Assembly (NCBI GenBank): GCA_019359505.1
Contig: JAHHHD010000002.1
Coordinates: 124,001-188,000 of the forward strand
Length of the DNA stretch: 64,000 nucleotides
Source of the DNA: Drouetiella hepatica Uher 2000/2452
GTDB lineage: Bacteria; Cyanobacteriota; Cyanobacteriia; Elainellales; Elainellaceae
Reading direction: 5' to 3'
Shown here in pieces: positions 1-64,000 of this stretch (positions are counted from its first letter, which is position 1; each line of letters opens with the position of its first letter). The notes below the pieces were generated by a model. The model saw nothing but the letters and a program-made list of their open reading frames with translations. It did no database searches and had not been told where the DNA came from. The position numbers were made by a program, and so were the translations under genes.

Positions 1-1438
1 TTTCAACCCCAGTCAAGACGGCATCCGCCATGGCAAATCCTTTGATTTGCTGCTCAAAGGCAGGCAGCGCCTCCCGAATGGCAGCGATCGCGTACTCTGG
101 CAAACTCTCGTTTAGGTCGCCCAAATGCACGCCAGGAGTGTAGGAGGGCGTAACGGTACCTAGCGCCTGAGAGGGACGATTGGCGATAAAGTCACCTACG
201 AGCTGTCCTGGAGCTTCATAAGTGCCGCCGCCCAACTCAAAGGCGCGTTCTTCTAGCTGCCGCTGTAGGGCAATCCCTGCCAGAGGATGACCGGGATAAT
301 CTTCTGGGGTGATGCCCACGACGATCGCGCTATTTGCATTTTGCTCGTTGCGGGAATATTGGCTCATGCCGTTGGTGACGACTCGCCCCGGCTCTGATGC
401 CGCAGCCACCACCATGCCCCCCGGACACATACAAAAGCTGTAGACCGATCGCCCGTTGGAGCAGTGGTGGACTAGCCGATAGTCAGCAGCGCCCAGCAGC
501 GGATGTCCGGCATGGGTGCCAAACCGACAGCGATCGATCAAGGACTGGGGATGCTCGACCCGAAAGCCAATAGAGAACGGCTTGGCTTCGATATAGACAC
601 CGCGATCGAACAGCATTTGAAAGGTGTCCCTGGCGCTGTGCCCCACTGCCAGAACGACGTAATCGCTGCGAATATATTCTCCGCTGGCTAGCGTCACGCC
701 GCGAACTTGCCCCTCCTCAATGTCCAAGTCTTCCACACGACTCTGAAAGCGAATTTCGCCGCCTAGAGAGACGATCGTGTTGCGGATATTCTCAACAATT
801 TTGACCAGCTTGAAGGTGCCGATGTGGGGCTTGTTGATGTACAGAATTTCTGGAGAGGCTCCAGCATTGACGAGTTCGGTCAGCACCTTGCGTCCGTAGT
901 GCTGGGAATCTCTTACCTGACTGTAGAGTTTGCCGTCAGAAAAGGTGCCCGCGCCGCCTTCCCCAAACTGCGCATTTGACTCAGGGTTCAGCCCTTTTTT
1001 CCGCCAAAATCCAAAGGTGTCGGCAGTCCGTTCTTTCACTGCTTTACCGCGTTCTAGGATGAGGGGACGAAAACCCATTTGCGCCAGCATCAAACCCGCA
1101 AACATACCGCAAGGCCCTGTGCCAATGACGATCGGGCGCATTGCCTCACTGATTGCGTCCCTGGGGGCTTGCACCTCAAAGTGGTAGCTCATGTCAGGTG
1201 TGGCGACCACATGCTGATCTTTCCTGAGTCGCTGAAGGATCTGCTTTTCCTGAGTCGTTTCTACATCCAGAATGTAGACCAGAATAATGTCTTCTCGCTT
1301 CCGGGCATCGTAGCTACGCTTGAAAATTGAGTAGCGAATTAGCGCTTCTGGAGCAATTTGCAGCTTCTTGAGGATGGCGGATTCGATCGCCCCTTCAGGA
1401 TGATCCAACGGCAGCTTTATTTCTGTCAGTCTCAACAT
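1..1438 (-). CDS. FAD-dependent dehydrogenase (COG2509-like), 3' end outside window
   Basis: The minus-strand frame is open from an ATG at 1438 to the left edge, giving about 479 codons with no stop, so the C-terminus is missing. An N-terminal domain of about 100 residues precedes a dinucleotide-binding motif GTGPCGMFAGL near residues 106-116. Further on come SNAQFGEGGAGTFSDGKL, a VLAVGHSARDT segment and FCMCPGGMVVAAASEPGR. These are typical of the uncharacterised FAD-dependent dehydrogenases related to BaiN/HI0933 flavoproteins. It is a cytosolic flavoprotein of unknown substrate. The start is the first ATG after the intergenic gap and gives the usual MLRLTEIKLP N-terminus. The family is recognised; the physiological role is not. 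Confidence 0.85.
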   Translation of the reverse strand, partial: MLRLTEIKLPLDHPEGAIESAILKKLQIAPEALIRYSIFKRSYDARKREDIILVYILDVETTQEKQILQRLRKDQHVVATPDMSYHFEVQAPRDAISEAMRPIVIGTGPCGMFAGLMLAQMGFRPLILERGKAVKERTADTFGFWRKKGLNPESNAQFGEGGAGTFSDGKLYSQVRDSQHYGRKVLTELVNAGASPEILYINKPHIGTFKLVKIVENIRNTIVSLGGEIRFQSRVEDLDIEEGQVRGVTLASGEYIRSDYVVLAVGHSARDTFQMLFDRGVYIEAKPFSIGFRVEHPQSLIDRCRFGTHAGHPLLGAADYRLVHHCSNGRSVYSFCMCPGGMVVAAASEPGRVVTNGMSQYSRNEQNANSAIVVGITPEDYPGHPLAGIALQRQLEERAFELGGGTYEAPGQLVGDFIANRPSQALGTVTPSYTPGVHLGDLNESLPEYAIAAIREALPAFEQQIKGFAMADAVLTGVE

Positions 1439-1488
1439 AGCAAGGTCTAGGCATAGCTCAGGCTCACCATTTTAGAACAATTCTTGCT

Positions 1489-2484
1489 TCAGGGGTGGAG
1501 AGTGGGGTATTTGTCGGCATGTTCTTTATGGAGCTTGCGGTAAGCCAGGATCATGGCATCTGAGGCGACTAACAGCTCGCGGTTTGTGCCGATCGCCTGG
1601 AGCACCTGTGTTTTCACGATCGCCTCATCTTCTCGGAGCAGCTTGCGTCCAAACTGGTTGGTGCTGCGATCGAATAATCGGCACTTGAAGAAGTTTCGCA
1701 GAATAATTGATTTGGTAACGGTAACGGTTTCAGAGACAGGAACATGCGCCATTAAAAACGCAAGTTTAAACTTGCCAAAATTGAGTTCCAAGGTGGTGAA
1801 GTTGGGGAGATAGAAGCTATGACGACGCGTGGAGCCAAATTCCTCCTGCTGTGCCACCAGCATTTGCCAAAAGCCTTTGAGCTTAGCGAGTTTGGCAGTT
1901 AGCGTCACGCTGGCTCCCCCCTGAACTGGCTCGACCTGCAAAAGCTGAATCGTGGCATCTTGATTGACCCGCTGACCCAATTTTCGATGAATAAAGGGAG
2001 GATGGGAAACATCCACATTGTTTTCAATCACGCGGCTATAGTTTGCGTTCCAGCAAAACTCATCGATCGATTGATGCCACTCTGTGAAGTTAGGGGCAAA
2101 CTGCGGCAGTTCGGGAAGAGACGGACGCTGGCTTTCAGGAAGATCGCCGACAAACAGCCAAATAAATCCGTTTTGCTCCTGCACTGGGTATGGCTCCACG
2201 CGGGCGCGTTTTGGAATTTCCATGCCAAGCTGATTTGCCGGAATGTTGACACAGACTCCATCCGCCTGATACTGCCAGCCGTGATAGGGACAGTGCAGAC
2301 AGTCGCCCTCGACTCGACCCAGCGCCAGAGCCGCCGAGCGATGGGCACAGCGATTGTCTAGGGCGATCGCCTTCCCTTGACTGTCTCGGTACAGCACAAA
2401 TTCTTTGCCCATCAGCGTAATTTGCCGGGGCTGTTGGGCAAGCACCGCGCTAAATTCAACGGCATACCAGAGGTTGGTCAGCAT
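1489..2484 (-). CDS. Rieske [2Fe-2S] non-heme iron oxygenase
   Basis: The protein of about 331 residues starts with a Rieske domain. Cluster ligands are CAH at residues 46-48 and CPYH at 65-68, the C-x-H/C-x2-H pattern. The catalytic part contains NNVDVSHPPFIH, where the two histidines fit the mononuclear iron site, and an acidic residue further on would complete the triad. It resembles the alpha subunits of cyanobacterial aromatic-ring or pheophorbide/vanillate-type oxygenases. The substrate cannot be inferred from neighbours. I prefer ATG 2484 because related proteins begin MLTN(I/L)WY; a GTG six codons upstream at 2502 is also open. A palindromic repeat lies directly upstream. Confidence 0.85.
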   Translation of the reverse strand: MLTNLWYAVEFSAVLAQQPRQITLMGKEFVLYRDSQGKAIALDNRCAHRSAALALGRVEGDCLHCPYHGWQYQADGVCVNIPANQLGMEIPKRARVEPYPVQEQNGFIWLFVGDLPESQRPSLPELPQFAPNFTEWHQSIDEFCWNANYSRVIENNVDVSHPPFIHRKLGQRVNQDATIQLLQVEPVQGGASVTLTAKLAKLKGFWQMLVAQQEEFGSTRRHSFYLPNFTTLELNFGKFKLAFLMAHVPVSETVTVTKSIILRNFFKCRLFDRSTNQFGRKLLREDEAIVKTQVLQAIGTNRELLVASDAMILAYRKLHKEHADKYPTLHP

Positions 2485-2524
2485 ATTTTCTAAAATATTC
2501 ACTAAAAAGGCGCTGCTGATTTCA

Positions 2525-2579
2525 GGTGTGAATTTTTTTGAAAGGGGCGCTCCGCGTCCCTTTCAAAAAAATTCACACC
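2525..2579. repeat. Intergenic palindrome, subtype with T7-GAAAGGG arms
   Basis: Two perfect 22-nt arms (2525-2546 and 2558-2579) are separated by 11 nt. The outer left arm carries a T7 run and the right arm the matching A7 run, so neither strand's transcript would have a U tract after the stem. The same architecture recurs at 43828-43882 and, degenerate, at 57491-57536. Confidence 0.85.
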
Positions 2580-2599
2580 CAGATTAAGCTCACGCTAGA

Positions 2600-2660
2600 A
2601 AAAAGGGGATCTTTGAGTTCTGAAGCCCCCTTTTTAAGGGGGTTGGGGAGATCGAACGTA
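2600..2660. repeat. G/C-run intergenic repeat (CCCCCTTTTTAAGGGGG type)
   Basis: A CCCCCTTTTTAAGGGGG core with flanking GGGGAGATCG matches the type of imperfect inverted repeat seen in larger form at 9780-9918. It is noncoding and lies between the Rieske gene promoter side and a small membrane-protein gene. Confidence 0.5.
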
Positions 2661-2706
2661 AGCTTTGCGATCGACTGAGATTAAGCAATGCCCCTAAAAA
2701 CTGTCG

Positions 2707-2889
2707 CTATAGCTTCCAGGCGGCATAAATTGCGGCGGCAAATGCGATCAGTGTGGCAATGCCGATGTATACCATCTTGAATTCGTGATGGTCGATCGCA
2801 TGTTCTAGCTTGTGATCCATCTCTTGACGAAACTGCTCAATTTCTCGCTTGGCAGCCGCATCAGCGATCGGACGATTGCGCGTTCCCAT
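2707..2889 (-). CDS. Small single-span membrane protein
   Basis: This is a 60-residue protein with a charged, helix-forming N-terminal half (KREIEQFRQEMDHKLEHAI). One C-terminal hydrophobic segment (MVYIGIATLIAFAAAIYAAW) ends in a basic KL, so the C-terminus is probably short and the helix membrane-anchored. I do not recognise the family. Codon use and a HIP1 site inside the frame look native. It stands alone between a repeat and psbU, transcribed away from psbU. No clear ribosome binding site is visible. Confidence 0.55.
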   Translation of the reverse strand: MGTRNRPIADAAAKREIEQFRQEMDHKLEHAIDHHEFKMVYIGIATLIAFAAAIYAAWKL

Positions 2890-3118
2890 AAATTTACTTC
2901 CGGTAGATTGTTTTCTACAGAGCGGTCTGTACGGACAATAAGTTGTCCTTAGAATACCCAGAAAGTCTGTGGGATAACGTCCAGTGAAAGAGTGCGGTCT
3001 GGACTCAAATTAATCTCACGTTAAATAGGTGTCGAAAGTGGTAGGCTCTATATAGATAGCTGTGTGTACGGGCTTACATATGAATTTTGGTTTGTCGAAA
3101 TTGGGAGGACGCTTTTTA

Positions 3119-3547
3119 ATGAAACGATTCTTTGGCATGGTGATGGCGATCGCGCTGGCGATTAGCTGTTTGGGAGGGCTAGGCATCGCTCAACCCGCAA
3201 ACGCAGCAGGGTTTAACGTTCTTAGCTTCAATACTTCATCTCTGGTCTTAGCCGAAGCCCGGAACAGCGCTGATGATAAGCTAGCGACTGATTTTGGTAA
3301 AAAAATTGATTTGAACAACACGAATGTGCGGGCTTTTACCCAATATCCCGGTATGTATCCCAGCATTGCTAAGGCAATCATCAAGTACGCGCCCTTTGAT
3401 ACCGTCGATGACGTGCTAAAAATCCCTGGCTTGACCGATCGCCAGAAGGATATCCTGACCAAAAATCTTGACAAACTAACGGTTTCTGCGCCAGAAGCTA
3501 CGTTTGTAGAGGGTGCCGATCGCTACAATAATGGTATCTATCGCTAA
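3119..3547 (+). CDS. psbU: Photosystem II 12 kDa extrinsic protein PsbU
   Basis: PsbU binds the lumenal face of photosystem II and stabilises the oxygen-evolving Mn4CaO5 cluster together with PsbO and PsbV. The start is the ATG at 3119, preceded by GGGAGG at about 3103-3108. An upstream in-frame ATG would add an unlikely 19 residues before the signal peptide. Residues 1-30 form a lysine-led Sec signal ending QPANAA. The mature part has a helix-hairpin-helix-like fold (YPGMYPSIAKAI, DVLKIPGLTDRQ) and ends in RYNNGIYR, the family's C-terminal signature. It is monocistronic, with a probable terminator downstream. Confidence 0.96.
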   Translation: MKRFFGMVMAIALAISCLGGLGIAQPANAAGFNVLSFNTSSLVLAEARNSADDKLATDFGKKIDLNNTNVRAFTQYPGMYPSIAKAIIKYAPFDTVDDVLKIPGLTDRQKDILTKNLDKLTVSAPEATFVEGADRYNNGIYR

Positions 3548-3623
3548 GAGTCTCTTAAGCTGATTCGCGGTTTAAGGCCGTCTTCAAATTCTCAAGACTA
3601 CTTTTCTCAAGACTACTTTCAAG

Positions 3624-3699
3624 AATTGCCCCCATCCTGTGCGTTGTGCTTGCTAGCTTTACGGTAGCCAAGCCCACGGTTCTGTAGGGGCAATTTTTT
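3624..3699 (+). terminator. Probable terminator downstream of psbU
   Basis: AATTGCCCC (3624-3632) pairs with GGGGCAATT (3687-3695) and is followed by a T run to 3699. The enclosed 54 nt contain smaller complementary blocks. It is the first U-tract hairpin after the psbU stop. The long loop lowers confidence. Confidence 0.45.
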
Positions 3700-3778
3700 A
3701 TATTCTCAAAATGCTGCTTCAAAACCCTGTTGCTATGGCTGTCGCCAGTTTGCTTAGGATCGCAAATTTAATAAAACC

Positions 3779-3831
3779 AAGTAATTATTTTGAAAAAGTA
3801 GGCTACGCCTACTTTTTCAAAATAATTACTT
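3779..3831. repeat. Intergenic palindrome, perfect 25-nt arms
   Basis: Arms at 3779-3803 and 3807-3831 are perfectly complementary with a 3-nt centre (TAC). About 45 nt upstream, at 3737-3756, lies the sequence CTGTCGCCAGTTTGCT, which also precedes the palindromes at 15905 and 47683. This suggests a larger dispersed element. Confidence 0.9.
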
Positions 3832-3898
3832 CAGGTTAATTCATCCAAAAATGTCCCCGTCCTAACCGCCTTGGCGGTTGCTATGTAGGTTAAATATC

Positions 3899-5629
3899 GT
3901 GCCCGATCGCGTTGCAACTCTTCTGTCTACCGATCTATCGTCCAATCCCTTCGATGTGCTGATTATTGGCGGCGGTGCTGCCGGACTTTATGCAGCCCTC
4001 TGTTTGCCTCCGCACCTTCAGGTAGGGCTACTCACCAAAGATACGCTGGCGCTCTCGGCAAGCGACTGGGCACAAGGCGGCATTGCGGCAGCGATCGCTC
4101 CAGATGACTCGCCGCAGCTCCATATCGAAGACACCCTCAAGGCAGGGGCAGGGCTGTGTGAGCCAGAAGCCGTGGCGCTGCTGGTGGAAAAAGCCCCGGA
4201 ATGTGTGCGCTCACTGGTGGAAATGGGCGTGGGGTTCGATCGCCAGGGAGACGCGCTAGCCATGACTCTAGAGGCAGCACACTCTCGGCGGCGGGTGCTG
4301 CACGCTGCTGACACCACCGGACGCGCCATGGTGACAACGCTGACGGCACAGGTTTTAAGCCGCAAAAATATTCGGGTGATTCCCCAGAGCTTTGTGCTGG
4401 ATCTGTGGATGGAGGAGAACGGCTGTCAGGGAGTGCGGCTGTTTTATCAAGAATCACAGTATCAAGCATCACAGTATCAAGAACCGCAGGGACAGCAAAT
4501 TATCTGGCTACGGGCAGGAGCCGTGCTGCTGGCGACAGGCGGTGGCGGACAGGTCTTTGCCCAAACCACCAATCCCGATGTCAGCACGGGCGACGGCGTA
4601 GCGATGGCATGGCGGACAGGCGCACAGCTCCGCGATTTGGAATTTATGCAGTTTCACCCGACCGCGCTAACGGTTCCAAGCGCACCGCGATTTCTGATCA
4701 GCGAAGCCGTGCGGGGCGAAGGGGCGCATCTGATTGATGACCAAGGCGATCGCTTTGCCTTTAAGTATCATCCTGCGGGTGAACTTGCCCCCAGAGATGT
4801 GGTCAGTCGCGCCATTTTTAGCCACCTGCAAAGTGCAGCCGATCCGGCATCAGCTCACGTCTGGCTAGATTTACGACCGATCGCCCCAGACCGAATTCGC
4901 CATCGCTTCCCTAACATCATTCAGGTCTGCCAGCGATGGGGCGTGGATGTGTTTCAGCAGCCGATTCCGGTTGCCCCAGCCGCTCACTATTGGATGGGGG
5001 GCATCACCACAGATACGCTGTGCCGCACCAGCATTCCGGGACTCTATGCGATCGGCGAAACTGCCAGTACGGGAGTGCATGGAGCCAATCGCCTTGCCAG
5101 CAATTCTCTGCTGGAGTGTCTGGTGTTTGGGTCGCAGTTAGCGAAGCTAGAGCTGCCAGAGTGGCGATCGGCAGAACTCCCGCCATCTTCCACGACCCAG
5201 AATTTGTTACAGGAATGGCGAGACTCAGAAGCCCAAATTCGTCACTGGCGGCAGGAAGTGCCTCGCTTGATGTGGCAGAGCGCCGGAATTTGTCGAGAGC
5301 AGAAAACTTTAGAGGGGGCGATCGCTCAAGTCCAAGGCTGGCAGCAGGAGTTTGCGGCTTTGCCTCTGAGTCAGGCTTTATTAGAGGTGCGATCGCTTTC
5401 GACCCTACGACTCGACTTGCCCGATCCTATTCCCACATTCCGCGCCTGGGCAGAAACCCGAAATCTTTTAGACGTGGCTTGCCTCATGCTCAAGAGCGCT
5501 GCATTTCGTCAAGAAAGCCGGGGCGGACATTACCGACTGGATTATCCCAATACTGAGCCAAGCTGGCAGGTACATACGATCGTAGAGAGCGATCGCATCC
5601 AAAAATCTGCGCCCCTTTCAGACCAGTGA
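3899..5629 (+). CDS. nadB: L-aspartate oxidase NadB
   Basis: NadB oxidises L-aspartate to iminoaspartate, the first committed step of de novo NAD synthesis; quinolinate synthase NadA uses the product. Family landmarks appear in order. They include the FAD motif IIGGGAAGLYAAL, SDWAQGGIAAA, the substrate-site run SRRRVLHAAD with TGRAM, EFMQFHPTAL, ELAPRDVVSRAI, HYWMGGITTD and GVHGANRLASNSLLECLVFG. Length is slightly above the usual 540 or so because of a Q-rich insertion around residues 190-205. The start is uncertain: GTG at 3899 gives MPDRVAT; a TTG at 3878 is in frame. The gene converges on the ferredoxin gene, with 3 nt between stops. Confidence 0.93.
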   Translation: MPDRVATLLSTDLSSNPFDVLIIGGGAAGLYAALCLPPHLQVGLLTKDTLALSASDWAQGGIAAAIAPDDSPQLHIEDTLKAGAGLCEPEAVALLVEKAPECVRSLVEMGVGFDRQGDALAMTLEAAHSRRRVLHAADTTGRAMVTTLTAQVLSRKNIRVIPQSFVLDLWMEENGCQGVRLFYQESQYQASQYQEPQGQQIIWLRAGAVLLATGGGGQVFAQTTNPDVSTGDGVAMAWRTGAQLRDLEFMQFHPTALTVPSAPRFLISEAVRGEGAHLIDDQGDRFAFKYHPAGELAPRDVVSRAIFSHLQSAADPASAHVWLDLRPIAPDRIRHRFPNIIQVCQRWGVDVFQQPIPVAPAAHYWMGGITTDTLCRTSIPGLYAIGETASTGVHGANRLASNSLLECLVFGSQLAKLELPEWRSAELPPSSTTQNLLQEWRDSEAQIRHWRQEVPRLMWQSAGICREQKTLEGAIAQVQGWQQEFAALPLSQALLEVRSLSTLRLDLPDPIPTFRAWAETRNLLDVACLMLKSAAFRQESRGGHYRLDYPNTEPSWQVHTIVESDRIQKSAPLSDQ

Positions 5630-5632
5630 ACT

Positions 5633-5956
5633 TTAGAGCCATTCTGCCGGAGGATGGAAACGAGGGTGGAGAAGAGATTCGACCGGGCGATCGCTCCATA
5701 AATGCTGCTGCACGATCGTCGGTACGTCACTCGGCTTAATCCGGCAATACCAGAAGTTATCGGGCATGATGTGTACCGTGGTTCCCGATGCACACTGCCC
5801 CATACACTCGCTGCCGCTGGCAAATACGCCATTGGGGACAGTCGCCTGAAACGCTGCTAACACCTCAGCCGAACCGTTGCGGAGACAGGAGCGATGCTGA
5901 CACACCAAAACGCACCGCCGCTGGAGCGGTTTTAGGAACTGAGGAGAATCGGTCAT
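5633..5956 (-). CDS. Thioredoxin-like [2Fe-2S] ferredoxin family protein
   Basis: This 107-residue protein has four cysteines in the C-x4-C (C19, C24) and C-x3-C (C51, C55) arrangement of Shethna-type or NuoE-like thioredoxin-fold ferredoxins (COG3411). The signature CMGQCASG is clear. It probably carries electrons or serves as a cluster protein in the cytosol; the partner is unknown. The C-terminus is proline- and histidine-rich. Its stop lies 3 nt from the nadB stop in convergent orientation, and no terminator separates the two. Confidence 0.85.
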   Translation of the reverse strand: MTDSPQFLKPLQRRCVLVCQHRSCLRNGSAEVLAAFQATVPNGVFASGSECMGQCASGTTVHIMPDNFWYCRIKPSDVPTIVQQHLWSDRPVESLLHPRFHPPAEWL

Positions 5957-5988
5957 ACCAATAGCGGTTTGCCAATTATTAACTGACG

Positions 5989-6060
5989 GGTGGATGTAGA
6001 TGGGTCGATGGGTCGATGGGTCGATGGGAAAAACTCATCCACTCATCCACTCATCCACTC
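5989..6060. repeat. Short tandem repeats (GATGGGTC and ACTCATCC octamers)
   Basis: Three to four GATGGGTC units at 6000-6027 are followed by three ACTCATCC units at 6035-6058. The two blocks are roughly complementary, so the region can also fold into a hairpin. It resembles the short tandemly repeated repetitive sequences common in filamentous cyanobacteria. Confidence 0.7.
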
Positions 6061-6076
6061 TTATTTGACTAAATCA

Positions 6077-6547
6077 CTAGCCAATGCTCAGCACGCGATT
6101 AACTAGGCTAGAGACAGATTTTTTGAGCTGTCGCCGCTGCCGCCAGCGAAGAAAGGCTTCCTCGTAGTCTTCGCCGCCTAACTTGAAGGTTTTCCAGGCA
6201 TCAAGCGCCATGCCTAACCCCCAGAATAAGCAGATATAGACCAGGAATCCGACTCCCCAGCCGTTGAGGAAATTCACGGTCAGCAGGAAACCGTTGACGA
6301 TCGCAAATTTGGCGAAACGCTGCTGAAAGCGATGCCGTCGTTGCAGATCAAAGGCACTACGCTCGACTGATTCTCCTTGACGGGTCAGCCATTCCTGCTC
6401 GGCGGCTTGAATGTCAGCAGGGGCAATGTTTAGCTCGGCGGCAATCTCAAAAAGCTGGGTGCGGGTCAGTTCTCCCACTTCGGCTTGGCGGGCGATCGCA
6501 ATTTGCAAAATTTGCTGAGCGTCTTCCGAACGGTATAGCTCCATCAT
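6077..6547 (-). CDS. 2TM-domain protein
   Basis: A soluble helical N-terminal part of about 70 residues (YRSEDAQQILQIAIARQ, LTRTQLFEIAAELNI) looks like a small recognition or HTH-like helical domain. Two hydrophobic spans follow (FAKFAIVNGFLLTVNFL and GVGFLVYICLFWGLGMAL) with a charged cytosolic tail. This matches the 2TM domain (PF13239) that is found alone or fused to histidine kinases and regulators. Adjacent ATGs at 6547 and 6544 fit the expected MELYRSEDA start better than the longer open frame to 6595. The function is unknown. Confidence 0.7.
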   Translation of the reverse strand: MMELYRSEDAQQILQIAIARQAEVGELTRTQLFEIAAELNIAPADIQAAEQEWLTRQGESVERSAFDLQRRHRFQQRFAKFAIVNGFLLTVNFLNGWGVGFLVYICLFWGLGMALDAWKTFKLGGEDYEEAFLRWRQRRQLKKSVSSLVNRVLSIG

Positions 6548-6630
6548 GGCAGTAGTGAGACGGGGTAAAAAGTTTCGGGTACGGGAAGCCCTCACCTTAG
6601 TTATAAACTATGTGTCCGGTGGACATCTTG

Positions 6631-7059
6631 CTAATCTTGGACGTATTCTTCGCCATTGATTAGCGCAATTTCCGCCCGCAAAAACTCTCGACCCAGATAT
6701 GCCGCATGGTCTAGGTAGCCGATCGGACAGGGCTGAGTTTCTTCAAAAATCTTGATACAAAGCTCTTTTGCCGTCCGTCCCGTATAGACTGCCGTGTGGG
6801 TATGCTGAGCTTTGCCTTTGGTAGGTAGAGGCTTACCCGTTTCAGGGTCGCAAGCCAAGCCTTTGTCGTCAATGATATTGGCGAAGTGTTTGGCGCAAAT
6901 TAATTGAGTGGGGCGATCGAGATAAATCAAAAAATAGCCGTCTGGGTCAAGTTCAATAAATCGCTTGGAGAGCTTGTCATCTAAAGCTTTTAAGTCTCTC
7001 GCTAGCTCTTGAGCTAACTTACTAAGTGTGAGATTTTCTTCGGGAACCGATGGAGTCAT
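6631..7059 (-). CDS. DUF4346 domain protein
   Basis: This cytosolic protein of 142 residues contains ELDPDGYFLIYLDR, a TGRTAKELCIKIFE block and LDHAAYLGREFLRAEIAL, ending GEEYVQD. These match the cyanobacterial DUF4346 family as I remember it; the biochemical role is not known. Upstream sequence is AT-rich with no obvious Shine-Dalgarno site. It runs in the same direction as the 2TM gene, 83 nt upstream of it, and may share a transcript. Confidence 0.8.
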   Translation of the reverse strand: MTPSVPEENLTLSKLAQELARDLKALDDKLSKRFIELDPDGYFLIYLDRPTQLICAKHFANIIDDKGLACDPETGKPLPTKGKAQHTHTAVYTGRTAKELCIKIFEETQPCPIGYLDHAAYLGREFLRAEIALINGEEYVQD

Positions 7060-7156
7060 GGAGGATTTAGCTAGATCTGTTTTGGATAGGGTCGGCGATC
7101 TCCCAATCTAGCTTATCCGCGCTGTGTTTTTTATGAAGGGCTTACAGTTCCAAGGC

Positions 7157-9253
7157 TTACAGTCCCAGTAAAGAGACGATCGCCGGAAGTAATTTACTGC
7201 AAGCTTCGACGAGTTTTGTGGTGTCGGGCAGGGCAGCGATCGTCCCTTTGATCACTTTAACGGCGGTTCCGGAGAGCTTTTTTAGGGTGCCGTCTGCGGG
7301 GTTTTGTCCGGCTTTTGCCAGGGTATTGACTTGCTCTAGGGCTTCGGTTTTGTCGGCAGGGGTAAGGTCAGAGGTGGCGATCGCTTCCTGTAATTCCTTC
7401 AGCAGGGCGGCGAGTTGGGCGGCTTCGGGGGTGGCGGTGGCTTGGAGCTGGTTGAGGGTGTTGGTGACGTTGCCGCTGATTTCGCCCAGGTTGAAGGTGC
7501 TACCTGTGGCGTTGAGGTTGCCGTCAACGGTGAGATTGCGGCTAGAGTCGGTACTGTCGTTCATGGCTTTACTCTCTGCGGTGGTGTTGATGGAGAGGTT
7601 CGACAAAAGTGTGCCAAGGTTGGTGACGGTGGCGAGGGTAATGGCTTTGAGATCTTGGCTATGGCGCTGTTCGCACTCCAGCAAGGCGGCGCTTTTTTCG
7701 GCGGCTAATCGGATCTGGTAAACGGCATCCCAGTCTTGTTCAACTTCTCCTTTGTTTGTGTTTTCTGCAACTTTAAGGGTGAGCAATACATCCTGAGCTT
7801 GCTCCTCGATGCCTTGGACGGTGGCTTCAGGGTATTTCTCTAGAACCGTTTGCAGCGCGGTTTTGAAGGCTTCAGGGTTGATGCCATCTCGGATCAAGAT
7901 TTGTACGGTGTCCAAGACTTCTTTGAAATATTTCTCGAAGTCTCCAGGCTGAAAGATTTTGTTGGGATCATGGGGGCGACGCTCTCGGCTGCCAAACTCG
8001 TTGGGCTGCTCTAGCAGAAAAACATACTGGCAGTCGATGTCTTTCAAGACTGTAGAAGTGTCGATGTTCCAGGACTGGAGACAAGTTCCGGTGAGCGCAG
8101 CCCCCGTCAAATCTGCACCGATGACCAGCGCTTCGGTGAGATTGGCTCCTCGGAGATCAGCACGCTGCAAGTTAGCGCCACTCAGATCAGTCCATTTCAA
8201 GACGGCTTCGTTGAGATTAGCGCCGAAGAGATTGGCTTCTCGAAGGTTTTTAGCTTCAACATAAGACTTTTTGTAGCCGTTGCGGGTGACGAGTAATTCT
8301 CGGACGGCAGGATTTGCCAGGAGCGAGTCGCCGACTCTGGCTCGATCGAGCTTTTTAGCATCTTTCCAGCAGGCATGGGTGAGGATAGTCGGCTTTTGCT
8401 TACTGGCATTAGAATTTGTGCTTTTGAGGTTGGCTCCTGTGAAGTTGGCGGCGGTGAGGTCTGCCCCACAAAAGCTTGTGCCGCCCAAAGCCCCAAACGC
8501 TACGCCAAAGCTGCGAACTAGCGCAAATTTTTCGTCTCCTTTGTTGGCTCGCCATGCTACGTAGAAGCTGAGTAACAAAACTGCAACTGCAACTGCGACT
8601 GCGACTGCGACTGCGACTGCGACTGTACCTGCGACTGCGACTGCGACTGCGGCTGCGACTGTACCTGCGACTGCGACTGCGACTGCCCCTGCGACTGTGC
8701 CTGCGACTGCGACTGCGACTGCCCCTGCGACTGCGACTGCGACTGCCCCTGCGACTGCCCCTGCGACTGTACCTGCGACTGCGACTGCGACTGCCCCTGC
8801 GACTGTGCCTGCGACTGCGACTGCCCCTGCGACTGCCCCTGCGACTGCTATGGCGATCGCCATAGCCAGCACAATTGTCCCAGCAGCTTTAGTGGTCAAC
8901 CCTTGACGGGCGATCGCCAAAAATGTGACAGCATTGAGGCACACAACGGCAATACCCGGAAAAATTGTGTACTGCTGAATGGCATCAGAGGTAAAGAAAT
9001 AGGCAATAAATACGGCACTGAACAGCACTGAAACGAAGGTCAGCACCCCAGAGAGCAAAAAAGAGCTGACGAGTTGAACAATCATCCATCGCCTCTGAAC
9101 CCCTGCCCTTGCCCCTGTAAAATTTGCCTTCCTCAGCACCGCATTGGTGAAGTTTGCCCCTCGAATATCGGTATTGGCGAAGTTTGCCCCAGTCAGATCT
9201 TGCCCCTTGAAGTTGCGACCGCGCAGGTTTTGACCAGAGAAATCGGAGGGCAT
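7157..9253 (-). CDS. Pentapeptide-repeat membrane protein with an Ala/Val satellite domain
   Basis: The 698-residue protein has five parts. Residues 5-50 are pentapeptide repeats (FSGQNLRGRNFKGQ). Residues 55-120 hold two or three ordinary membrane spans. About residues 129-226 are almost only Ala, Val, Gly and Thr, in AVAGTV/AVAGAV units. A second pentapeptide block (GADLTAANFTGANL, then ANLFGANLNEAVL) follows. A soluble C-terminal 330 residues contains GNLNATGSTFNLGEISGNV and ends in a hydrophobic tail, KLLPAIVSLLGL. I cannot assign a function. The tail pattern resembles C-terminal modules of some cyanobacterial multidomain STAND/TIR-type proteins, from memory only. No partner gene is adjacent. 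Confidence 0.8.
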   Translation of the reverse strand: MPSDFSGQNLRGRNFKGQDLTGANFANTDIRGANFTNAVLRKANFTGARAGVQRRWMIVQLVSSFLLSGVLTFVSVLFSAVFIAYFFTSDAIQQYTIFPGIAVVCLNAVTFLAIARQGLTTKAAGTIVLAMAIAIAVAGAVAGAVAVAGTVAGAVAVAVAGTVAGAVAGAVAVAVAGAVAVAVAGTVAGAVAVAVAGTVAAAVAVAVAGTVAVAVAVAVAVAVAVLLLSFYVAWRANKGDEKFALVRSFGVAFGALGGTSFCGADLTAANFTGANLKSTNSNASKQKPTILTHACWKDAKKLDRARVGDSLLANPAVRELLVTRNGYKKSYVEAKNLREANLFGANLNEAVLKWTDLSGANLQRADLRGANLTEALVIGADLTGAALTGTCLQSWNIDTSTVLKDIDCQYVFLLEQPNEFGSRERRPHDPNKIFQPGDFEKYFKEVLDTVQILIRDGINPEAFKTALQTVLEKYPEATVQGIEEQAQDVLLTLKVAENTNKGEVEQDWDAVYQIRLAAEKSAALLECEQRHSQDLKAITLATVTNLGTLLSNLSINTTAESKAMNDSTDSSRNLTVDGNLNATGSTFNLGEISGNVTNTLNQLQATATPEAAQLAALLKELQEAIATSDLTPADKTEALEQVNTLAKAGQNPADGTLKKLSGTAVKVIKGTIAALPDTTKLVEACSKLLPAIVSLLGL
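8577..8866 (-). repeat. Hexanucleotide satellite (TGCGAC type) inside the pentapeptide gene
   Basis: About 290 nt consist of plus-strand hexamers TGCGAC, TGCCCC and TGTACC. Every variant is a multiple of 6 nt, so the reading frame (Val-Ala, Ala-Gly, Gly-Thr dipeptides on the minus strand) is kept. The lack of charged codons over about 97 residues creates a continuous hydrophobic slab. Copy number is likely to be unstable by slippage. Confidence 0.92.
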
Positions 9254-9386
9254 GGAGGCAAGAGGAGAAGTAGGGAATGGGCAGTAGGGAGTAGGGGAAA
9301 TTTAGGAGAGAATTTGCTACAGATGTAGCATGAAAGCTTTGGGGATGGCTAGATGGCAGCAAATATTGTGGTGAATGAGGTTTAAA

Positions 9387-9743
9387 GCCTCATCGTTCCA
9401 CCTCAAAGTCTCACTCGCCGAGTCCAAAGCCTCATCGTTCCACCTCAAAGTCTCATTCGCCGAGTCCAAAGCCTCATCCGTCGAGTTCAGAGCCTCATCG
9501 TTCCACCTCAAAGTCTCATCCGCCGAGTTCAGAGCCTCATCGTTCCACCTCAGAGCCTCATCCGCCGAGTTCAGAGCCTCATCCGCCGAGTTCAGAGCCT
9601 CAACGATTCACCTCAAAGCCTCATTCGCCGAGTTCAGAGGTTCGACGGTTAATGTTGGAGGTGGGGCGATTTACCTCAAAAGCTCATCACTTATGTTCAG
9701 AGATGCGTCACCTGAGTCCAAAGGTTCAACGGCTGAGTTAGCA
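9387..9743. repeat. Tandem array of a 21-nt unit (about 17 copies)
   Basis: Twelve clean and about five degenerate 21-nt units of two alternating types lie head to tail; one type contains CCTCATCGTTCCACCTCAAA. Because 21 is a multiple of 3, both strands stay open over much of the array. The plus strand reads heptads such as ASSFHLK/VSFAESK/ASSAEFR and the minus strand LRWNDEA/LDSANET. Neither strand has a convincing ribosome binding site or non-repeat domain, so I call it a repeat. A degenerate protein-coding origin, related to repeat proteins, is possible. Confidence 0.85.
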
Positions 9744-9779
9744 GCGTTGCAATATTTCCCGGTTAAGCGATCGAGCGTT

Positions 9780-9918
9780 AATGATCCCCCCTAGCCCCCC
9801 TTAAAAAGGGGGGAATTGAACCAAAATATGCTCAAACTCCCCCTTTTTAACTCAAAGTTTCCCTTTTCTAACTCAAAGTCCCCCTTTTTAAGGGGGATTA
9901 GGGGGATCGCCTTTTATC
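9780..9918. repeat. Inverted CCCCCTAGCCCCC / GGGGGATTAGGGGG repeat
   Basis: GATCCCCCCTAGCCCCCC near 9781-9798 is inverted as GGGGGATTAGGGGGATC at 9892-9908. Three internal copies of an AACTCAAA plus CCCCCTTTTTAA-like motif lie between them. This G/C-run palindrome is a common dispersed type in filamentous cyanobacterial genomes. A half-copy is at 2600-2660. Confidence 0.75.
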
Positions 9919-9966
9919 CAGCAATGCGTCAAGTCGTTATCCTCAAGTACAGGCTAGGAGGTCAAG

Positions 9967-10179
9967 ATGGCACTTCGCTATGAAATTATTTTGTATTGGA
10001 GCAACGTCGATCAGGCATTCATTGCAGAAGTGCCTGAACTGCCGGGATGTGCAGCCAACGGCTCAACCTATGCTGAGGCAATTCAGAACGTAGAGGTAAT
10101 TATGCAGGAATGGATTGAAACAGCTCAGGCATTGGGGCGATCGATTCCTGAACCCCAAGGTCGCTTGCTGTCTGCCTAA
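9967..10179 (+). CDS. HicB-like antitoxin-family protein (orphan)
   Basis: The 70-residue protein YEIILYWSNVDQAFIAEVPELPGC... followed by YAEAIQNVEVIMQEWIETA is the HicB/UPF0150 partial RNase-H-like fold, which normally neutralises a HicA mRNA interferase. It lacks a C-terminal DNA-binding domain and has no HicA gene on either side, so it may be solitary. It has a strong Shine-Dalgarno AGGAGGT at 9956-9962. Downstream, the neighbouring gene is convergent. Confidence 0.85.
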   Translation: MALRYEIILYWSNVDQAFIAEVPELPGCAANGSTYAEAIQNVEVIMQEWIETAQALGRSIPEPQGRLLSA

Positions 10180-10186
10180 ACACGGC

Positions 10187-10363
10187 TTACTCTCCGATCG
10201 GGTCAAACACCACCACAAACACCCCGTCAGGAAATAGCCGCCTCAACGTCATCACATAGCCATCAGCATCCGATCGATTCTTGAACCTCGCCACCACCAC
10301 GCGCTGCATTTTGGGCAGCAGCCGAATCACCGCCCAATGGTTAAGGCGATCTCGATAGGTCAT
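10187..10363 (-). CDS. Small conserved-looking protein, unknown
   Basis: ATG 10363 gives a 58-residue basic, aromatic protein (MTYRDRLNHWAVIRLLPKMQ, VVVARFKNRSDADGYVMTLRRLFPD, ending FVVVFDPIGE). The pattern of alternating beta-like segments and a central helix suggests a compact fold, as in small cyanobacterial hypothetical proteins. An in-frame extension to 10405 adds an unlikely N-terminus. It is convergent with the HicB-like gene, 7 nt apart. The function is unknown. Confidence 0.6.
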   Translation of the reverse strand: MTYRDRLNHWAVIRLLPKMQRVVVARFKNRSDADGYVMTLRRLFPDGVFVVVFDPIGE

Positions 10364-10474
10364 AATAAATTTGTCTCCAGCAGAATATGGAGCCTGAGCC
10401 AGCACCCCGGAGCCTGAGAAACTTGGGAATGCTGGCTTTCAGCTTTTTTAGATTAAATAGAATTGTAGACCTTA

Positions 10475-10526
10475 GTCTCCTAGGAGACAAGTTACTTTAG
10501 TGACTATTCAAGAGATAAGTTACTTT
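10475..10526 (+). promoter_or_regulatory. Putative operator of the ribbon-helix-helix gene pair
   Basis: A perfect palindrome GTCTCCTAGGAGAC (10475-10488) overlaps the first of two 15-nt direct repeats GAGAYAAGTTACTTT (10484-10498 and 10512-10526), spaced 28 nt apart. They end about 40 nt before the first RHH gene. RHH antitoxins and partition regulators usually autoregulate through such repeats; the assignment here is inference from position. Confidence 0.5.
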
Positions 10527-10567
10527 GTGCCCTATTTTTGAGAAGGAACCTGACGCTTGACTTAGAC

Positions 10568-10723
10568 GTGGCTCAAGACTCGCTTAAGATTTATATTGAC
10601 AAAGCTCTAAAGCTTCGATTCAAGTCCTTGTGCGCTTTGCAAGACAGGGATATGAGTCAAGTCGCTGCGGAATTAATAGAAGAGTGGGTTAGGCAGCAGG
10701 ATTCACGGTCTAAAGGAGACTGA
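10568..10723 (+). CDS. Ribbon-helix-helix protein 1 (CopG/Arc/ParG-like)
   Basis: The short basic-acidic protein has a beta strand SLKIYIDKALKL followed by RFKSLCALQDRDMSQVAAELIEEWVRQ, the strand-helix-helix pattern of RHH DNA-binding proteins. The start is uncertain. GTG 10568 gives MAQDSLKIYID; a TTG at 10538 adds ten residues. The last codons overlap the ribosome binding site of the next RHH gene, so the two are probably translationally coupled. Likely a DNA-binding regulator or antitoxin; no toxin is visible. Confidence 0.65.
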   Translation: MAQDSLKIYIDKALKLRFKSLCALQDRDMSQVAAELIEEWVRQQDSRSKGD

Positions 10724-10728
10724 GTTCA

Positions 10729-10905
10729 ATGGCTTCACGCGGACGCGTAACCGCATATCTGCCGGAAGAAATTCAGAAGGCACTAGAAGAATGGGCTGCT
10801 GAAGAAAGCCGATCGATCAGCAGCCTTGCTACCTATGTGTTGACTCAAGCCGTCAAAGAACATCAGGCGAAGAAGGCAAAGAAACCTGAGAGCGACCGCC
10901 CATAG
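10729..10905 (+). CDS. Ribbon-helix-helix protein 2 (58 residues)
   Basis: This short gene encodes MASRGRVTAYLPEEIQKALE, then EWAAEESRSISSLATYVLTQAVKE and a lysine-rich tail. It has the RHH layout: a beta strand (RVTAYLP), helix 1 (EEIQKALEEWA), a turn (SRS) and helix 2 (ISSLATYVLTQAVK). The Shine-Dalgarno AAAGGAG (10711-10717) sits inside the end of RHH gene 1, 11 nt before the ATG. Such CopG-like proteins are common cyanobacterial regulators or antitoxins. No toxin gene follows. Confidence 0.8.
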   Translation: MASRGRVTAYLPEEIQKALEEWAAEESRSISSLATYVLTQAVKEHQAKKAKKPESDRP

Positions 10906-10917
10906 GCAAGCTCTACC

Positions 10918-10952
10918 AAGACCTCCGAGGTTTTGAAAACCTCGGAGGTCTT
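10918..10952. repeat. Perfect 17-nt-arm palindrome (GACCTCCGAGG type)
   Basis: AAGACCTCCGAGGTTTT (10918-10934) is perfectly inverted at 10936-10952 with a 1-nt centre. It follows the RHH gene stop by 12 nt. No U tract follows the stem, so it may be a processing or stability hairpin rather than an intrinsic terminator. Confidence 0.8.
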
Positions 10953-11092
10953 ACTCTTGGCGCGATCGTCCCCAGCATCAAATCTGCACAAATTTGTACA
11001 ATAGAGAAGCAGAACAAGCGTTCTAGCCCTGCCGTCTTCAGATGCGGTAGGCTTATTCTCGATTTGGCTTACTCGATTTGATCCTGCCGCCT

Positions 11093-14011
11093 ATGTCCTC
11101 CGTCGCTCCCGCTGGTTCACCCAAAATTCTCCTCATCGACGGGCATTCCCTCGCCTTTCGATCGTATTTTGCCCACTCCAAAGGGCGAGACGGCGGATTG
11201 CGCACCTCCACAGGCATCCCCACCAGCATCTCCTACGGGTTTCTCAAGGCGTTACTAGACACCCTGGAAGCCGAAAAGCCGGAGTATCTGGCGATCGCCT
11301 TTGACCTCAGCGGCCCCACCTATCGGCATGAGGCAGACGACACCTACAAAGCCGGACGACCCGAAGCCCCCGAAGACTTTGCCCCCGATATGCTCAATCT
11401 TCAGGAATTGCTGCAAGCGCTAAACTTGCCCGTGCTGACGGCTCCCGGCTACGAGGCAGACGACATTATTGGCACCCTCGCCCACCGCGCCCGTCAAGAC
11501 GGCTTTCAGGTAAAGGTCTTGTCAGGCGATCGCGATCTCTTCCAGCTCATCGACCCTGAAGGACAGGTGAAAATCCTCTACCTCAGCACGGTCTTCGGCA
11601 AAGGTACGCCGCTGCCCAAAGAATTCGGTACGCAGGAAGTCAAAGACAAGATGGGCATCTTGCCATCGCAGGTGGTGGACTATAAGGCGCTGTGTGGCGA
11701 TAGCTCCGACAATATTCCCGGAGTGCGGGGCATTGGCGACAAAACAGCCGTGACCCTGCTCAACACCTATGGCTCTCTCGAAAAAGTTTACGCCTCGCTA
11801 GAGGAGATCAAAGGCGCGACGAAGAAAAAGCTGGAGGAAGGCAAAGACTCAGCTCTCCACTCGCAATACATGGCGCAGATTCATCTAGATACGCCCGTTG
11901 CAGTCAACCTTGAAGACTGCAAGCTGCAAGGCTTCGATGCCACTCAGCTAGATCCGCTGCTAGAAAAGCTAGAGCTACGCACCTTTCAACGGCAAATCAA
12001 AAAAATTCAGCGCGTCTTCAGCGGCGAATCCTCAGCCGACTCACCCGTAGACCCGACTCCTGACTCCCGGCTCCCGGCTCCTCGTCCCTCCTTCAACGAC
12101 GACACCTGGTTCTTCACCCCCGAAGACACTCAGGACAGCCAGCAGTTAGTGACAGCGGCGATCGCCCCCCAAGTCATTGATACCCCCGCAAAGCTAGCCA
12201 CCCTGATCCAGCTCCTGCAAACGCAGCAAGATCCAGCCACCCCCGTCGCCTGGGACACAGAAACCACTGCCCTCGATCCCAGAGATGCTGACCTAGTGGG
12301 AATCGGCTGCTGCTGGGGAGCCGGATATGATCAGGTGGCATACATTCCGCTGAGGCACCGATCGGGTCAGAACCTCGACAAGGCTGAAACGCTGGAGGCG
12401 CTGCGCCCGATTCTGGAAAGTGCCGACCATCCTAAAGCGTTGCAAAACGCCAAGTTCGATCGCCTGATTCTGCGGTGTCAGGGGGTGAACCTTCAGGGCG
12501 TAGTGTTTGACACGATGCTGGCAAGCTATGTACTCAATCCGGAGAGCAGTCATAACCTCAGCGATTTGGGACTCAAGCATCTCAGCCTCAAGTCTCAGAG
12601 CTATACCGATCTGGTGCCCAAAGGCAAAGACATCGCCGATATTGACATCGATCAGGTGGCTCTCTACTGCGGCATGGATGCCTATGTTGTGTTTCAGCTC
12701 GTGCCAATTTTGCGATCGCTCCTCCAGCCCACCCCCGAACTCGATCGCCTGTTCCGAGAAGTCGAGCTGCCTGTAGAGCCTGTCCTGGCAGAGATGGAAT
12801 ATGTCGGCGTTCGCATCGACGTTGCTTACCTTCAGCAATTCTCGAAGCGGCTAGAAACCGACTTGGACAACATCGCCCAGCAGGCTTACGCTGCCGCCGG
12901 ACAAACCTTTAACCTGGGTTCGCCCAAGCAGTTGGCAGACCTGCTGTTTGAGAAGCTCGGACTCGATCGCAAAAAGTCTCGCAAGATGAAAACGGGCTAC
13001 TCCACCGATGCCGCCACCCTGGAAAAACTTCAGGGCGATCATCCAGTTGTAGATGCGATCGTCGAAAACCGCACCCTCGCCAAGCTCAAGTCTACCTATG
13101 TGGATGCCCTGCCGCTGCTGGCGCGTCCTGATACTCATCGCGTCCATACCGACTTCAACCAGGCAATCACCGCTACGGGACGGCTCTCCTCCTCCAACCC
13201 CAACCTGCAAAACATTCCCATCCGCACGGCATTTAGTCGCCAAATTCGCGCCGCCTTTGTGCCGGAACCAGGCTGGCTAATGGTGGCTGCCGACTATTCT
13301 CAGATCGAGCTGCGTATCCTGGCACATCTGAGTCAAGAGCCAGTGCTGCTGGAAACCTACCGCAAAAATGAGGATGTTCATGCCCTCACTGCTCGACTGC
13401 TGTTTGAAAAGGACAACATCACCTCCGAAGAGCGCCGCCTTGCCAAGGTGATCAACTTTGGCGTGATTTACGGCATGGGGGCACAGCGGTTTGCCCGCGA
13501 GTCGGGCTTCAAATCTGCTGATGCCAAAGGCTTTATCGAACGCTTCAACGATCGCTATTCCCAGGTCTTCGGCTATCTCCAGCAGATGCAGCGAGAGGCG
13601 ATCGCCAATGGCTATGTCACCACGATTCACGGTCGTCGCCGCTATTTCAACTTCAACAGCGAAAATCTCAAGGCGCTTCGAGGTCAAGATCCCCACAGCA
13701 TCGACCTGGGCAAAATCAAAACCCGCGATCAGTACGATGCCCAAATGCTGCGCGCCGCCGCTAATGCCCCCATCCAAGGCTCCAGTGCCGACATCATCAA
13801 AATCGCTATGGTGAAGCTGCATGAAGTGCTGAAGCCCTACCGCGCCAATCTGCTGCTGCAGGTGCATGATGAACTCGTGTTTGAAGTCCATCCTGACGAG
13901 TGGGCAGAACTTCAGCCGCAGATTAAGTCAGCTATGGAGTCAGCGGTAGAACTGAGCGTACCGCTGCTAGTCGAAATTCACGCCGGACAAAACTGGATGG
14001 AGGCGAAGTAG
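11093..14011 (+). CDS. polA: DNA polymerase I
   Basis: This is a full-length three-domain Pol I for Okazaki fragment processing and repair. The 5'-3' exonuclease covers about residues 10-300 (LLIDGHSLAFRSYFA, GYEADDIIGTLA, GDSSDNIPGVRGIGDKTA). The proofreading 3'-5' exonuclease is intact, with the DTETT motif, NAKFDRLIL and YCGMDAYV. The polymerase domain has motif A DYSQIELRILAHLS, motif B RRLAKVINFGVIYGMG and motif C VHDELVFEVH. A low-complexity linker (TPDSRLPAPRPS) joins the first two domains. ATG 11093 is preferred over an in-frame TTG at 11078. recR follows after about 150 nt on the same strand. Confidence 0.97.
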   Translation: MSSVAPAGSPKILLIDGHSLAFRSYFAHSKGRDGGLRTSTGIPTSISYGFLKALLDTLEAEKPEYLAIAFDLSGPTYRHEADDTYKAGRPEAPEDFAPDMLNLQELLQALNLPVLTAPGYEADDIIGTLAHRARQDGFQVKVLSGDRDLFQLIDPEGQVKILYLSTVFGKGTPLPKEFGTQEVKDKMGILPSQVVDYKALCGDSSDNIPGVRGIGDKTAVTLLNTYGSLEKVYASLEEIKGATKKKLEEGKDSALHSQYMAQIHLDTPVAVNLEDCKLQGFDATQLDPLLEKLELRTFQRQIKKIQRVFSGESSADSPVDPTPDSRLPAPRPSFNDDTWFFTPEDTQDSQQLVTAAIAPQVIDTPAKLATLIQLLQTQQDPATPVAWDTETTALDPRDADLVGIGCCWGAGYDQVAYIPLRHRSGQNLDKAETLEALRPILESADHPKALQNAKFDRLILRCQGVNLQGVVFDTMLASYVLNPESSHNLSDLGLKHLSLKSQSYTDLVPKGKDIADIDIDQVALYCGMDAYVVFQLVPILRSLLQPTPELDRLFREVELPVEPVLAEMEYVGVRIDVAYLQQFSKRLETDLDNIAQQAYAAAGQTFNLGSPKQLADLLFEKLGLDRKKSRKMKTGYSTDAATLEKLQGDHPVVDAIVENRTLAKLKSTYVDALPLLARPDTHRVHTDFNQAITATGRLSSSNPNLQNIPIRTAFSRQIRAAFVPEPGWLMVAADYSQIELRILAHLSQEPVLLETYRKNEDVHALTARLLFEKDNITSEERRLAKVINFGVIYGMGAQRFARESGFKSADAKGFIERFNDRYSQVFGYLQQMQREAIANGYVTTIHGRRRYFNFNSENLKALRGQDPHSIDLGKIKTRDQYDAQMLRAAANAPIQGSSADIIKIAMVKLHEVLKPYRANLLLQVHDELVFEVHPDEWAELQPQIKSAMESAVELSVPLLVEIHAGQNWMEAK

Positions 14012-14168
14012 CTGGCAGTTCTTCATCATGGGATGGCTTTTGAAGGATAGGCACCTCTCAACAATCATCCCTAAAATTAGCGGCTAGACGGGGAAACGCG
14101 ATCGCCCCCCAAACGCTATCATGGAGTTCTGAATCAAGCCTTGTAAAGACGCACTCGGAGGCAGTCTG

Positions 14169-14765
14169 ACGGTTTATACACGCCCCCTTGCTCGGTTGAT
14201 TGAGCAGTTACAGAGACTTCCCGGAGTCGGCCCTAAGACGGCTCAGCGATTGGCACTCCATATCCTCAAACGTCCTGAAGCCGACGTACAGGCGCTCGCT
14301 CAGGCACTGCTGGAAGCCAAACAGCAGGTAGGCTTTTGCTCGGTCTGTTTTCACCTCTCGGCGGAACCTGTCTGCGAGATTTGCCGCGCCTCCAATCGCG
14401 ATCCCTACACTATCTGCGTTGTCTGTGACTCTAGAGACGTGATTGCCCTGGAGCGAACTCGTGAATATAGCGGCAAATATCATGTGCTGGGCGGTCTGAT
14501 TTCGCCGATGGACGGCATGGGACCTGATCAGTTGAATATTACCCAGCTCGTGCGGCGGGTCAGCAAGCAAAGCATTAAGGAAGTGATTATGGCGATCAGC
14601 CCCAGCGTGGAAGGCGAAACGACGACGCTCTACGTCGGGCAGCTGCTCAAGCCTTTCACCAAAGTTACCCGCATTGCCTTCGGTCTACCTATGGGCGGCG
14701 ACTTGGAATATGCCGATGAGGTGACGCTGGCACGAGCGATGGAAGGGCGACGGGAGCTGGATTAA
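14169..14765 (+). CDS. recR: Recombination mediator RecR
   Basis: RecR acts with RecO/RecF to load RecA at gaps. The helix-hairpin-helix [17 protein letters not shown], the zinc finger [16 protein letters not shown], and the Toprim domain ([40 protein letters not shown]) are complete, ending GRRELD. The conserved N-terminus [14 protein letters not shown] is encoded upstream of the first canonical start (TTG 14196). A GGAGG at 14157-14161 points to initiation at ACG 14169 (7-nt spacing) or CTG 14166. I annotate the ACG codon, which sits where relatives have ATG, but experimental confirmation of the start is lacking. Confidence 0.9.
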
Positions 14766-14847
14766 GTTGGGTGAAACTCCCTATGAGATGTGGGATTTCT
14801 CCCCTAGCCGCTTGGCTTCATCTTCGGTGACTATAGAGGAGTAGGAT

Positions 14848-15255
14848 TTGCCAGGACTGTCCGCTATGGAATATATTTATTACCTTGCGAATGCCAGCCT
14901 GACGTTACGAGTGGTCGAACACCTGCATCGGATGCCCTGGTTTCCAGTTCGCTTCATGACGGTTATCCATCAAATCGACGGCTGGGTGGTCAAGGTTAAG
15001 TTGGATGGCACTTTAGATGCCCAAGAAGACGGAGACTTGCGAGCTTTTTTAAATGAACTGGGCATTCCCTACGAGCCTGAGATTCGAGTGCGCATGGCAA
15101 TGTGGGGGCTAGAAACAGGGCAATCGCCCGTTGAGGTGATGCGCCGCTATCAGGTGGCTGTCGTCTCCCACGGAAACCCCGATCGCACTGAGATCGAGGA
15201 GTTTCGGATGCAGTTTGTTCAGGGCTTAGGATACTGTCCAGAGACATTGGCATAA
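14848..15255 (+). CDS. Conserved cyanobacterial-looking protein, unknown
   Basis: This soluble protein of 135 residues contains YYLANASLTLRVVEHLHRMPWFPVRF and VIHQIDGWVVKVKLDGTLDA, then an EIRVRMAMWGLETG block. TTG 14848 is preceded by AGAGGAG at 14835-14841 with 6-nt spacing, so I keep this start; ATG 14866 is the alternative. The family is not recognised. Helix-strand alternation suggests a compact alpha/beta protein. It lies 82 nt after recR on the same strand and could be co-transcribed. Confidence 0.7.
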   Translation: MPGLSAMEYIYYLANASLTLRVVEHLHRMPWFPVRFMTVIHQIDGWVVKVKLDGTLDAQEDGDLRAFLNELGIPYEPEIRVRMAMWGLETGQSPVEVMRRYQVAVVSHGNPDRTEIEEFRMQFVQGLGYCPETLA

Positions 15256-15285
15256 ACCTTTAGCAAGCCGTTAGTCATTTAGCCG

Positions 15286-15780
15286 TTAGTCAAACGCGCC
15301 AGGAATATACTGCTGAAGGGTGAGGCAGTGGCGATCGATCGTCACTGCCTTTCCAATTTCGATATCTACTGAGGTTTTTTTCAGCAGAGGCGATCGCGAC
15401 TCCTGACCAGAGATAAGCCGACAGGAAACCAGCGCTACATCGAATCGGCAGGGCAAGGCTGCTAGGTGCGGGTGTTGGGTTAGAAAGAATTGTGCCGATC
15501 GCCAAAGCTTATCTCGCTTTTGAGAAGTGATGGAAAGCAGCCCATTGGTGTCCCAGTTACCGCTGCTCCGGGCTTTCACCTCTACAAAAGCCAGTGGTGT
15601 TTGGGTACTTGCCGGATTGGCAGTATAGATGACTAGATCCAGTTCTCCCCATTGACAGCGCCAGCGCTGCTGCAAAATCTCCCAACCTTGAGCGATCAAC
15701 CATTGCGCCACTAGATCCTCTGCCAGTTTGCCTAGCTCCAGGCTAGCTTGCCGATGTGATTTAAGCGCTTTATCAGGCAT
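15286..15780 (-). CDS. YraN/UPF0102 family nuclease-like protein
   Basis: The protein has the restriction-endonuclease-like core of the UPF0102 family: GKLAEDLVAQWLIAQGWEIL, WGELDLVIY and FVEVKARSSG, followed by SITSQKRDKLWRSAQFFL. The E-x(n)-D-E-x-K constellation expected for an active site is present. Length (164) is slightly more than the usual 120 or so because of an insertion near residues 125-145. It is cytosolic and probably acts on DNA; the role is poorly known in the family. Confidence 0.88.
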   Translation of the reverse strand: MPDKALKSHRQASLELGKLAEDLVAQWLIAQGWEILQQRWRCQWGELDLVIYTANPASTQTPLAFVEVKARSSGNWDTNGLLSITSQKRDKLWRSAQFFLTQHPHLAALPCRFDVALVSCRLISGQESRSPLLKKTSVDIEIGKAVTIDRHCLTLQQYIPGAFD

Positions 15781-15904
15781 AGTCGAGGCTGTAGAGAATC
15801 GGTAGCTAGTTTAGAATGCCCGATCGCCTTAAATGATCTTCTATGGCATTACGTAATTGATATAGCTGTCGCCAGTTTGCTATGCCAATTTAAATTGATG
15901 AGGC

Positions 15905-15957
15905 GGCAGATGATTTTCGAGAGCCGCGCTGAGCGCGGCTCTCGAAAATCATCTGCC
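15905..15957. repeat. Intergenic palindrome, perfect 26-nt arms
   Basis: Arms 15905-15930 and 15932-15957 are perfectly complementary around a single G. The core is GAGAGCCGCGCT and its complement; the outer part is ATTTTC/GAAAAT. Upstream at 15842-15877 are TTACGTAATTGA and CTGTCGCCAGTTTGCT; downstream at 15990-16005 is GAGTTAGGACGAGTTATTTT. All are shared with other copies. The rest of the 330-nt gap shows nothing else. Confidence 0.93.
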
Positions 15958-16112
15958 CTGTTTGGGTCTTAAATTGGTATGAGTTAGGACGAGTTATTTT
16001 CAGGGCGACAGCAGATTCAAGTAAGATCAGATAACACTCATGCGGCTCTGATACTCACTTTCCTAGCGCTTACTTTTAATAGAGTTATTTCAATATCTTG
16101 AGTCGATCGATC

Positions 16113-16604
16113 ATGGTCAAATTATGTCGTTCTTTCGTGAGTCTGGCGCTAGGTCTAGCGATCAGCCTCTTCTCGTTCTTATATATGCCAGTCGCGATCG
16201 CCGAAGATTTCAACCGCGCTTTTTTGGTGGGTCAAGACTTTTCGGGGCAGGACTTGACAGGCGACGAATTCACTAAAGCCAATATGCGTAGCGCTAATCT
16301 CAGCCATACCAACATGGAGGGCGTGCGCTTTTTTGGGACTAATCTGGAAGCGGCAAACCTGGAGGGTGCCAACTTGACCAACGCCACCCTAGATTCTGCG
16401 CGACTCGTTGATGCCAACTTGACCAACGCTATTTTGGAAGGTGCATTTGCCTTCAATGCCAAATTTAATCGAGCGGCGATCGCGGGAGCCGATTTTACCA
16501 ATGTGCTAATGCGGGAAGATATGCATGATCTGCTCTGCGAAGTGGCTGAGGGCAAAAATCCCGTCACGGGACGCAACACGCGCGAGACGTTAGAGTGTGA
16601 TTAG
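16113..16604 (+). CDS. Exported pentapeptide-repeat protein
   Basis: ATG 16113 begins a signal peptide (MVKLCRSFVSLALGLAISLF...PVAIAEDF), followed by A(D/N)LXX pentapeptide repeats over about 100 residues (FSGQDLTGDEFTKANMRSAN, ANLEGANLTNATLDSARL). This predicts a right-handed quadrilateral beta-helix in the lumen or periplasm, with a short non-repeat C-terminus having two cysteines. Thylakoid-lumen pentapeptide proteins of this type occur widely in cyanobacteria without known biochemical role. A TTG at 16098 is an alternative start. Confidence 0.87.
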   Translation: MVKLCRSFVSLALGLAISLFSFLYMPVAIAEDFNRAFLVGQDFSGQDLTGDEFTKANMRSANLSHTNMEGVRFFGTNLEAANLEGANLTNATLDSARLVDANLTNAILEGAFAFNAKFNRAAIAGADFTNVLMREDMHDLLCEVAEGKNPVTGRNTRETLECD

Positions 16605-16685
16605 CGGGCTGGAAGATGGGGACTGGTAGAAAAGCATTTTCCCTATAAAAACACTTCTCTCCTGCCTCTATGCAACGCTGAGTGT

Positions 16686-17381
16686 TTAGCAAGCCCCGTC
16701 CCGCCGCACAACGACCTGAATGGTTTTCAAAATCAGCTTCAGATCATAGGCGATCGACCAGCGGCGCAGGTAGCGCAAATCCATGCTGACAATTTTCTCA
16801 AACTTTAGCACCTTCGACCGACCGTTGACCTGCCACTCACCTGTGATTCCTGGCTTCACCTCTAGCCGTCTCCAGTGGCGAATGCTGTAGCGCTGTACTT
16901 CTTCTAAGGTTGGCGGGCGAGTGCCCACCAGGCTCATTTCTCCATTCAACACATTCCAAAATTGGGGCAATTCATCCAGGCTAGTCCGCCGCAAGAAACG
17001 ACCTACAGCCGTTACTCGCGGATCGCATTCGTTTTTGAAAACGCCACCATCGGCTTGATTCGCTATTAGATGCTGAATTTGATCGGCATTGACCACCATG
17101 GAGCGAAACTTCCAGATGCGGAAGATGCGACCTCGGAAGCCGCAGCGCACTTGGCTGTACAAAATAGGGCCTGGATTGTTGAAATAAATAGCAGCGGCGA
17201 TCGGCACAAAAAGGAGAGCCGTGATCGCTAATCCGGCGATCGCTCCAACAATATCAATGTAGCGCTTAGCTTTACTGCGGACGGAGGGGTGGATGCTAGA
17301 AATACGATGAGGCTGAGTATTAAAGCAAACGTTTCTAAGAAAAGAAGTGAAGCTAAGATGCACTTTACGCGAGGTATTCAT
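16686..17381 (-). CDS. Bacterial sugar transferase (WcaJ-like undecaprenyl-phosphate glycosyl-1-phosphate transferase)
   Basis: The catalytic domain of the polyprenol-phosphate hexose-1-phosphate transferase family is intact. It has one N-terminal membrane segment ([20 protein letters not shown]), [34 protein letters not shown] and [14 protein letters not shown]. It lacks the multi-span N-terminal region of full-length WcaJ. Such enzymes start lipid-linked exopolysaccharide synthesis at the inner membrane. No other polysaccharide genes are adjacent. The upstream 370-nt gap is AT-rich and contains a degenerate palindrome. Confidence 0.92.
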
Positions 17382-17681
17382 GGTGACATGGAGAAGAGCA
17401 GGTAGATATCGATCGCCAAGAGCAAGTTTCTAGTTAGTCCTTGCTAAATATAGATTTTACTTAGCAGTATGAACACTCTGCTCCCTAAACTAACCTGTAA
17501 AATCCTCACTTTATTAAGAATTTATGAGCGCGCGATCGCCTAGTTTTACTGACCGTAGTTTCCTCAACTTCTTGATATATTTTATACCTATTTTTCGAAT
17601 GCTTAGTCATTAAGTTTTAGAACTCAGGTGCAGGATAAAATGCTTAGCCTAAGATGCTTATACTGTTTTAAAGTCCAAACA

Positions 17682-17723
17682 GGGCAGATATTTTTGATTC
17701 GCGCAGCTCTCGAAAATATCTGT
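17682..17723. repeat. Degenerate copy of the intergenic palindrome family
   Basis: GGCAGATATTTTT and GAAAATATCTGTC flank a mutated core that keeps AGCTCTCGAAAAT. The downstream sequence CTTAAATTGGCAT matches the flank of the intact copy at 15905. It lies in the 370-nt gap before rsmI; I see no clear promoter there. Confidence 0.6.
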
Positions 17724-17752
17724 CTTATAACCAGCTTAAATTGGCATTAGAT

Positions 17753-18604
17753 ATGGATATACAGGCTGGTACGCTTTACATTGTTGGCACCCCCATTGGC
17801 AATTTGGAGGACATGACGTTCCGAGCAGTAGTCGTTTTACAGAAAGTAGATGCGATCGCTGCCGAGGATACGCGCCATACTGGAAGGCTACTACACCACT
17901 TTCAAATTGCTACGCCGCAAATTAGCTATCACGATCACAACCGCCGCACGCGTCACCCTGAGCTAGTGCAGCGGCTTCAAGACGGGCAAGCAATTGCCCT
18001 AGTCACCGATGCCGGGATGCCCGGAATTTCTGATCCTGGATATGATCTGGTGAAGGTCTGTGTGGAGGCAGGAATTCCAGTGGTGCCGATTCCGGGGGTG
18101 AGCGCTGTTACGACGGCTCTGAGTGCTGGAGGGCTGCCAAGCGATCGCTTTGTGTTTGAAGGCTTTTTGCCCGTAAAAGGTCAAGAAAGACGCGATCGCC
18201 TAGAGGCTCTAGGCACCGAATCTCGCACCCTGGTGTTTTACGAGTCTCCCCATCGCCTGCGCCAAACCCTGCAAGATTTTTCAGATACGCTGGGCACAGA
18301 TCGGCTGGTTACGATTGCCAGAGAGCTAACCAAGCTGCATGAGCAATTTTGGCGCGGCAGCATGGCAGAGGCAATCGGCTATTACCAAACCCGTGAACCC
18401 CAAGGCGAATACACGCTGATTGTGGCGGGTGATGAAGCAGCGCAGCCTATGCTCTCGGAGTCGGCGCTAATTGCCGAACTGCAAACTCTCATTGGGCAGG
18501 GAATCTCGCGATCGCAAGCTAGCCGCCAGCTTGCTCAGCAAACTGCTCTGCCGCGCCGCCAAATCTATCAGCTTGCCCTCAGCATTGTTGACGATGCTGA
18601 GTAA
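17753..18604 (+). CDS. rsmI: 16S rRNA (cytidine1402-2'-O)-methyltransferase RsmI
   Basis: RsmI 2'-O-methylates C1402 in the ribosomal P site. The tetrapyrrole-methylase-type fold is evident from GTLYIVGTPIGNLEDMTFRA, AAEDTRHTGRLL, ALVTDAGMPGISDPGYDLV, IPGVSAVTTALSAGGLPSDRF and ELTKLHEQFWRG. Length (283) is normal. ATG 17753 gives MDIQAGTLYIV; a TTG four codons upstream is open but unlikely. It is a single gene facing away from the sugar transferase gene. Confidence 0.95.
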   Translation: MDIQAGTLYIVGTPIGNLEDMTFRAVVVLQKVDAIAAEDTRHTGRLLHHFQIATPQISYHDHNRRTRHPELVQRLQDGQAIALVTDAGMPGISDPGYDLVKVCVEAGIPVVPIPGVSAVTTALSAGGLPSDRFVFEGFLPVKGQERRDRLEALGTESRTLVFYESPHRLRQTLQDFSDTLGTDRLVTIARELTKLHEQFWRGSMAEAIGYYQTREPQGEYTLIVAGDEAAQPMLSESALIAELQTLIGQGISRSQASRQLAQQTALPRRQIYQLALSIVDDAE

Positions 18605-18662
18605 ATCAGCTTAGCGTAAAAGCTGGCAACTAGATGGGCTGGCGACTAAATGGGCTGAAAGA

Positions 18663-19712
18663 CTAAATGGGCTGAAAGACGACAGGAGAGAACATCTCAG
18701 TCAATGCTTGCAAATGGGGCAAAAAAGTCCGCATATCTTCAGGGCTGAGATGATCGTGCATTTCCCAACGCAAGACTTTGAGCATATCTTGCACCAACTG
18801 CCAGCTGACATTGAGCTTGGGGTAAAGCATGACGCAGAGGGGAAATAGTTCTCGCTGTACCGATCGCAAATTGCCCTCTAAAGCGCAAAGGCAAAGATAC
18901 ACCTGAAACATTTCCACATCGCGGATGCTGGAAGTCCGTACCGTAGGAGAAATTAGCCGGCCGCTGTAAGTTTCATAGCCTACATGAACGCGACTGACGT
19001 TGTTACAAACGGCACGGGCGATCGTGGTGCTGACTGACAAGAGATGCTGAGCGGCAAGCAGCGCCGGGGAATTCATCTCGTGGTTGGCGGCGGCTTCACA
19101 GGCATCCCGGAGCGGCATATACATATGGTCATCCATCACCTTAAAGTAGGGGCATACGAGCGATCGCTCCATCGGCGATAGTTTCTCTAAAAGCTTTTGC
19201 CCGGTGTAATGCAGATGCATGCTCACAAAGCCGATGACGCGCGGATCTCCTGCCGTATGCCGCTGACGAATTTTGCCAAAGCGGCTACCCACAAGGACAG
19301 ACAGCCTCTGAGGCACGTTGCCTTCAGCATAGGCTTGAAACATCAGCTTAAAGAGGCTGTGGGTATCAGCAGCAATCTGCCAAGGATCGATCGCCTCTGG
19401 AGGAATGCCATGCTTGGGGATTTCATCTGAAAGGAGGTCATCTGTCAATGCCCAAGCCGCAGCACTTGCCCGATTGAGATGCTTCAAAGCCAGATCCGCC
19501 GTCTTTGCCCGTCCCGATTCAGACACTAACTCATCAGGACTTTCCACCAGATATTTGGGTTCAGAACATCCATAAGCATTGACCACACGTACGTATCTAG
19601 AAGCCCAAATTGTAGCTAGAGAGGCAACGCCAGACTGAGAAGGTGCTTCCATAGCACCTGGGAGAGGCAGAAGATTGCGGGTTTGGGCAGCAGATGCACT
19701 CACGTATGACAT
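18663..19712 (-). CDS. Unknown soluble protein, 349 residues
   Basis: The protein is helix-rich and lacks membrane spans and obvious signal sequence. It contains MHLHYTGQKLLEKLSPMERS, HEMNSPALLAAQHLLSVSTTI and SVQRELFPLCVMLYPKLNVSWQ, and several histidines and conserved-looking aromatic residues. I do not recognise the family. Codon use, HIP1 sites and length point to a genuine gene. It is monocistronic and followed by the stop of rsmI in convergent orientation. Confidence 0.75.
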   Translation of the reverse strand: MSYVSASAAQTRNLLPLPGAMEAPSQSGVASLATIWASRYVRVVNAYGCSEPKYLVESPDELVSESGRAKTADLALKHLNRASAAAWALTDDLLSDEIPKHGIPPEAIDPWQIAADTHSLFKLMFQAYAEGNVPQRLSVLVGSRFGKIRQRHTAGDPRVIGFVSMHLHYTGQKLLEKLSPMERSLVCPYFKVMDDHMYMPLRDACEAAANHEMNSPALLAAQHLLSVSTTIARAVCNNVSRVHVGYETYSGRLISPTVRTSSIRDVEMFQVYLCLCALEGNLRSVQRELFPLCVMLYPKLNVSWQLVQDMLKVLRWEMHDHLSPEDMRTFLPHLQALTEMFSPVVFQPI

Positions 19713-20171
19713 GGTTTATCTTGTGATATTTTCAGTAAAGCAGGTTGGTTTTCTGGGCTTATCTTGATGGCGCAAGTCAAGTTGAGCCGATCTGCTGTTA
19801 TCCTAAATGTTTTAACGATTAATTAATAGTTCAATGCGATACCGCTTACTTTGTTAAGGCAAAAAAAGTGTTAAGGCAAAAAAAGATTGAGGCGAGAAAA
19901 GATCTTGACATTGCCACTCTTTAGCAAAAAGCTACTCTTTGACGAAAATCATTCCAGAGATTCAGCAACGCCAGATTTTGGACTAGCTCTGAAATTTTCA
20001 AGAAAGACTGGAAAATGCTTTAGAACACCAACCCTTGCCTAGGTAAGGCTAGACTAGGCAATGAAGAACGACCTAATTTCCAATCTGTACCACAGCTTGA
20101 ATGGAACTTCTTTAGTCGAAATCGCTCTACAAAGTAAGCGATCGCCGTTTCTTTATTGACCTTACCACTTG
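19713..20171. other. 459-nt intergenic region, no gene seen
   Basis: The divergent gap carries two copies of TTAAGGCAAAAAAAG (about 19854-19882) and AT-rich promoter-like DNA, but no ORF with a plausible ribosome binding site and no strong hairpin. Confidence 0.5.
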
Positions 20172-20882
20172 ATGCATTTTCTTCTAAAGATTGGCTCAAC
20201 TCTCTTATTCACCGCAGTTCTTATAACGGGCTGCAACAGTTCGCCGAGTTCCAGCTCGTCCGAATCGCCGAGTCCTAGCCCGATTGCTGCCTCACCCTCG
20301 CCTTCCGCAACGGCAGCGCCTGAATCACCACAGCCGATTCAGGAAGAAGCCCCCTTAATTTCGGCACAGGGAATGGGGGCTGCTCAGCTAGGCATAACGT
20401 TAGGAGAGCTGAAACAGCAGCTAGGTCAGGACACAGAATTTTTGGTTAAGGCTCCGTTTATCGTTGATTTTGATGCGATCGCCGTCCGCAAAGGAGGCGA
20501 GACCCAATACTATATTCTTTACTTGGCGGGTCAGTCGTTTGCTGATCAAGATGTAATTCAGGGCGTGTTTACCGACAATCCCAAGTTTCGCACGGCTGAG
20601 GGCGTGGGTGCGGGCACAACGCTACAAGATGCAGCACAGGCTTACGGCCAAGCAACTTTGTCTTACAATACCGGAAATGAATCGAGGGAATATGCTCGAT
20701 TTGAGCGCCAGCCCGCCACCAATATTTCTTTTGCAACGGGTAATGGCAGTACCAGCACTGCGGGTATCTATGGGTCGCCTGTGAGTGAATACAATGAAAC
20801 AGAGAACTACCGTGCAGAGGCAACCATTCAATCAGTCTTGGTCGTTTGCCTGACTGATGCTTGCGCCCCACCCAGTCCATAA
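20172..20882 (+). CDS. Lipoprotein with Ser/Pro-rich linker
   Basis: A type II signal peptide ends in the lipobox LITGC near residue 21. A low-complexity Ser/Pro linker of about 40 residues follows, then a globular domain (AAQLGITLGELKQQLGQDTEF, YYILYLAGQSFADQDVIQGV, TLQDAAQAYGQATLSY). The middle resembles a repeated alpha/beta module seen in small envelope proteins, but I cannot name the family. The protein is predicted to be lipid-anchored in the periplasm. The LapA-domain gene follows 27 nt downstream. Confidence 0.8.
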   Translation: MHFLLKIGSTLLFTAVLITGCNSSPSSSSSESPSPSPIAASPSPSATAAPESPQPIQEEAPLISAQGMGAAQLGITLGELKQQLGQDTEFLVKAPFIVDFDAIAVRKGGETQYYILYLAGQSFADQDVIQGVFTDNPKFRTAEGVGAGTTLQDAAQAYGQATLSYNTGNESREYARFERQPATNISFATGNGSTSTAGIYGSPVSEYNETENYRAEATIQSVLVVCLTDACAPPSP

Positions 20883-20909
20883 ACCTATCGTTCGCATTCA
20901 GGCTAATTT

Positions 20910-21143
20910 ATGGCAAAGCTGGTCATTATGGTGATTGTTGCCTTCTGGGTCAGCGCGATCGCCCTCCTCTCAGTGCAGAATGCTGCCCCCGTAGCGCTGC
21001 GGTTTCTGGCATTCCAATCTGTGCAGCTGCCCCTGGGTTTGGTGATTGCCTTTAGCGCCGCAGTGGGTATGGTGGGCATGGCGATCGTGCTGCCCCTGTT
21101 GCGGTCACCTGTTGCACTCTCTGAACGCGAAGATTTTGAGTAA
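20910..21143 (+). CDS. LapA-domain (DUF1049) membrane protein
   Basis: The 77-residue protein has two membrane spans: VIMVIVAFWVSAIALLSVQNAAPVALRF (the SVQN turn is typical) and QLPLGLVIAFSAAVGMVGMAI. This is the lipopolysaccharide-assembly-protein-A/DUF1049 fold. Cyanobacterial copies have no experimentally fixed role. It probably shares a transcript with the lipoprotein gene just upstream. Confidence 0.85.
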   Translation: MAKLVIMVIVAFWVSAIALLSVQNAAPVALRFLAFQSVQLPLGLVIAFSAAVGMVGMAIVLPLLRSPVALSEREDFE

Positions 21144-21185
21144 GGTCTAAGACCTCAGAATGGACAAATTTAGAGTGAGCAAGAC

Positions 21186-22247
21186 CTAAATTGAGTAAAT
21201 TTGTCCATCAATCAGCAATCTTGTGATTCCCTTTGCCTGGAGGTAAGGGCTAACCTTCTTGAAAATCTGCCCATCTGGAACCTTGACGACGCGCTGCATT
21301 CGTCGCAAAAAGCGTTTGGCGATGCGGTGGTTATCAAAGATGGGTAAAGTTTTCTCCTGGATCTCCTCGGCTGGAATTTGCCCTAGCTCGGCGAAATCTT
21401 TCAGCGGGCGGGTAATGAGTTCAGAGGCACGATCGACTACTACATAGCAGGTGCGCGGAATATTCGCTTCTGACAGCGGCATCACCTGAATTTTGCGATC
21501 GCCCCGAACCTGCATTTCAGCAAAGCTGCCCTCATCATTGGGATCAGTCTCATCATCCAGCTCGTCCTCTAGGTCGCTGTCTAAATCATCATCATCTAGC
21601 CCGTCTAAATCGTCATCATCCAGCTCGTCCTCCAGAGAGTCTTCGTCTAAACCGCCCAAACCCTCCAGCTGATGGGTTAATGCCGCCGATGACTTGAGAA
21701 TTTCAGGCGTTTTTAATGTGTTCTTGCTCCGAGGTAAGCTGACGATCTGAGGCTTTGGCACCGATGGCACTGGGTCATCTAGCTCGACGACTGGCGAAGC
21801 AATCGACTGTTCTTCGGGATCTTCTTTTAAGTGCGATCGCTTTTGCCGCAACTGAGGGGGTTTGGGTTTTGAGTCAGTCTGCACTGGCGCAGGGTCTTCT
21901 ATAAAAGCTTCCACGGTTAAAGCTTCTACCTTGGGCAAAATTGACTGTTCTAGAACTTCTTCTAGGTCGCTAGGTATCTCGTCCAGTTGTGGGTCTGGCA
22001 AAGAGTCTGGCAGCTCAGCCTCAATCCCTGGAAGCAGCTCTTGCTCCGGTTGAACTTTTACACCCGATCGCTTCTGCTGCACCAAAATCTCATACTCGCG
22101 CTCTGGCAGGCTCTGCTTCAGAATGCGGCTAATGGTACTGACGCTGACGCTATACTGACCTGCCAGCGTTGATGTCGTCTCGTCCGACTGGCGATAGGCG
22201 CTGAGGATCTCCTGTTTATCGGATTCAGATAGTTTTCTAGGAGCCAT
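21186..22247 (-). CDS. HTH protein with acidic linker, conserved C-terminal domain
   Basis: An N-terminal helix-turn-helix (LSESDKQEILSAYRQSDETT, then STLAGQYSVSVSTISRILKQ) resembles transposase/Hin-type HTH domains. A long linker rich in Pro, Glu and Ser contains a strongly acidic tract around residues 200-235 (DLDGLDDDDLDSDLEDELDD). The C-terminal about 110 residues (ANIPRTCYVVVDRASELITR, AKRFLRRMQRVVKVPDG, GITRLLIDGQIYSI) look like a separate folded domain. No transposase catalytic domain is present, so this is more likely a host DNA-binding protein than part of an insertion sequence. The function is unknown. Confidence 0.8.
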   Translation of the reverse strand: MAPRKLSESDKQEILSAYRQSDETTSTLAGQYSVSVSTISRILKQSLPEREYEILVQQKRSGVKVQPEQELLPGIEAELPDSLPDPQLDEIPSDLEEVLEQSILPKVEALTVEAFIEDPAPVQTDSKPKPPQLRQKRSHLKEDPEEQSIASPVVELDDPVPSVPKPQIVSLPRSKNTLKTPEILKSSAALTHQLEGLGGLDEDSLEDELDDDDLDGLDDDDLDSDLEDELDDETDPNDEGSFAEMQVRGDRKIQVMPLSEANIPRTCYVVVDRASELITRPLKDFAELGQIPAEEIQEKTLPIFDNHRIAKRFLRRMQRVVKVPDGQIFKKVSPYLQAKGITRLLIDGQIYSI

Positions 22248-22408
22248 GCCGACAACTTACCTCAATGACCTATCTCAAAATCGCCTATCTACTGTAGCAA
22301 ACGCCACAGGGGCTTTGTGTCTTTATTTGAGGCAATTCGATTCCAATATCTTTTATGCTACCAACTCCAGCTTCCAGGTTGACTGCGCGGGTAGTCCTTC
22401 GGGGATAG

Positions 22409-22451
22409 GGATTTTTTGTGGCGTGGGCAAAGCCCACGCCACAAAAAATCC
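22409..22451. repeat. Intergenic palindrome, CGTGGGC-core subtype
   Basis: Perfect 20-nt arms 22409-22428 and 22432-22451 surround AAA. The subtype (AGGATTTTTT outer part, GCGTGGGC core) occurs again at 53162-53212, over 30 kb away, in another unrelated gap. Confidence 0.92.
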
Positions 22452-22481
22452 TTACCTAAATGCCGCTCGCAATTTATCTCA

Positions 22482-23477
22482 CTAGCCGCGTCTGCGTCCT
22501 GTTCGGCGACGAGTGGATAGATCATACTCTAGGGCTGCACCGATCGAGATTAAGCAACCGCTAAATATCCAGAAAACCTCTGGCAGAGCACCTGTCTGGT
22601 AATTAGGAATATTATTGGTCGCGTAGTTAAACCAAACATCTGCGATGTAGTAGGAAAAAGCCGCAAAAGCAATGAACCTCCAAGACAAGGCGAACCGCCC
22701 GCCCCAAAACGCCAGCAGTAGCGTGGTTGCCATTACAACCAAAATCACATCTCCCACAATGTAAAGCCAGGTAATGTAGGTTGAAAAAGGCGTAAGCTGA
22801 CTCTCAAGGGAAACCGCCCATTCAGGCGCTGAGGGAGGCTCAGCAGCGAGGGGACTGGGTGCAGATGAACTTGAGGCAGCCTGTGATATCGACGCATCTG
22901 AGGGATCGACTATCTGAGAGCTACTCTGAGGATCACTCTGGGTATCGCTCTGGGCATCACTTAAAGGCTGCGTTGCAATGACCGCGATCGCAATTCCTGC
23001 AACAGCGATCGCCGATAAAATCCCCCACTGAATTGCCGTCAGATCGAGCCGTTTTGACATGACGGCACGCAAGATGCCCCAGCCTAGAAACACGTATGCC
23101 GGGATAAAGAAGAAGTCTCCAGGAGACACATCAGGGTCAATTCCCAAGCCCACCTCCCAGTAGGCAAAAAACAAATTACCAACGAAGTAAAAAAACATGC
23201 CTAGCCCGATCGCTAGCCAAACCGTGCGACCGCTGACGATCGCTGAACTGCGCCAGTTGCGGAAGCACAGAAAACCTGCCACCACATAGGCAATTTCCTC
23301 CAAAAAATAGGTGACAATGCTATACCATTCGGGTCGTTCTTGCCCGGTGGAAATGCTGAAGAGGAGGAAAAAGAGCAGAGATATGACTGCCCAAGCAGTG
23401 GATGCCAGGACGATTGTCTGAACAGACAGAGCGGACTTAGCGGTAGAGGCTTTGTTATTCAAGGGAGGGTTCCTCAA
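22482..23477 (-). CDS. Multi-span membrane protein, unknown
   Basis: About nine hydrophobic segments are visible (e.g. LASTAWAVISLLFFLLFSIS, TVWLAIGLGMFFYFVGNLFF, DVILVVMATTLLLAFWGGRF). A soluble low-complexity insertion rich in Ser, Asp, Gln and Ala lies around residues 172-215. The C-terminus is arginine-rich (RRRTGRRRG). It looks like a cyanobacterial integral membrane protein of unknown function; acyltransferase-like or sensor-input-like folds are possible but unsupported. It is a single gene. Confidence 0.75.
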   Translation of the reverse strand: MRNPPLNNKASTAKSALSVQTIVLASTAWAVISLLFFLLFSISTGQERPEWYSIVTYFLEEIAYVVAGFLCFRNWRSSAIVSGRTVWLAIGLGMFFYFVGNLFFAYWEVGLGIDPDVSPGDFFFIPAYVFLGWGILRAVMSKRLDLTAIQWGILSAIAVAGIAIAVIATQPLSDAQSDTQSDPQSSSQIVDPSDASISQAASSSSAPSPLAAEPPSAPEWAVSLESQLTPFSTYITWLYIVGDVILVVMATTLLLAFWGGRFALSWRFIAFAAFSYYIADVWFNYATNNIPNYQTGALPEVFWIFSGCLISIGAALEYDLSTRRRTGRRRG

Positions 23478-23639
23478 AATGTGACGAGGAAAAGGCAGAC
23501 GATCTTGTCAATATCTAGAGTATTATGCCCAAGCTGAGAAAGTTTGAGCTTTTGTTTTCTAAAACCTTTGCTTTTCAAAACTTTTGTTTTTCAGGACTTT
23601 CGCTTTCAGGGCAGGCAAACGGCTAGTGCCAGCAAACGG

Positions 23640-24314
23640 CTAGTGCCAGAGTTTGCCTGCCGGAGCCTGTTTTAACCAGGTCAGGAATTGATTTCGGTCT
23701 TTGGCAGGCATATCTTGGAGGGCATCCATGACGCGCTGCGTAAAGTTGGCATTGCCAAAATGTTCTTTCCCTAGGCGGTGTAGCTCTTGCAGTAGGGTGT
23801 TGAGATGATGTTCTTGCCAGAGGGGAACTTGAGCGAACCCCAGCGGGTCTACCGTCAAAAGCTGATTAATAGCATCGGGAGAGGTAGCTTGCGGAAAGCG
23901 CCAGTGTTGAAAAACTGCCGTAATTTCTTTTTGAAAAGCGCCAACCTGCCTTGCGCCCAGCAGATCTTCAATGTCGATGTACACGGCTTGCAGCAGCAGC
24001 AGAGCCGCCTGAACGAAGGTGGGAGCCACCTCTCCAGCTTCAACTTGGGCTTCTGCCCCTTCGGCAGTGAGCTGTTCTAAGCGGACTTTTCCCCAAACGC
24101 TGTAGCGATCGGGTTCTTCTAGCAGAACGCAGGCTTTGCCTCGGTTGTCGGTGAGATCGCGCCAAAACGCCTTAGCATCTTCCTCTTGAGCAGCATTAAA
24201 CACACTAATGAGGCGAAACGTCTGTCCCTGATAATGCAAAATTGGAATCGGCTGATCCTTCTTAGGGTGCTGAATGCTGGTAATTTCAACATCTTGCCGT
24301 TTCAGGATAAACAT
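23640..24314 (-). CDS. Conserved protein, possibly Npun_F0813 family
   Basis: The protein of 224 residues begins MFILKRQDVEITSIQHPKKD and contains ILHYQGQTFRLISVFNAAQ and FVQAALLLLQAVYIDIEDLLG. It has no membrane spans or signal. From memory it matches a cyanobacteria-restricted family annotated Npun_F0813; that match is not verified here and no function is known. It stands alone. Confidence 0.75.
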   Translation of the reverse strand: MFILKRQDVEITSIQHPKKDQPIPILHYQGQTFRLISVFNAAQEEDAKAFWRDLTDNRGKACVLLEEPDRYSVWGKVRLEQLTAEGAEAQVEAGEVAPTFVQAALLLLQAVYIDIEDLLGARQVGAFQKEITAVFQHWRFPQATSPDAINQLLTVDPLGFAQVPLWQEHHLNTLLQELHRLGKEHFGNANFTQRVMDALQDMPAKDRNQFLTWLKQAPAGKLWH

Positions 24315-24622
24315 GACGTTGCCAAGGACTCCTACTGAAGGTCGGAGAATGAATAAGATTAAGCGATCGCCAACGTAACTGCCACATTAGCCAGTCATGC
24401 CCAGCCATGCCCATAGCAGATTGTGTAAGGGCGACGAATGTACACCTGTTATCAAACTACTCCAGGTTCAGAGTTCTGCGACATGAGTTTGTGAGATTTC
24501 CTGTAGCCTGACGGGGATATGGGTCACGAAAGCGATCGGCATATCGACACAGAGCCAGCCGCTCTCAGGCTATTGTTCCCAGAGCTGAGGTCGAAATAGC
24601 CGAGGTGAAAATATTTGTGTTT
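24315..24622. other. 308-nt intergenic region, no gene seen
   Basis: This gap between two minus-strand genes shows no ORF with a start signal, no strong hairpin and no family repeat; only AT-rich promoter-like DNA is visible. Confidence 0.45.
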
Positions 24623-25135
24623 TCACGATTCAGAATCGTCTAGCAGTAGACTAGATTCACCAGGATAGAAGCGATCGTCTAAAATCTCAGTCAGGCTGTA
24701 GCAGCAGCTTAGGGGAAAGGTTTGCTGAGGCAGGTCAGTTTCTCCCATCGCCAAATCTCTTGCATTCTCATATGCTTCTTGCAGCGCATCATCCAGATCA
24801 GGCTTGAGGCTGGGGTTGTCCTTCAGGAGTCGTAACGTATCACGCCGCTGCACGCGCAGGGTTGCTAGCCAGCTCCGGCTGCGGCGCTGGGGTTGATGTT
24901 CCCATTTCAGCAAGTGCCCCAGTAACACGCTCAAACGGTTGCGAAGTTCTTGGCGCTGCTGCTTCCCCAAAGATTCAATTTCCTCAATCAAGTTTGGCAA
25001 ATCCACCTGATTCCATTGCTTGCTGCGGAGCAATGTTGCTTGTTCCTGTGTCCAGGCATAAAAATCAGCCTCGTAGAGATTGAGTAGAGGCACGGAATTC
25101 TCCACTGACTTTGGGTTTGCTTCGGGCACAGGCAT
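24623..25135 (-). CDS. DUF29 family protein
   Basis: The landmarks LYEADFYAWTQEQATLLRSK, LIEEIESLGKQQRQELRNRL and HLLKWEHQPQRRSRSW are typical of the DUF29 family, which is strongly expanded in cyanobacteria. Proteins are small, soluble and helical with no established function. ATG 25135 (MPVPEAN) is my preferred start; the frame stays open to 25207. The gene sits upstream of tRNA-Arg in divergent orientation. Confidence 0.88.
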   Translation of the reverse strand: MPVPEANPKSVENSVPLLNLYEADFYAWTQEQATLLRSKQWNQVDLPNLIEEIESLGKQQRQELRNRLSVLLGHLLKWEHQPQRRSRSWLATLRVQRRDTLRLLKDNPSLKPDLDDALQEAYENARDLAMGETDLPQQTFPLSCCYSLTEILDDRFYPGESSLLLDDSES

Positions 25136-25299
25136 GAGGTTGAACCAGTTCTTAAAAATTTCGAGAGATATTTTGAAATCGTTTGCTTCTCGTGAAAGAA
25201 CCTTCATTGACTGACTGTCTCAGAAGTTTAGTATAGTTATTGAAGGAAGATTTAGGGGAACCCTATGAGGATCAAACCCTTAAACTCTGAAAGGTATAG

Positions 25300-25373
25300 G
25301 CTCCAGTAGCTCAGATGGATAGAGCAATTGCCTTCTAAGCAATCGGTCACAGGTTCGAGTCCTGTCTGGGGCG
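25300..25373 (+). tRNA. tRNA-Arg (anticodon TCT)
   Basis: A cloverleaf folds from 25300. The acceptor GCTCCAG pairs with CTGGGGC (one G-U). The D stem is GCTC/GAGC. The anticodon stem ATTGC/GCAAT encloses loop CTTCTAA, placing TCT at positions 34-36, and the T arm is ACAGG-TTCGAGT-CCTGT. The discriminator base is G and CCA is not encoded. It reads AGA/AGG arginine codons. Confidence 0.96.
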
Positions 25374-25395
25374 TGGGTTTTATAAAAGAGCGCTT

Positions 25396-25959
25396 CTAGC
25401 TTATTAGCCGTCGCACTGACACGGATAAGTCAGGAAACGCTAGCGGGTTAATGGTATTTTCTGTCCAGGCTATCTGCGATCGATATCCATCCTCAGCAGG
25501 GTCGCGCATGACGACTAGCTTCAGCGCCTTCAGGTTGACAACCCAATATTCAGCAATGCCAGCCGCCGCATAGGCTTTAGCCTTCGGGCTTAAATCTTTG
25601 CCGAGGCTGGAATGAGAAAACTCAATCAGCCAAAAGATATCGGCAGGGTAAGGATGCCGATCGCGGTATCCCTCGGTGCGCTTACGGACAATGGCGAGAT
25701 CCGGCTCTGGCTCAGAATTGCTGCTGGGAATGGTGATGGGATGCCCTTCTCGAACTTTGGCAAGACCGCCCAACAACTCCCTTAAATAATCTCCTGCTTC
25801 GCTAGCAGAATTGGCATGGGGTTCCCGCTCTGGGGTCATCTCAATAATTTCTCCATTCAGCAGCTCAACCGGGCGATCGTCTAATAGCCCTGTCTCAATT
25901 AAGCGGTGATAGTCTTCAACTGACCATTTGGCTGTTGTCGTAGACTTGGCTGTTGTCAT
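25396..25959 (-). CDS. Uma2 family (PD-(D/E)XK-like) protein
   Basis: The Uma2 layout is complete: WSVEDYHRLIETGLLDDRPVELLNGEII, EPEPDLAIVRK, FWLIEFSHSSLGKDLSPKAKAYAAAGIAEYWVVN. The PDLA ... E-x-S/H-S ... K arrangement suggests a restriction-endonuclease-like fold. The usual GEI, PD and IE-x-S residues are retained; activity is untested for the family, which is hugely expanded in cyanobacteria. ATG 25959 (MTTAKSTTTAK) is chosen over a longer open frame to 26046. Confidence 0.88.
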   Translation of the reverse strand: MTTAKSTTTAKWSVEDYHRLIETGLLDDRPVELLNGEIIEMTPEREPHANSASEAGDYLRELLGGLAKVREGHPITIPSSNSEPEPDLAIVRKRTEGYRDRHPYPADIFWLIEFSHSSLGKDLSPKAKAYAAAGIAEYWVVNLKALKLVVMRDPAEDGYRSQIAWTENTINPLAFPDLSVSVRRLIS

Positions 25960-26161
25960 AGACGGGGGGCGATCGCACTGTTGGTTAGAGGTGAGACAGA
26001 ACGCATATTTTATTGTCGCTCGCCTGACAGGTTTCGTCATGCCCAACCTGAACTTGCTGAATGACTTGCAACCTGAAGAGACACCTTTTGAGCGACAATC
26101 AGGTTAGCGATCGTTTAAGTTACGGGTAATGCCCGACCAAGCTGCTGATGGTGATGACTTT

Positions 26162-27097
26162 ATGAAAAAACTGATCGAAGGTGTGAATGAGTTCAGAGAA
26201 AACTATGTTTCAACTCATCGCGATCTGCTGGAAAACCTTTCCCATGGTCAAGATCCCAGCGTCTTGTTCATCACCTGCTCCGATTCTCGGATTTCGCCCA
26301 GCTTAATGACGCAGACGGATTTGGGCGATCTGTTTGTGATTCGCAATGCCGGAAACATCATCCCACCTTATGGCGCGGCGAATGGTGGCGAGGGGGCAGC
26401 AGTAGAGTATGCCATTCATGCGTTGGGCATTGAGCAAATTGTGGTGTGTGGGCATTCGCACTGCGGTGCGATGAAGGGCCTGCTGCAATTAGGCAAATTG
26501 GAAGAAGAAATGCCGCTGGTCTATGACTGGCTGAAACACGCAGAGGCGACGCGGCGCTTGGTGAAAGAGAACTACGGCGATCGCAACAAAGAAGAGCTGC
26601 TGGAAATCACGATCGCCGAAAACGTCCTCACCCAAATTGAGAACCTTAAGACCTACCCTGTAGTGCGATCGCGCTTGTACCAAGGCAAGCTGAAGATCTA
26701 CGGCTGGGTTTACCTGATTGAGACAGGGGAAGTGCTGGCGTACGACGAAGACACACACTCCTACATCGCGCCCCAAAGTCAGATTGACTATGTTTCCGAG
26801 AATGAGAAACTTGTGAGTCGCGCTGTTAGCTCGGTTGCACCGCCTGTTGCCTGTGAGTTGCCTCTGACAGAGGAAGAGCTAGCGGCAATGGCGCATCGGA
26901 GTAACGGCGCTGGGACTCACAAGGTTGGAACTCAGAAGGCTGGAATTCAAAAGGCTGAAGCTCAGAAGCCTGGACAAAGGACTCAGAACACAGAGCCTCA
27001 AAAAGTGGGAACTCCAAGCACCGTCCCTCAGTACGTGGGCAATCCCCGGCTATCGGCAGCACAGAGCGATCGCATCTATCGAGGATCGAGATCCTAA
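26162..27097 (+). CDS. ccaA: Carboxysomal beta-type carbonic anhydrase CcaA
   Basis: CcaA dehydrates bicarbonate inside the carboxysome to feed Rubisco. With ATG 26162 the zinc ligands fall at C39, H98 and C101, with D41-x-R43, the numbering I recall for the Synechocystis enzyme, which supports this start over an ATG 11 codons upstream. The core (CSDSRISP, NAGNIIPPYGAANGGEGAA, CGHSHCGAMKG) is followed by a long C-terminal extension. It has a Gln/Lys pentad repeat (VGTQK-AGIQK-AEAQK) and ends in DRIYRGSRS, matching the conserved RIYRGSR terminus involved in carboxysome recruitment. It is monocistronic here. Confidence 0.93.
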   Translation: MKKLIEGVNEFRENYVSTHRDLLENLSHGQDPSVLFITCSDSRISPSLMTQTDLGDLFVIRNAGNIIPPYGAANGGEGAAVEYAIHALGIEQIVVCGHSHCGAMKGLLQLGKLEEEMPLVYDWLKHAEATRRLVKENYGDRNKEELLEITIAENVLTQIENLKTYPVVRSRLYQGKLKIYGWVYLIETGEVLAYDEDTHSYIAPQSQIDYVSENEKLVSRAVSSVAPPVACELPLTEEELAAMAHRSNGAGTHKVGTQKAGIQKAEAQKPGQRTQNTEPQKVGTPSTVPQYVGNPRLSAAQSDRIYRGSRS

Positions 27098-27212
27098 GCT
27101 CCTGCTTCACCCCAAGCATCTTCTCCCTAAATTTTTCTCCCACACGCCCGATCGCCCCACCCATGCAAAGCGCCCTATGCTACTCATCCGTAGCCTCATG
27201 CGGAGGGGGTGT

Positions 27213-27256
27213 GGGGGACGTGCCCGTCCCCTGCCGGGGGTTTGGGGGAGACCCCC
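27213..27256. repeat. G/C-run hairpin pair
   Basis: GGGGACG/CGTCCCC (loop TGCC) is followed by GGGGGT/ACCCCC around 27236-27256. Such GGGGG/CCCCC hairpins are frequent in intergenic DNA of these genomes. It lies downstream of ccaA; no clear U tract follows. Confidence 0.6.
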
Positions 27257-27313
27257 AAGGCTGTTCGGCTGTTTCCCCCACTTACAGCAATTTTCAATTG
27301 CATAAACCACAGC

Positions 27314-27368
27314 TATTTTATTTTTTAGAGGTGTCGCACTCCACGCGACACTTCTAAAAAATAAAATA
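27314..27368. repeat. Intergenic palindrome, one mismatch
   Basis: Arms of about 23 nt (27314-27336 and 27346-27368) differ by one base and enclose a CACTCCACG centre. The outer T-rich left arm and A-rich right arm follow the layout of the other family members. It sits between ccaA and ispH. Confidence 0.85.
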
Positions 27369-27490
27369 AGTTAATCAATCTATGATCCTCAGCAAGATTT
27401 CAGGAATTTACCAATCGCCCTGTCCCCAGTTTGATACGCTGAGATGAACAGGACTCAATCACTCACAACCCATCAACCCCAAAACCCAGG

Positions 27491-28705
27491 ATGGACACAA
27501 AAGCCTTCAAGCGATCGCTCAACAGCTCTGAACTCTATCACCGCAAAGGCTTTGGTCACGAAGCAGAAGTCTTTGGGCAGATGCAGTCTGAATACCAGAG
27601 TGATTTGATCCAGCAGATTCGAGACAATCACTACACCCTGCAACAGGGCAACGTCACCATTCGTTTAGCCGAAGCCTTCGGGTTTTGCTGGGGAGTCGAG
27701 CGGGCAGTCGCCATGGCCTATGAAACCCGTCAGCACTTCCCCACCGATCGCATCTGGATCACCAACGAAATCATCCACAACCCCTCCGTGAATCAGCGCC
27801 TACGCGAGATGGAGGTCGGCTTCATCACCGTTGAGGCGGGCAAAAAAGACTTTGGGGCTGTAGCCGAGGGCGATGTCGTCATTCTGCCCGCCTTTGGAGC
27901 CAGCGTCCAGGAAATGCAGCTACTCAACGACAAAGGCTGCACGATCGTGGACACCACCTGTCCGTGGGTGTCTAAAGTGTGGAACACCGTCGAAAAGCAC
28001 AAGAAAGTTAGCCACACTTCAATTATTCACGGCAAATATAACCACGAAGAAACGATCGCCACCAGCTCTTTTGCCGGGACTTATCTGATCGTTCTTAACC
28101 TGGCGGAAGCCCAATACGTTGCCGACTACATTTTGCAGGGAGGCAGCCGAGACGAGTTTATGGCTAAATTCAGCCGTGCCCATTCTGAAGGGTTTGATCC
28201 CGATCGCGATCTGCAACGAGTGGGCATTGCCAACCAAACCACCATGCTCAAGGGTGAAACCGAGCAAATCGGCAAACTGTTTGAGCATACAATGATGCGA
28301 AAGTATGGTCCTGACCAGCTCAATCAGCACTTCCTCAGCTTCAACACCATCTGTGACGCAACCCAAGAACGTCAGGATGCCATGTTTCAGCTTGTGGATG
28401 AAAAACTCGATCTGATGATGGTAATCGGCGGCTACAACTCCTCCAACACCACCCACCTTCAGGAAATCGCCATTGAGCGCGGCATCCCCTCTTATCACAT
28501 CGACAGCGCCGATCGCATTCTCTCCAGCAATCGCCTAGAGCATAAGCCACTCCACCGCGATCTAGAAATTCAGGAGAACTGGCTGCCACCTGGAGAGATC
28601 GTGGTGGGCATCACCTCAGGAGCCTCTACCCCCGACAAAGTGGTTGCCCAGGTAATTGAGCAAATCTTTGCCCTCAAGACCTCAGAAGTTGCTGACCGTC
28701 TTTGA
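27491..28705 (+). CDS. ispH: 4-hydroxy-3-methylbut-2-enyl diphosphate reductase IspH
   Basis: IspH performs the last step of the MEP isoprenoid pathway, reducing HMBPP to IPP and DMAPP with a [4Fe-4S] cluster. The cluster cysteines are in [24 protein letters not shown] and [11 protein letters not shown]. The 404-residue length and the N-terminal [20 protein letters not shown] extension are those of the plant/cyanobacterial form, which takes electrons from ferredoxin. ATG 27491 is unambiguous by family. ilvE follows on the same strand after about 75 nt. Confidence 0.97.
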
Positions 28706-28725
28706 TTCTCAACTTCTAACCCTTA

Positions 28726-28734
28726 TGTGATAAT
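28726..28734 (+). promoter_or_regulatory. Possible extended -10 promoter of ilvE
   Basis: TGTGATAAT has the TGN extension and a GATAAT hexamer about 50 nt before the ilvE start. A TTGATT lies too far upstream (21-nt spacer) to be a convincing -35. There is no leader ORF or terminator in this gap. Confidence 0.3.
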
Positions 28735-28782
28735 GGCTAACATTCCAAAACGCCAAGTTAGCCTCTCATGGGAGTTTTTATA

Positions 28783-29697
28783 ATGCACAACTTTTTGCCG
28801 ATCGCCTACTTTGAAAATCAGTTTATTCCGTTTGCGGAAGCAAAAGTGTCCATTGCCACCCATGCGTTGCACTATGGCACTGGGGCATTTGGCGGTATGC
28901 GCGGCATCCCTGACCCCCAAAATCCCGACCAGATTTTGTTGTTTCGACTCGATCGCCACTGTCAGCGGCTCAGCGACAGTGCTCGGTTCTTACTGTACGA
29001 TCTACCCGCTGAAAAAATTCAGAGCGTCATTACTGAGTTTGTTCACAAGAACCAGCCTTCCCTGCCCTTCTACATCCGCCCCTTTGTCTACACCTCCGAT
29101 CTGGGAATCGCCCCTCGCTTACACAACATTGAGAAAAACTTCTTCGTTTACGGACTAGAGCTAGGGGACTACCTTTCTCCAGACGGGGTTTCTTGTCGGA
29201 TTAGCTCCTGGTACCGCCAGGAAGATCGAAGTCTGCCGCTGCGCGGCAAAATTAGCGGAGCCTATATCACCTCCTCTCTGGCAAAAACGGAGGCCGTTGA
29301 TTCTGGCTTTGACGAAGCTATTTTGATGAATGCTCAGGGCAAAGTCTGCGAGGCTTCAGGAATGAACGTGTTTATCGTGCGTCAGGGCAAGCTGATTACA
29401 CCAGGATTTGAGCAAGACGTTCTCGAAGGCATCACCCGCGACAGCATTTTGACGATCGCCCGTAACCTGGGCATTCCGGTCATCGAGCGCCCCATCGACA
29501 AAACTGAGCTGATGATCGCCGACGAAGTGTTCCTCAGCGGCACCGCCGCCAAAATTACGCCCGTACGCCGCGTCGAGAGCTACGAACTGTCGAGCGATCG
29601 CCCCATCACCCACAAGCTCCGGGAAAAGCTCTCTGCCATCACTGAAAATCGGGACGCAGAGTACAAAGACTGGGTATATGCGATTCCCCTCAAGTAA
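28783..29697 (+). CDS. ilvE: Branched-chain amino acid aminotransferase
   Basis: This class IV PLP aminotransferase interconverts Leu, Ile and Val with their 2-oxo acids. The fold-type IV signatures are visible: THALHYGTGAFGGMRG at the N-terminus, the PLP-lysine region LRGKISGAYITSSLAKTEAV, DEAILMNAQGKVCEASGMNVF, and FLSGTAAKITPVRRV. Length is standard at 305. I choose ATG 28783 because GGGAG (28769-28773) lies 8-9 nt upstream; ATG 28768 is in frame but overlaps that site. Confidence 0.94.
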   Translation: MHNFLPIAYFENQFIPFAEAKVSIATHALHYGTGAFGGMRGIPDPQNPDQILLFRLDRHCQRLSDSARFLLYDLPAEKIQSVITEFVHKNQPSLPFYIRPFVYTSDLGIAPRLHNIEKNFFVYGLELGDYLSPDGVSCRISSWYRQEDRSLPLRGKISGAYITSSLAKTEAVDSGFDEAILMNAQGKVCEASGMNVFIVRQGKLITPGFEQDVLEGITRDSILTIARNLGIPVIERPIDKTELMIADEVFLSGTAAKITPVRRVESYELSSDRPITHKLREKLSAITENRDAEYKDWVYAIPLK

Positions 29698-29821
29698 CTT
29701 GAGATTTTGTGGCTTGAGATTTTGGACTGCATCTAAAGTCCAAAATCGATCTGGCTCATTCAGTGCGGTAAATTAGGGGTCTAGAGAGTGCATTAATAAT
29801 GAGCCGCTCAAACGGTGAGCC

Positions 29822-30160
29822 ATGGGAGAATATCTGATCCGGCAGGCTGTCCAGCGAAAAAGCTTTGAGTTTGCCCTTGGCATCATCCGGCTTTATAAAA
29901 AATTGCAGGCACGGCAGGAGTTTATTCTCTCTCCTCAACTGCTGAAGTGCGGCACTAGCATCGGCGTGAGCGTGGAAGAGGCGATCGCCGAACCAAGCCG
30001 CGAAACTTTTGGCGATCGGGTGGCAGTAGCTTCTAGAAGCGCCAGAGAGACGCGCTACTGGCTGAAATTGCTGCAAGAATCTAAGCTGGTCGATGTAGAT
30101 GTCAGCAGCGAACTAGCGCAAATTGACGAGTTGCTGGATCTCCTCAGCCGTCTGGTTTAG
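29822..30160 (+). CDS. Four-helix bundle protein (S23 / IVP family)
   Basis: KSFEFALGIIRLYKKLQARQ, LSPQLLKCGTSIGVSVEEAI and SRSARETRYWLKLLQESKLV match the four-helix bundle family first found in 23S rRNA intervening sequences. It also occurs as free-standing genes near retroelements and elsewhere. No rRNA or reverse transcriptase is nearby. Five-helix pentameric assemblies are known for the family; the molecular role is unclear. The upstream sequence gives no strong ribosome binding site. Confidence 0.87.
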   Translation: MGEYLIRQAVQRKSFEFALGIIRLYKKLQARQEFILSPQLLKCGTSIGVSVEEAIAEPSRETFGDRVAVASRSARETRYWLKLLQESKLVDVDVSSELAQIDELLDLLSRLV

Positions 30161-30338
30161 AAAAAGCCTAAAAAGAAAAGCGTAAAACTGACTCAGAGAA
30201 TACCTCTACTCATGCACGAATCTACTATTCTGTCCACTAAGGCTTAAATAAGACGATGCAATAAGATAGCGCCAATGTCTCAAAGCCTTGACATAAGATG
30301 GAACTAAGGGAACTGATAGGATTACCGGAGCTGTCATT

Positions 30339-30536
30339 ATGCTCGTCATCATCATGGAGAATCAACTCCTCCCCACGTACAAAGTTTGTCAGGCCTGCCT
30401 GATGGCTGATCAAAGCGGTCAACCTCGGTGGCAGCCAGGAAAACTTCGCTGCGGTCGCGCTCTTACCCAGCCTATTGACAGCCAGCCGGAGCAGTATGAG
30501 TGTCAGATGGGTTTCCGGGTTGCCAATATTGATTAG
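30339..30536 (+). CDS. Small cysteine-containing protein, unknown
   Basis: The 65-residue protein has C-x2-C (YKVCQACLMADQ), a third cysteine in KLRCGRAL and a fourth in QYECQMGFRV, so it could form a small zinc ribbon. GGAG lies 8 nt before ATG 30339, supporting this start; ATG 30354 is the alternative. It looks like a conserved cyanobacterial small protein, but I cannot name the family. The gene ends about 125 nt before the Tic20-like gene. Confidence 0.65.
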   Translation: MLVIIMENQLLPTYKVCQACLMADQSGQPRWQPGKLRCGRALTQPIDSQPEQYECQMGFRVANID

Positions 30537-30660
30537 CTAGATTGATCAGGTCGGCTGCATCCCCTTCAAACTGGAGATTGAGCTATTCTAGAGGCTTACG
30601 CAGCAGAGTGTCTTGAGCTTTGCCTGTTCGACTTTTAGCTAATTTTTTGGAGAGTGCAAA

Positions 30661-31143
30661 ATGGCTTTGTCCGGTTCTACAGCTCCCCTCGATCGCGTCT
30701 TTGCTTGTCTTCCCTATCTCTTGCCCCTTCTGGATGGATTGACCTTTTCAGGCCCTTTTTTCCAGCAATTCCCCGTATTGCAGCCCATTGTCCTCCCCCT
30801 GATCCCGCTGTTAAATATCTATCGCGGCGTTCCCTTTATGGGGCTAATTGTTTTCTTTGCCCTGTTTTTACTGGTCGTTAGAAACGAAAGCATTTCGCAC
30901 TTCATTCGCTTCAATGCCATGCAGGCGATTCTCATAGACATCGTTTTAGTCCTGTGCAGCATCATTGTAGACTACCTGCTCAGACCTCTATTGGGCGATG
31001 GAACGCTGCTGCTGGATACGCTGTTTAACGTCATTTTCTTGGGAACCATTGCGGCGATCGTCTACTCGGTTATTCAGTCCGCTTTGGGACGCTATGCAGA
31101 AATTCCAACCCTCTCGGAAGCTGTGTATATGCAGGTGAGATAG
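30661..31143 (+). CDS. Tic20 family membrane protein
   Basis: Four membrane spans and the motifs RVFACLPYLLPLLDG, FALFLLVVRNESISHFIRFNAMQAILIDI and YSVIQSALGRYAEIP match the cyanobacterial Tic20/Ycf60 family. These are homologues of the chloroplast inner-envelope import channel component. The cyanobacterial function is unsettled. Length (160) is normal. The RFNAMQAIL stretch is the best conserved part of the family. No operon partner is visible. Confidence 0.92.
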   Translation: MALSGSTAPLDRVFACLPYLLPLLDGLTFSGPFFQQFPVLQPIVLPLIPLLNIYRGVPFMGLIVFFALFLLVVRNESISHFIRFNAMQAILIDIVLVLCSIIVDYLLRPLLGDGTLLLDTLFNVIFLGTIAAIVYSVIQSALGRYAEIPTLSEAVYMQVR

Positions 31144-31154
31144 AGCACCAGCCG

Positions 31155-31937
31155 TTAGGGCATAGGCTTGGAAGCGACCGTATTCTCTAGAGAGCCTATC
31201 CCCTCGATCTCGACGCGAACGCGATCGCCCACCTGGAGTTCTCCTACGCCTTCGGGTGTGCCTGTTAGCACCACATCTCCGGGCAGTAAGGTCATTACCT
31301 GACTAATGTAGGAGACCAAGACGCTGGGCGAAAACACCATGGCGCTAATCACTGCCGACTGCGCGGGCTTGGGTGCGTCGTTCACAAAAGTTTGCAGTCG
31401 CGCTTCCGGGTTTAGCTCTCGCACAATCCAAGGTCCCAGCGGACAGAAAGTATCAAAGCCTTTTGCCCTTGTCCATTGCCCGTCCGTTTTTTGCAAATCT
31501 CTTGCTGTCACGTCATTGGCGATCGTGTATCCCCAAATTTTGGCTTGGGCTTGGTCAGGCGGACAGTCGGTACAGCGATCGCCAATCACGATCGCCAGCT
31601 CTCCCTCATAGTCAATGCGTTTTGACTGCGGCGGGTAGTAAATAATTCCTTCCGGGGCAATCACCGTAGTCGGAGGCTTCAAAAACAGCAGAGGCTGCTT
31701 TGGCACTTCATTGCCCAACTCAGCCGCATGTTGGGCATAGTTTCGCCCTACCGCAACAATCTTGGAAGGCGCACAGGGAGCCAAGAGATGATATTCATGG
31801 GCGGCAAGCACTTCATCGGTGGGTTGCCCGCTCAGCCAGGGAGGCGCGTCTAAAACTTGCACCTGGCGATCGAGCTGAAGTAGCCCGTAGCAGAGTTTTC
31901 CTGTGGTTTTTTGCAACCGAACATACCGTTGCGCCAT
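31155..31937 (-). CDS. Fumarylacetoacetate hydrolase family protein
   Basis: The FAH C-terminal catalytic fold is clear: SKIVAVGRNYAQHAAELGNE, LFLKPPTTVIAPEGII, IDYEGELAIVIGDRC, GYTIANDVTARDLQK, KGFDTFCPLGPWIV and LLPGDVVLTGTPEGVG. The metal-binding glutamates and aspartate are retained. It is likely a beta-diketone or 2-hydroxyhepta-2,4-diene-1,7-dioate isomerase/hydrolase-like enzyme; the substrate is unknown. ATG 31937 (MAQRYVRLQ) is preferred over an open frame to 32030. It is convergent with the Tic20-like gene. Confidence 0.92.
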   Translation of the reverse strand: MAQRYVRLQKTTGKLCYGLLQLDRQVQVLDAPPWLSGQPTDEVLAAHEYHLLAPCAPSKIVAVGRNYAQHAAELGNEVPKQPLLFLKPPTTVIAPEGIIYYPPQSKRIDYEGELAIVIGDRCTDCPPDQAQAKIWGYTIANDVTARDLQKTDGQWTRAKGFDTFCPLGPWIVRELNPEARLQTFVNDAPKPAQSAVISAMVFSPSVLVSYISQVMTLLPGDVVLTGTPEGVGELQVGDRVRVEIEGIGSLENTVASKPMP

Positions 31938-32165
31938 AGTGGATTGTTTTTGTCCTGGTGTGTGGTCTTTATCCTGGTGTATGATTGGAGATCCTTGCTT
32001 TTGACTCAAGAAAAGCTGCCAATCTTTCAAGGTTAATACAAGCCAAGGTTAATACAAGTCAAGGCTAGTATAGACCGCTCTAATTTTCAGTCCTTTGGGC
32101 TGCATATTGAAGATCAGGTAACAATTCTTGTGGCAAGAGCCTCATGTCCATAAGGAGAAACGTTG

Positions 32166-32483
32166 ATGCCGCTTTACGAAACCATGTATATTCTGCGCCC
32201 CGATTTGGGAGATGAGCAGATTGATCAGGCGATCGAGAAATATCAAGCTATCCTGCGTGAGCAGGGCGCTGAAGAGTTGGAAACTCAGCACCGGGGCAAG
32301 CGCCGCCTAGCCTATGAAATTCAGAAGCACCGCGAAGGTGTCTATGTCCAGATGAACTATACGGCACCCGGAAGCACTGTAGCCCTACTGGAGCGGTCGA
32401 TGCGCCTCAGCGATGAAGTGATCCGCTTCATGACGTTGAAGCCTGAGCCTCCTGTAGTGGAAGAAGAGGTTGTTGAAGCTTAG
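32166..32483 (+). CDS. rpsF: 30S ribosomal protein S6
   Basis: [20 protein letters not shown], the [18 protein letters not shown] block and [12 protein letters not shown] are the S6 fold that binds the 16S rRNA platform with S18. A C-terminal acidic tail (EEEVVEA) follows. The ribosome binding site AAGGAGA (32152-32158) lies 7 nt upstream of ATG 32166. rpsR and ssb are absent, as expected for cyanobacteria where rpsF is separate. A hairpin follows downstream. Confidence 0.97.
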
Positions 32484-32514
32484 AATAATGCTTTAACTCT
32501 ATTGCTGGTCTGTG

Positions 32515-32541
32515 AGGAGGGTTGCGGTGCAAGCCTCCTCT
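32515..32541 (+). other. Stable hairpin downstream of rpsF
   Basis: GAGGAGGGTTGC (32515-32526) and GCAAGCCTCCTC (32530-32541) form a 12-bp stem with one mismatch and a 3-nt loop, 32 nt after the rpsF stop. No U tract follows, so it may stabilise the transcript 3' end or stop transcription in another way. Confidence 0.45.
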
Positions 32542-32739
32542 CTCAATGTGATTGCAAAACCCAAGCGTAATTGCAGAACTCATCTGTAAAAATCAGGCGG
32601 AAGCTCTGAATTAGCGCTGCGTCAAGCAATAAAAATCTGATCGAACCTAGGATCTGGTCATGAGGTAGCGCTATCTTGGAACATAATCCTCTCCAGCAGC
32701 AGCAATCGTTATCAGATATTCATCAGGGGCAGGTCGGCG

Positions 32740-35370
32740 ATGAACTTCAACTTCACCAACGTTTTTCAAGCGTTTCAGACTTCCGCTAGAGCTTCAGATA
32801 AGACTGTCAGATCCACCCCGCGATCGCCCCTCCCTGCAAATCTGGGCTACTACAGCGGACAGGCGATCGTAGAGCAGATGATTCAGCCAGATAAACCTGG
32901 GCGCGTCAGGTTTAAGGGTTCTCGCTGGTTTGCTCGCTGCGATCAGCCCGTCAACATTTCGCCCCACGAATTAGTCGATGTCATCGGCATCCAAAATATT
33001 ACGCTACTGGTCGAGCCTGCCTTTTTGCTGAGCGCTTCGTACATTGGACTAACCAAAGTCCGGCAGGTGATTGAACAGCGATCGCGGATTCTGGGACATG
33101 CCGCCGACAAGCAGATCGCCGAGTTTTTATCGCGAGAATTGCAGAGTGCGTCGGCGATCGCTCCGGAAACCTGGCAGCGCTTCATTCAGGGCAAACCCAT
33201 TTACCTCAAAACCTTTCAGACCTGCTGTGAAGCGCTGAATCTGTCCTGGAAAGAGGTCGTCGGCTATGGCGATTCTGAGGCAGAGCTAGATCAGGCAGAT
33301 GAATCAGAAGCCCAGGAGCTTCAGGCTAGATCAGAAGATGATCTGAACTTCGTCGGGCGAGATCGGGCGATCGCCGATCTCCAGCGGCTGGTGGATGAAA
33401 AGGCGCAAATTGTCACAATTTTGGGTGAAGGTGGAGTTGGCAAAACCGTTCTGGCACAGCAATACTTTAGCCAGTCTGGCTTTGATATTGTGCTGGAATG
33501 CTGGATGGCAAAGGAAACCCAAAACATTACCTCCGCTGAAGGCGTGGTGTTGGGCTGGCTGCAAAAATACTTCAAAGAAGAGGCAGGACGGACTTTTGAT
33601 GCCTCTCTAGACCAATTGCGACGACATCTGAACCCAAAATTTAGCCCTAGCCACGCGCTAGGCAAAATTGGAGTCTTGATCGACAACCTGGAGCCAGCCC
33701 TCGATCGCAATGGTCAGATTTTGCCTACCCATCGCGGCTATGCGGCATTGCTAGAGGTTTTAGCCGATCCGGCGCTGGGTTGCGTCACCCTGATTACCAG
33801 CCGTGAGCCGCTGCATGAAGCCGCGATCGCCTCGCAACCCTACAGGCTCTCTGGACTAGACGAGACGGCATGGCGGCAGTTTTGGGGGAGCCGCAGTCTA
33901 TCTACCCCATCTGCGGCGCTGGGCGAGATGCACCGTGCGTATAGCGGCAATGCCAAAGCTATGACGATTCTTTGCAGCGCCATCAACGTTGACTACGGCG
34001 GTGACATGGATGCCTTTTGGCGCGATCATCAGGCAAATTTGCTAAACACCTCTGATTTGGCAGACCTAGTTTCTAGTCATTTCAACCGTCTCCAGCAAAT
34101 CTATCCCGAAGCCCATGTGCTGCTGCGTCGGATGGGCTGCTATCGGTTTCAGGACGTGGCGACCGTGCCCGTAGAAAGTTTATATTGCTTGCTTTGGGAT
34201 GTACCAACGCTTAAGCACCGGAGCATTGTCCGATTTTTGCGCGACCTATTTTTGGTGGAGGTGGATGACGAAGAATATCGACTGCACCCCGTAATTCAGT
34301 CTAAGGCGCTAGTCATGCTGCGGGCGAACCCCAAAGAGTGGGACTTGGCGAACCGCAAAGCTGCCGATTTTTGGACAGAGCGGGTGGTGACGATCGCCAC
34401 TGTGGAGGAGGCGCTAATGGCTGCCGAAGCCTATCGCCACTATGTGCAGATTGAAGACTGGGACTCTGCTGCCGCTGTCATTCTCTACGGACGCGACTGC
34501 CAGTGGGAAAAAGCCGAGCCGCTGGGTATCTCGTTTTACCGCTTGGGCTTACTCCAGCGAATGATTAGCGCCATCACCCGTCTTCTCGATCGCCTTCAGC
34601 CTGGATATCCGCTCTGCAAGCTCTACGACATTTTGGGTAATTTGTACTGGCTGAAGGGCAGCTTGCAGGCTGCGATCGTCGCACACCAGAAATCTAGGGA
34701 GATGGCGATCGCCTTTCAGCTCAAAGATCTAGAAATTCAGGCATTGTTTAACCTTGGCTTATGCAAACTCAGCCTTTGGGAATTGCCGGAAGCTGAAGCC
34801 CTGTTTGGACAAGCCAATACTCAGGCTGAAAACACGGAGTGGCACAGGTGTGCAGTGAGCAGCTGGTTTTGTCTGGCATTGATCTACTCCTGCACGGGCA
34901 GAACCTCAGAAGCCCTGAGTCTGGTGGAGCGGGTGCTAGATGAGTATGCGGTTATTAGCGGCAACGCCTGGAGCCGAGGCTATAGTTTGCTGTATTTGGG
35001 CGCTACGCTTCGGAATGTCGGCGACTCAGAACAGGCTGAAAAAATGTATAACCTGGCAAAAACCTACGCCGAGCAAAGCCGCTACACGCAGGTCAAAGCC
35101 GAGGCGCTCAACGGACTGGCGATGATTTGTCGAGCGCGGCAAGACTTCAAAGGCGCGGTAGCCAGCCATCTGGCGGCAAAACGATTGCTCGATCGGATTG
35201 AAGCCAAAGGCGATTTAGCCGAGGTCAACTATCAGCTCGGCATCACCTATCGACAAATGAATGAGCTAGAGGAAGGTCGCAACTGTCTACGAACGGCGAT
35301 CGACCTGTTTCAGCAAATGAACGCGCCTCGGCAAGTCGAACGGGCACAGCTCGTGCTTAGCGCTATTTGA
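32740..35370 (+). CDS. STAND NTPase: NfeD-like OB + helical + NB-ARC + TPR
   Basis: The 876-residue protein has four parts. Residues about 38-93 (GYYSGQAIVEQMIQPDKPGR, VRFKGSRWFARCDQ, VNISPHELVDVI, ITLLVEP) look like the C-terminal OB-fold of NfeD proteins. Residues 95-180 are helical with an HTH-like WQRFIQGKPIYLKTFQTCCE. The NB-ARC NTPase spans about 203-500, with Walker A GEGGVGKT (229-236), Walker B GVLIDNLEPAL and the TSREP sensor. From about 640, tetratricopeptide repeats fill the C-terminus. It is probably a signal-dependent oligomerising switch; the N-terminal module would be the effector or adaptor. No partner gene is adjacent. Confidence 0.85.
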   Translation: MNFNFTNVFQAFQTSARASDKTVRSTPRSPLPANLGYYSGQAIVEQMIQPDKPGRVRFKGSRWFARCDQPVNISPHELVDVIGIQNITLLVEPAFLLSASYIGLTKVRQVIEQRSRILGHAADKQIAEFLSRELQSASAIAPETWQRFIQGKPIYLKTFQTCCEALNLSWKEVVGYGDSEAELDQADESEAQELQARSEDDLNFVGRDRAIADLQRLVDEKAQIVTILGEGGVGKTVLAQQYFSQSGFDIVLECWMAKETQNITSAEGVVLGWLQKYFKEEAGRTFDASLDQLRRHLNPKFSPSHALGKIGVLIDNLEPALDRNGQILPTHRGYAALLEVLADPALGCVTLITSREPLHEAAIASQPYRLSGLDETAWRQFWGSRSLSTPSAALGEMHRAYSGNAKAMTILCSAINVDYGGDMDAFWRDHQANLLNTSDLADLVSSHFNRLQQIYPEAHVLLRRMGCYRFQDVATVPVESLYCLLWDVPTLKHRSIVRFLRDLFLVEVDDEEYRLHPVIQSKALVMLRANPKEWDLANRKAADFWTERVVTIATVEEALMAAEAYRHYVQIEDWDSAAAVILYGRDCQWEKAEPLGISFYRLGLLQRMISAITRLLDRLQPGYPLCKLYDILGNLYWLKGSLQAAIVAHQKSREMAIAFQLKDLEIQALFNLGLCKLSLWELPEAEALFGQANTQAENTEWHRCAVSSWFCLALIYSCTGRTSEALSLVERVLDEYAVISGNAWSRGYSLLYLGATLRNVGDSEQAEKMYNLAKTYAEQSRYTQVKAEALNGLAMICRARQDFKGAVASHLAAKRLLDRIEAKGDLAEVNYQLGITYRQMNELEEGRNCLRTAIDLFQQMNAPRQVERAQLVLSAI

Positions 35371-35403
35371 ACTTAGCGCTATTTGAACTTAGCGCTATTT
35401 GAG
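35356..35403. repeat. Three 16-nt direct repeats over the stop codon
   Basis: CTTAGCGCTATTTGAA is repeated at 35356, 35372 and 35388 (last copy ends in G). The first copy encodes the final Ser-Ala-Ile and TGA stop of the STAND gene, so each copy carries its own in-register stop-like TGA. This looks like a recent slippage duplication of the gene's end. Confidence 0.93.
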
Positions 35404-35409
35404 CTAAAG

Positions 35410-36630
35410 CTAAATCACGCCTGTCGGCAATTCCACCGTTTCGTTTTGAGGCTCTCCCGTTTCACTCACCCAGACAATCTGGGCAATTCGCCGCTGCTGA
35501 GCATATTCACGGATGGCTGAGGCGCTTTGTCCCTGAAGCTCCACCTCAACTCGCAGTCCAGACTGGCGTAGGGTTTGAGCATAAGCAAAGGTCGCCGCGT
35601 AGGCTTTGAGGTCTGTGGGCACCAGGAGGCGATCGCTATTCTCAGTCTGGCTGGGCAGCTGCCCCGTGGGGAGCAAGACCTGATGCAAATCTTCAATGTT
35701 GAGCACAAAACCGATGCCGGGACAGGACTCGCCTTGGGGATGGTAGAGGCTCAAAAGCTGGTCATAGCGACCGCCTTGCCCTAAAACACGCTTGCCTGAT
35801 TCCGTAGCGCTGACCACCTCAAAGACAATGCCTGTGTAATAGTCGAAGAGCTGCACCAGACTCAGATCCAGAATTAGAGCAGGAGTAGCGGCTTCAGAAC
35901 CCTGTAGCAGCTCAATCAATGCCTTTAAGTTGCTGACGATCGCCCGCTGTTCTGGGTCTAAATCCAGACTAGAAACGCGCTGCAAAACATTCCCTGGCTG
36001 ACCTCGCAGATCCAGCAACAGCAAAGCCCGATCGCGTAGGTCAGCAGACATAGGCAGGGTTTCGAGCGTAACCCGGTCGAGGGTCGCAATCGCCTCCCGA
36101 ATCCGATCGCGCAACGAATTGGGGAAAGGGGAAAGCAGCGATCGCGTCAGTCCTGCATCACCTAGCACCAGGTAGCAAGAGTCGAGCTGAAGATTTCTCA
36201 GACAGTCGGACAAAACTAGCAATGTTTCGGCATCGGCGGCAACGCTACCGCTGCCCAACAGCTCCACACCCGCCTGATAAAACTCCTGCTGCTGGTTTTG
36301 GATACCGCGATCGTCTCGTCGAAAAACGTTGGCGTTGTAGTATAGCCGCTGCGGATGGGTCACGCCCGCCATACGTGTCACTGCCGCACGGGCGATTGAA
36401 GCCGTTAGCTCCGGGCGCAAACCCACGTTGTCCACATCATGGACTTGAATCACGGTTGACTGCTCTACGGCACCTCCTGCCATCAGCGTATCTAGCCGTT
36501 CTAGAGTCGAGGTGATGATACGGTGATACCCCCAGCTATGAAACACATGCTGAAGCCGTTCTTCAATCCATCGCTTTTGGGCGACATCCAGAGGAAATAA
36601 GTCTCTGGCTCCTACAGGAGGCTGGTACAT
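35410..36630 (-). CDS. hisZ: ATP phosphoribosyltransferase regulatory subunit HisZ
   Basis: HisZ is a catalytically dead histidyl-tRNA-synthetase paralogue that activates the short-form HisG in histidine synthesis. MYQPPVGARDLFPLDVAQKR, a motif-2-like region (LRPELTASIARAAVTRMAGV, LYYNANVFRRDDRG) and the glycine-rich LGQGGRYDQLL are present. The anticodon-binding domain of true HisRS is reduced. Its ATG ends at 36628, directly against the stop of the J-domain gene, so translation of the two is probably coupled. hisG is not in the window. Confidence 0.92.
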   Translation of the reverse strand: MYQPPVGARDLFPLDVAQKRWIEERLQHVFHSWGYHRIITSTLERLDTLMAGGAVEQSTVIQVHDVDNVGLRPELTASIARAAVTRMAGVTHPQRLYYNANVFRRDDRGIQNQQQEFYQAGVELLGSGSVAADAETLLVLSDCLRNLQLDSCYLVLGDAGLTRSLLSPFPNSLRDRIREAIATLDRVTLETLPMSADLRDRALLLLDLRGQPGNVLQRVSSLDLDPEQRAIVSNLKALIELLQGSEAATPALILDLSLVQLFDYYTGIVFEVVSATESGKRVLGQGGRYDQLLSLYHPQGESCPGIGFVLNIEDLHQVLLPTGQLPSQTENSDRLLVPTDLKAYAATFAYAQTLRQSGLRVEVELQGQSASAIREYAQQRRIAQIVWVSETGEPQNETVELPTGVI

Positions 36631-37644
36631 CTATTTTTTCTTACTACCAAACAGTCCAAACAGACCGCCATTGCCATTGTCAGGCTTATCCTTGCTGCTT
36701 GACTTGCCCTTCTTATCTAGCTTACCTGGGTCAGGTTTGCCGCCTTTTACCCCAGGTTTTTGAGGTTCAAGCTTGCCTTTTGCCGGGGCGATCGCTGTGC
36801 TGGTTGGTGTCTCCAATCTGCGCTTACCCTCCAAGGCTACAGCATCTTGGGGATCTAACTCCAACGCTTTGTTGAAGTGGATTTTTGCCATCGTGTTCTG
36901 GTTTGTCTTCAGGTAGATCAGCCCCAGGCGACTATGACATTCGCTGCTGGAAGCATCCATCTTAATGGCATCACGCAGCTCCAGAATGGCTCTGGGAAAG
37001 TTTTGCTTAGTCTCAAACTCTTGCGATCGCCGCAGGTATGCCGCTATCAGCGCTTCACGAGTGGCAGGCACTCTGACGGGTGTCGTCGGCGTAGGCGAGC
37101 GCATGGGAGTGGAGTTTTCCCCTGCACTTGGGGCAGCGGTTCGTCGGGTGCCCACAGCCTCACCCCGGCTCTCTTTCCGCATCAAGTAGACCAGGTTTAG
37201 CTCGCTAATTTGTCCAGCAATTTCTATGGCTTGATCGAGCTGATTGTACTGTTTCTCCGCCAAGTTTCTCAACGCGAGCCGATAGGAGGTGTCAATGTCA
37301 GAAGCCGCAGCCAGCAGACGTGCCGAGTCGCTGTTTAGCACAATCGTTTCTTGCTGCTTGACTGCCTGTTGACCCTTGAGCCGGAGGAGAATGCAGTATT
37401 CGGCGTAGGTTTTTTCCTGGGACAGCTTTTCGTATGCCGGGTTGACGAGCTTAGAGAGCAATTCAGAGGCACGCTGGCGATCGCTTATATCCTCCGTCAT
37501 GCAGCTATCGGGGTGGAGCCGACGGGCGATTGTCAGATACCGCTTGCGGATCTCTTTGAGGTCTGCATCTACCGCAGTACCCAAAATGGCATGGTAGTCT
37601 GTGAAATCTAAATTAAACAGTCCTTGATCAATCTTCAGAGACAT
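36631..37644 (-). CDS. J-domain protein with TPR
   Basis: The N-terminal J domain (DYHAILGTAVDADLKEIRKR, then YLTIARRLHPDS with the HPD motif near residues 44-46) should stimulate an Hsp70. A helical middle and a low-complexity linker lead to TPR repeats (ILELRDAIKMDASSSECHSR, LGLIYLKTNQNTMAKIHF, NKALELDPQDAVAL). The C-terminus is lysine-, glycine- and proline-rich (GKSSSKDKPDNGNGG), ending in GLFGLFGSKKK. It is probably a membrane- or ribosome-associated co-chaperone. It is the first gene of a two-gene unit with hisZ, with no intergenic base. Confidence 0.88.
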   Translation of the reverse strand: MSLKIDQGLFNLDFTDYHAILGTAVDADLKEIRKRYLTIARRLHPDSCMTEDISDRQRASELLSKLVNPAYEKLSQEKTYAEYCILLRLKGQQAVKQQETIVLNSDSARLLAAASDIDTSYRLALRNLAEKQYNQLDQAIEIAGQISELNLVYLMRKESRGEAVGTRRTAAPSAGENSTPMRSPTPTTPVRVPATREALIAAYLRRSQEFETKQNFPRAILELRDAIKMDASSSECHSRLGLIYLKTNQNTMAKIHFNKALELDPQDAVALEGKRRLETPTSTAIAPAKGKLEPQKPGVKGGKPDPGKLDKKGKSSSKDKPDNGNGGLFGLFGSKKK

Positions 37645-37819
37645 TCTACTAATCCCACGACCCTTCTACGCTAAGGGTTCCCTATAGTTTACTTGGTCTA
37701 ACTCGTTACCCGATGTATCGCGCAGAGCATTTTAGCAGTGTTCATGCAGATGGCGTAGAGTGCCAAAGCCAGAACATTGGCGGAGGTAGGCTGGCAGAGA
37801 TAGGCTGGCGAAGATAGGT

Positions 37820-38647
37820 TTATAAAGAGCTGTACTCTGCTAAAGGCTGAGTTTTGAGCAGTTCTTGGCTGAGGGCAGCATGAAGATGTCCGTTGGTCGC
37901 CAGAATTCGCCCTGACTCTATGACAAACGCCCCTTCATCGTAAGCAGTGACCTTACCCCCCGATTCCTCGACTATAACAACACCAGCCGCCATGTCCCAA
38001 GGCGATAAGCCCCGCTCCCAAAATCCATCTAGCCGACCGCACGCCACATAAGCTAAATCCAGTGAAGCCGCGCCTCCACGCCTCACGCCCTGGGTTATGT
38101 GGGTAAGATGGCAAAACTCAGCGTAGTTGTTGTCTGGGGTTTCATGGCGATCGTAAGCAAACCCTGTCACTAAGAGGCTTCGACTCAGGTTAGTGACTTG
38201 AGAAACCTGGATAGGACGACGGTTTAGCATTGCCCCTAGCCCCTGAGCTGCCTGAAATAGATCTTCATGGAATGGATCAAAAATCACGCCGATCGCAGGT
38301 ATTCCCCTAATCAACAGCCCCACGGAGACGGCGTAAAAAGGGTATTGGTGGGCATAGTTGGTGGTGCCATCCAATGGATCGATCGCCCATAAAAACTCGC
38401 TGGCTTGGTCGCCGATTTTTCCCGACTCTTCTGCCAGAATGGCGTGATTGGGGAAATGGCGATCGATGACGCTCAAAATTGCTGCCTCTGCGGCTTTATC
38501 AGCTTCTGTCACCAGATCGCCAGGTCGCCCTTTTTCTTGGATGTTTTTGAGGTTGCCTGCATAGTGCTGGAGGACGGCTCCCCCGGCGATCGCAGCTTCG
38601 GTGGCAATGTCGAGGAAGATTTGGAGCTGCTGAGGGGAGTAGGGCAT
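37820..38647 (-). CDS. Inositol monophosphatase family protein
   Basis: The Mg-dependent phosphatase signatures are complete: DLVTEADKAAEAAI, ILAEESGK, WAIDPLDGTTNYAHQYPFY (the DPxDGT metal site) and SPWDMAAGVVIVEESGGKV. Possible substrates include inositol phosphate, or histidinol phosphate in some bacteria. The hisZ gene lies about 1.2 kb downstream on the same strand. That makes a HisN-like role conceivable but not shown. Length is standard at 275. Confidence 0.9.
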   Translation of the reverse strand: MPYSPQQLQIFLDIATEAAIAGGAVLQHYAGNLKNIQEKGRPGDLVTEADKAAEAAILSVIDRHFPNHAILAEESGKIGDQASEFLWAIDPLDGTTNYAHQYPFYAVSVGLLIRGIPAIGVIFDPFHEDLFQAAQGLGAMLNRRPIQVSQVTNLSRSLLVTGFAYDRHETPDNNYAEFCHLTHITQGVRRGGAASLDLAYVACGRLDGFWERGLSPWDMAAGVVIVEESGGKVTAYDEGAFVIESGRILATNGHLHAALSQELLKTQPLAEYSSL

Positions 38648-38654
38648 GGGAGGG

Positions 38655-38712
38655 AAATGAAGGGTGGATGGGTGAGGGGTAGGAGGGTAAGGGGTAGGAG
38701 GGTGAGGGGTAA
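38655..38712. repeat. G-rich short tandem repeats (GGGTAGGAGGGT)
   Basis: GAGGGGTAGGAGGGTAA-like units repeat three times between the IMPase start and the next gene. This is typical short tandemly repeated DNA. No coding role is seen; the flanking gap 38648-38843 holds nothing else. Confidence 0.6.
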
Positions 38713-38843
38713 GGGATTAGGTAACTCGTGTTTGTGGGAACGCCTCGGTTTCTATGACGCGCTGCCTAATAGTTATCCCTTGACTTTTGCTACAGATCAA
38801 GCGACGTAGTACACAAAGCCCATCTGCCCATCTACCCATCCCC

Positions 38844-39212
38844 TCAATCCTCATCCAAAACTACCCCGCGTCGCACCTTGCCTCTGCCAAAATAGCGCCC
38901 AAACTGAAGCTCATACACTTCATCTTCGTCCTGCGTTTCGACCTGCAAGTCCGATCGCGCATAGCTGACGCAGAGTAAGGCATAGCCCATTTCCCGCAGC
39001 TTAGGGGAAAGACCCATGGCTTCGGGTTGGTGTATTTCTCCAGAGATGACCCGGACGGCGCAGGTAGTGCAAGCTCCATTGCGGCACGCGAAGGGGAGGG
39101 GTTTGCCCTGGGCTTCGGCGGTTGTCAGAATGTAGCGGTCTTCTGGGGCTTGAATCGTAGAGCGAGTGTTGGTTTGGCGATCGTAAATTTGAACGGTAAA
39201 AACGCGAGTCAT
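38844..39212 (-). CDS. Plant-type [2Fe-2S] ferredoxin, FdC2-like
   Basis: The cluster ligands C43, C48, C51 and C81 follow the plant-type C-x4-C-x2-C-x29-C pattern (CRNGACTTC, then ALLCVS). The C-terminal extension (ETQDEDEVYELQFGRYFGRG) is the signature of the FdC2 group, known in plants and cyanobacteria as divergent ferredoxins that bind little to FNR and have a distinct redox role. The start ATG 39212 is well placed. It is a single gene. Confidence 0.87.
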   Translation of the reverse strand: MTRVFTVQIYDRQTNTRSTIQAPEDRYILTTAEAQGKPLPFACRNGACTTCAVRVISGEIHQPEAMGLSPKLREMGYALLCVSYARSDLQVETQDEDEVYELQFGRYFGRGKVRRGVVLDED

Positions 39213-39387
39213 GAATCTTTTGAGTTCCGAAAAAGTTTTGATTTAACCCTTACCCAAACCCTATAATAGTGCGTTGAATACTGTGACAAAAATAGGGAAT
39301 TTGCAAAGCCTGTTCTCAGAGTGACTTAAATTCTGCTAGGATTACAATTCTGTGGTTGAGCAAGACGATGCCACAGAAGCAAGCTCT

Positions 39388-39474
39388 GGAGAGATGGCCG
39401 AGTGGTTGAAGGCGCAGCACTGGAAATGCTGTTTAGGGGCAACTTTAACGAGGGTTCGAATCCCTCTCTCTCCG
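39388..39474 (+). tRNA. tRNA-Ser (anticodon GGA)
   Basis: A class II tRNA folds from 39388. The acceptor GGAGAGA pairs with TCTCTCC and the anticodon stem CAGCA/TGCTG encloses loop CTGGAAA, giving anticodon GGA. A long variable arm (GTTTAGGGGCAACTTTAAC) and a T arm GAGGG-TTCGAAT-CCCTC are present. The discriminator base is G. CCA is not encoded. It reads UCC and UCU. Confidence 0.96.
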
Positions 39475-39480
39475 TTCTAG

Positions 39481-39511
39481 AAGCCAAACAGGAAAGCGTT
39501 TCCAGGCTTTT
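39481..39511 (+). terminator. Terminator downstream of tRNA-Ser
   Basis: AAGCC/GGCTT and GGAAA/TTTCC form a two-part stem with a GCG loop, ending in a TTTT run at 39508-39511. It starts 7 nt after the tRNA. Confidence 0.55.
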
Positions 39512-39681
39512 AAGCTATCAAGAGAAAAGCGTTTGAATAGGCAGGCTGTTATGTGTGTCGGATGGGTGCCAAAATCGCCGCTATCCTGCAAGCTGTACAC
39601 CGCTTTGGGCTGAGTTCTGCGTTCATGATAAAGCGTTCTGCTAACTCCGTTAGTATTTAGCCCTACGCGCTTAGATCCAAT

Positions 39682-39729
39682 GAGTTATTTTTTGAGAGCC
39701 GCGCGGAGTGCAACTCTCAAAAATAACTC
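39682..39729. repeat. Intergenic palindrome, GAGAGCC-core subtype
   Basis: GAGTTATTTTTTGAGAG (from 39682) and CTCTCAAAAATAACTC (to 39729) flank a GC-rich centre. The 5' flank CTTAGATCCAATGA is found, inverted, next to the copy at 47683. The 3' flank contains TCAATTACGTGA, the complement of the TTACGTAATTGA-like flank at 15845. Confidence 0.8.
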
Positions 39730-39883
39730 GTCCTACTAACTCAATTACGTGATGTCATACACTCTGAGAGCTGTGACGACCACTTTGCAAACCGCCACAT
39801 CGTTTTCAAAATGCCTAAAGACACCTAATATGATCGGACTTACGGTTTGGGGTACAATACCTCCGTGGTGTGAATAAGTAATA

Positions 39884-40204
39884 ATGACTAGTCCAAATCA
39901 AATGCTCAATAACATATCTAGCTTCCCTGGAGTAGACCCCATCATTACTCAAGTTTCCGAAGCACAGCTGCCCGACACGGGATCTGAAGAAAATCTCAAC
40001 AGTTCTTTCTCTTCTGATTCTGCAAAAGCTTCCCTCTCTAGAGCAATTAAGCTTCCCTACCAGGCAACCCATCAAGTGGAGCTGCTGCATCTTCACGCTG
40101 AAATTGAGGCTCTGCTTCAACAGGTAAGAACCCTGAAGCAGCAGCGTCTTTCGGATTCTGACCATTTGGCTTTGAGCGATCGTTCCATCCTAGCCATCCG
40201 TTAG
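39884..40204 (+). CDS. Unknown soluble protein, 106 residues
   Basis: An uncharged Ser/Asn/Gln-rich N-terminal half is followed by a heptad-like helix (HQVELLHLHAEIEALLQQVR, TLKQQRLSDSDHLALS), so a coiled coil is likely. I do not recognise the family. TACAAT at 39853-39858 could be a -10 element. A strong terminator follows 83 nt after the stop, which supports a real transcription unit. A reverse-strand frame over the same region has no start signal. Confidence 0.6.
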   Translation: MTSPNQMLNNISSFPGVDPIITQVSEAQLPDTGSEENLNSSFSSDSAKASLSRAIKLPYQATHQVELLHLHAEIEALLQQVRTLKQQRLSDSDHLALSDRSILAIR

Positions 40205-40286
40205 GGTCGAAAGCTCTTGAGACAGTTCAGCTCGCCGACTTCTATCTGACTTCTGAGAAGAAATACGAGAAAAATAAAACGGATAT

Positions 40287-40322
40287 CCCGCCTTCTGCGC
40301 CTAAGCAGAATGGCGGTTTTTT
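40287..40322 (+). terminator. Intrinsic terminator after the 106-codon gene
   Basis: CCGCCTTCTGC (40287-40297) pairs with GCAGAATGGCGG (40304-40315; one bulged T) around GCCTAA and is followed by six T residues. This is the clearest intrinsic terminator on the left side of nblA. Confidence 0.85.
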
Positions 40323-40574
40323 AATTTAGTTCAGCCAGAACATTACCACCCTAGGGTTGCCTGCTAAAACTACCTCAATTCAAGAAGTACCCATTAGGGG
40401 GGTGGGCACTTTGTCAAACAATTGTTATCTTTTGTAATACTATGGTGAGTACAAGGCTGATTAGGGAAATCTTGATAAATACAGCCTTGTTCACTGGCTA
40501 GACTCCGATCGCAAGCCTCACAAGGGTACATGATCGGCTCAATGCGTTCCTTATCTCAAAACTAGGAGTTCACA

Positions 40575-40769
40575 ATGAATCAACCTATCGAGCTTAGCTT
40601 AGAGCAACAGTTTAGTTTGCGATCGTTCGAGTCCCAGGTGGAGCATATGAGCCGTGAACAGGCTCAGCATTTTTTAGTTCAGCTCTACGAGCAAATGATG
40701 TTGAAAGAAACGATGTACAGACATTTTCTCAAGCATCAGTGGGGAATTGAGACTGGGTCTCAAACCTAG
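40575..40769 (+). CDS. nblA: Phycobilisome degradation protein NblA
   Basis: NblA is a small adaptor that targets phycobiliproteins for Clp proteolysis during nitrogen or other starvation. The 64-residue sequence has the family core: LSLEQQFSLRSFESQVEHMS, REQAQHFLVQLYEQMMLKE and YRHFLKHQWG, two long helices of the dimer. Shine-Dalgarno AGGAG (40564-40568) lies 6 nt from ATG 40575. The upstream region 40323-40560 is AT-rich and promoter-like, but I found no perfect NtcA GTA-N8-TAC site. Confidence 0.97.
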   Translation: MNQPIELSLEQQFSLRSFESQVEHMSREQAQHFLVQLYEQMMLKETMYRHFLKHQWGIETGSQT

Positions 40770-41011
40770 TTCATTTCGCCGCAGAAGGCGACCTCCCTCT
40801 CTTGCTTTGTTCCAGACCGGAAAGAAGCTGGGGATGCTGGGGCGCTGGCTCTGCGCTCACGTTACAAAAGCTGTTTCCAAAGAAGCTTCGATACCTCAAC
40901 TTCAATACCTCAACATCTCAACCTCCATACAAGCTTTTACACGAGCATCGAATATTTAGCTAAGAATGCTAGGGTTATTGAGCAGCTTAATCGCTCTCCC
41001 AACTTCTTCAT

Positions 41012-41890
41012 ATGTTTAAGCGTCTCCTAATTTGCACTGACTTAACCGATGGCTTACAGCGTTTGGTTCACTTCATCCCCAGCCTAGCCGTTAATGGAAT
41101 TCAGCAGGTTACGTTTCTACACGCCATTCCCTTTCCTCAGAGGCAGACTATTCCTCAAATTGACGAGTCTGAGGCGCAGGCTGCGCGCGATCGCCTCTCC
41201 ATTCCCCCAGAGGCTGCTGGGGCAGTGCAGGTCAACGTTGAGGTTCAGGGCGGCAAACCGATCGACTGCATCCTAAACGCTGCCAAAGTTCATCAGCCCG
41301 ATCTGCTCATCTTGGGCACCTCCAGCCAGGGTGCATTGAGCGATCGCTTTTTTGGCAGCACCGTTTCAGAGCTGAGCAAACGAGCCATTGCCCCCTTGCT
41401 GATTGTCAGACCTCAGCTACTGTCTACCTACACGATCGAAGAGCTAGATCTTCGCTGTCGTCATCTGTTTCGCTATCTGCTGATTCCCTTTGATGGCAGC
41501 AAAGCCTCAGATTACACTATCGAGCAGGTTAAAGAACTAGCGCAAAATCAACCCTCTGGATCGTTGCAGCAATGCTTGCTCTATTGGGTGATCGGTGAAG
41601 GCAAATACACGGAGCTACTGGAGAGCGGCAGTTCCCAAGCGACCCGCAAAAAGCTAGAGCTTGTGCAAACGGAGTTGCAGGCAGTGGGTCTACAGGTGTC
41701 TAGCGAAATTAGTCAGGGAGAACCTGTTCCTCAGACTCTCAACGCTGCTATCGAGGAAGATATTAGCGCGATCGTCTGCTCTTCAGGGAGCTTCGGCACG
41801 TTGATGGAGTGGTCAGTTCCCAGCTTTGCCAGCGAAATTCTGAAGCGGAGTTGGCATCCAGTGCTTTACTTCCCACCCAAGAGAGGCTGA
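41012..41890 (+). CDS. Universal stress protein, tandem UspA domains
   Basis: The first domain (FKRLLICTDLTDGLQRLVHF, LLILGTSSQGALSDRFFGSTVSELSKRA) retains a GxxxxxxxxGS-type nucleotide loop and ends in PLLIVRP. The second (FRYLLIPFDGSKASDYTIEQ, AIVCSSGSFGTLMEWSVPSF) is more diverged. Two-domain USPs are cytosolic ATP-binding stress or signal proteins. The gene is monocistronic, 240 nt downstream of nblA, and upstream of a convergent kinase gene. Confidence 0.87.
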   Translation: MFKRLLICTDLTDGLQRLVHFIPSLAVNGIQQVTFLHAIPFPQRQTIPQIDESEAQAARDRLSIPPEAAGAVQVNVEVQGGKPIDCILNAAKVHQPDLLILGTSSQGALSDRFFGSTVSELSKRAIAPLLIVRPQLLSTYTIEELDLRCRHLFRYLLIPFDGSKASDYTIEQVKELAQNQPSGSLQQCLLYWVIGEGKYTELLESGSSQATRKKLELVQTELQAVGLQVSSEISQGEPVPQTLNAAIEEDISAIVCSSGSFGTLMEWSVPSFASEILKRSWHPVLYFPPKRG

Positions 41891-41921
41891 GCTGCCCCTC
41901 CATAGCACTACGTAATTGAGT

Positions 41922-41965
41922 TAAGACAGGTTATTTTTTGAATCTAAGCGTAGCGCTGTATCTGA
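41922..41965. repeat. Degenerate palindrome-family element
   Basis: CACTACGTAATTGAGTTAAGACAGGTTATTTTTTGAATC keeps the ACGTAATTGAGTTA-GACAGGTTATTTTTT left flank of the family, but the right arm is decayed (only ATCTGACC matches). Confidence 0.5.
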
Positions 41966-41978
41966 CCCATTGAGCACC

Positions 41979-43544
41979 TTAGTTCAGCGCACTGCCGCGA
42001 TCGGTGTAAATGGATTCTAGCTTCATCACAATCTTGGGCTTGATCTCATCTAGCGCCGATCGCAAATAGTCTTTGCTAACAGTGGGATTGGGTGAAGCCT
42101 TGGACATTTGCCCAATATTTGCCCAATCTTGTAGCAGCCGACATTGAGCCGCCGCGATGCTTACGGTTTGCATGTTGGCGCAGCTCTGCGGACTTTCTTG
42201 GGCAAAAAACATAATGCGATATTGCCCGGTTTTGCCCAAAAGCGAGGCAATTTGCCGTCCTGCAGGAGTCTTTAAATCAATAAAACAAGGCAACCAGCGC
42301 GGCTCATGTTCGCGGTTGTATAGCACCGTTAGCCATAGTGCCATCGGGTGGGGCGCTTCCATGAATAGGAACTGATTGTAGCGAGTACAAACCAGACGCT
42401 TCGCAATTTCTCGCTGGGGTAACATCACCCACAGCGTAGGAATGGTGCCATCGCTGGTGGTCATAGATTTAGGAAAGACAATCTCCGCGATCGGCATATT
42501 TGCTGGCCAAGCCGCCGCTTGTCGCAGCTCTTGTAATGAGTCAGTCTGCGCAGACGCAGTTGCAGCAGAGAGAGTTGGCTGAGATTCTGAAAGGCTAGGA
42601 GTTACCGGAATGCGCGAGAGGGAAGCTCCAATTCTCCGGGCAATTTGCCGTCCAGTGCCAAAGCGCTCTTCTAGCGGCTCTAGTGCCTTTAGCACTGCAC
42701 CAATTGTTTGAGGGCGATCGCCTGCCGCCTTGGCAAGGCATCCCATCACCAGGATTTCTAAAGCTTTGGGAATTTTGAGGCTAGGATTGGCAGATTCAAA
42801 GGTTTGGGGCTGAAAGAAGTGGTGTGCCTTGTACCAACCGCCAAAAGAATGGGTGTCAGCATGGAGGGGCATTTTGCCCGTCAGCATTTGGAACATCATC
42901 ACGCCCAGGCTGTAAATATCAGAACGAGCATCAAGCTCACGCCCTTCCATTTGCTCTGGAGAGGAATAAGCCAGCGTCCCCATGAAACAGCTCGTCTGCT
43001 GATCTTCGCCTTGCAGCATTTTGGCAATACCGAAGTCCAAGATTTTGGCTAGCTCCCCCAAGCTCTCGTCGTGGCTGACCAAGACGTTGCTAGGCTTAAT
43101 ATCTCGATGGACGATCGGGTAAACCTTGCCCTCAATCTGGATGCCCTGATGGGCGCACTGCAAGCCCAGACAAACCTGGCGAATTAAGCCCAAAAATCGG
43201 GGAAGAACGATCGCTTGGCGACTGACAATCTCGCTAAGGCTTTCGCCCCGCAGATACTCCATTACGTAGAACGGAATGCCCTCTTCATCAATGCCATAAT
43301 CCGTGACGCGAACAATGTGGATGCTCCGCTGACCAAGCTGGGCGCAAGTTTTAGCCTCTCGCTCAAAGCGATCGCGCATCCTGCGGTTGAGCAGCGCTTG
43401 AGAAAGAAACTTGATGGCGACTGGAACCTCGCCTAGAGCCGTATCTTCTGCACCATAGACTCGCCCCATCGATCCTTGCCCCAACATACGGGAAAGACGG
43501 TAGCGATTTTGTAGAATACGCCCCACATTCGTATCTGTCATCAT
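41979..43544 (-). CDS. Serine/threonine protein kinase (Hanks type)
   Basis: All kinase subdomains are present: glycine loop GQGSMGRVYGAED, VAIKFLS, the catalytic loop HRDIKPSNVL, DFGIAK, and the APE equivalent SSPEQM followed by DARSDIYSLGVMMFQMLTG. The kinase is active by motif and about 285 residues long. The C-terminal 220 residues (AWPANMPIAEIVFPKSMTTS, WVMLPQREIAKRL, LPCFIDLKTPAGRQIASLLG) form a separate non-kinase domain of unknown type. There is no membrane span, so it is cytosolic. It is convergent with the USP gene. Confidence 0.93.
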   Translation of the reverse strand: MMTDTNVGRILQNRYRLSRMLGQGSMGRVYGAEDTALGEVPVAIKFLSQALLNRRMRDRFEREAKTCAQLGQRSIHIVRVTDYGIDEEGIPFYVMEYLRGESLSEIVSRQAIVLPRFLGLIRQVCLGLQCAHQGIQIEGKVYPIVHRDIKPSNVLVSHDESLGELAKILDFGIAKMLQGEDQQTSCFMGTLAYSSPEQMEGRELDARSDIYSLGVMMFQMLTGKMPLHADTHSFGGWYKAHHFFQPQTFESANPSLKIPKALEILVMGCLAKAAGDRPQTIGAVLKALEPLEERFGTGRQIARRIGASLSRIPVTPSLSESQPTLSAATASAQTDSLQELRQAAAWPANMPIAEIVFPKSMTTSDGTIPTLWVMLPQREIAKRLVCTRYNQFLFMEAPHPMALWLTVLYNREHEPRWLPCFIDLKTPAGRQIASLLGKTGQYRIMFFAQESPQSCANMQTVSIAAAQCRLLQDWANIGQMSKASPNPTVSKDYLRSALDEIKPKIVMKLESIYTDRGSALN

Positions 43545-43827
43545 CGCCCTATCTCCTTGGCTCGGATAACGACACTGGCTCGGATAGTGATGGCTCGGAT
43601 AATGGCAACCAGTCCACGGAAAGGGTCTGCCTCTCCTTCAAATTAAGGGCATTTCCTAGCCGAGCAACGGTGATGTGATGGGTCAGAACCCTCTGTAACG
43701 TCAGTGCCACCTACTCAACAGCCTCAGTAAAAATATGAAAAATCCGCGATCGTAGAACTCAACCGGATGTGAACTTTAGCGGCAGTTCGCACGCTGAAAC
43801 ATGTTTATCATGGCATTGCTGAATCTG

Positions 43828-43882
43828 GGTATGAGTTTTTTTGAAAAGATTGCTGAGCAACCCTTTCAAAAAAATTCATACC
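43828..43882. repeat. Intergenic palindrome, T7-GAAA subtype
   Basis: GGTATGAGTTTTTTTGAAA-like and its complement (43828-43848, 43863-43882) match the subtype at 2525-2579 with three base differences between arms. Confidence 0.8.
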
Positions 43883-44300
43883 TGAAATCAGCGACACCTT
43901 TATCATCACTCTGTTCTGAACCTAAACAACTGACTGAAAGCATTGCCCATAAACAATGGATAAAATATAAGTAGAGAAATGCATGATCTAGAGCAAGGCT
44001 CTATTTCCCTAATGACACCCAAAGTTGAACAGAACTGCAAGGAGAAAACTTGAAGTGTAAGACCACTTTGCAGTGTGTAAACCCTAGGATAAGCCGCCAA
44101 AATATGCTCCCGAAGCACTGACAGCAATGGCTTATGCTGTGTTCTTTAGAATATAGCCTCTATTGCCTAATTTTGACGACTCAAAAAATTCCCACAAATC
44201 CTCCGTGATTTAGCCATGGCCTTTCGCAGACTGGCAGGTCTACATGTCTACAAAACATGTCTACAGAACATGCCTATAGAATGCCCAGAAAGCGGGGAGC

Positions 44301-44326
44301 GAGGAACAGTCCAAAGACTGTTCCTC
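44301..44326 (+). other. Perfect 11-bp hairpin in the FAD-enzyme 5' region
   Basis: GAGGAACAGTC and GACTGTTCCTC enclose CAAA, 117 nt before the start codon at 44443. No U tract follows. It could be an RNA structure or an operator. Confidence 0.6.
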
Positions 44327-44442
44327 ACAGCTACTTGGAGTGGGGAACATTGCGCTGAAGAATGTACTCTACAGAGAGGGGTTTCTTGGAAAATATCCTA
44401 AATTCGCCTCTTTCTCTGCCTAAACACTGAGCTTGTAGCTTT

Positions 44443-46500
44443 ATGCGTTGCGATCGCTTTTTCTCCTGGTTTTTAATTGCCCTCTTGCTGATACTGTCTG
44501 TACCTGCTTTGGCTACAACGAGCTTTGCCCAAGCTCCTCCTCAAGAAGATGCCATTCAGGCTACCGATCAGGTCAAACAACAGGGCGAACAACAGGGCGA
44601 ACCGTGTGAATTGCTGGTTGCAGGCGGCGGATTGGCAGGCACGGCAGCGACCTATGAAGCCTTGATGGCAGGACGCACCGTTTGCCTAACAGAAATCACA
44701 GACTGGCTGGGTGGGCAGATTTCGTCTCAGGGCACCTCGGCATTAGATGAGGCCAAGCGCCAGCGGGAAGAACTATTTTACTCACGGGGCTATAAGCAGC
44801 TTAGAGAGCGAATTGAAAAAAAGTACAGAATGCTGAATCCGGGTGACTGCTGGGTTAGCGCCTCCTGTTTTTTGCCCAAAGATGCTCACGCTATTCTCTG
44901 GCAGGAGTTAGAGGATGCTGCTAAAGCCGGAAAGGGCAAGCTGAAATGGTTTCCCTCAACGGTGATCAAAGAGCTGCAACTTAGCGCTGACGGTAAGCAA
45001 ATCGAGGGCGCGATCGCCATCCAACATAGTCCTGCCCCCGGCACGCCGCCCCTGAACACTGAAACTTTGTCTGTGGCGATCGAAGACACTTACCGCTACG
45101 AAGATTCCGATCGCTTCACCAAAACCATCATTCGCTTTGCGCCTCAGCCAAGTTCATCTGCTGCTCAATGGTTTGTGATTGATGCCACCGAAACAGGCGA
45201 ACTGATTGCCCTTGCCGATGTTCCCTACCGCTTGGGCATCGATCCGCTGTCTTATCTTGATCCTTCGTCGCCAAGCACTACAGGCGATCCTTACTGCACT
45301 CAAGGCTTCACCTACACGTTTGCCATGGAGCGCACCCAAGATCCTCAGCCTCAGCCGACGCCATCGCTGTATTCGCAATATCAGCCTTACTACAGCTACG
45401 AGAGGCCGCGATCGACTAACGACTATTTTGATTATGTGTTTACTTATCGGCGAATTCTCAGCCCCAAGCCGCGATCGAAACAAAAAGCCTTTGGCGTGTC
45501 GCAGCCCAAACCAGGCGACATCTCCATGCAAAACTGGACTTGGGGCAACGACTATCGCCCTGGCACTGCTGCCGATAACTTGGTTTACACCCGCGAACAG
45601 TTAGAACAGCGTGGTGAACTGACTCCCGGCGGCTGGATGGGCGGACTGCGCACCGAAACTCTGCGCAAGGGCGAAGAAAATGCCCTGGGGTTCTATCACT
45701 GGCTGGTGGCAGGCACTACCGATTCGCAGCTAGGAGAGGGCATCAAGCAACCCGCGCCTAACCATCGCTTTCTGTCTGGCTTTGAATCGCCTATGGGCAC
45801 GGCTCACGGTCTGTCAAAATATCCCTACATGCGGGAGGGACGACGGATCATTGGGCGACCTGCCTTTGGTTACGATCAGGGCTTCAGCATCTCAGAAATT
45901 GATATTTCTAAAGTCGATTACCTTGATCCTTACTATCAGACCACTCTACCCGATCGCATGTATCGCGCTCTTTGGACAGCGCTCTCGGCACGTCCGGCAG
46001 AAGTTGCGATCAAAAACACGCCTTCTGAGCAGATCATGCGGCGGACTCGCTCCAGAATTTATCCTGATTCAGTGGGCATCTCGCAATATGCGATCGACTT
46101 TCACCCCTGCATGACGCTTTCACCTCCCGAAGCTCCTGGCAACACCGAGAGGGAAGGCATACGGCGCGCCCATGGGCCAGCCTATCCAGCGCAGATTCCT
46201 CTACGCGCCATGATTCCGCAGAAGCTCGACAATTTGCTGGTAACGGGCAAAAGTATTGCTACCAGTTTTGTGGCGGCAGCAGCCTATCGAGTACATTCCT
46301 TTGAGTGGTCGGCAGGTGCAGCAGCAGGCACAACGGCAGCTTTTGCTCTGACGGAGAACGTCTTTCCCTATGAGCTGGTCGATCAGCTTCCCAACCCAGA
46401 GCCGCTCCTGCAAAAATTACAGGCTCAGTTGATTGCCCAAGAGAATCCGATCGAGTTTCCTGACACATCCATCTTCAATCTCGATTGGGGTAGCTGGTAG
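44443..46500 (+). CDS. Exported FAD-dependent oxidoreductase
   Basis: Residues 1-30 form a Sec-type signal (MRCDRFFSWFLIALLLILSV then PALATTSFAQA) without a twin-arginine pair. A Rossmann motif ELLVAGGGLAGTAATYEAL follows near residue 51, and LGGQISSQG is the flavin-binding continuation of the PF12831-type FAD oxidoreductases. The C-terminal LDNLLVTGKSIATSFVAAAAYRVHSFEWSAG is the second FAD-binding segment. Length is 685, larger than most members. The substrate is unknown. It is a single gene. Confidence 0.87.
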   Translation: MRCDRFFSWFLIALLLILSVPALATTSFAQAPPQEDAIQATDQVKQQGEQQGEPCELLVAGGGLAGTAATYEALMAGRTVCLTEITDWLGGQISSQGTSALDEAKRQREELFYSRGYKQLRERIEKKYRMLNPGDCWVSASCFLPKDAHAILWQELEDAAKAGKGKLKWFPSTVIKELQLSADGKQIEGAIAIQHSPAPGTPPLNTETLSVAIEDTYRYEDSDRFTKTIIRFAPQPSSSAAQWFVIDATETGELIALADVPYRLGIDPLSYLDPSSPSTTGDPYCTQGFTYTFAMERTQDPQPQPTPSLYSQYQPYYSYERPRSTNDYFDYVFTYRRILSPKPRSKQKAFGVSQPKPGDISMQNWTWGNDYRPGTAADNLVYTREQLEQRGELTPGGWMGGLRTETLRKGEENALGFYHWLVAGTTDSQLGEGIKQPAPNHRFLSGFESPMGTAHGLSKYPYMREGRRIIGRPAFGYDQGFSISEIDISKVDYLDPYYQTTLPDRMYRALWTALSARPAEVAIKNTPSEQIMRRTRSRIYPDSVGISQYAIDFHPCMTLSPPEAPGNTEREGIRRAHGPAYPAQIPLRAMIPQKLDNLLVTGKSIATSFVAAAAYRVHSFEWSAGAAAGTTAAFALTENVFPYELVDQLPNPEPLLQKLQAQLIAQENPIEFPDTSIFNLDWGSW

Positions 46501-46625
46501 TGATTATCGAGGTTCATTACGCGTTACTCGGTTGCCTAAGTCATCCAACATGTTTAGGGCAAAACGCTTTTCAGATATAGCCGTCGCCCCTTTGCTTAAT
46601 GTCTTATGGAACCCCAAAGTTTGTT

Positions 46626-47540
46626 CTAGAAGATACGCGTATACACTTCGCTAGCAGCACGGTGCAGCAGTGAATGGCGATACACTAACGCCTTGATATC
46701 CTCGGCATAACCGCCACCAATGACACAAGCCACCGGATAGCCCTGCCCCACGCAGGTTTCTAGTACCTGCATCTCGCGACAAAAAACTCCGCGATCGCTC
46801 AATGCCAGCTTGCCCAGACGATCGCCCATATGTACGTCTACGCCCGCATCGTACAGCACTAGATCGGGCTTAACACGATCGAGCAGATCCGGCAGGTGAG
46901 CCGCTAAAGTTTGCAGATAAGTCTCATCCTCCATGCCTTCGGGTAACGCCACATCCAGATCGCTAGTTTGCTTAGTGCCGGGAAAGTTGACCTCGCAGTG
47001 CATTGAGAAAGTGAATACGCTAGCATCGTCCTGGAAAATTAGCGCAGTGCCATCGCCTTGATGCACATCTAGATCGACAATCAGGATTTTTTGAGCCAGA
47101 CCGAAATGCTGGATAACGCGGGCGGCGATCGCCAAATCATTAAAAATACAAAATCCGGAGCCGTAGCTAGGAAAAGCATGGTGAGTTCCCCCGGCTGTGT
47201 TGCAGGCTAATCCGCATTCCAGCGCCAACTTTGCCGTTAGTACCGTGCCGCCCACCGCCACGCAGGTGCGGTTTACCAATGCTGGACTCCAGGGCAACCC
47301 AATTCGCCGCTGTGCCTTAGTATCTAGCGTTCCCGTACAGTATGCCTGGACATATTCTGGGGTATGGACTTGCTCAATCCAGGCGATCGGAGGACGCTCT
47401 GGGGCATGAAACTGCGATTTCTCGGCAACTCCATCGGCAATCAGCATCTCCTGAAGCAGCCTAAATTTTTGCATCGGAAACCGATGTTCGTTAGGCAAAG
47501 GCACGACGTAGTCGGGATGGTAAACGAAAGGAAGATCCAT
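46626..47540 (-). CDS. Histone deacetylase family (Zn-dependent deacetylase) protein
   Basis: The arginase/deacetylase fold is complete. The signatures are GGTHHAFPSYGSGFCIFNDLAIAA (tandem histidines), the zinc site DLDVHQGDGTALIF and YDAGVDVHMGDRLGKL. Bacterial members act on acetylated amines such as polyamines, acetoin-related or protein substrates; the one here is unknown. ATG 47540 (MDLPFVYHPDYV) is preferred; the frame is open for 24 more codons upstream. The gene is convergent with the FAD-enzyme gene. Confidence 0.93.
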   Translation of the reverse strand: MDLPFVYHPDYVVPLPNEHRFPMQKFRLLQEMLIADGVAEKSQFHAPERPPIAWIEQVHTPEYVQAYCTGTLDTKAQRRIGLPWSPALVNRTCVAVGGTVLTAKLALECGLACNTAGGTHHAFPSYGSGFCIFNDLAIAARVIQHFGLAQKILIVDLDVHQGDGTALIFQDDASVFTFSMHCEVNFPGTKQTSDLDVALPEGMEDETYLQTLAAHLPDLLDRVKPDLVLYDAGVDVHMGDRLGKLALSDRGVFCREMQVLETCVGQGYPVACVIGGGYAEDIKALVYRHSLLHRAASEVYTRIF

Positions 47541-47682
47541 GACGCAGCTAGGAAACAGACATACTTTGATCAGCGTAAAGTCAAACCCTGATGATTGGGA
47601 ATGAAAGCACAAACTTTCTGCCTAAGACTTCTCGCGTTGTATAGCTGTCGCCAGTTTGCTTAGGACTATTTATGGTGGGGCG

Positions 47683-47732
47683 GCAGATGATTTTCGAGAG
47701 CCGCACTCCGCGCGGCTCTCGAAAAATAATTC
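47683..47732. repeat. Intergenic palindrome, GAGAGCCGC core
   Basis: The left arm is nearly identical to that of the copy at 15905 (GGCAGATGATTTTCGAGAGC) while the right arm has drifted to CGAAAAATAATTC. CTGTCGCCAGTTTGCT lies 40 nt upstream (47645-47660). The other flank matches the copy at 39682 in inverse orientation. Confidence 0.88.
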
Positions 47733-47780
47733 ATTGGATCTAAGTACGCAGCACTATACAAAAAATGAGTTGATCGCAGA

Positions 47781-49007
47781 CTACTGATCCGGTACGGCAG
47801 TATTTGCGGCAGCATTTGCTTCAGAGTCTGCCTTGAACATCGTCCAGGGAATCGATCGCAGACTGGTGAGATAAATCGCGATCGCCTCAGCGCCCGCTCG
47901 GTTAATGTGGCTAGGATCAGCAAAGTAGGCGTTTTGCATCAGATCTTGCTGCTGGCTCAAGTCGCAAAAAATGAACTCTGACTGCCGCGCCAACTTCTGC
48001 ATACTTTGCCGGAACTGCTGCTCATAGCTGAGTCGAGTTGCATCCAAATAGTCTGCTGTCAGGGGCAAATTGACAAACGCTAGCGGCACATTACGGCTCT
48101 TCGCAAACTGGGCAACCGCCACCGTAGCCTTCTGCTGCTCGCCGTTTAAATTAAACCGCTGATAGTCTGCATCATAAGACCCCGGAACCCAGGGATAGCG
48201 TTGATAGTAAGTGTCTGGATTATAGACTCCTGAAATTGACTGAAAGCCGTTGGCATCTAGATCAGAGGAGGGTTCAGCTGCACTTGAAGGGGGGCTAGAC
48301 AATGCCTTATTCGCCGCCGCGCGTAAGACGGGCAGATCCCATCGGGCGTGAGAGGGAATGGGGCGATCGCCACTTGCCAGCCGCCGATAGCCTTCAGAGG
48401 CAACGATGCCGTTGTAGGTCAAATCAGGTCGCCCGTTATTAAAAGCCCTTGATCCATCTCCCCAAATAATCAGCCTTGGGAGCTGTTCCGCCGTGAGAAT
48501 GCGGCGCAGCAGCAGCTCATTGACTTTCGCAGTGCCGCCATTAATGCCAAAGTTAAAGATTTTGAGCTTGGGGTAGCCTTGTTTGACTAAAGCAGTCTGC
48601 ATGGCAATTGGGTCAATGCCCTGGAGCGATCGCGAACTGCCCACAATCAGAATATCGGGGGTTCCGGTCGTCCTAAGGTACTGCGTGTAGAGTCTTAGCT
48701 CCTGATCCAGCCGATGGCTATTAAACGAGGGAAAGTTGTAGGGAGGCAGCAGCAGATCGGGAATTAACAGGGGCGGCAGGGGCAGAACTAGAGTCGAGAG
48801 CAGAAACTGATGGAGTGGGGCATTAGGCGTTTCGGTCGATTTGTCAGAGCCATCTGCTTTGTCTGAGTTATTTTCTGCTCTATCCAAAGGTGACTGAGGC
48901 AAATTTTCTAAAGAATCTGCCGAGCTAAGAGCCAGAGCAGTTCTTCCAAGGATTTGAGCTAAAGCCAGTAGCGCACCTAGCAGCAACAGTTTCCTAATCA
49001 CATTCAT
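47781..49007 (-). CDS. DUF1574-like SGNH-fold exported protein
   Basis: A signal or anchor at the N-terminus (MNVIRKLLLLGALLALAQIL) and a charged low-complexity segment are followed by a second hydrophobic region (LLSTLVLPLPPLLIPDLLLP). The SGNH hydrolase landmarks then appear: DILIVGSSRSLQGIDP (nucleophile serine), FNFGINGGTAKVNELLLRRI, and FADPSHINRAGAEAIA (the D-x2-H pair). It probably acts on envelope or exopolysaccharide acyl groups in the periplasm, by analogy with other DUF1574 members. mraY lies upstream on the same strand but 290 nt away. Confidence 0.8.
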   Translation of the reverse strand: MNVIRKLLLLGALLALAQILGRTALALSSADSLENLPQSPLDRAENNSDKADGSDKSTETPNAPLHQFLLSTLVLPLPPLLIPDLLLPPYNFPSFNSHRLDQELRLYTQYLRTTGTPDILIVGSSRSLQGIDPIAMQTALVKQGYPKLKIFNFGINGGTAKVNELLLRRILTAEQLPRLIIWGDGSRAFNNGRPDLTYNGIVASEGYRRLASGDRPIPSHARWDLPVLRAAANKALSSPPSSAAEPSSDLDANGFQSISGVYNPDTYYQRYPWVPGSYDADYQRFNLNGEQQKATVAVAQFAKSRNVPLAFVNLPLTADYLDATRLSYEQQFRQSMQKLARQSEFIFCDLSQQQDLMQNAYFADPSHINRAGAEAIAIYLTSLRSIPWTMFKADSEANAAANTAVPDQ

Positions 49008-49203
49008 TCCCTGACCTGCTGATATTCACCTGATGAATCGATCGCTCCGACTTCATTTTCAACAAGATGCTCTCTAAAGCTATCGTTAAGAACGCTTCAC
49101 AGTCAACTGAAAGAGTTTGACGAAAAGAAACTAAAAAGGAGCCAAGATTTCTTAGCTCCCCAAACCCAGTATCTCACAGCGCTTTGCGCTTGGTTAAGTA
49201 TGG

Positions 49204-49250
49204 GTTATTTTTGCAGAAGCCGCGCTCCGCGCGGCTTCTGCAAAAATAAC
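49204..49250. repeat. Intergenic palindrome, perfect 22-nt arms
   Basis: GTTATTTTTGCAGAAGCC... (49204-49225) is perfectly inverted at 49229-49250 around TCC. The core AAGCCGCGC is a variant of the AGAGCCGCGC core of the copies at 15905 and 47683. Confidence 0.93.
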
Positions 49251-49297
49251 TGTGGTTTATGCAATTGGAGATTACTGTAAGTTTGGCGTGGCGATCG

Positions 49298-50392
49298 CTA
49301 CTGAGCCAGCAGACAGAAAATCGCCAAAACACCTCCAATCATGTAAAAACGAGAAACAACCTGAGTTTCCGACCAACCCGTTAGCTCAAAGTGGTGGTGT
49401 AGAGGAGCCATTTTGAGGAGTCGTTTGCCAATTCCATTCGCGTCTTTGGTCGCCTTGTAGTAAGTCACCTGAGCAATGACTGAAAGCGTCTCCGCTAGGA
49501 AGATACCGCTGAGAATCAGTAGACCAAACAGGGAATGGCTTAACAGCGCTACGGCTGCCAACGCCCCACCCAGCGCCAGAGAACCTGTGTCGCCCATGAA
49601 CACCCGCGCCGGGTTGTGATTGTGTGCCAGGAATCCCAGACAGCTGCCGCTCAAGCAAGCGCAAAAAATCATTAGATCGGGAGAAGTGGGCGCAACCAGG
49701 GCACCCAGACCCATGAGGGCGATCGCCGCCGTTCCTCCTGCCAAGCCGTCCAAACCGTCTGTTAGGTTTGTTGCATTACTCTCTGCCACTAGCACAAAGG
49801 CAGCTAGAAGCCAGAATAGCGCTCCCAAAGGCAGAGCCAATCCGAAAGGTAGAATAAGCGTCGTAATTTCGATCGGCTGCGTCAAAAACATCCAGAAGCA
49901 GAACAGCAGCCCAAACGCGATTTGCAGCGTCAGCTTTAGCTTTGAGGAGATGCCCTTGTTGGATTTGAGGCGCAGAATTTGCCAATCGTCCAGCCAGCCA
50001 ATCGCGCCATAGGCAAGCGTCAGAGCCGAAACTGCTACAACGTTGGATGAAAATCTTGTCCAGAGCAGAGCTACGAGAACCGCCACCGGAACAAAGAAAA
50101 TACCGCCCATCGTGGGCGTTCCGGCTTTCTTGAGATGAGCCTGCGGTCCGTCTTGGCGAATCACCTGCCCTGCCTTCAGCGATCGCAGCATGGGCACCAC
50201 CCAATGACCCGCAACCGCAGCGAGCAGCCCACAAATCCACAGGGGCAAGGTTAGCCCTACACCTGAAAGCAAAGGTCGCCCTGTGAACCAATCCAATCCT
50301 AAAGATGCAATGCTGAGTCCGGCGCTCAGGCTTAAAAACAGATGGTTGCCAGAAAGACCGATGGGTCTGTCTGGAATTAATTTGGCATCCAC
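49298..50392 (-). CDS. mraY: Phospho-N-acetylmuramoyl-pentapeptide-transferase MraY
   Basis: MraY makes lipid I from UDP-MurNAc-pentapeptide and undecaprenyl phosphate at the inner membrane. Ten membrane spans are predicted. Catalytic landmarks are KKAGTPTMGGIFF, GWLDDWQILR (the aspartate pair), SNATNLTDGLDGLAGG, FMGDTGSLALGGALA and the HHHFELTGW loop. Length (364) is normal. It is not in a dcw cluster here, as is common in cyanobacteria. Confidence 0.97.
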   Translation of the reverse strand: MDAKLIPDRPIGLSGNHLFLSLSAGLSIASLGLDWFTGRPLLSGVGLTLPLWICGLLAAVAGHWVVPMLRSLKAGQVIRQDGPQAHLKKAGTPTMGGIFFVPVAVLVALLWTRFSSNVVAVSALTLAYGAIGWLDDWQILRLKSNKGISSKLKLTLQIAFGLLFCFWMFLTQPIEITTLILPFGLALPLGALFWLLAAFVLVAESNATNLTDGLDGLAGGTAAIALMGLGALVAPTSPDLMIFCACLSGSCLGFLAHNHNPARVFMGDTGSLALGGALAAVALLSHSLFGLLILSGIFLAETLSVIAQVTYYKATKDANGIGKRLLKMAPLHHHFELTGWSETQVVSRFYMIGGVLAIFCLLAQ

Positions 50393-50548
50393 GTCTTACT
50401 CACTCCACTCCACTCCACACACTACAAAGGCAATTAGCCCTTCTTCGGAAACCTAACTAACCTGGGCTAAAAGCGCCTTGCTTTGAAAGCACCCTGTTCT
50501 AGAAGCTTGACCTGAATACCTGCAATCTGGCGATCGCTTGTTCTCTGC

Positions 50549-50575
50549 GTAGACATTCCGGATAGAAATGTCTAC
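50549..50575 (-). other. 9-bp hairpin between DUF3134 gene and mraY
   Basis: GTAGACATT and AATGTCTAC pair across 9 nt. On the minus strand it lies downstream of the DUF3134 gene stop but lacks a U tract. Confidence 0.4.
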
Positions 50576-50593
50576 ATAAAGAATATATGAAGA

Positions 50594-50830
50594 TCAATCA
50601 TCTAGATCAAGTGCATCGTCATCATCGTCGTCAATTTCAAAAGAATTATCTTCTCCTGCCATGAGTTCGTTGATTTCTTGCTCATCATCCCGGTAGTCAG
50701 GTGCCGCAATGTCACGAGACAGCAGTCGCCCAGTACCCTCTAGCCAATCTAAGATTGAAGCATTTTGCTGAGGGGGAATGACAGGTGCGGGCTGGCTGCG
50801 AGGCACTTCGTATAAAGCAGGATTATGCAT
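50594..50830 (-). CDS. DUF3134 family protein
   Basis: This is a 78-residue cyanobacterial protein with a conserved N-terminal motif (NPALYEVPRSQPAPVIPPQQ, then ASILDWLEGTGRL) and an acidic tail (EIDDDDDDALDLDD). The family is small, soluble and of unknown function. The start at 50830 is the only sensible ATG. The upstream gap 50831-51123 contains the ATTGGTGCAA repeats. Confidence 0.9.
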   Translation of the reverse strand: MHNPALYEVPRSQPAPVIPPQQNASILDWLEGTGRLLSRDIAAPDYRDDEQEINELMAGEDNSFEIDDDDDDALDLDD

Positions 50831-50898
50831 GGTTTTCTCTAAATGATCTCACTAGGTTTCTTAATTTTTGTGTAGATGCTGGCGCTGACTGTTTGTAC

Positions 50899-50946
50899 AT
50901 TGGTGCAAACTATCTGTGCATTGGTGCAATCTGTGCATTGGTGCAA
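50899..50946. repeat. Three ATTGGTGCAA direct repeats in a divergent promoter
   Basis: ATTGGTGCAA occurs at 50899, 50920 and 50937 (spacing 21 and 17 nt), each next to TGTGC/TGTAC. They lie between the DUF3134 gene and the fibrillin gene, which diverge. They could be operator repeats. Confidence 0.7.
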
Positions 50947-51123
50947 ATATAGTTCCCACACAGCATTTAGACATTAGCTTCGGCGACATCGGCTGTCGCA
51001 GCCGATCTTTACCAAGCGACTAAAAGATAATCAGCTCACTAGCAGATACTGAGTAGCTCTGGATAGTGTTAGCTTAGTTTTTCCAGTCTGTCAATTACCA
51101 GTGTAAAGCGGAGAAGAGTCAAC

Positions 51124-51726
51124 ATGCTGGGTAAAACAGCTTTACTAGAGGCGATCGCCGGGAAAAATCGCGGTTTGTTGGCATCCGAGCGCGATCGGCA
51201 AATGATTTTAGCCGCCGCTGCTCAGCTTGAAGACCGCAATCCTACCCCCCGACCGACAGAAGCCGCAGACAGGCTTAACGGCAACTGGCGGCTGCTATAC
51301 ACCACCAGCCGAGGTTTGCTGGGCATTGAGCAGTTTCCTTTGCTCCGGCTGGGACAAATTTATCAGTATATCCAGATGGAGACCGCCAAAATTTATAACA
51401 TTGCCGAGATCTCAGGTTTGCCCTATCTCGAAGGCATAGTCAGCGTTGCAGCAAACTTTCAGCCCTTATCTGCTCAGCGGGTCAAAGTCAACTTTGAGCG
51501 ATCGATCATTGGCTTACAGCGCTTGTTGGACTATAGTGCTGCCAATGACAAAGCGGCTTACAACTTTGTCCAGCAGGTTGCGTCGGGTGGTAGCCTCAAG
51601 GCGATCGACTTCAGCATTGCAGGACGGGAACAGAAGGGCTGGTTAGATATCACCTATCTGGACGAAGATTTGCGGATCGGGCGCGGCAATGAGGGCAGTA
51701 TTTTTGTCCTGACTAAAGTGCCCTGA
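51124..51726 (+). CDS. PAP/fibrillin family protein
   Basis: The sequence shows the plastid-lipid-associated protein/fibrillin signature: LNGNWRLLYTTSRGLLGIEQ, GQIYQYIQMETAKIYNIAEI and a GWLDITYLDEDLRIGRGNEG close. These are beta-barrel lipocalin-like proteins associated with thylakoid membranes and lipid bodies, thought to protect the photosynthetic apparatus. Length (200) is typical. ATG 51124 follows GGAGAAG at 51109-51115. The 3' end has three AGTGCCCTGA-like repeats just after the stop. Confidence 0.92.
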   Translation: MLGKTALLEAIAGKNRGLLASERDRQMILAAAAQLEDRNPTPRPTEAADRLNGNWRLLYTTSRGLLGIEQFPLLRLGQIYQYIQMETAKIYNIAEISGLPYLEGIVSVAANFQPLSAQRVKVNFERSIIGLQRLLDYSAANDKAAYNFVQQVASGGSLKAIDFSIAGREQKGWLDITYLDEDLRIGRGNEGSIFVLTKVP

Positions 51727-51847
51727 AAAGTGCCCTGAGAAGAAGGTGCCCTGAGAGAAGGTGCTTTCCCCTAGAAGGTACTTGACCGAACTGCAAAGCA
51801 TTTGTTAGTTTAAGCAGTAAGTAAAAGCAAAGCAAATTTTTAGAGTC

Positions 51848-51904
51848 ATGCGCCACGCAACTCCGTACTTTTATTTTTGGTTTAGCAAGGTTCACCTGAG
51901 GTGA
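51848..51904 (+). CDS. Aromatic leader peptide 1 (18 codons)
   Basis: ATG CGC CAC GCA ACT CCG is followed by TAC TTT TAT TTT TGG TTT, then AGC AAG GTT CAC CTG AGG TGA, encoding MRHATPYFYFWFSKVHLR. Six successive codons (51866-51883) specify Tyr, Phe or Trp. The last codons and stop lie inside the first stem of a hairpin that precedes an intrinsic terminator. This is the layout of an attenuation leader peptide sensing charged aromatic tRNAs. The ribosome binding site is weak. No protein function is expected. Confidence 0.72.
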   Translation: MRHATPYFYFWFSKVHLR

Positions 51905-51959
51905 GTCCAGCTTTGCATGGAACCTCAAGGTGAACCGCAGACTCAACTCTGCGGTTTTT
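51889..51959 (+). terminator. Attenuator 1: leader hairpin and terminator
   Basis: Stem 1 pairs 51889-51902 (GGTTCACCTGAGGT) with 51922-51936 (one bulge). The terminator pairs 51933-51941 (AACCGCAGA) with 51948-51956 (TCTGCGGTT) followed by a T-rich tail. An alternative 6-bp pairing TGAGTC (51902-51907) with GACTCA (51940-51945) would disrupt the terminator. It overlaps the stop codon of leader 1. Confidence 0.65.
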
Positions 51960-52025
51960 GTTTTATTTAGGCTCTTTTACTCAAATCTCACAGTCAAATC
52001 TCAGTACCGCAATCTTCTCAGCCGC

Positions 52026-52088
52026 ATGACTTACCTCTCCACCTGGTTTTTTGGATTTTACTTCTGGAGCTTTACAAGCTCTGGATGA
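52026..52088 (+). CDS. Aromatic leader peptide 2 (20 codons)
   Basis: The ORF encodes MTYLSTWFFGFYFWSFTSSG and a TGA stop. Nine of 20 residues are aromatic, with the Trp-Phe-Phe-Gly-Phe-Tyr-Phe-Trp run at 52044-52067. It begins about 60 nt after the U tract of attenuator 1. Its 3' part overlaps RNA segments 1 and 2 of attenuator 2, as in trp and phe leaders of enterobacteria. No strong Shine-Dalgarno is visible, which is common in cyanobacterial genes. Confidence 0.78.
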   Translation: MTYLSTWFFGFYFWSFTSSG

Positions 52089-52143
52089 GAGAGTCGTGCA
52101 AACGTTTCTTGAACCCGGAGCCAAGCGAGGCTTCGGGTTTTTT
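52067..52143 (+). terminator. Attenuator 2 of the DAHP synthase gene: four-segment structure
   Basis: Segment 1:2 is GAGCTT (52067-52072) with AAGCTC (52076-52081). Antiterminator 2:3 is GCTCTGG (52078-52084) with CCGGAGC (52115-52121), 7 bp including one U-G. Terminator 3:4 is AACCCGGAGCC (52112-52122) with GGCTTCGGGTT (52129-52139), 11 bp with one G-U, then six T at 52138-52143. A ribosome stalled in the aromatic run would cover segment 1 and favour antitermination; a ribosome at the stop codon would cover segment 2 and favour termination. Confidence 0.78.
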
Positions 52144-52236
52144 GTTGCTACAGCTAACCCCAGTATTTAACCCCCAGGTTCTCAACTCATTTCACTATCT
52201 CAACTCATCTCACTACCTCAACTCAGGAGAATTCCA

Positions 52237-53100
52237 ATGCAGAAAGCTAAACTCGCGCTCAAAGCCAACGCTGACCACAAAACAATCGTCCAGCTCTCCA
52301 ATTCCGTTAGCGTCGGCGGACAGGATTTGCTGATTGTTGGCGGCCCCTGCACCGTAGAGAGCATGGCGCAGATGGAGGAAGTTGCCAGTCGGCTGGCGAT
52401 CGCCCCCGTTCAGGCGCTGCGCGGTGGTGTCTACAAGCCCCGCACCTCCCCTTACGACTTCCAGGGCTTAGGACTAGAAGGGCTAAAAATCTTGCAGAGC
52501 GTACGCGATCGCTCCGGATTGCCTGTCATTACCGAAGTGATGGCAATTTCCCAAATCGCTGATATCGCAGCCTACGCCGACGTACTGCAAGTAGGTAGCC
52601 GCAATATGCAAAACTTCGACCTGCTGAAAGCGCTAGGCGAAGCCAATAAGCCTGTACTGCTAAAGCGTGGACTTGCCGCAACGATCGAAGAATTCGTCAT
52701 GGCAGCCGAATATATCCTCAGCCACGGTAACCCCAACGTAATTATGTGCGAACGCGGCATCCGTAGCTTTGACTCCTACACCCGAAATGTCCTGGATTTG
52801 GGGGCAGTCGTTGCCCTGAAGCAAATCACCCATCTGCCCGTCATTGTTGACCCTAGCCATGCGGCAGGCAAACGGGAACTCGTTGCCGATTTGGCAAAAG
52901 CAGCGATCGCCTGTGGTGCTGATGGGGTGATCGTAGAATGCCATCCCGAACCCGAAAAGTCGGTGTCGGACGCTCGACAAGCCCTCTCGTTAGACGATAT
53001 GGTGACGCTGGCTCATAGCCTGGGCGCGATCGCCACAGCTGTAGGCAGGACGATTCCTCAGCCGCAAATAGAATGGGTTAGAGTGCCACAGGTTGCCTGA
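52237..53100 (+). CDS. 3-deoxy-7-phosphoheptulonate (DAHP) synthase, core type I-beta
   Basis: DAHP synthase condenses PEP and erythrose-4-phosphate, the first step to Phe, Tyr and Trp. The motifs GGPCTVES, KPRTSPYDFQGLGLEGL, CERGIRSFDSYTRNVLDLGA, VDPSHAAGKRELV and VECHPEPEKSVSDA mark the type I-beta KDO8P-like family. At 287 residues it is the bare catalytic barrel, without the N-terminal ACT-like or C-terminal chorismate-mutase allosteric domains. AGGAG (52225-52229) lies 7 nt before ATG 52237. The leader upstream contains two attenuator-like units. Both aroF and aroG are used as names for relatives, so no symbol is given. Confidence 0.94.
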   Translation: MQKAKLALKANADHKTIVQLSNSVSVGGQDLLIVGGPCTVESMAQMEEVASRLAIAPVQALRGGVYKPRTSPYDFQGLGLEGLKILQSVRDRSGLPVITEVMAISQIADIAAYADVLQVGSRNMQNFDLLKALGEANKPVLLKRGLAATIEEFVMAAEYILSHGNPNVIMCERGIRSFDSYTRNVLDLGAVVALKQITHLPVIVDPSHAAGKRELVADLAKAAIACGADGVIVECHPEPEKSVSDARQALSLDDMVTLAHSLGAIATAVGRTIPQPQIEWVRVPQVA

Positions 53101-53161
53101 GCCTTTAATTAGCCGATTAATTTAGCCGATTGCCCATTCGTATTTGGGTAGTTTTTAAGGG

Positions 53162-53212
53162 GTAAGGATTTTTTATTGCGTGGGCTTTGCCCACGCAATA
53201 AAAAATCCTTAC
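53162..53212. repeat. Intergenic palindrome, CGTGGGC-core subtype, perfect 24-nt arms
   Basis: Arms 53162-53185 and 53189-53212 are perfectly complementary around TTT. The subtype AAGGATTTTTT...GCGTGGGC is shared with 22409-22451. It lies between the convergent DAHP synthase and anti-sigma genes. Confidence 0.93.
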
Positions 53213-53234
53213 TTAAATGCCACTGCCCGTACTT

Positions 53235-53993
53235 TTATAAATTTGTAATCATAACTGGCGCACCTTGATGCTGCTGAGGCGATGCAGCATCCTCTACGGT
53301 GACAGCCACGTTAGAAACTAGCCCTTGAGAACGAAAGGCTTTAGGAACGACGATCGTTTGGGAAATATTGCCCTGGGAATCAACCGTGAAAACTTCGGTC
53401 AGAATCGCGCTTTTGCTATCGGTAGTGAAGGGAGCGTCCTGCTTTAGCACTGTCCACAGTACATAAACCTTTCCGGGAGGCAAGGGAGGCAAGTTTTTGA
53501 CCGTCAAAACCGCCTCCAGATTGTTGGGATTTACGACGACGATCGCAGAAGCCCCATTGCCTGCTTTTGTCCCCTGAAGGGAGTAGGTGAGAGCAGCCAA
53601 CCGCTGAGTTTCAGCCTGTGATGCCTGTAGAGTCTGCCACAGCCGATAATTGTTGATGCCTAGAGCCACGATCGCCACTGCGGCTGCGACATTCATTGCC
53701 CTACTCCAAGAGAACTGGCGGCTGGGTCTTTTGACCGCAGCAAGTGGAGTATTTGACACAGACAATTGCTCATGAGCAGCGCTCAGAATAGCTGACCGTA
53801 GATGGGCAGGCGGCTCAACTTCGGGTGCATAGGACAGTTCCAGAGCTTTTTGCATCTGGCTCACCTCTGCTGCGATCGCCGGATGCTCCATCAAATGCCG
53901 CTCAAACTCTGCCGCCTCATCGGGGTCGAGGTCGCCCAGGACATAGCCTGCGATCAATAGCTGTAAGTGTTCTGAGGACATCGACCAAGTCAT
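53235..53993 (-). CDS. Membrane-anchored anti-sigma factor (RskA-like)
   Basis: An N-terminal anti-sigma domain (LLIAGYVLGDLDPDEAAEFE, RHLMEHPAIAAEVSQMQKAL) precedes one membrane span (AMNVAAAVAIVALGINNYRL). A periplasmic RskA-C domain follows (VLTVKNLPPLPPGKVYVLWT, FTVDSQGNISQTIVVP). It would sequester the ECF sigma factor encoded 21 nt upstream until a signal releases it. No zinc-binding HxxxCxxC motif is visible, so it is a ZAS-less type. Start at 53993 or 53981 (MSSEHL). Confidence 0.9.
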   Translation of the reverse strand: MTWSMSSEHLQLLIAGYVLGDLDPDEAAEFERHLMEHPAIAAEVSQMQKALELSYAPEVEPPAHLRSAILSAAHEQLSVSNTPLAAVKRPSRQFSWSRAMNVAAAVAIVALGINNYRLWQTLQASQAETQRLAALTYSLQGTKAGNGASAIVVVNPNNLEAVLTVKNLPPLPPGKVYVLWTVLKQDAPFTTDSKSAILTEVFTVDSQGNISQTIVVPKAFRSQGLVSNVAVTVEDAASPQQHQGAPVMITNL

Positions 53994-54014
53994 AGTTTTG
54001 AGTATCTTTTGCGA

Positions 54015-54602
54015 TTATCTAATGTAGTCCGTAAGGAATTGACGTAATTTGAGGAGACTCCGTCGAGTCGTTGTTTTAATCGTTCCTAGCGGAATACCTA
54101 ATTGCCTAGCAATTTCTGATTGACTCAGACCCTCATAGTAAGCCAGACGCAAAACTTGCTGCTCACTCTCCGATAGCTGTGCAAGTGCAGTTTGTACTGC
54201 CTGGGATTGCTCATTTTGAAACAGATACTCAATAGGAGACTGAGAAGTTTTTTCTGAATGACTAATCGGTCTCCATCGCTCTAAAAAAGAAAGAACCGTG
54301 CTGCGCGATCGCACTCGATCAATTGCCCGCGATCGCGTTAGGATTGCCACAAATGTTCTGAAAGACCCTCGACGCGAATCGTATGCTGTCGCTTTAATCA
54401 GATTCAGAAAAATATCCTGGGTCAGGTCCTCTGCTTCTTGAGCATTCCCCAGAGTTTTGAGGGCTAATCCATAGACTAATCCGGCATGGCGATCGTAAAG
54501 GATACCCAGAGCGTTTGTGTGCCCTGCTTTTAGCCCTAGATATAGCTCTGCATCCGTCTGATCAGAAAGCTGTTTTTCCGTGTTACCCGTTTGCTCAGCC
54601 AT
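54015..54602 (-). CDS. ECF-family sigma factor
   Basis: Region 2 (LYDRHAGLVYGLALKTLGNA, QEAEDLTQDIFLNLIK, ILTRSRAIDRVRSR) and region 4 (LSESEQQVLRLAYYEGLSQS, EIARQLGIPLGTIKTTTRRS) are present without region 1 or a full region 3. This is a group 4-like sigma factor of 195 residues. It is paired with the anti-sigma gene just downstream, an operon typical of stress-responsive ECF systems. I do not assign a cyanobacterial Sig letter. The upstream 240 nt contains the probable autoregulated promoter, but no clear GAAC motif was found. Confidence 0.94.
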   Translation of the reverse strand: MAEQTGNTEKQLSDQTDAELYLGLKAGHTNALGILYDRHAGLVYGLALKTLGNAQEAEDLTQDIFLNLIKATAYDSRRGSFRTFVAILTRSRAIDRVRSRSTVLSFLERWRPISHSEKTSQSPIEYLFQNEQSQAVQTALAQLSESEQQVLRLAYYEGLSQSEIARQLGIPLGTIKTTTRRSLLKLRQFLTDYIR

Positions 54603-54843
54603 GAAGGCGTGTCTTATAAACCCATTTGCTTTTCACACTCTAGTTTGACATTGATACCTGGCAAATAAATTTGCGTCAAAAAATCTACCTGATGATGCCG
54701 AACAAATTTAATACGTATTGGATATCAAATTGGATGCCATAACTGAACCTGCATCATGCGGGTTAGAGAGCGATCGCTGAAGTTCAAAAGCCTGAGTAAA
54801 CCCCCTGAGCGCATTTGTTCTTGACTAATTCTCTGGCGCTTGA

Positions 54844-55290
54844 TTAGCCTGATTGATTAGCTTTAAGGGCATAATCTCGGAAGCGATTCATATCAGCTTG
54901 CAGCGTCGATTCCACCACACGTCCAACGAAGCCATTATCCATAAGTCTGTTCAAAATACTGGGAACTGCAAAAGAGACAGTCAGTTTCACAATGCTGCTG
55001 TCGCCCCGGTCGTAGAACCGGATAGCTCCTCGGTTGGGTAAGCCATCTACGGATTCCCATTGAATAATCTGGTGCGGCACGATCTTAGTGATGCGTGATA
55101 GCCAGCTAAATTCAAAGCCACCCGTTGCTAGCTTCCAGCGCGATAGGTCGGGATTATCAGGCTGAATTTTGACCGAATCAATCCACTTCATCCAGTTGGG
55201 CATTTGCTCTAAATCAGACCAAAGACCCCACACTAAGGCGATCGGGGTTTCAACTTCAACTTGAACGGTGTACTCTAGCCAGTCACTCAT
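54844..55290 (-). CDS. SRPBCC/START-like (cyclase/dehydrase family) protein
   Basis: The polyketide-cyclase/dehydrase pattern is evident: YTVQVEVETPIALVWGLWSD, LEQMPNWMKWIDSVKI, WESVDGLPNRGAIRFYDRGD and FVGRVVESTLQADMNRFRDY. The fold encloses a hydrophobic cavity. Cyanobacterial members are often near carotenoid genes, but none is nearby here. Length 148 is normal. The gene stands alone, downstream of the small ORF at 55436 on the same strand. Confidence 0.88.
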   Translation of the reverse strand: MSDWLEYTVQVEVETPIALVWGLWSDLEQMPNWMKWIDSVKIQPDNPDLSRWKLATGGFEFSWLSRITKIVPHQIIQWESVDGLPNRGAIRFYDRGDSSIVKLTVSFAVPSILNRLMDNGFVGRVVESTLQADMNRFRDYALKANQSG

Positions 55291-55435
55291 GGAAGGTTAA
55301 AAAGTGGAGGGTTAAAAGCGGAAGGTGAACAAAAACTAGCTCAAAAATTCCCAGAATTGGAGGTTTGGGGGCGAATGCAGAACATTTAATGCTTTTCAGA
55401 TCCCCTCTAAGACTGCTTCAAAGATTGGAATTTAT

Positions 55436-55519
55436 TCAAACATTCTGGATTGGCTCAGAGGCTTGTCTTAGGCTATCGTAAACCGCTTTGCGAAGTTCTT
55501 GGAGTTCCTTAAAAACCAT
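55436..55519 (-). CDS. 27-residue ORF with strong ribosome binding site
   Basis: AGGAGG sits 9 nt upstream of ATG 55519 on the minus strand. The ORF encodes MVFKELQELRKAVYDSLRQA, then SEPIQNV, an amphipathic charged helix with no membrane span. A longer frame reaching 55705 has no start signal. Its promoter region holds two LexA-like palindromes. I do not recognise the peptide; a small SOS-linked protein or regulator is inference only. Confidence 0.55.
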   Translation of the reverse strand: MVFKELQELRKAVYDSLRQASEPIQNV

Positions 55520-55564
55520 AGAGAAGTTCCTCCTAGCACAAAATTTTTGCTCAACGGGTTGAAA

Positions 55565-55607
55565 TTTCAGTACCAATGTACTAAGGTATAGTACATTGGT
55601 ACTGAAA
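55565..55607. promoter_or_regulatory. Paired LexA/SOS-box-like palindromes in a divergent promoter
   Basis: A perfect 19-bp inverted repeat (55565-55583 and 55589-55607) contains AGTACCAATGTACT (55569-55582) and AGTACATTGGTACT (55590-55603). Both fit the cyanobacterial LexA consensus RGTACNNNDGTWCB that I recall for Anabaena. Centres are 21 bp apart, two helical turns. It lies 46 nt upstream of the small ORF and about 97 nt upstream of the five-gene operon on the other strand. Binding is unproven; another dimeric repressor is possible. Confidence 0.6.
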
Positions 55608-55650
55608 GCAGTTTTGCTGTGCTTCAAATAGGTCAGGTAGCTCCCCCATT

Positions 55651-55689
55651 TGAAGCAAACATCTGAAGCAAATATCTGAAGCAAACACG
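55651..55689. repeat. Three 13-nt direct repeats (TGAAGCAAAYATC)
   Basis: TGAAGCAAACATC, TGAAGCAAATATC and TGAAGCAAACACG lie head to tail at 55651, 55664 and 55677, just upstream of the ribosome binding site of the operon's first gene. They could be an untranslated-leader repeat or binding sites. Confidence 0.85.
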
Positions 55690-55703
55690 AGCTAGGAGCC
55701 AAC

Positions 55704-56969
55704 ATGAGCGAGTCGCAGACAGAAATGAGAGCGATTAAACAAAATCTACGGTTGTATCAGCCCCATTCTCACCAGGGCAGTTCTTATCAGAGCCATTCCC
55801 ATTCTCAGCCGCAAAATTTGGCGACTCGCTCTATCCATCCTTTTTCAGAATGGCTATCAGAACAAGCCTCTGCTGATCTGCCTCAGCCCGATCGCGCTTC
55901 AGCCAAAGCTGCGCTGATTTCCCCTCCGAGGCAGTCTCACATAGAGCAGCCGCCCCAGGTTAAGCCGCCCCAGATTAAGCCGCCCCAGGCTAGGCAGCCA
56001 GTGGATCTGCCGCAAATTAATCTACCGCTTGTTCCTGCCACAAGTCCATCTGTATCAAGTTTGCTTAGCCCATCGCCACCGTCGCAGCGCTCAACAGCCG
56101 ATCGCCCTGAAGCAGATGTAGATTGGGAGCCTGTGCGCCCGGTTGCTCAGACTCATGTGACCGCCGATCGCTTGCAGCAGAAGTCTGTTCAGTATTTGCA
56201 GCAGTTTGTCCAGCCCACTCCAGATCGGTCTAACGTCCAGATTGACGCGGATCTGAAGCGCCTGGAAGCACAAGCTCAGCATATCAATCAGCTTGCGATC
56301 ACTCAAGAAGCCGCGATTTTAGAACTTAAGGCGATCGCTCAACAGATTGAAAGAGACTGGAAAACGCTAGAGGTCGTGAATGCGGCACGAGCAGGTTATG
56401 ATGCCTCAAATATTGAGATTCCAGCTGTTTGTGAGTATTCACAGATTAGTGTCCCCTTGGTTGAGAAAAACCGGGTAGGTGTCTTGATGCTCACCGATCG
56501 ATCGATTGACTTGTTTAAAGCTGAGCGTGAGGCGGCAATCACGGCTCAATCGCTGCGTTTTCGCACAGCCCCCCCATTCAAGCCTCGATCGAGCTGGACG
56601 CGAAAGCTGCGGGACTTGCTCTTGGGGAAAAGCAAGTCAGCTCCTAGTTCAGAAACCCGCCCAGCGCCCCAAGGCATAGCTTCCCCTGAAGACAGTCGAT
56701 CGACTCAGGCAAGGGGACAAAAGCGCAAAATTCGCAGCCTCAGCTTTCAAGAGGGGATGTCGCTCCTGTTTGGCGCAGTGCTGGTGCGAGTAATACTCAA
56801 TCTTTTGCTGTCGGCTCATCCTGCCTTTCGGTTCTCTGCAATTGCCCTAATGGTGGTTCCTGGAGCGATCGCCGTCTATCGGTCAAGGGTTACACCCAAA
56901 CTGACGCTTACCTGGGGCAGTCGGTTGATCGTCATCATGATTGGATTTTTGATTGGAGGTCTACTATGA
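55704..56969 (+). CDS. Pro/Gln-rich, coiled-coil membrane protein (operon gene 1)
   Basis: The 421-residue protein has a low-complexity N-terminal 150 residues (HSHQGSSYQSHSHSQPQ, PPQVKPPQIKPPQARQP). A coiled coil follows around residues 160-240 (KRLEAQAQHINQLAITQEAA, ILELKAIAQQIERDWKTLE), then a basic stretch. Two or three membrane spans form the C-terminus (LLFGAVLVRVILNLLLSA, FSAIALMVVPGAIAVYR, LIVIMIGFLIGGLL). A ribosome binding site AGGAG lies at 55695. The family is not recognised. Its stop overlaps the start of the next ORF as ATGA, so translation is coupled. Confidence 0.8.
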   Translation: MSESQTEMRAIKQNLRLYQPHSHQGSSYQSHSHSQPQNLATRSIHPFSEWLSEQASADLPQPDRASAKAALISPPRQSHIEQPPQVKPPQIKPPQARQPVDLPQINLPLVPATSPSVSSLLSPSPPSQRSTADRPEADVDWEPVRPVAQTHVTADRLQQKSVQYLQQFVQPTPDRSNVQIDADLKRLEAQAQHINQLAITQEAAILELKAIAQQIERDWKTLEVVNAARAGYDASNIEIPAVCEYSQISVPLVEKNRVGVLMLTDRSIDLFKAEREAAITAQSLRFRTAPPFKPRSSWTRKLRDLLLGKSKSAPSSETRPAPQGIASPEDSRSTQARGQKRKIRSLSFQEGMSLLFGAVLVRVILNLLLSAHPAFRFSAIALMVVPGAIAVYRSRVTPKLTLTWGSRLIVIMIGFLIGGLL

Positions 56970-57061
56970 GTTCGTTGATTTTAGGAGTTGCGTGGCTATT
57001 CATTGTCACCGCCTGTTTTGCATTCATAGAACCGAAGGACAATAGCCATGAGCGATCTTGA
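56966..57061 (+). CDS. 31-residue single-span peptide (operon gene 2)
   Basis: The ATG at 56966 overlaps the stop of gene 1 (ATGA). It encodes MSSLILGVAWLFIVTACFAF, then IEPKDNSHERS: one hydrophobic helix of about 20 residues and a charged tail. The 3' end overlaps the next gene by 14 nt in another frame. GGAGG at 56955 serves as ribosome binding site. Such a peptide could be a membrane-complex subunit. Its conservation cannot be judged from here. Confidence 0.6.
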   Translation: MSSLILGVAWLFIVTACFAFIEPKDNSHERS

Positions 57062-57467
57062 GGGCGATCCGCCAATACTAAAGCTTCTACTGCTAGTGGG
57101 TCTGGTTTTGGTAGGGTTTGCACTAATGGTGGATGTGCGGAGAGTGAGCTGGAATAGCTTTGCAGACAATTCTCTGAAATCTTCTCGCCCAGTTGAAACC
57201 TGTCAGGGCGAAATCCATGAAGATGTGGTGCTCTCAAGGGAGAATCTGGCAGCTTTTCTGACCGTATCAGAGCGCGAGCCAAAATTTCGCGTCCAGGAAA
57301 TTTTGCCACAATCCTATTGCCAGCTGCCAACCATTGAGGTGCGAGCCGGGGTAGTGTCTGAACGGGAGATCTATCCACTAGCCTTTGATCCCCAGACCTG
57401 GTTAATCATCCTTTATGAGGGTGAAGAGTACGCCGGATATCAGTTTCGGTTTCAAGCTCCAGAGTAA
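57048..57467 (+). CDS. Single-span envelope protein (operon gene 3)
   Basis: Residues 11-30 (LKLLLLVGLVLVGFALMVDV) form a membrane anchor after a short acidic cytosolic end. The rest (ETCQGEIHEDVVLSRENLAA, FLTVSEREPKFRVQEILPQS) is a soluble, probably periplasmic domain of about 100 residues with two cysteines. The family is not recognised. The overlap with gene 2 and the 100-nt gap to gene 4, which holds a degenerate palindrome, place it in the middle of the unit. Confidence 0.75.
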   Translation: MSDLEGDPPILKLLLLVGLVLVGFALMVDVRRVSWNSFADNSLKSSRPVETCQGEIHEDVVLSRENLAAFLTVSEREPKFRVQEILPQSYCQLPTIEVRAGVVSEREIYPLAFDPQTWLIILYEGEEYAGYQFRFQAPE

Positions 57468-57490
57468 AGCGGTCGTGTTTCAAGTACATT

Positions 57491-57536
57491 GCTTATTTTT
57501 GAAAAGTATGGAGTGCGCCCCTTTCAAAAAATAAAC
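57491..57536. repeat. Degenerate palindrome between operon genes 3 and 4
   Basis: CTTATTTTTGAAAAG and CCTTTCAAAAAATAAAC are imperfectly complementary and match the subtype at 2525-2579. It lies inside the operon, so the run of genes may be split at this point. Confidence 0.55.
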
Positions 57537-57567
57537 GATAGGTCTAGAACACTACCTTTAAAGCACT

Positions 57568-58029
57568 ATGGTTCGGATGATTGGGATTGAGAAATGGATT
57601 GGAGGGATAGCGATCGCGCTATGCACCACGGCTTGTAGTCTTGATCCCAACTCTGAACCGATTCGACAAATCCAGATTCAGCAAAACTGGGCTATTCAAC
57701 CGGGCGATCGCATTGCTGGGCACTCTGTTGTTGCCGGATTAGGCGACATCTCTATTCAACTGGGAGGTGATAGGGCATATGCCCCTTTTGCCGGAAAGGT
57801 GCAGCCCAGCAGCAACAAGTGTGCGCTCTTTTCTAGCCCCGATGTGCCCGCTTATCTGTTTCGGCTCTGCGGGTTAGACAAGCTTAATCTAGGCGAAGTT
57901 CAGGCTGGAGAGGCGATCGGCTCAGGCGATTACCTGTACTTTGCCACGCTACGCAAGCAGCCCGACGGCACTTGGACGATCGTTGAACCTGCCAAGGATA
58001 TTCTGGAACGCATTCTTAAGCCCTCTTAA
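57568..58029 (+). CDS. Small putative lipoprotein (operon gene 4)
   Basis: A signal peptide (IEKWIGGIAIALCTTACSLD) ends in a lipobox-like CTTAC, so the mature protein may be lipid-anchored at Cys23. The remainder (WAIQPGDRIAGHSVVAGLGD, IQLGGDRAYAPFAGKVQPSS, GEVQAGEAIGSGDYLYFATL) has glycine-aspartate turns like a small beta domain, vaguely like a M23/lipoyl-type sandwich but without zinc-binding residues. The function is unknown. Confidence 0.75.
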   Translation: MVRMIGIEKWIGGIAIALCTTACSLDPNSEPIRQIQIQQNWAIQPGDRIAGHSVVAGLGDISIQLGGDRAYAPFAGKVQPSSNKCALFSSPDVPAYLFRLCGLDKLNLGEVQAGEAIGSGDYLYFATLRKQPDGTWTIVEPAKDILERILKPS

Positions 58030-58041
58030 AACGCAACGACC

Positions 58042-59514
58042 ATGCAACACATTGACTGGATAAGCTGGATCTTAAAAATTGTGCAGGTTTGGCACAGCCG
58101 ATCTCCAAAAGAGTTTTCAGAAGAGCTATCCACTCGTTCTTATATGTTGCGTCGGCACTTGCTGCCAGTGACGCTAGTGGTGCTTGCTTTGGGCTGTTGC
58201 TCCGTTGCTCAGGCAGAGGCAGGCGGGACAGATGAGATTCTAGTCACGGCTTCTAATCCAGTTAGTCTTGAGGTTGGCAAAGGCGATCGCCTAGAGATTC
58301 CTTCGAGTGCCGCCGAGATTCCTGTAGGGGCTGCCGATCGCTCTTGGGAAAATTTGCCGCCGCCTGATCAGGCTGCTCTAACTCAGGCTGCTCCAACTCA
58401 GGCTGCTGCTCAGCCCATTGTCTCGGAGACTAAACAGGCTAGTCTGCAAGCGGCTCCTGTTGCTGCGAACTTGCTTCAGACCATCAAAGCTGAGACAGCC
58501 GCAAAGCCCGTTGAGTTAGCCTTTGCTCTATCGCCTCAACCCTCTTTTCAACCTCAGACGGCTAGTTCTCAAGCGATTCTGGAACCTGTTTCTCCGGCGA
58601 TTCCTGAAGCAGATCCGGGCGTAGGTACTTCCTCCCTAGCCAATCTATTTGTCGGTCATTCTGATTCACTGGTTGCTAAGGCGGTGGGTAGTGCAGAGGG
58701 CACACGCACTCCGGAGGGCGATCGCACTCCGGCTTACTTTGGCCATGTCGATCCTGGCAACAAGGCATGGAATCTGGGCAGCTTTTCCTATCAACATGAA
58801 GCCACTACGCCAGAAGATGCCGATGCCAAGCAGCTGAATCGGCTGCAAGATCAGGCAAGCATCATGCAAGCCAAAGCTCAAGCTAAGGGCATCTCTCTGA
58901 CGCTAGAGGAAGCCCTGAACGGCATTGATCTCGCCAATCAAGCTCCCAAGGCGGTTTTAGACCGAGAGGGCTACATTGACTGGTTGGCAAAAGCCCACCA
59001 AAACGGTTTATCGGGTGATGATGCGGTGCTGTGGGCACGAACCCAGTCGTTTTTTGACCCTAATCTTCAGCGGTGGAATGCGCCTGGATTGGGTAACACT
59101 CAGGAGCGCATCACTCACGATCAAGAACGGCGAATGAAGGCGATCGATCGGGCTATTGCCGTTCATGAGCAGCCTCTCATCCAGCCCGCTCAATCCTTGC
59201 CTCAGCCTGAACCGTTTCAGCCTGCATTGCCTCAACCTGCACTGCCCCAACCCACTGCTCAACCTGTTGCCCAGGAAAGTCACAAGCTTTCTGAAGATAT
59301 CGGCATAGCTCGTTTGTTTGCCGAGAAAACCATCTCTTACTTTGGGGGAACTGTGCCTTCTTCTGTGTCCAAGCTGAGTCAGCCGGAGCAGATCCACTCT
59401 AGTTCAGTAACTGAGTCAGACTCTGGATTGGCGACCTTAGCACCCCAGAGCGCAGACTCGTCCGAATCTCCGGGCATCGCCGCGCTGTTTGATCTAGACT
59501 TACCCAGCTCGTGA
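58042..59514 (+). CDS. Exported protein with conserved central domain (operon gene 5)
   Basis: The frame starts at ATG 58042, but a clean signal peptide (MLRRHLLPVTLVVLALGCCS then VAQAEA) begins at ATG 58144, so the real N-terminus may be there. A long Ala/Pro/Gln-rich region leads to a folded domain around residues 205-380. It contains VGSAEGTRTPEGDRTPAYFG, HVDPGNKAWNLGSFSYQHEA and AWARTQSFFDPNLQRWNAPG-like segments. The AEGT pattern recalls phage-lysozyme-like muramidases, but I cannot support that. A low-complexity tail closes the protein. It is probably periplasmic. Confidence 0.75.
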   Translation: MQHIDWISWILKIVQVWHSRSPKEFSEELSTRSYMLRRHLLPVTLVVLALGCCSVAQAEAGGTDEILVTASNPVSLEVGKGDRLEIPSSAAEIPVGAADRSWENLPPPDQAALTQAAPTQAAAQPIVSETKQASLQAAPVAANLLQTIKAETAAKPVELAFALSPQPSFQPQTASSQAILEPVSPAIPEADPGVGTSSLANLFVGHSDSLVAKAVGSAEGTRTPEGDRTPAYFGHVDPGNKAWNLGSFSYQHEATTPEDADAKQLNRLQDQASIMQAKAQAKGISLTLEEALNGIDLANQAPKAVLDREGYIDWLAKAHQNGLSGDDAVLWARTQSFFDPNLQRWNAPGLGNTQERITHDQERRMKAIDRAIAVHEQPLIQPAQSLPQPEPFQPALPQPALPQPTAQPVAQESHKLSEDIGIARLFAEKTISYFGGTVPSSVSKLSQPEQIHSSSVTESDSGLATLAPQSADSSESPGIAALFDLDLPSS

Positions 59515-59540
59515 ACCTTTCCTCAAGCCTTAACTTTTCC

Positions 59541-60710
59541 CTAAACCTCAACTTCAGACAAAATTTCTCCATTCAAAATTTCTCCATACAGCGTATCTCG
59601 CTGCTGTGCGGGTCTACCCAGAGATTCGATCGCCGATCGCAAAGTCTCTACTTCCATACAGGTGCCACCGATCGCTCCTGCCATCGTGGTAATGTGCTCT
59701 TCCATCAGGGTGCCGCCGATATCGTTACAGCCCCAAGTGAGGGATTCTGTTGCCCCCTCCAGACCTAGCTTCACCCAGCTCGGCTGATGGTTGGGAATAG
59801 AATTGCCTAAAAAGATGCGGGCTACCGCCATCAATAGCAGCGCATCTGCAAGGATCGGCTGATCGCGTCCGACTCGACGGCGCAGAGGTTTGGGAGCCTC
59901 TTGCCCGACAAAAGGCAGGAGAATAAATTCGCTGATGCCAGAATAGCCCTGGCTGAGGGAATCCTGCTGAAGCGATCGCAGTAGTCCCAGGTGCCGCATT
60001 TGCTGAGCGGGCGTTTCAATGTGTCCTGACATCATGGTGCTAGTCGTAGGCATTCCTAAGCGATGCGCTGTCTGAACGATGTCTAGCCAAGTTTGCGAAT
60101 CGATCTTTTCAGGACAGATGACTCGTCGTACCGCATCGTCTAACACCTCGGCGGCTGTTCCTGGCATTGAGCCAACGCCCGCCTCTTGGAGAGCCGCAAT
60201 CACCTCTGCATAGCTCAGGTCGTCCTCTCTGGCGATAAACTGCACCTCTTGCGGCGAAAAGGCGTGCAGATGCAGATGAGGATAAGCCTGTTTAATCGAT
60301 TGCACCAGCCGCACATAGTAAGGCAAGGCACGATCGTCTACTTTTGCCTTAACGTGCAGCCCTCCCTGCATACAAATTTCTGTGGCATTCCGCTGCACCG
60401 CATCTGCCGCTTTCTCTAAGATCGCCCCTTCATCTAGCCAGTAGGCTCCCGCCTCGTCTTCATCACGCCGGAAGGCGCAGAAGCTGCAATGCTGCTCACA
60501 GATGTTGGTGAAGTTAATGTTGCGATTGATCACATAGGTGACCGTCTCGCCAGACTGCTGTTGACGCAGGCGATCGGCAGTTTCACGGATGGCGGCGATC
60601 GCTCCAGCATCGGTTTGGAGCAACAGCGCCACGCCTTCTGCTTCAGTCAGATCTTCGCCAGCCAAAGCGCGATTGAGGAGAGCATCAACAGGGGAAGGGA
60701 TAGTCAGCAT
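59541..60710 (-). CDS. cofH: FO synthase subunit 2 CofH
   Basis: CofH is a radical SAM enzyme that, with CofG, joins a tyrosine-derived radical to the ribitylaminouracil for deazaflavin (FO) synthesis, cofactor of cyanobacterial photolyases. The cluster motif is C71-x3-C75-x2-C78 ([12 protein letters not shown]). [57 protein letters not shown] and [19 protein letters not shown] are family blocks. Length (389) is normal. cofG is not in the window; cyanobacteria keep the two separate. The stop lies 27 nt from the end of operon gene 5, convergent. Confidence 0.94.
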
Positions 60711-61083
60711 GGGGTGCAGATGAGAAAGAACAAAAAGCTGAGAAAGATATTTTTATAACAGGTGATCATTTTGCCAGTCCCCCTTATACTGTGGGAACTT
60801 CTCACCGCGAAAATCTAATTCCGTGGCGGACTAACTATCTTAGACGCTGCTCTTGATGGTCGATCGCCAATATCGAAACGGTCTGACCAGACAGCATTGG
60901 CAGTATTTTTTTGAGCGTATATTTATGGGTATGTTAAGCATATCGAACAGCCTCGGTGCAATAGGCTGATTTAGTAAAGACTCAGCCGTAGGTGATGTGG
61001 GCATGAAGGTAGTGTGGGCATAAAGGTAGTGTAGGCATGAAGACGATCGCAAATTTGAGAAATCACCGAGGGAGGCTGAACCT
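60711..61083. other. 373-nt divergent intergenic region
   Basis: It holds the promoters of cofH and the ftsL-like gene. Three GGTAGTGTGGGCAT-like repeats lie near 60998-61040. GGGAGG about 8 nt before 61084 is the ribosome binding site of the ftsL-like gene. A reverse-strand open frame here lacks start signals. Confidence 0.5.
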
Positions 61084-61644
61084 ATGGCATCGGCAATGAG
61101 ATCTAATCCGGGATCAGCCGATCGCCGTCCACCCGCGCCGCGATCGATCTTTTCAGGGAGCACTCAGAGATCAAGCTCCAGAAGGTCGGGGGCAGGGCGA
61201 TCGGTAGCAAGACCTCGTCCAGAGAATGTTTCTGCTGTTAAATCGGCTAGAAATTCTGTGGTTCAGCAGCTCCCTCGACCTCAGACAGCGCCACCTTGGG
61301 TAAAGATGTTGCTGAATGTTCAGAGAACTTCCTCTCTTGTGACGTTCTCTTTAATTATCGGGCTATTGGCAGTTTATGGTTGGACTGTTTACACTCAGCA
61401 GCGATGGGGACGCGCCTACACCCACCTAGAGTCTCTACAGAAGCAAGAGCGGCAGATGACGGCAGCCAGTGAGGTTCTCAAAAACCAAATGGCGAAACAG
61501 GCGGAGGCTCCTGATGTGGGCTTGGCGCTTCCTGATCCAGGCAATACCGTATTTCTGACTCCTGCGCCGCAGCGTGCTGCGGTGGAGCCAGAAGTAAACT
61601 TACCGCCACCACAGCCTATTCCAGCCCGTCCTTTGGGTTACTAG
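61084..61644 (+). CDS. FtsL-like divisome protein
   Basis: A basic, Ser/Arg/Pro-rich cytosolic N-terminus of about 80 residues precedes one membrane span (LVTFSLIIGLLAVYGWTVY). A short coiled coil follows (AYTHLESLQKQERQMTAASE, VLKNQMAKQA), then a Pro-rich tail. This bitopic layout with periplasmic coiled coil, just upstream of an FtsI-type transpeptidase gene, is that of cyanobacterial FtsL. Sequence similarity in this family is low, so the assignment rests on topology and position. It is 81 nt upstream of ftsI. Confidence 0.75.
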   Translation: MASAMRSNPGSADRRPPAPRSIFSGSTQRSSSRRSGAGRSVARPRPENVSAVKSARNSVVQQLPRPQTAPPWVKMLLNVQRTSSLVTFSLIIGLLAVYGWTVYTQQRWGRAYTHLESLQKQERQMTAASEVLKNQMAKQAEAPDVGLALPDPGNTVFLTPAPQRAAVEPEVNLPPPQPIPARPLGY

Positions 61645-61724
61645 CCTCCAGGTTATTAGCCGCTGGGTTAGCGCCTAAGCACAGAGTTTACTCATGAGTT
61701 TGAGGATATTTTCGAGGTTTTCTG

Positions 61725-63788
61725 ATGGCTCTTTCATTCCCCTCGTTTCGTCGCCGCGCCGCAGTCAAACGCACTCTATCCAGGTCTGCAACAGCTGCTG
61801 GCATGAGAGCGGGGCGACCCAGCAGACAGACGGAAGCTAGGGTTAACAGAACGCCAGGGAGATCGTTAGATTCTGGTCGATCGCACCAGCCAATGGGGTT
61901 TTCGAGTCGCTCGGTGCCTCAGAAACGACGCTTGCCTCCCCTAGCTCAAGGCACGATCGATCGGGCACCCAAATCACGTCTGGCTCTAGTTTGGGTCATT
62001 TTACTGGTAAGCATGGTGGCACTTGCTTTCAACCTACTTCGGATTCAAATTTTTCAGGCTTCTCAGCTGCAAGCCCAGGCAAAATCGCAGCACATGGTGG
62101 CGTTCAACCCGATCACGCCACGCCGTCCTATTGTCGATCGCACAGGCGATGTGCTGGCGATCGATCGTCCGGTCTATACGCTGTATGCCCATCCCTATAT
62201 GTTTGAGGGCACTCCAGAATCGATCGCAGCTACGCTGTCTCCAGTGTTAAATTTGCCGATCGATCAGTTGCTCAAAAAATTTGGCTCTGGGGACAGCGGC
62301 GTTCGCATTTTGGAAGCTATTCCTGAAGATTTGGCTCGCCGCGTTAAAGAGTTAGGTGAGGATGGGCTGGATCTAGAACCTCATCAGCAGCGGCTTTATC
62401 CCCAGCAGGATTTGTTTGCCAACATCGTCGGCTACGTCAACCTTGATCGGCAGGGACAGGCAGGGCTAGAAGCCTCGCAGGAGAAGGAATTACAACAGCC
62501 GATCGCGGGTTTAGAACTGAGCCGAGCTGGGGATGGCTCGATCATTCCGGTCGGTCTGCCTGAAGATTTCCTTCAGTCTCAGAAAAATGATTTGCGGCTA
62601 CAGCTGACGGTAGACACCCATCTTCAGCGTGCTACCCGCTATGCGTTGAAGCAGACGATGAAGAAATACAGCGCCAAACGGGGTGCGGTGATTGTCATGA
62701 ATGTGCATGACGGCTCGATCGTTTCGCTAGTTTCGGAGCCATCCTATGATCCCAACAAGTTCTATGAAGCTAAGCTAGAGCGACTCAAGGATTGGGTGAT
62801 TAGCGACCTGTATGAACCTGGCTCCACCTTTAAGCCCGTAAATCTGGCGATCGCCCTAGAGTCTAGCGCCATCAAAGCCGATAGCACCATCTATGACGAA
62901 GGGGCAATTCAGATTGAAGGTTGGCCGATTCAAAACTCTGATGTAGAGTCTGCGGGCAGCAGAGGCGACCTTTCGGTGACCGAAGTGTTGCAATATTCCA
63001 GCAACGTTGGCATGGTGCATATCATGCAGCGCATGAATCCAGGAGTCTACTTTGGCTGGCTAGAGCGAATTGGGCTGGATAAAACAACCGGAATTGACTT
63101 GCCTGCTGAAGCCTCAGGACAGATGAAAACCTATCAGCAGTTCACCGAAGCGGCGATCGAGCCTGCAACTAGCGCCTTTGGTCAAGGGTTCTCGCTGACA
63201 CCAATGAAGCTCATTCAGCTGCATAGCATGGTTGCGAACGGCGGTCGGCTGGTCACGCCCCACGTAGTTGAGGGCTTAGTGGATGCTAAGGGCACCTTTA
63301 GCTGGCGACCTGATTTGCCTGAACCCAAGACCATTATTTCTCCAAAACACTCCAAGACCGTCGTGAGCATGATGGAGCATGTGGTGAACGAAGGCACAGG
63401 CAAAGCAGCGCAGATCCCAGGCTATCGGATTGCAGGAAAAACTGGCACCGCCCAAAAAGCTAGCATTGACGGCGGCTACGTTGAAGGAGCCAGAATCACA
63501 AGCTTTGTCGGATTGCTGCCTGCTGAAGCTCCGCGCTATGCGGTGTTGGCTGTTGTGGATGAGCCGCAGGGGGATGATGCCTATGGCGGCACAGTGGCGG
63601 CACCGATCGTCAAGTCAGTCATGCAATCTCTGATCACCATGGAGCAGCTCAAACCCACGAAACCCGAAGAGGTTCTTCAGCAGCCAGTCCCAGCTCCTTC
63701 CGTCAATTCTTCAGAGGATGCTGAAGAGGGTTCACTGGAGGAAAGTCAGCCCAGCGAGGACGCATTGGATTACGAAGAAGCCTGGTAA
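61725..63788 (+). CDS. ftsI: Class B penicillin-binding protein FtsI/PBP2-type
   Basis: This septal peptidoglycan transpeptidase has a basic N-terminus of about 80 residues, one membrane span (LVWVILLVSMVALAFNLLRI), the pedestal domain (RPIVDRTGDVLAIDRPVYTL) and the catalytic domain. Active-site motifs are S-x-x-K in EPGSTFKPV, S-x-N in YSSNVGM and KTG in AGKTGTAQ, all intact. The C-terminus is acidic and low-complexity. Length (687) is larger than E. coli FtsI, as in other cyanobacteria. GAGG lies at the right distance before ATG 61725. Confidence 0.92.
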   Translation: MALSFPSFRRRAAVKRTLSRSATAAGMRAGRPSRQTEARVNRTPGRSLDSGRSHQPMGFSSRSVPQKRRLPPLAQGTIDRAPKSRLALVWVILLVSMVALAFNLLRIQIFQASQLQAQAKSQHMVAFNPITPRRPIVDRTGDVLAIDRPVYTLYAHPYMFEGTPESIAATLSPVLNLPIDQLLKKFGSGDSGVRILEAIPEDLARRVKELGEDGLDLEPHQQRLYPQQDLFANIVGYVNLDRQGQAGLEASQEKELQQPIAGLELSRAGDGSIIPVGLPEDFLQSQKNDLRLQLTVDTHLQRATRYALKQTMKKYSAKRGAVIVMNVHDGSIVSLVSEPSYDPNKFYEAKLERLKDWVISDLYEPGSTFKPVNLAIALESSAIKADSTIYDEGAIQIEGWPIQNSDVESAGSRGDLSVTEVLQYSSNVGMVHIMQRMNPGVYFGWLERIGLDKTTGIDLPAEASGQMKTYQQFTEAAIEPATSAFGQGFSLTPMKLIQLHSMVANGGRLVTPHVVEGLVDAKGTFSWRPDLPEPKTIISPKHSKTVVSMMEHVVNEGTGKAAQIPGYRIAGKTGTAQKASIDGGYVEGARITSFVGLLPAEAPRYAVLAVVDEPQGDDAYGGTVAAPIVKSVMQSLITMEQLKPTKPEEVLQQPVPAPSVNSSEDAEEGSLEESQPSEDALDYEEAW

Positions 63789-63827
63789 AGCTACGGGCTA
63801 AACCCTTAAGGACAATTTGGCGTGAGG

Positions 63828-64000
63828 CTATTCAGCTCTAGGTTGGGGAGCAGGCAACTTGAGCCGCCAGCCCGGTTTATTGACCTGATGGCTACGGGCA
63901 ATCACCAAGCAGTCATCGGCAACGCTTTCTGTAACTGTTGATCCGGCGGCGATCGTCACATCTGCCCCCAGGGTAATTGGAGCCACCAGCACGCTATTAG
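63828..64000 (-). CDS. glmU: Bifunctional GlmU, C-terminal fragment
   Basis: The 57 visible codons encode the C-terminal end of the left-handed beta-helix acetyltransferase: [40 protein letters not shown] and KPGWRLKLP. GlmU makes UDP-N-acetylglucosamine for peptidoglycan. The 5' part is outside the window. It converges on ftsI with 39 nt between stops. Assignment is by the conserved hexapeptide repeats and the IARSxQxxKxGWR end. Confidence 0.88.

Follow-up and report, generated by a model that had tools for sequence, protein, structure and literature searches.

Two serial leader units of probable ribosome-dependent attenuator type upstream of a cyanobacterial DAHP synthase gene

The leaders of the trp, phe and his operons of enterobacteria represent ribosome-mediated transcription attenuation, a mechanism class that is old and well known. 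The leader analyzed here precedes a DAHP synthase gene within a 64,000-nucleotide stretch of the genome of Drouetiella hepatica Uher 2000/2452 (the window; all features described below are on the + strand). It resembles the enterobacterial leaders in that a short ORF contains codons for the products of the pathway and has its stop codon at segment 2, and in that a 2:3 antiterminator is opposed to a 3:4 terminator. It differs from them in several respects: (i) the gene is a cyanobacterial DAHP synthase gene, (ii) two complete units are placed in series, each reading Phe, Tyr and Trp, (iii) SD-like sequences are few, (iv) there is no match in Rfam, and (v) unit 2 has an additional helix between the start region and the post-stop region of its ORF. 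Moreover, unlike in the classical trp leaders, unit 1 favours the antiterminator when folded without a ribosome.

The nearest reported case is the uORFC-13-1 motif, described upstream of aroF in Acholeplasma and in environmental sequences (24 unique; PMC8632094). It likewise consists of a uORF with one or more Phe codons and a terminator behind it, ahead of a DAHP synthase gene. The comparison is one of descriptions: in the part of the paper dealing with this motif Phe is named as the sensed residue and a tandem arrangement is not mentioned. The Merino database contains predicted attenuators of aroA-I-beta/tyrA operons, and thus also places attenuators before operons of the aromatic pathway, including a Streptococcus pneumoniae operon that is said to show two attenuator units; its entries, however, are database predictions with the type of sensing unstated in the excerpted text, and there is no cyanobacterium among the table rows listed (PMC1173090). 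The hisS leaders of bacilli are another instance of leader-peptide attenuators outside Proteobacteria and Actinobacteria, but they concern histidine and Firmicutes, and cyanobacteria are not mentioned in the main text of that report (PMC2965389). In the excerpted text of a 2016 survey of leader genes it is stated that, for cyanobacteria, reliable data on attenuation were lacking (PMC4833913).

No earlier report of attenuation at a cyanobacterial aromatic gene was present among the matches listed for the open-licence literature (titles and the starts of abstracts), which agrees, within that partly seen literature, with the opinion expressed in an initial annotation of this region that no such attenuator had been described. 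As far as searched, four features are new: the occurrence in this phylum, the tandem arrangement, the fact that each of the two units reads three amino acids, and the additional helix.

Layout of the leader and conservation of its reading frames

The product of the presumably regulated gene (52237-53100) is a Bacillus subtilis-type DAHP synthase, scoring 356.8 bits with TIGR01361 (cutoff 267.75). The elements in front of it are, in 5'-to-3' order, a promoter-like element, ORF1, terminator 1, ORF2 and terminator 2. The promoter-like element, TTGACC-N18-TAGTTT (51782-51811), was recognized by a pattern scan of relatives: 119 of 128 loci have TTGAC-N17..19-TANNNT no more than 120 nt 5' of ORF1, compared with a mean of 1.1 and a maximum of 2 in the shuffled control (20 rounds of approximate dinucleotide shuffles; in this control and in that for the ORFs, plain shuffling was used if no dinucleotide path was obtained in 20 tries). 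A scan of the 64-kb window with Rfam 15, whose families we take to include leaders, riboswitches and the T-box, revealed two tRNAs only, and no family reached the gathering score at the leader.

ORF1 (51848-51904) encodes MRHATPYFYFWFSKVHLR and contains six consecutive aromatic codons (TAC TTT TAT TTT TGG TTT, 51866-51883, with TGG at 51878). ORF2 (52026-52088) encodes MTYLSTWFFGFYFWSFTSSG, in which nine of the 20 residues are aromatic; its aromatic core (TGG TTT TTT GGA TTT TAC TTC TGG) is located at 52044-52067. The composition originally ascribed to both ORFs was thus confirmed by direct reading. They are the sole ATG ORFs of 10-35 codons on either strand of the window with at least six aromatic codons per eight, and none appeared in ten approximately dinucleotide-preserving shuffles of the window. 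When the threshold was set at five or more per eight, three ORFs were found in the window versus seven in the ten shuffles combined.

An SD-like sequence precedes ORF1 in 6 of 131 loci, ORF2 in 24 of 129 and the DAHP synthase gene in 59 of 67 (the last count comprises the order and genome-collection loci, duplicates included). The small number of SD-like sequences makes the translation of ORF1 and ORF2 less certain.

The relatives used for comparison were selected for resemblance of their DAHP synthase protein, irrespective of the leader. They comprised 30 loci from 36 searched genomes of the order (33 of which gave a match), 37 cyanobacterial loci among the 80 retained from a genome collection (the other 43 being non-cyanobacterial), and 77 upstream stretches from a search of the class. 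From these 144 loci we removed five (the duplicate records L031, L032, L033 and L054, and L044, with 102 nt of upstream sequence only) and six identical copies, which left 133. Aromatic content was the criterion for calling the ORFs, but in loci picked regardless of their leaders; 13 ORFs were assigned by hand from the peptide, and in six cases absence was decided by eye from the sequence. The ORF2 of L171 was wrongly chosen in the presence counts, the codon alignment, the spacing, the whole-leader folding, the folding under the earlier stall rule and the structure-free scan with its permutation test, and was corrected for the register-free count of helices and terminators.

ORF1 was identified in 131 and ORF2 in 129 of the 133 cyanobacterial loci (two and four absences, respectively). 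The median ORF1 has 18 codons, six of them aromatic, and the median ORF2 20 codons with eight aromatic; F, Y and W are all present in 129/131 and 124/129 cases. In codon alignments, four columns of the ORF1 core are 96-100% aromatic (131 rows) and seven columns of the ORF2 core 83-99% aromatic (123 rows). The aromatic class is kept in both ORFs through F/Y swaps and third-base changes, and one TGG of ORF1 is invariant (131/131). The N-terminal codons of both ORFs drift at all three positions, while the 3' ends (GGTTCACC in ORF1, CTCCGGG in ORF2) track base pairing instead. To judge from these alignments, the constraint on the cores acts on amino acid class and not on RNA. Loss of the aromatic codons in relatives had been named at the outset as grounds for abandoning the attenuator; across the 133 loci there was no general loss, and the runs are kept despite nucleotide change.

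Two loci of Calothrix (L037 and L040) have an ORF2 without a stop codon at the usual place, which would continue through the terminator. In both, a run of seven T residues is followed by an out-of-frame TAG just before segment 2, and the 2:3 pairing is intact by eye; frameshifting is one possible reading. These loci were left out of the unit-2 alignment and of the unit-2 structure counts, except for the register-free count of helices and terminators. In another locus, L133, ORF1 (MFTANSYFYFWYP) is five codons shorter at its end than in the relative L125, with the antiterminator pairing intact.

Alternative pairings in the two units

The intrinsic terminators indicated after both ORFs in the initial annotation were recovered by terminator scan, folding and covariation. 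Terminator 1 (51932-51959, including the T-run) has its stem at 51932-51957 (-14.9 kcal/mol, z -3.7), and terminator 2 (52111-52143, including the T-run) at 52111-52140 (-21.1 kcal/mol, z -5.2). A plain terminator scan of the window was no better than chance (three found versus 2.6 in shuffles). Among the relatives, a hairpin with a T-run follows all 131 copies of ORF1 and 127 of the 129 copies of ORF2; L009, which gave no terminator match, is absent from the unit-2 alignment.

The 1:2 and 2:3 stems of unit 2 were found as initially described, G-U pairs included, and the original coordinates hold to within a few bases. The 1:2 hairpin of this locus (52064-52084; 52064-52070 paired with 52078-52084) has a probability of 0.97 in ribosome-free RNA. 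The 7-bp antiterminator 2 pairs segment 2 (52078-52084), which lies inside ORF2 and ends one base short of the stop codon, with segment 3 (52115-52121), which lies within terminator 2. The antiterminator of unit 1, not drawn originally, was found here by folding and is strong (-28.1 kcal/mol, z -5.5). It consists of 51889-51897 paired with 51928-51936, extended by 51898-51902 paired with 51922-51926, and encloses a small hairpin (51906-51921). Its 5' arm (segment 2, 51889-51902) is placed inside ORF1 and reaches the first base of the stop codon, and its 3' arm (segment 3, 51922-51936) overlaps the 5' arm of terminator 1. In both units, a leader ORF with a run of end-product codons is followed by an intrinsic terminator located in front of the gene, and an antiterminator whose 5' arm is at the ORF end excludes that terminator.

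Covariation was observed in the stems of both units. The stems are kept in the relatives (133 loci), this having been the second point on which the proposal could have failed. In the unit-1 alignment (60 rows, 59 distinct), 93.0% of the antiterminator cells are paired, with 33 double-change cells versus 9.7 expected from shuffles (reached in 0/500); for terminator 1 the values are 98.1% and five double-change cells. In the unit-2 alignment (58 rows), antiterminator 2 has 86.3% of cells paired and 36 double-change cells versus 15.4 expected (0/500 shuffles), and terminator 2 has 91.7% and 16 versus 8.4 expected. Pairs with a change in both arms were at least as numerous in 53/500 shuffles for antiterminator 1, 2/500 for terminator 1, 73/500 for antiterminator 2 and 115/500 for terminator 2; further pair types in unit 2 were matched by 290/500 and 161/500.

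Since these pair-count measures are weak and the shuffle control leaves relatedness in place, a structure-free scan was performed on representatives less than 72% alike. In unit 1 (39 representatives, 303 window pairs, the 22 best pairs of each listing) the top pairs correspond to the antiterminator (z 9.0 and 8.8) and the terminator (7.0), and in unit 2 (64 representatives, 193 window pairs) to the terminator (9.0) and the antiterminator (8.3 and 7.3). When the register was left free, a 2:3 helix of at least 7 bp was found in 127/131 loci for unit 1 (67 distinct sequences) and 121/129 for unit 2 (75 distinct sequences), both counts being without a shuffle control. Individual loci illustrate how pairing is maintained: in L125 the pairing persists through a both-side change (GTTCGCCCGGA with TCCGGGCGAAC), as it does in L041 (TCAAGTTCCGGGT with GCCCGGAACTTGA), the terminator arms of L147 have changed in step (GGCTGCAG with CTGCAGCC), and in L060, L062 and L063 segment 2 is shifted to 20 nt before the ORF end with a 9-bp pairing kept.

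For unit 1 a further stem (columns 15-21 with 55-61) was considered and rejected as a part of the element, its probability exceeding 0.5 in 0/115 loci in each state. It has 81.5% of cells paired and 21 double-change cells, and its both-side-changed pairs were reached by 335/500 shuffles. This stem shares bases with the antiterminator, of which it may be an echo.

The structure-free scan also linked the start region of ORF2 with its stop/post-stop region (z 6.2, 4.7 and 4.4); a window farther upstream (S-22) gave z 4.1 as well, and the best start-region pair of unit 1 reached z 2.1. None of 5000 permutations was as high for this helix at 64, 37 or 17 representatives, a test in which relatedness was reduced, not removed, and the L171 representative carried the wrong ORF2; three control window pairs gave z -1.8 to 1.9. 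At this locus the start-codon region (52024-52032) pairs with the post-stop arm (52091-52099) with a probability of 0.93 in ribosome-free RNA.

Ribosome position and the proposed mechanism

It was claimed originally that a stalled ribosome would favour antitermination and a finishing one termination. We folded transcripts ending before segment 4, with ribosomes masking 26-27 bases. The unit-1 antiterminator had a probability above 0.5 in 105/115 loci with the ribosome stalled on the last Trp codon and in 0/115 with the ribosome at the stop codon (16/131 loci were not located by the pattern); for unit 2 the counts were 99/127 and 2/127. An earlier stall rule had given 88/126 and 2/126 for unit 2; in this window it took a Phe codon too near the stop, with a probability near 0, and was replaced by codon-by-codon folding. 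At this locus, antiterminator 1 then had a probability of 0.94 (TAC 51866), 0.83 (TGG 51878), 0.50 (TTT 51881) and 0 at the stop, and antiterminator 2 of 0.68 (TGG 52044), 0.36 (TTC 52062), 0.39-0.68 (TGG 52065), 0 on TTT 52071 and 0 at the stop. Antiterminator 2 thus reaches only 0.36-0.68 on the first three of these codons, where the start:post-stop helix competes with it; without the 5' part of ORF2 the value for TGG 52065 rose to 0.997.

In contrast, equilibrium folding of whole leaders under stall and stop masks did not separate the stalled and finished states. The terminator persists in most states (probability 0.87-1.00 at this locus); with stalled ribosomes it fell below 0.5 in 11/129 (unit 1) and 7/112 (unit 2) loci, and the stop value exceeded the stall value by more than 0.3 in 13/129 and 10/112. 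Opposite structures for stalled and finished ribosomes are thus supported in transcripts cut before segment 4 and not seen in whole leaders at equilibrium. As equilibrium keeps the terminator, the attenuation model needs co-transcriptional kinetics; timing also decides in the classical attenuation systems.

In 93/129 loci the last Trp codon begins 27 nt ahead of the ORF1 end. For ORF2 the distance, taken from the last aromatic codon with the final three residues ignored, is 24 nt in 90/112. A spacing of 24-27 nt is approximately that expected for the edge of a ribosome stalled there. Without a ribosome, unit 1 favours the antiterminator in 113/115 loci, and the unit-2 antiterminator has a probability of 0.001 at this locus and above 0.5 in 82/127 loci. 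In such folding the two units may respond differently to absent translation, at least in this genome.

The ORFs, the conservation of their codons, the mutually exclusive covarying stems, the promoter-like element, the spacing and the distribution are the observations on which our interpretation rests. They make it highly probable that two serial attenuators of the trp/phe type, ribosome-mediated and acting on transcription, precede the DAHP synthase gene, and that each of them reads codons for Phe, Tyr and Trp. That the leaders are translated, that ribosomes stall on them, that transcription ends there and that aminoacyl-tRNA levels govern the outcome are predictions of this scheme. The two units probably serve to signal, through stalled ribosomes, that Phe, Tyr or Trp is in short supply. 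One promoter would serve both units, with transcription starting approximately 30 nt before ORF1, as suggested by the position of the promoter-like element. The first part of each unit to be transcribed would be the leader ORF with its many Phe, Tyr and Trp codons. With any one of the charged tRNAs scarce, the leading ribosome would stall on those codons and leave segment 2, at the ORF end, free to pair with segment 3, so that the terminator would not form and transcription would read through. If all three were plentiful, the ribosome would reach the stop codon and cover segment 2, segments 3 and 4 would pair, and transcription would end. A full-length mRNA would require read-through at both unit 1 and unit 2.

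Other readings of the same features are far less probable. The invariant TGG of ORF1 (131/131), at a mostly fixed distance from the stop, would suit arrest peptides, whose nascent FYFW-type chain senses a free aromatic amino acid or a pathway intermediate in the tunnel and not uncharged tRNA; TnaC senses tryptophan in the ribosome tunnel. We consider this improbable, since F and Y replace each other freely, residues outside the run are not conserved in identity, the codons match all three products of the pathway, and a high product level should shut off, not raise, expression of the gene. Still more improbable is the view that the two ORFs encode functional micropeptides and that the terminators (after 131/131 ORF1 and 127/129 ORF2) end small transcripts of their own. 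The good conservation of the aromatic core of the peptides speaks for this view, but the N-terminal residues drift freely, the C-terminal ones obey nucleotide pairing (e.g. VH from GGTTCACC), the covarying alternative stems would have no purpose, and a genome with a broken DAHP synthase gene retains a damaged copy only (L194).

Structured, covarying RNA upstream of an amino acid gene might also point to an aptamer riboswitch or T-box control, the codon runs being incidental. The absence of any Rfam family at gathering score, the strong constraint at the codon level and the overlap of the stems with the ORF ends, as ribosome control requires, make this extremely improbable, to us the least likely of the three.

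Within the attenuation scheme, it is possible, though doubtful, that the two non-identical tri-amino-acid attenuators constitute a widespread cyanobacterial serial gate that controls entry into the aromatic pathway. In such a gate polymerase would pass an untranslated unit 1, while for unit 2, at least in this genome, termination would be the default, through the helix that ties its start codon to the region behind the stop. Default termination of unit 2 as a general rule is disfavoured by the ribosome-free antiterminator being favoured in 82/127 loci. Were this gate real, full expression would occur only when ribosomes load on ORF2 and stall on both leaders, the gate would sense translation initiation as well as the charging of aromatic tRNAs, and transcription and translation would be tightly coupled at this locus in cyanobacteria.

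Leader-peptide attenuation requires a ribosome close behind RNA polymerase. Since attenuation needs such coupling, and since some cyanobacterial mRNAs are noted, in the excerpted text of a review, to localise independently of translation (PMC7858274), coupling in this phylum should be directly testable at the present element. Its tandem build with three amino acids also raises the question of what is gained from a second serial unit. The leader may be of relevance to the engineering of aromatic products in cyanobacteria, as the gene of the first enzyme would bear two removable brakes.

Distribution and related elements

Of 291 genomes of the class, 106 (15 families) gave a match to the DAHP synthase gene at E <= 1e-110, and in every one of these we inspected the sequence in front of the gene. 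The two units occur together in 101; unit 1 is absent in G240, and unit 2 in G045, G078, G111 and G122 (all one family). Counted over this class sample, more than 100 comparable natural versions of the element are available.

Covariance models built from 60 (R1, unit 1) and 58 (R2, unit 2) loci detect the units in genomes outside their alignments. At E <= 1e-5 and under strict filters, R1 matches 108/291 and R2 100/291 genomes, with one match in each. Wherever an R1 match and the gene were both called, the R1 match shares contig and strand with the gene match and precedes it by 112-366 nt (103/103 genomes). All unit-1 model matches precede DAHP synthase, its fragments or a relic, the exception being a contig end (G153). 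In the other R1-positive genomes the gene is split at a contig end (G001, G012), present but above 1e-110 (G091) or broken (G143), G153 bringing these to five. Three genomes have the gene without an R1 match, two with a divergent unit 1 (G089, G177) and one without unit 1 (G240). R2 gave no match in 9/106, namely in the four genomes without unit 2 and in five (G182, G188, G200, G205, G229) in which ORF2 was seen directly.

In G143 (locus L194), unit 1 stands before a broken DAHP synthase gene, and both the terminator and the gene are damaged; judged by this damage, the locus is a relic losing gene and leader together. In a gene tree, L065, which has only unit 1, and L057, which has only unit 2, are placed near the cyanobacterial base, on long, poorly resolved branches. 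Unit 1 alone was seen in L065 and in L189-L193 (Pseudanabaenaceae, from L065).

Elsewhere in the D. hepatica genome R1 gave weak matches only, the best of which (E 0.059) corresponds to the opposite strand of terminator 1; weak full-length matches are located at C35:177840-177904 (E 0.095) and C57:79869-79938 (E 1.27). This genome encodes a second PF00793 protein, whose gene has no aromatic uORF in approximately 1.4 kb of upstream sequence; no type II DAHP synthase was found in the genome.

Among the 43 non-cyanobacterial loci, 24 have an aromatic uORF upstream of DAHP synthase, 23 of them with a terminator. In 18 loci of Acidobacteriota (L067, L069, L077, L079, L084-L086, L088, L090, L092, L094, L096, L101, L102, L105, L107, L108 and L110), a single aromatic uORF, often with RFW, is followed by a terminator, which is of the CCCACTC type in 16/18; this arrangement looks like a separate attenuator family. 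Four Photobacterium loci (L075, L078, L080 and L081) carry, approximately 400 nt upstream of the DAHP synthase match, a uORF with FFNNWWW, FFSWWW or LFSWWW, which is followed by a terminator.

Follow-up and report, generated by a model that had tools for sequence, protein, structure and literature searches.

The operon and its distribution

Five open reading frames are located at positions 55704–59514 of the window, which is the whole 64,000 nt stretch of Drouetiella hepatica DNA that was analyzed. The original prediction described them as a five-gene envelope operon with an ATGA overlap at 56966–56969 and a 14-nt overlap at 57048–57061. The five open reading frames were verified at these positions and both overlaps are present. 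An inverted repeat is found upstream of gene 1. The features are as follows.

55565..55607, no strand: perfect inverted repeat with 19-bp arms and a 5-nt loop; two LexA-consensus boxes, AGTACCAATGTACT at 55569–55582 and, inverted, at 55590–55603
55704..56969, + strand: gene 1, 421 aa; disordered N-terminal half, putative coiled coil at ~163–279 and hydrophobic C-terminal spans at ~351–420
56966..57061, + strand: gene 2, 31-aa single-span membrane microprotein; overlaps genes 1 and 3
57048..57467, + strand: gene 3, 139 aa; single N-terminal span and a probably periplasmic domain with invariant C52 and C91
57568..58029, + strand: gene 4, 153-aa lipoprotein with lipobox Cys23; degenerate LytM/M23 domain at ~48–150
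58042..59514, + strand: gene 5, 490-aa exported protein; signal peptide at ~35–57, proline-rich linkers flank the core
58648..59157, + strand: lysozyme-superfamily (muramidase-like) core of gene 5, residues ~203–372, with invariant E219 and D237

The gene order 1-3-4-5 is found again in dozens of genomes and the flanks are not conserved, which places the operon far from a chance arrangement. The operon is real and is widely conserved among Leptolyngbya-type cyanobacteria. Nearly every genome of the host family has the gene set, often in several copies, and within the genus a penicillin-binding transpeptidase gene adjoins it. The grouping of the genes in the original prediction is upheld, as they co-occur in other cyanobacteria and do not belong one by one to unrelated known pathways. 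No recurrent flanking gene family, of phage or transfer type, was found among ~40 loci with partly annotated flanks.

Of 292 genomes, the same 10 have genes 3 and 4, and all 10 also have gene 5. In one lineage (loci L206 and L207) gene 3 is fused to gene 4. The two genes are an obligatory, sometimes fused pair. This strict co-occurrence, the natural fusion and the topology predictions are consistent with the proposed assembly that would reach from the inner membrane to the periplasm. Gene 3 has no known relative. Profile searches of PDB sequences found no true relative for gene 3, 4 or 5.

In most loci a gene 1 homolog lies immediately before gene 3, but the sequence is poorly conserved. The coiled coil and C-terminal spans originally noted in gene 1 were found again, as a weak coiled-coil-type match at residues 163–279 and hydrophobic spans at ~351–420; any role given to this protein is a guess. 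Microproteins related to gene 2 are present at the equivalent place in 29 of 74 loci (~20 without double entries). The reverse strand gave no such match.

LexA-type boxes upstream of the operon

The published LexA consensus of cyanobacteria is AGTACWNWTGTACT or RGTACNNNDGTWCB (PMC3091678). The box AGTACCAATGTACT fits the former at all positions but one, and the latter at all positions. Relatives keep the box at the equivalent place. It was found ahead of 40 of 62 operons, compared with 15 of 364 neighbouring genes (Fisher p ~6e-28, uncorrected for phylogeny). In genome G065, gene 5 is separate from genes 3 and 4, and the box is present at both loci. It is absent, at the threshold used, from the fused lineage (L206, L207) and from locus L224. 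The pattern is not enriched genome-wide in the host genome, with 13 matches vs. 19 for the reversed control. LexA is encoded in this genome (a PF01726 match with E 1.4e-23 in a LexA/S24-type open reading frame), and the lexA and recA genes have weaker, related paired boxes.

A damage-response-like promoter had been proposed in front of the operon. The conserved LexA-consensus box and the perfect inverted repeat support this, but -35 and -10 hexamers were not found before the operon by a consensus scan. Two other assignments of the repeat were considered. An NtcA site (GTAN8TAC) was rejected, as the box has a GTAN6TAC spacing. A simple hairpin terminator or attenuator was set aside because relatives L051 and L053 keep two boxes without perfect complementarity of the arms. 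The sequence evidence suggests that LexA may bind the candidate box and that DNA damage may induce the operon. LexA of cyanobacteria is not always an SOS repressor. It can control non-SOS genes, e.g., hox, and the term "cell wall" is absent from the paper on cyanobacterial LexA (PMC3091678).

A lysozyme-like core in gene 5

Gene 5 had been described as an exported protein with a conserved AEGT...HVDPGN...LGSFSYQ core. Both properties are borne out by a signal-peptide-like segment at residues 35–57 and by a core that is nearly invariant among relatives. E219 and D237 do not vary among the 66 aligned relatives. Translation of gene 5 could also begin at an internal ATG at 58144 instead of 58042. 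The original prediction recognised no family in the operon. Single-sequence scans against Pfam, NCBIfam and PHROGs likewise yielded no usable family for the operon and no match to the gene 5 protein (Pfam and NCBIfam none at E <= 1), but fold comparisons place a lysozyme-superfamily core in gene 5 and a degenerate LytM fold in gene 4.

The model of the gene 5 core has a pLDDT of 95.6. Four rows were left out of the structure-prediction alignment. A Foldseek search of the PDB with the core is led by endolysins, muramidases and goose lysozyme; the best match is 7m5i with a probability of 0.99 and an E value of only 0.025. The best VIA-align match is P22 lysozyme, with a middling Z of 8.5 and an rmsd of 4.0 over 136 residues, and the named viral structural matches are mostly lysozymes and endolysins. 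E219 falls at position 11 of T4 lysozyme by aligned-range offsets, not by residue-level superposition. The core is therefore confidently predicted to have a lysozyme fold, as a distant match.

Cyanophages also carry the gene 5 domain, in their tape-measure, virion and lysis proteins. It occurs in M23 fusions, in a fusion with a C39 peptidase and in a tape-measure protein with M23, and in a phage gene cluster it is located beside amidase, LD-endopeptidase and M23 genes. The consistent structural matches, the acidic pair and this domain company argue for a muramidase that would act on the glycan strands of peptidoglycan. The modelled fold resembles GH24/T4-type phage lysozymes and goose-type lysozymes, with an acidic residue that would end the first core helix and be followed by a beta region. 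Unlike these, gene 5 has no Pfam match and has its own motif, EGT-(n)-GHxDPGN-(n)-NxGxFSxQH, together with C-terminal DLANQ and WNAPGLGN. The lysozyme superfamily would gain a family that also marks cyanophage lysins.

A degenerate LytM lipoprotein in gene 4

The earlier view of gene 4 as a lipoprotein agrees with the lipobox-type Cys23, which is kept in 40 of 43 relatives. The gene 4 lipoproteins have no Asp at position +2, and an outer-membrane location, apart from gene 3, is therefore possible. An hhalign comparison of gene 4 to an M23 profile gave a probability of 91.9. In the Foldseek search the PrgK LytM domain is the best match (E 3.1e-4), with DipM and EnvC close behind; the fold Z scores are 10.5 for LytU and 9.9 for EnvC and DipM. 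By motif alignment, the first zinc His is missing in 43 of 43 sequences, the catalytic His is present in only three, the Asp is kept in 41 and the last His in 23. Gene 4 is a LytM (M23) fold that lacks zinc-binding and catalytic histidines, as do EnvC, DipM and PrgK-LytM. Matches to "Cake" designs in the PDB sequence search were discarded as summed weak repeat matches.

By analogy with these proteins, gene 4 may bind and regulate a cell wall hydrolase, a role that is supported by the conserved neighbourhood and the domain fusions. DipM, EnvC and NlpD have an inactive LytM fold and control cell wall hydrolases, which for DipM include lytic transglycosylases (PMC10336132). Gene 4 shares the inactive fold, and is a lipoprotein as is NlpD. 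It differs in that it consists only of lipobox and LytM domain, contains two invariant Cys residues, and is accompanied by gene 3 and a hydrolase gene of its own.

In the pCF10 conjugation system of E. faecalis, PrgK has a degenerate LytM and a muramidase domain, whose activity is lowered by the other domains; a phage origin has been suggested for the muramidase domain (PMC11323569). The operon similarly pairs a degenerate LytM with a muramidase-like domain. However, PrgK is one Gram-positive multidomain protein, whereas in the operon the genes are separate, the muramidase-like domain is of another family, and a membrane pair and a LexA-type box are added. The operon would provide a naturally paired hydrolase and putative degenerate LytM regulator.

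Proposed function and alternatives

The operon probably encodes, with an appreciable margin for error, a peptidoglycan-remodelling module under LexA control, where muramidase 5 is governed by membrane protein 3 and degenerate LytM protein 4. LexA would repress the operon, and DNA damage or a related stress would derepress it. Genes 3 (inner membrane) and 4 would together act as a regulator in the periplasm, docking and tuning the gene 5 muramidase, modelled on the action of DipM on lytic transglycosylases and of PrgK-LytM on the PrgK muramidase. Gene 1, with its coiled coil and spans, and microprotein 2 may act from the side of the membrane to anchor or gate the complex. As to physiology, we infer that the likeliest outcome would be a local, controlled opening of peptidoglycan, with septum formation delayed or redirected in damaged filaments, and not bulk lysis. 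This would give an assignable role to a widespread, unannotated gene set of Leptolyngbya-type cyanobacteria. If the LexA link is true, it ties DNA damage in multicellular bacteria to remodelling of the cell wall in a directly testable manner.

A more specific form of this reading is tentative and less likely than not. The operon may be an SOS cell-wall checkpoint of thread-forming cyanobacteria, where damage frees a phage-related muramidase under the inner-membrane/LytM complex and its coupled microprotein, and damaged filament cells stop septation or are sacrificed. The components of such a checkpoint would be a new family of lysozymes and, in gene 3, a partner family that is wholly new. To our knowledge, little is known of SOS effects on division in multicellular bacteria.

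Known damage-induced proteins suggest a division inhibitor. The Caulobacter protein SidA has 29 aa and is located in the inner membrane (PMC4211646), and in Mycobacterium DNA damage induces the cell wall hydrolase ChiZ, which inhibits division (PMC3989709). Microprotein 2, a 31-aa single-span protein, could in the same manner block septal synthesis (perhaps with protein 3), with the muramidase and LytM protein trimming the septum, and control by a LexA-consensus box would suit this. The likeness to SidA, YneA and ChiZ, all damage-induced and small or wall-acting membrane proteins, is one of size, topology and control only, and we know of none of them with a dedicated muramidase and degenerate LytM partner. 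Gene 2 is recognised in only about one third of loci, and we rate this reading as rather doubtful. The same small membrane protein could instead be holin-like, in a domesticated phage lysis cassette whose SOS-triggered muramidase lyses the cell, with filament breakage (necridia) or release of particles or DNA. The gene 5 domain is common to cyanophage lysins and tape-measure proteins, and prophage-type lysis is typically under LexA control. However, no recurring flanking family among the ~40 loci suggests phage, gene 2 is absent from most loci or was not recognised there, and the degenerate LytM, the inner-membrane coiled-coil protein and the strict gene 3-4 conservation resemble regulation more than lysis. 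Programmed lysis is therefore considered unlikely.

The presence in nearly all family genomes, often in multiple copies, and the adjacent transpeptidase gene would also suit a housekeeping module for wall growth or filament morphology. The regulator that reads its box would then not be a damage-responsive LexA, and might be a LexA with non-SOS targets such as hox (PMC3091678). But the box is close to the LexA consensus and the host lexA and recA have related boxes, and this too is an improbable explanation. An enzyme that opens the wall for a conjugation or secretion machine, of VirB1 or PrgK type, is very improbable. Gene 4 does have its best fold match in a conjugation system that pairs a degenerate LytM with a muramidase, but the flanks differ between the ~40 loci with no recurrent transfer gene family, and several loci are on multi-megabase chromosomal contigs. 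A mobile or conjugative island was dropped on the same evidence of variable flanks and no recurring transfer genes. Five plasmid records match, mostly by the core domain alone, and one plasmid protein combines M23 with the gene 5 core domain.

Operon organization

The operon is on contig C22 of a 6.4 Mb cyanobacterial genome that has Leptolyngbya-type and Oscillatoriophycideae genomes as its nearest named relatives. A reading of the sequence confirms the five predicted open reading frames at their positions, the ATGA overlap of genes 1 and 2 at 56966, and the 14-nt overlap of genes 2 and 3 at 57048–57061. The operon and its surroundings are as follows:

53235–54602, minus strand: upstream of the operon, an ECF-type sigma factor gene adjoining an RskA-type anti-sigma factor gene
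55565–55607: inverted repeat holding two AGTACCAATGTACT boxes
55648–55687: in the leader that separates gene 1 from the boxes, a 13-nt unit, ATTTGAAGCAAAC, repeated in tandem (three copies)
55704–56969, plus strand: gene 1, coiled coil and C-terminal spans
56966–57061, plus strand: gene 2, 31-aa microprotein
57048–57467, plus strand: gene 3, 139 aa, one span
57568–58029, plus strand: gene 4, 153-aa lipoprotein
58042–59514, plus strand: gene 5, 490-aa exported protein
59541–60710, minus strand: putative radical-SAM CofH-like gene (identity by sequence reading), with its convergent end ~27 nt past the operon
61084–63788, plus strand: just past the operon, a gene pair arranged like FtsL-FtsI, with a penicillin-binding transpeptidase behind a 186-aa membrane/coiled-coil protein; the pair is retained beside the operon in two genus relatives (loci L051 and L052)

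None of the five proteins is recognised in scans of Pfam, PHROGs and NCBIfam.

The lysozyme-like core of gene 5

A structure model of residues ~203–372 of gene 5, built from 66 sequences, has a mean pLDDT of 95.6. Its top PDB matches by Foldseek are T4-type endolysins, an Acinetobacter muramidase, a GH24 muramidase and goose lysozyme (best match E 0.025, probability 0.99). In VIA-align the best match is P22 lysozyme (Z 8.5, rmsd 4.0, 136 residues); the ranks below it are taken by further lysozymes, lytic transglycosylases and GH46 chitosanases. Every one of these enzymes is lysozyme-like. The structural match is distant, and the modeled core is therefore read as a new family inside the lysozyme-type fold. 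E219 and D237, an acidic pair, do not vary in the 66-sequence alignment. E219 appears to correspond to T4 lysozyme position 11, the catalytic Glu of that enzyme, as placed by VIA-align range offsets and not by residue alignment.

The domain company of the core is strong, independent support for the lysozyme-like reading. Viral contigs and plasmids encode fusions of this domain to M23 peptidases, with either of the two domains first, and to a C39 peptidase; the domain is also found within a tape-measure protein that bears an M23 domain as well. In a Microcoleus phage it is flanked by amidase and LD-endopeptidase/M23 genes, and in some operons gene 5 itself has an added M23 domain.

Genes 1 to 4

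The lipobox Cys of gene 4 is present in 40 of 43 relatives. The gene 4 profile matches M23 domains, mostly from the source genome, with a probability of 91.9 over the region V.APF.G.V...LHF. The structure model (pLDDT 88.6) matches LytM domains in Foldseek, with PrgK at the top (E 3.1e-4) and DipM, LytU and EnvC also present; the VIA-align Z scores are 10.5 (LytU) and 9.9 (EnvC and DipM). None of the 43 sequences has His at the first zinc position, where each has Ala, Gly or Ser, and only three keep the HxH catalytic His; gene 4 is therefore very likely a non-catalytic LytM factor. Published examples of what LytM domains of this kind do are DipM, which has lytic transglycosylases and an amidase as binding partners and stimulates both SdpA and AmiC (PMC10336132), and PrgK, whose muramidase is downregulated by its degenerate LytM and CHAP domains (PMC11323569).

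Gene 3 has a single N-terminal span and many of its homologs have positively charged N-termini, suggesting an N-in, C-out topology. Two invariant cysteines are consistent with a periplasmic disulfide. A PDB sequence search with the gene 3 profile found no relative of known structure.

Gene 2 belongs to a microprotein family with the pattern M-x-x-LLGAxWLLIVLSCF...DEAP, which usually starts at the gene 1 stop codon. Relatives are present in 29 of 74 loci (~20 once double entries are removed), with no match on the reverse strand. Conservation of gene 1 is weak except in the C-terminal spans.

Conservation of the gene set

Relatives of gene 5 are present in 32 of 40 genomes (its own genome and the relatives searched), commonly in multiple copies. 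The original prediction had made conserved gene order a test of the assembly, and around gene 5 copies the homologs of genes 1, 3, 4 and 5 do keep order and strand; the flanks vary. Among 80 further named cyanobacterial loci, genes 1, 3 and 4 accompany gene 5 in 48, and 13 more have genes 3 and 4. In a fixed sample of 292 cyanobacterial genomes, which includes related genomes and so does not represent independent observations, 21 have the gene 5 core, ten have gene 4 and ten have gene 3. The latter two sets are the identical ten genomes, nested within the gene 5 set, and no genome of the sample has gene 3 or gene 4 without the other. In genome G047 the two genes form a single protein of ~285 residues immediately upstream of gene 5, at two loci. 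Because of this fusion, a physical complex of the gene 3 and gene 4 products is likely.

These natural gene 3–gene 4 fusions, which have an N-terminal span, lie in L206 (8959–9813) and L207 (9120–9977); gene 5 of L207 bears an extra M23 domain.

The LexA-type box

The published LexA consensus for cyanobacteria reads AGTACWNWTGTACT or, in another form, RGTACNNNDGTWCB (PMC3091678). Exact AGTACCAATGTACT boxes are found nowhere else in the source genome, which encodes LexA; its lexA and recA genes have weaker paired boxes. With at least 10 of 11 positions matching, a box is upstream of 40 of 62 distinct operons versus 15 of 364 neighbouring genes, and the operon boxes are often paired, 20–30 nt apart. 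The fused 3–4 lineage and locus L224 are exceptions among operons and have no box at this threshold. In genome G065 gene 5 is distant from genes 3 and 4, and both loci have a box; the other loci with the gene 5 core and without genes 3 and 4 nearby have none. From the box sequence, we infer that LexA would bind the operon and make it inducible.

Proposed function

The favoured reading is that the operon is a wall-remodelling module repressed by LexA. The gene 3–gene 4 pair would dock and tune the putative muramidase of gene 5, and genes 1 and 2 would link the module to the membrane and cytoplasm. The outcome could be division delay, controlled lysis or routine remodelling. The main rival explanations are a checkpoint like SidA or ChiZ and an SOS lysis cassette. 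The component parts of the operon are of known kinds; no description of the gene 5 family, gene 3, microprotein 2 or the LexA-boxed combination was found in the open-access literature.

The gene 5 domain on plasmids and in phages

The gene 5 domain is encoded on cyanobacterial plasmids, amid runs of small hypothetical genes (L074, 5827–6501; L075, 4911–5705; L073, 4281–5477, where it is fused to M23). These runs are perhaps phage-like elements. The domain is also at the end of a phage protein family of ~950–1020 aa (L165, L168, L172 and similar viral contigs; L072, 2200–5172). One member, from a complete Autographiviridae genome, is annotated as a LysM protein and encoded near the terminase gene.
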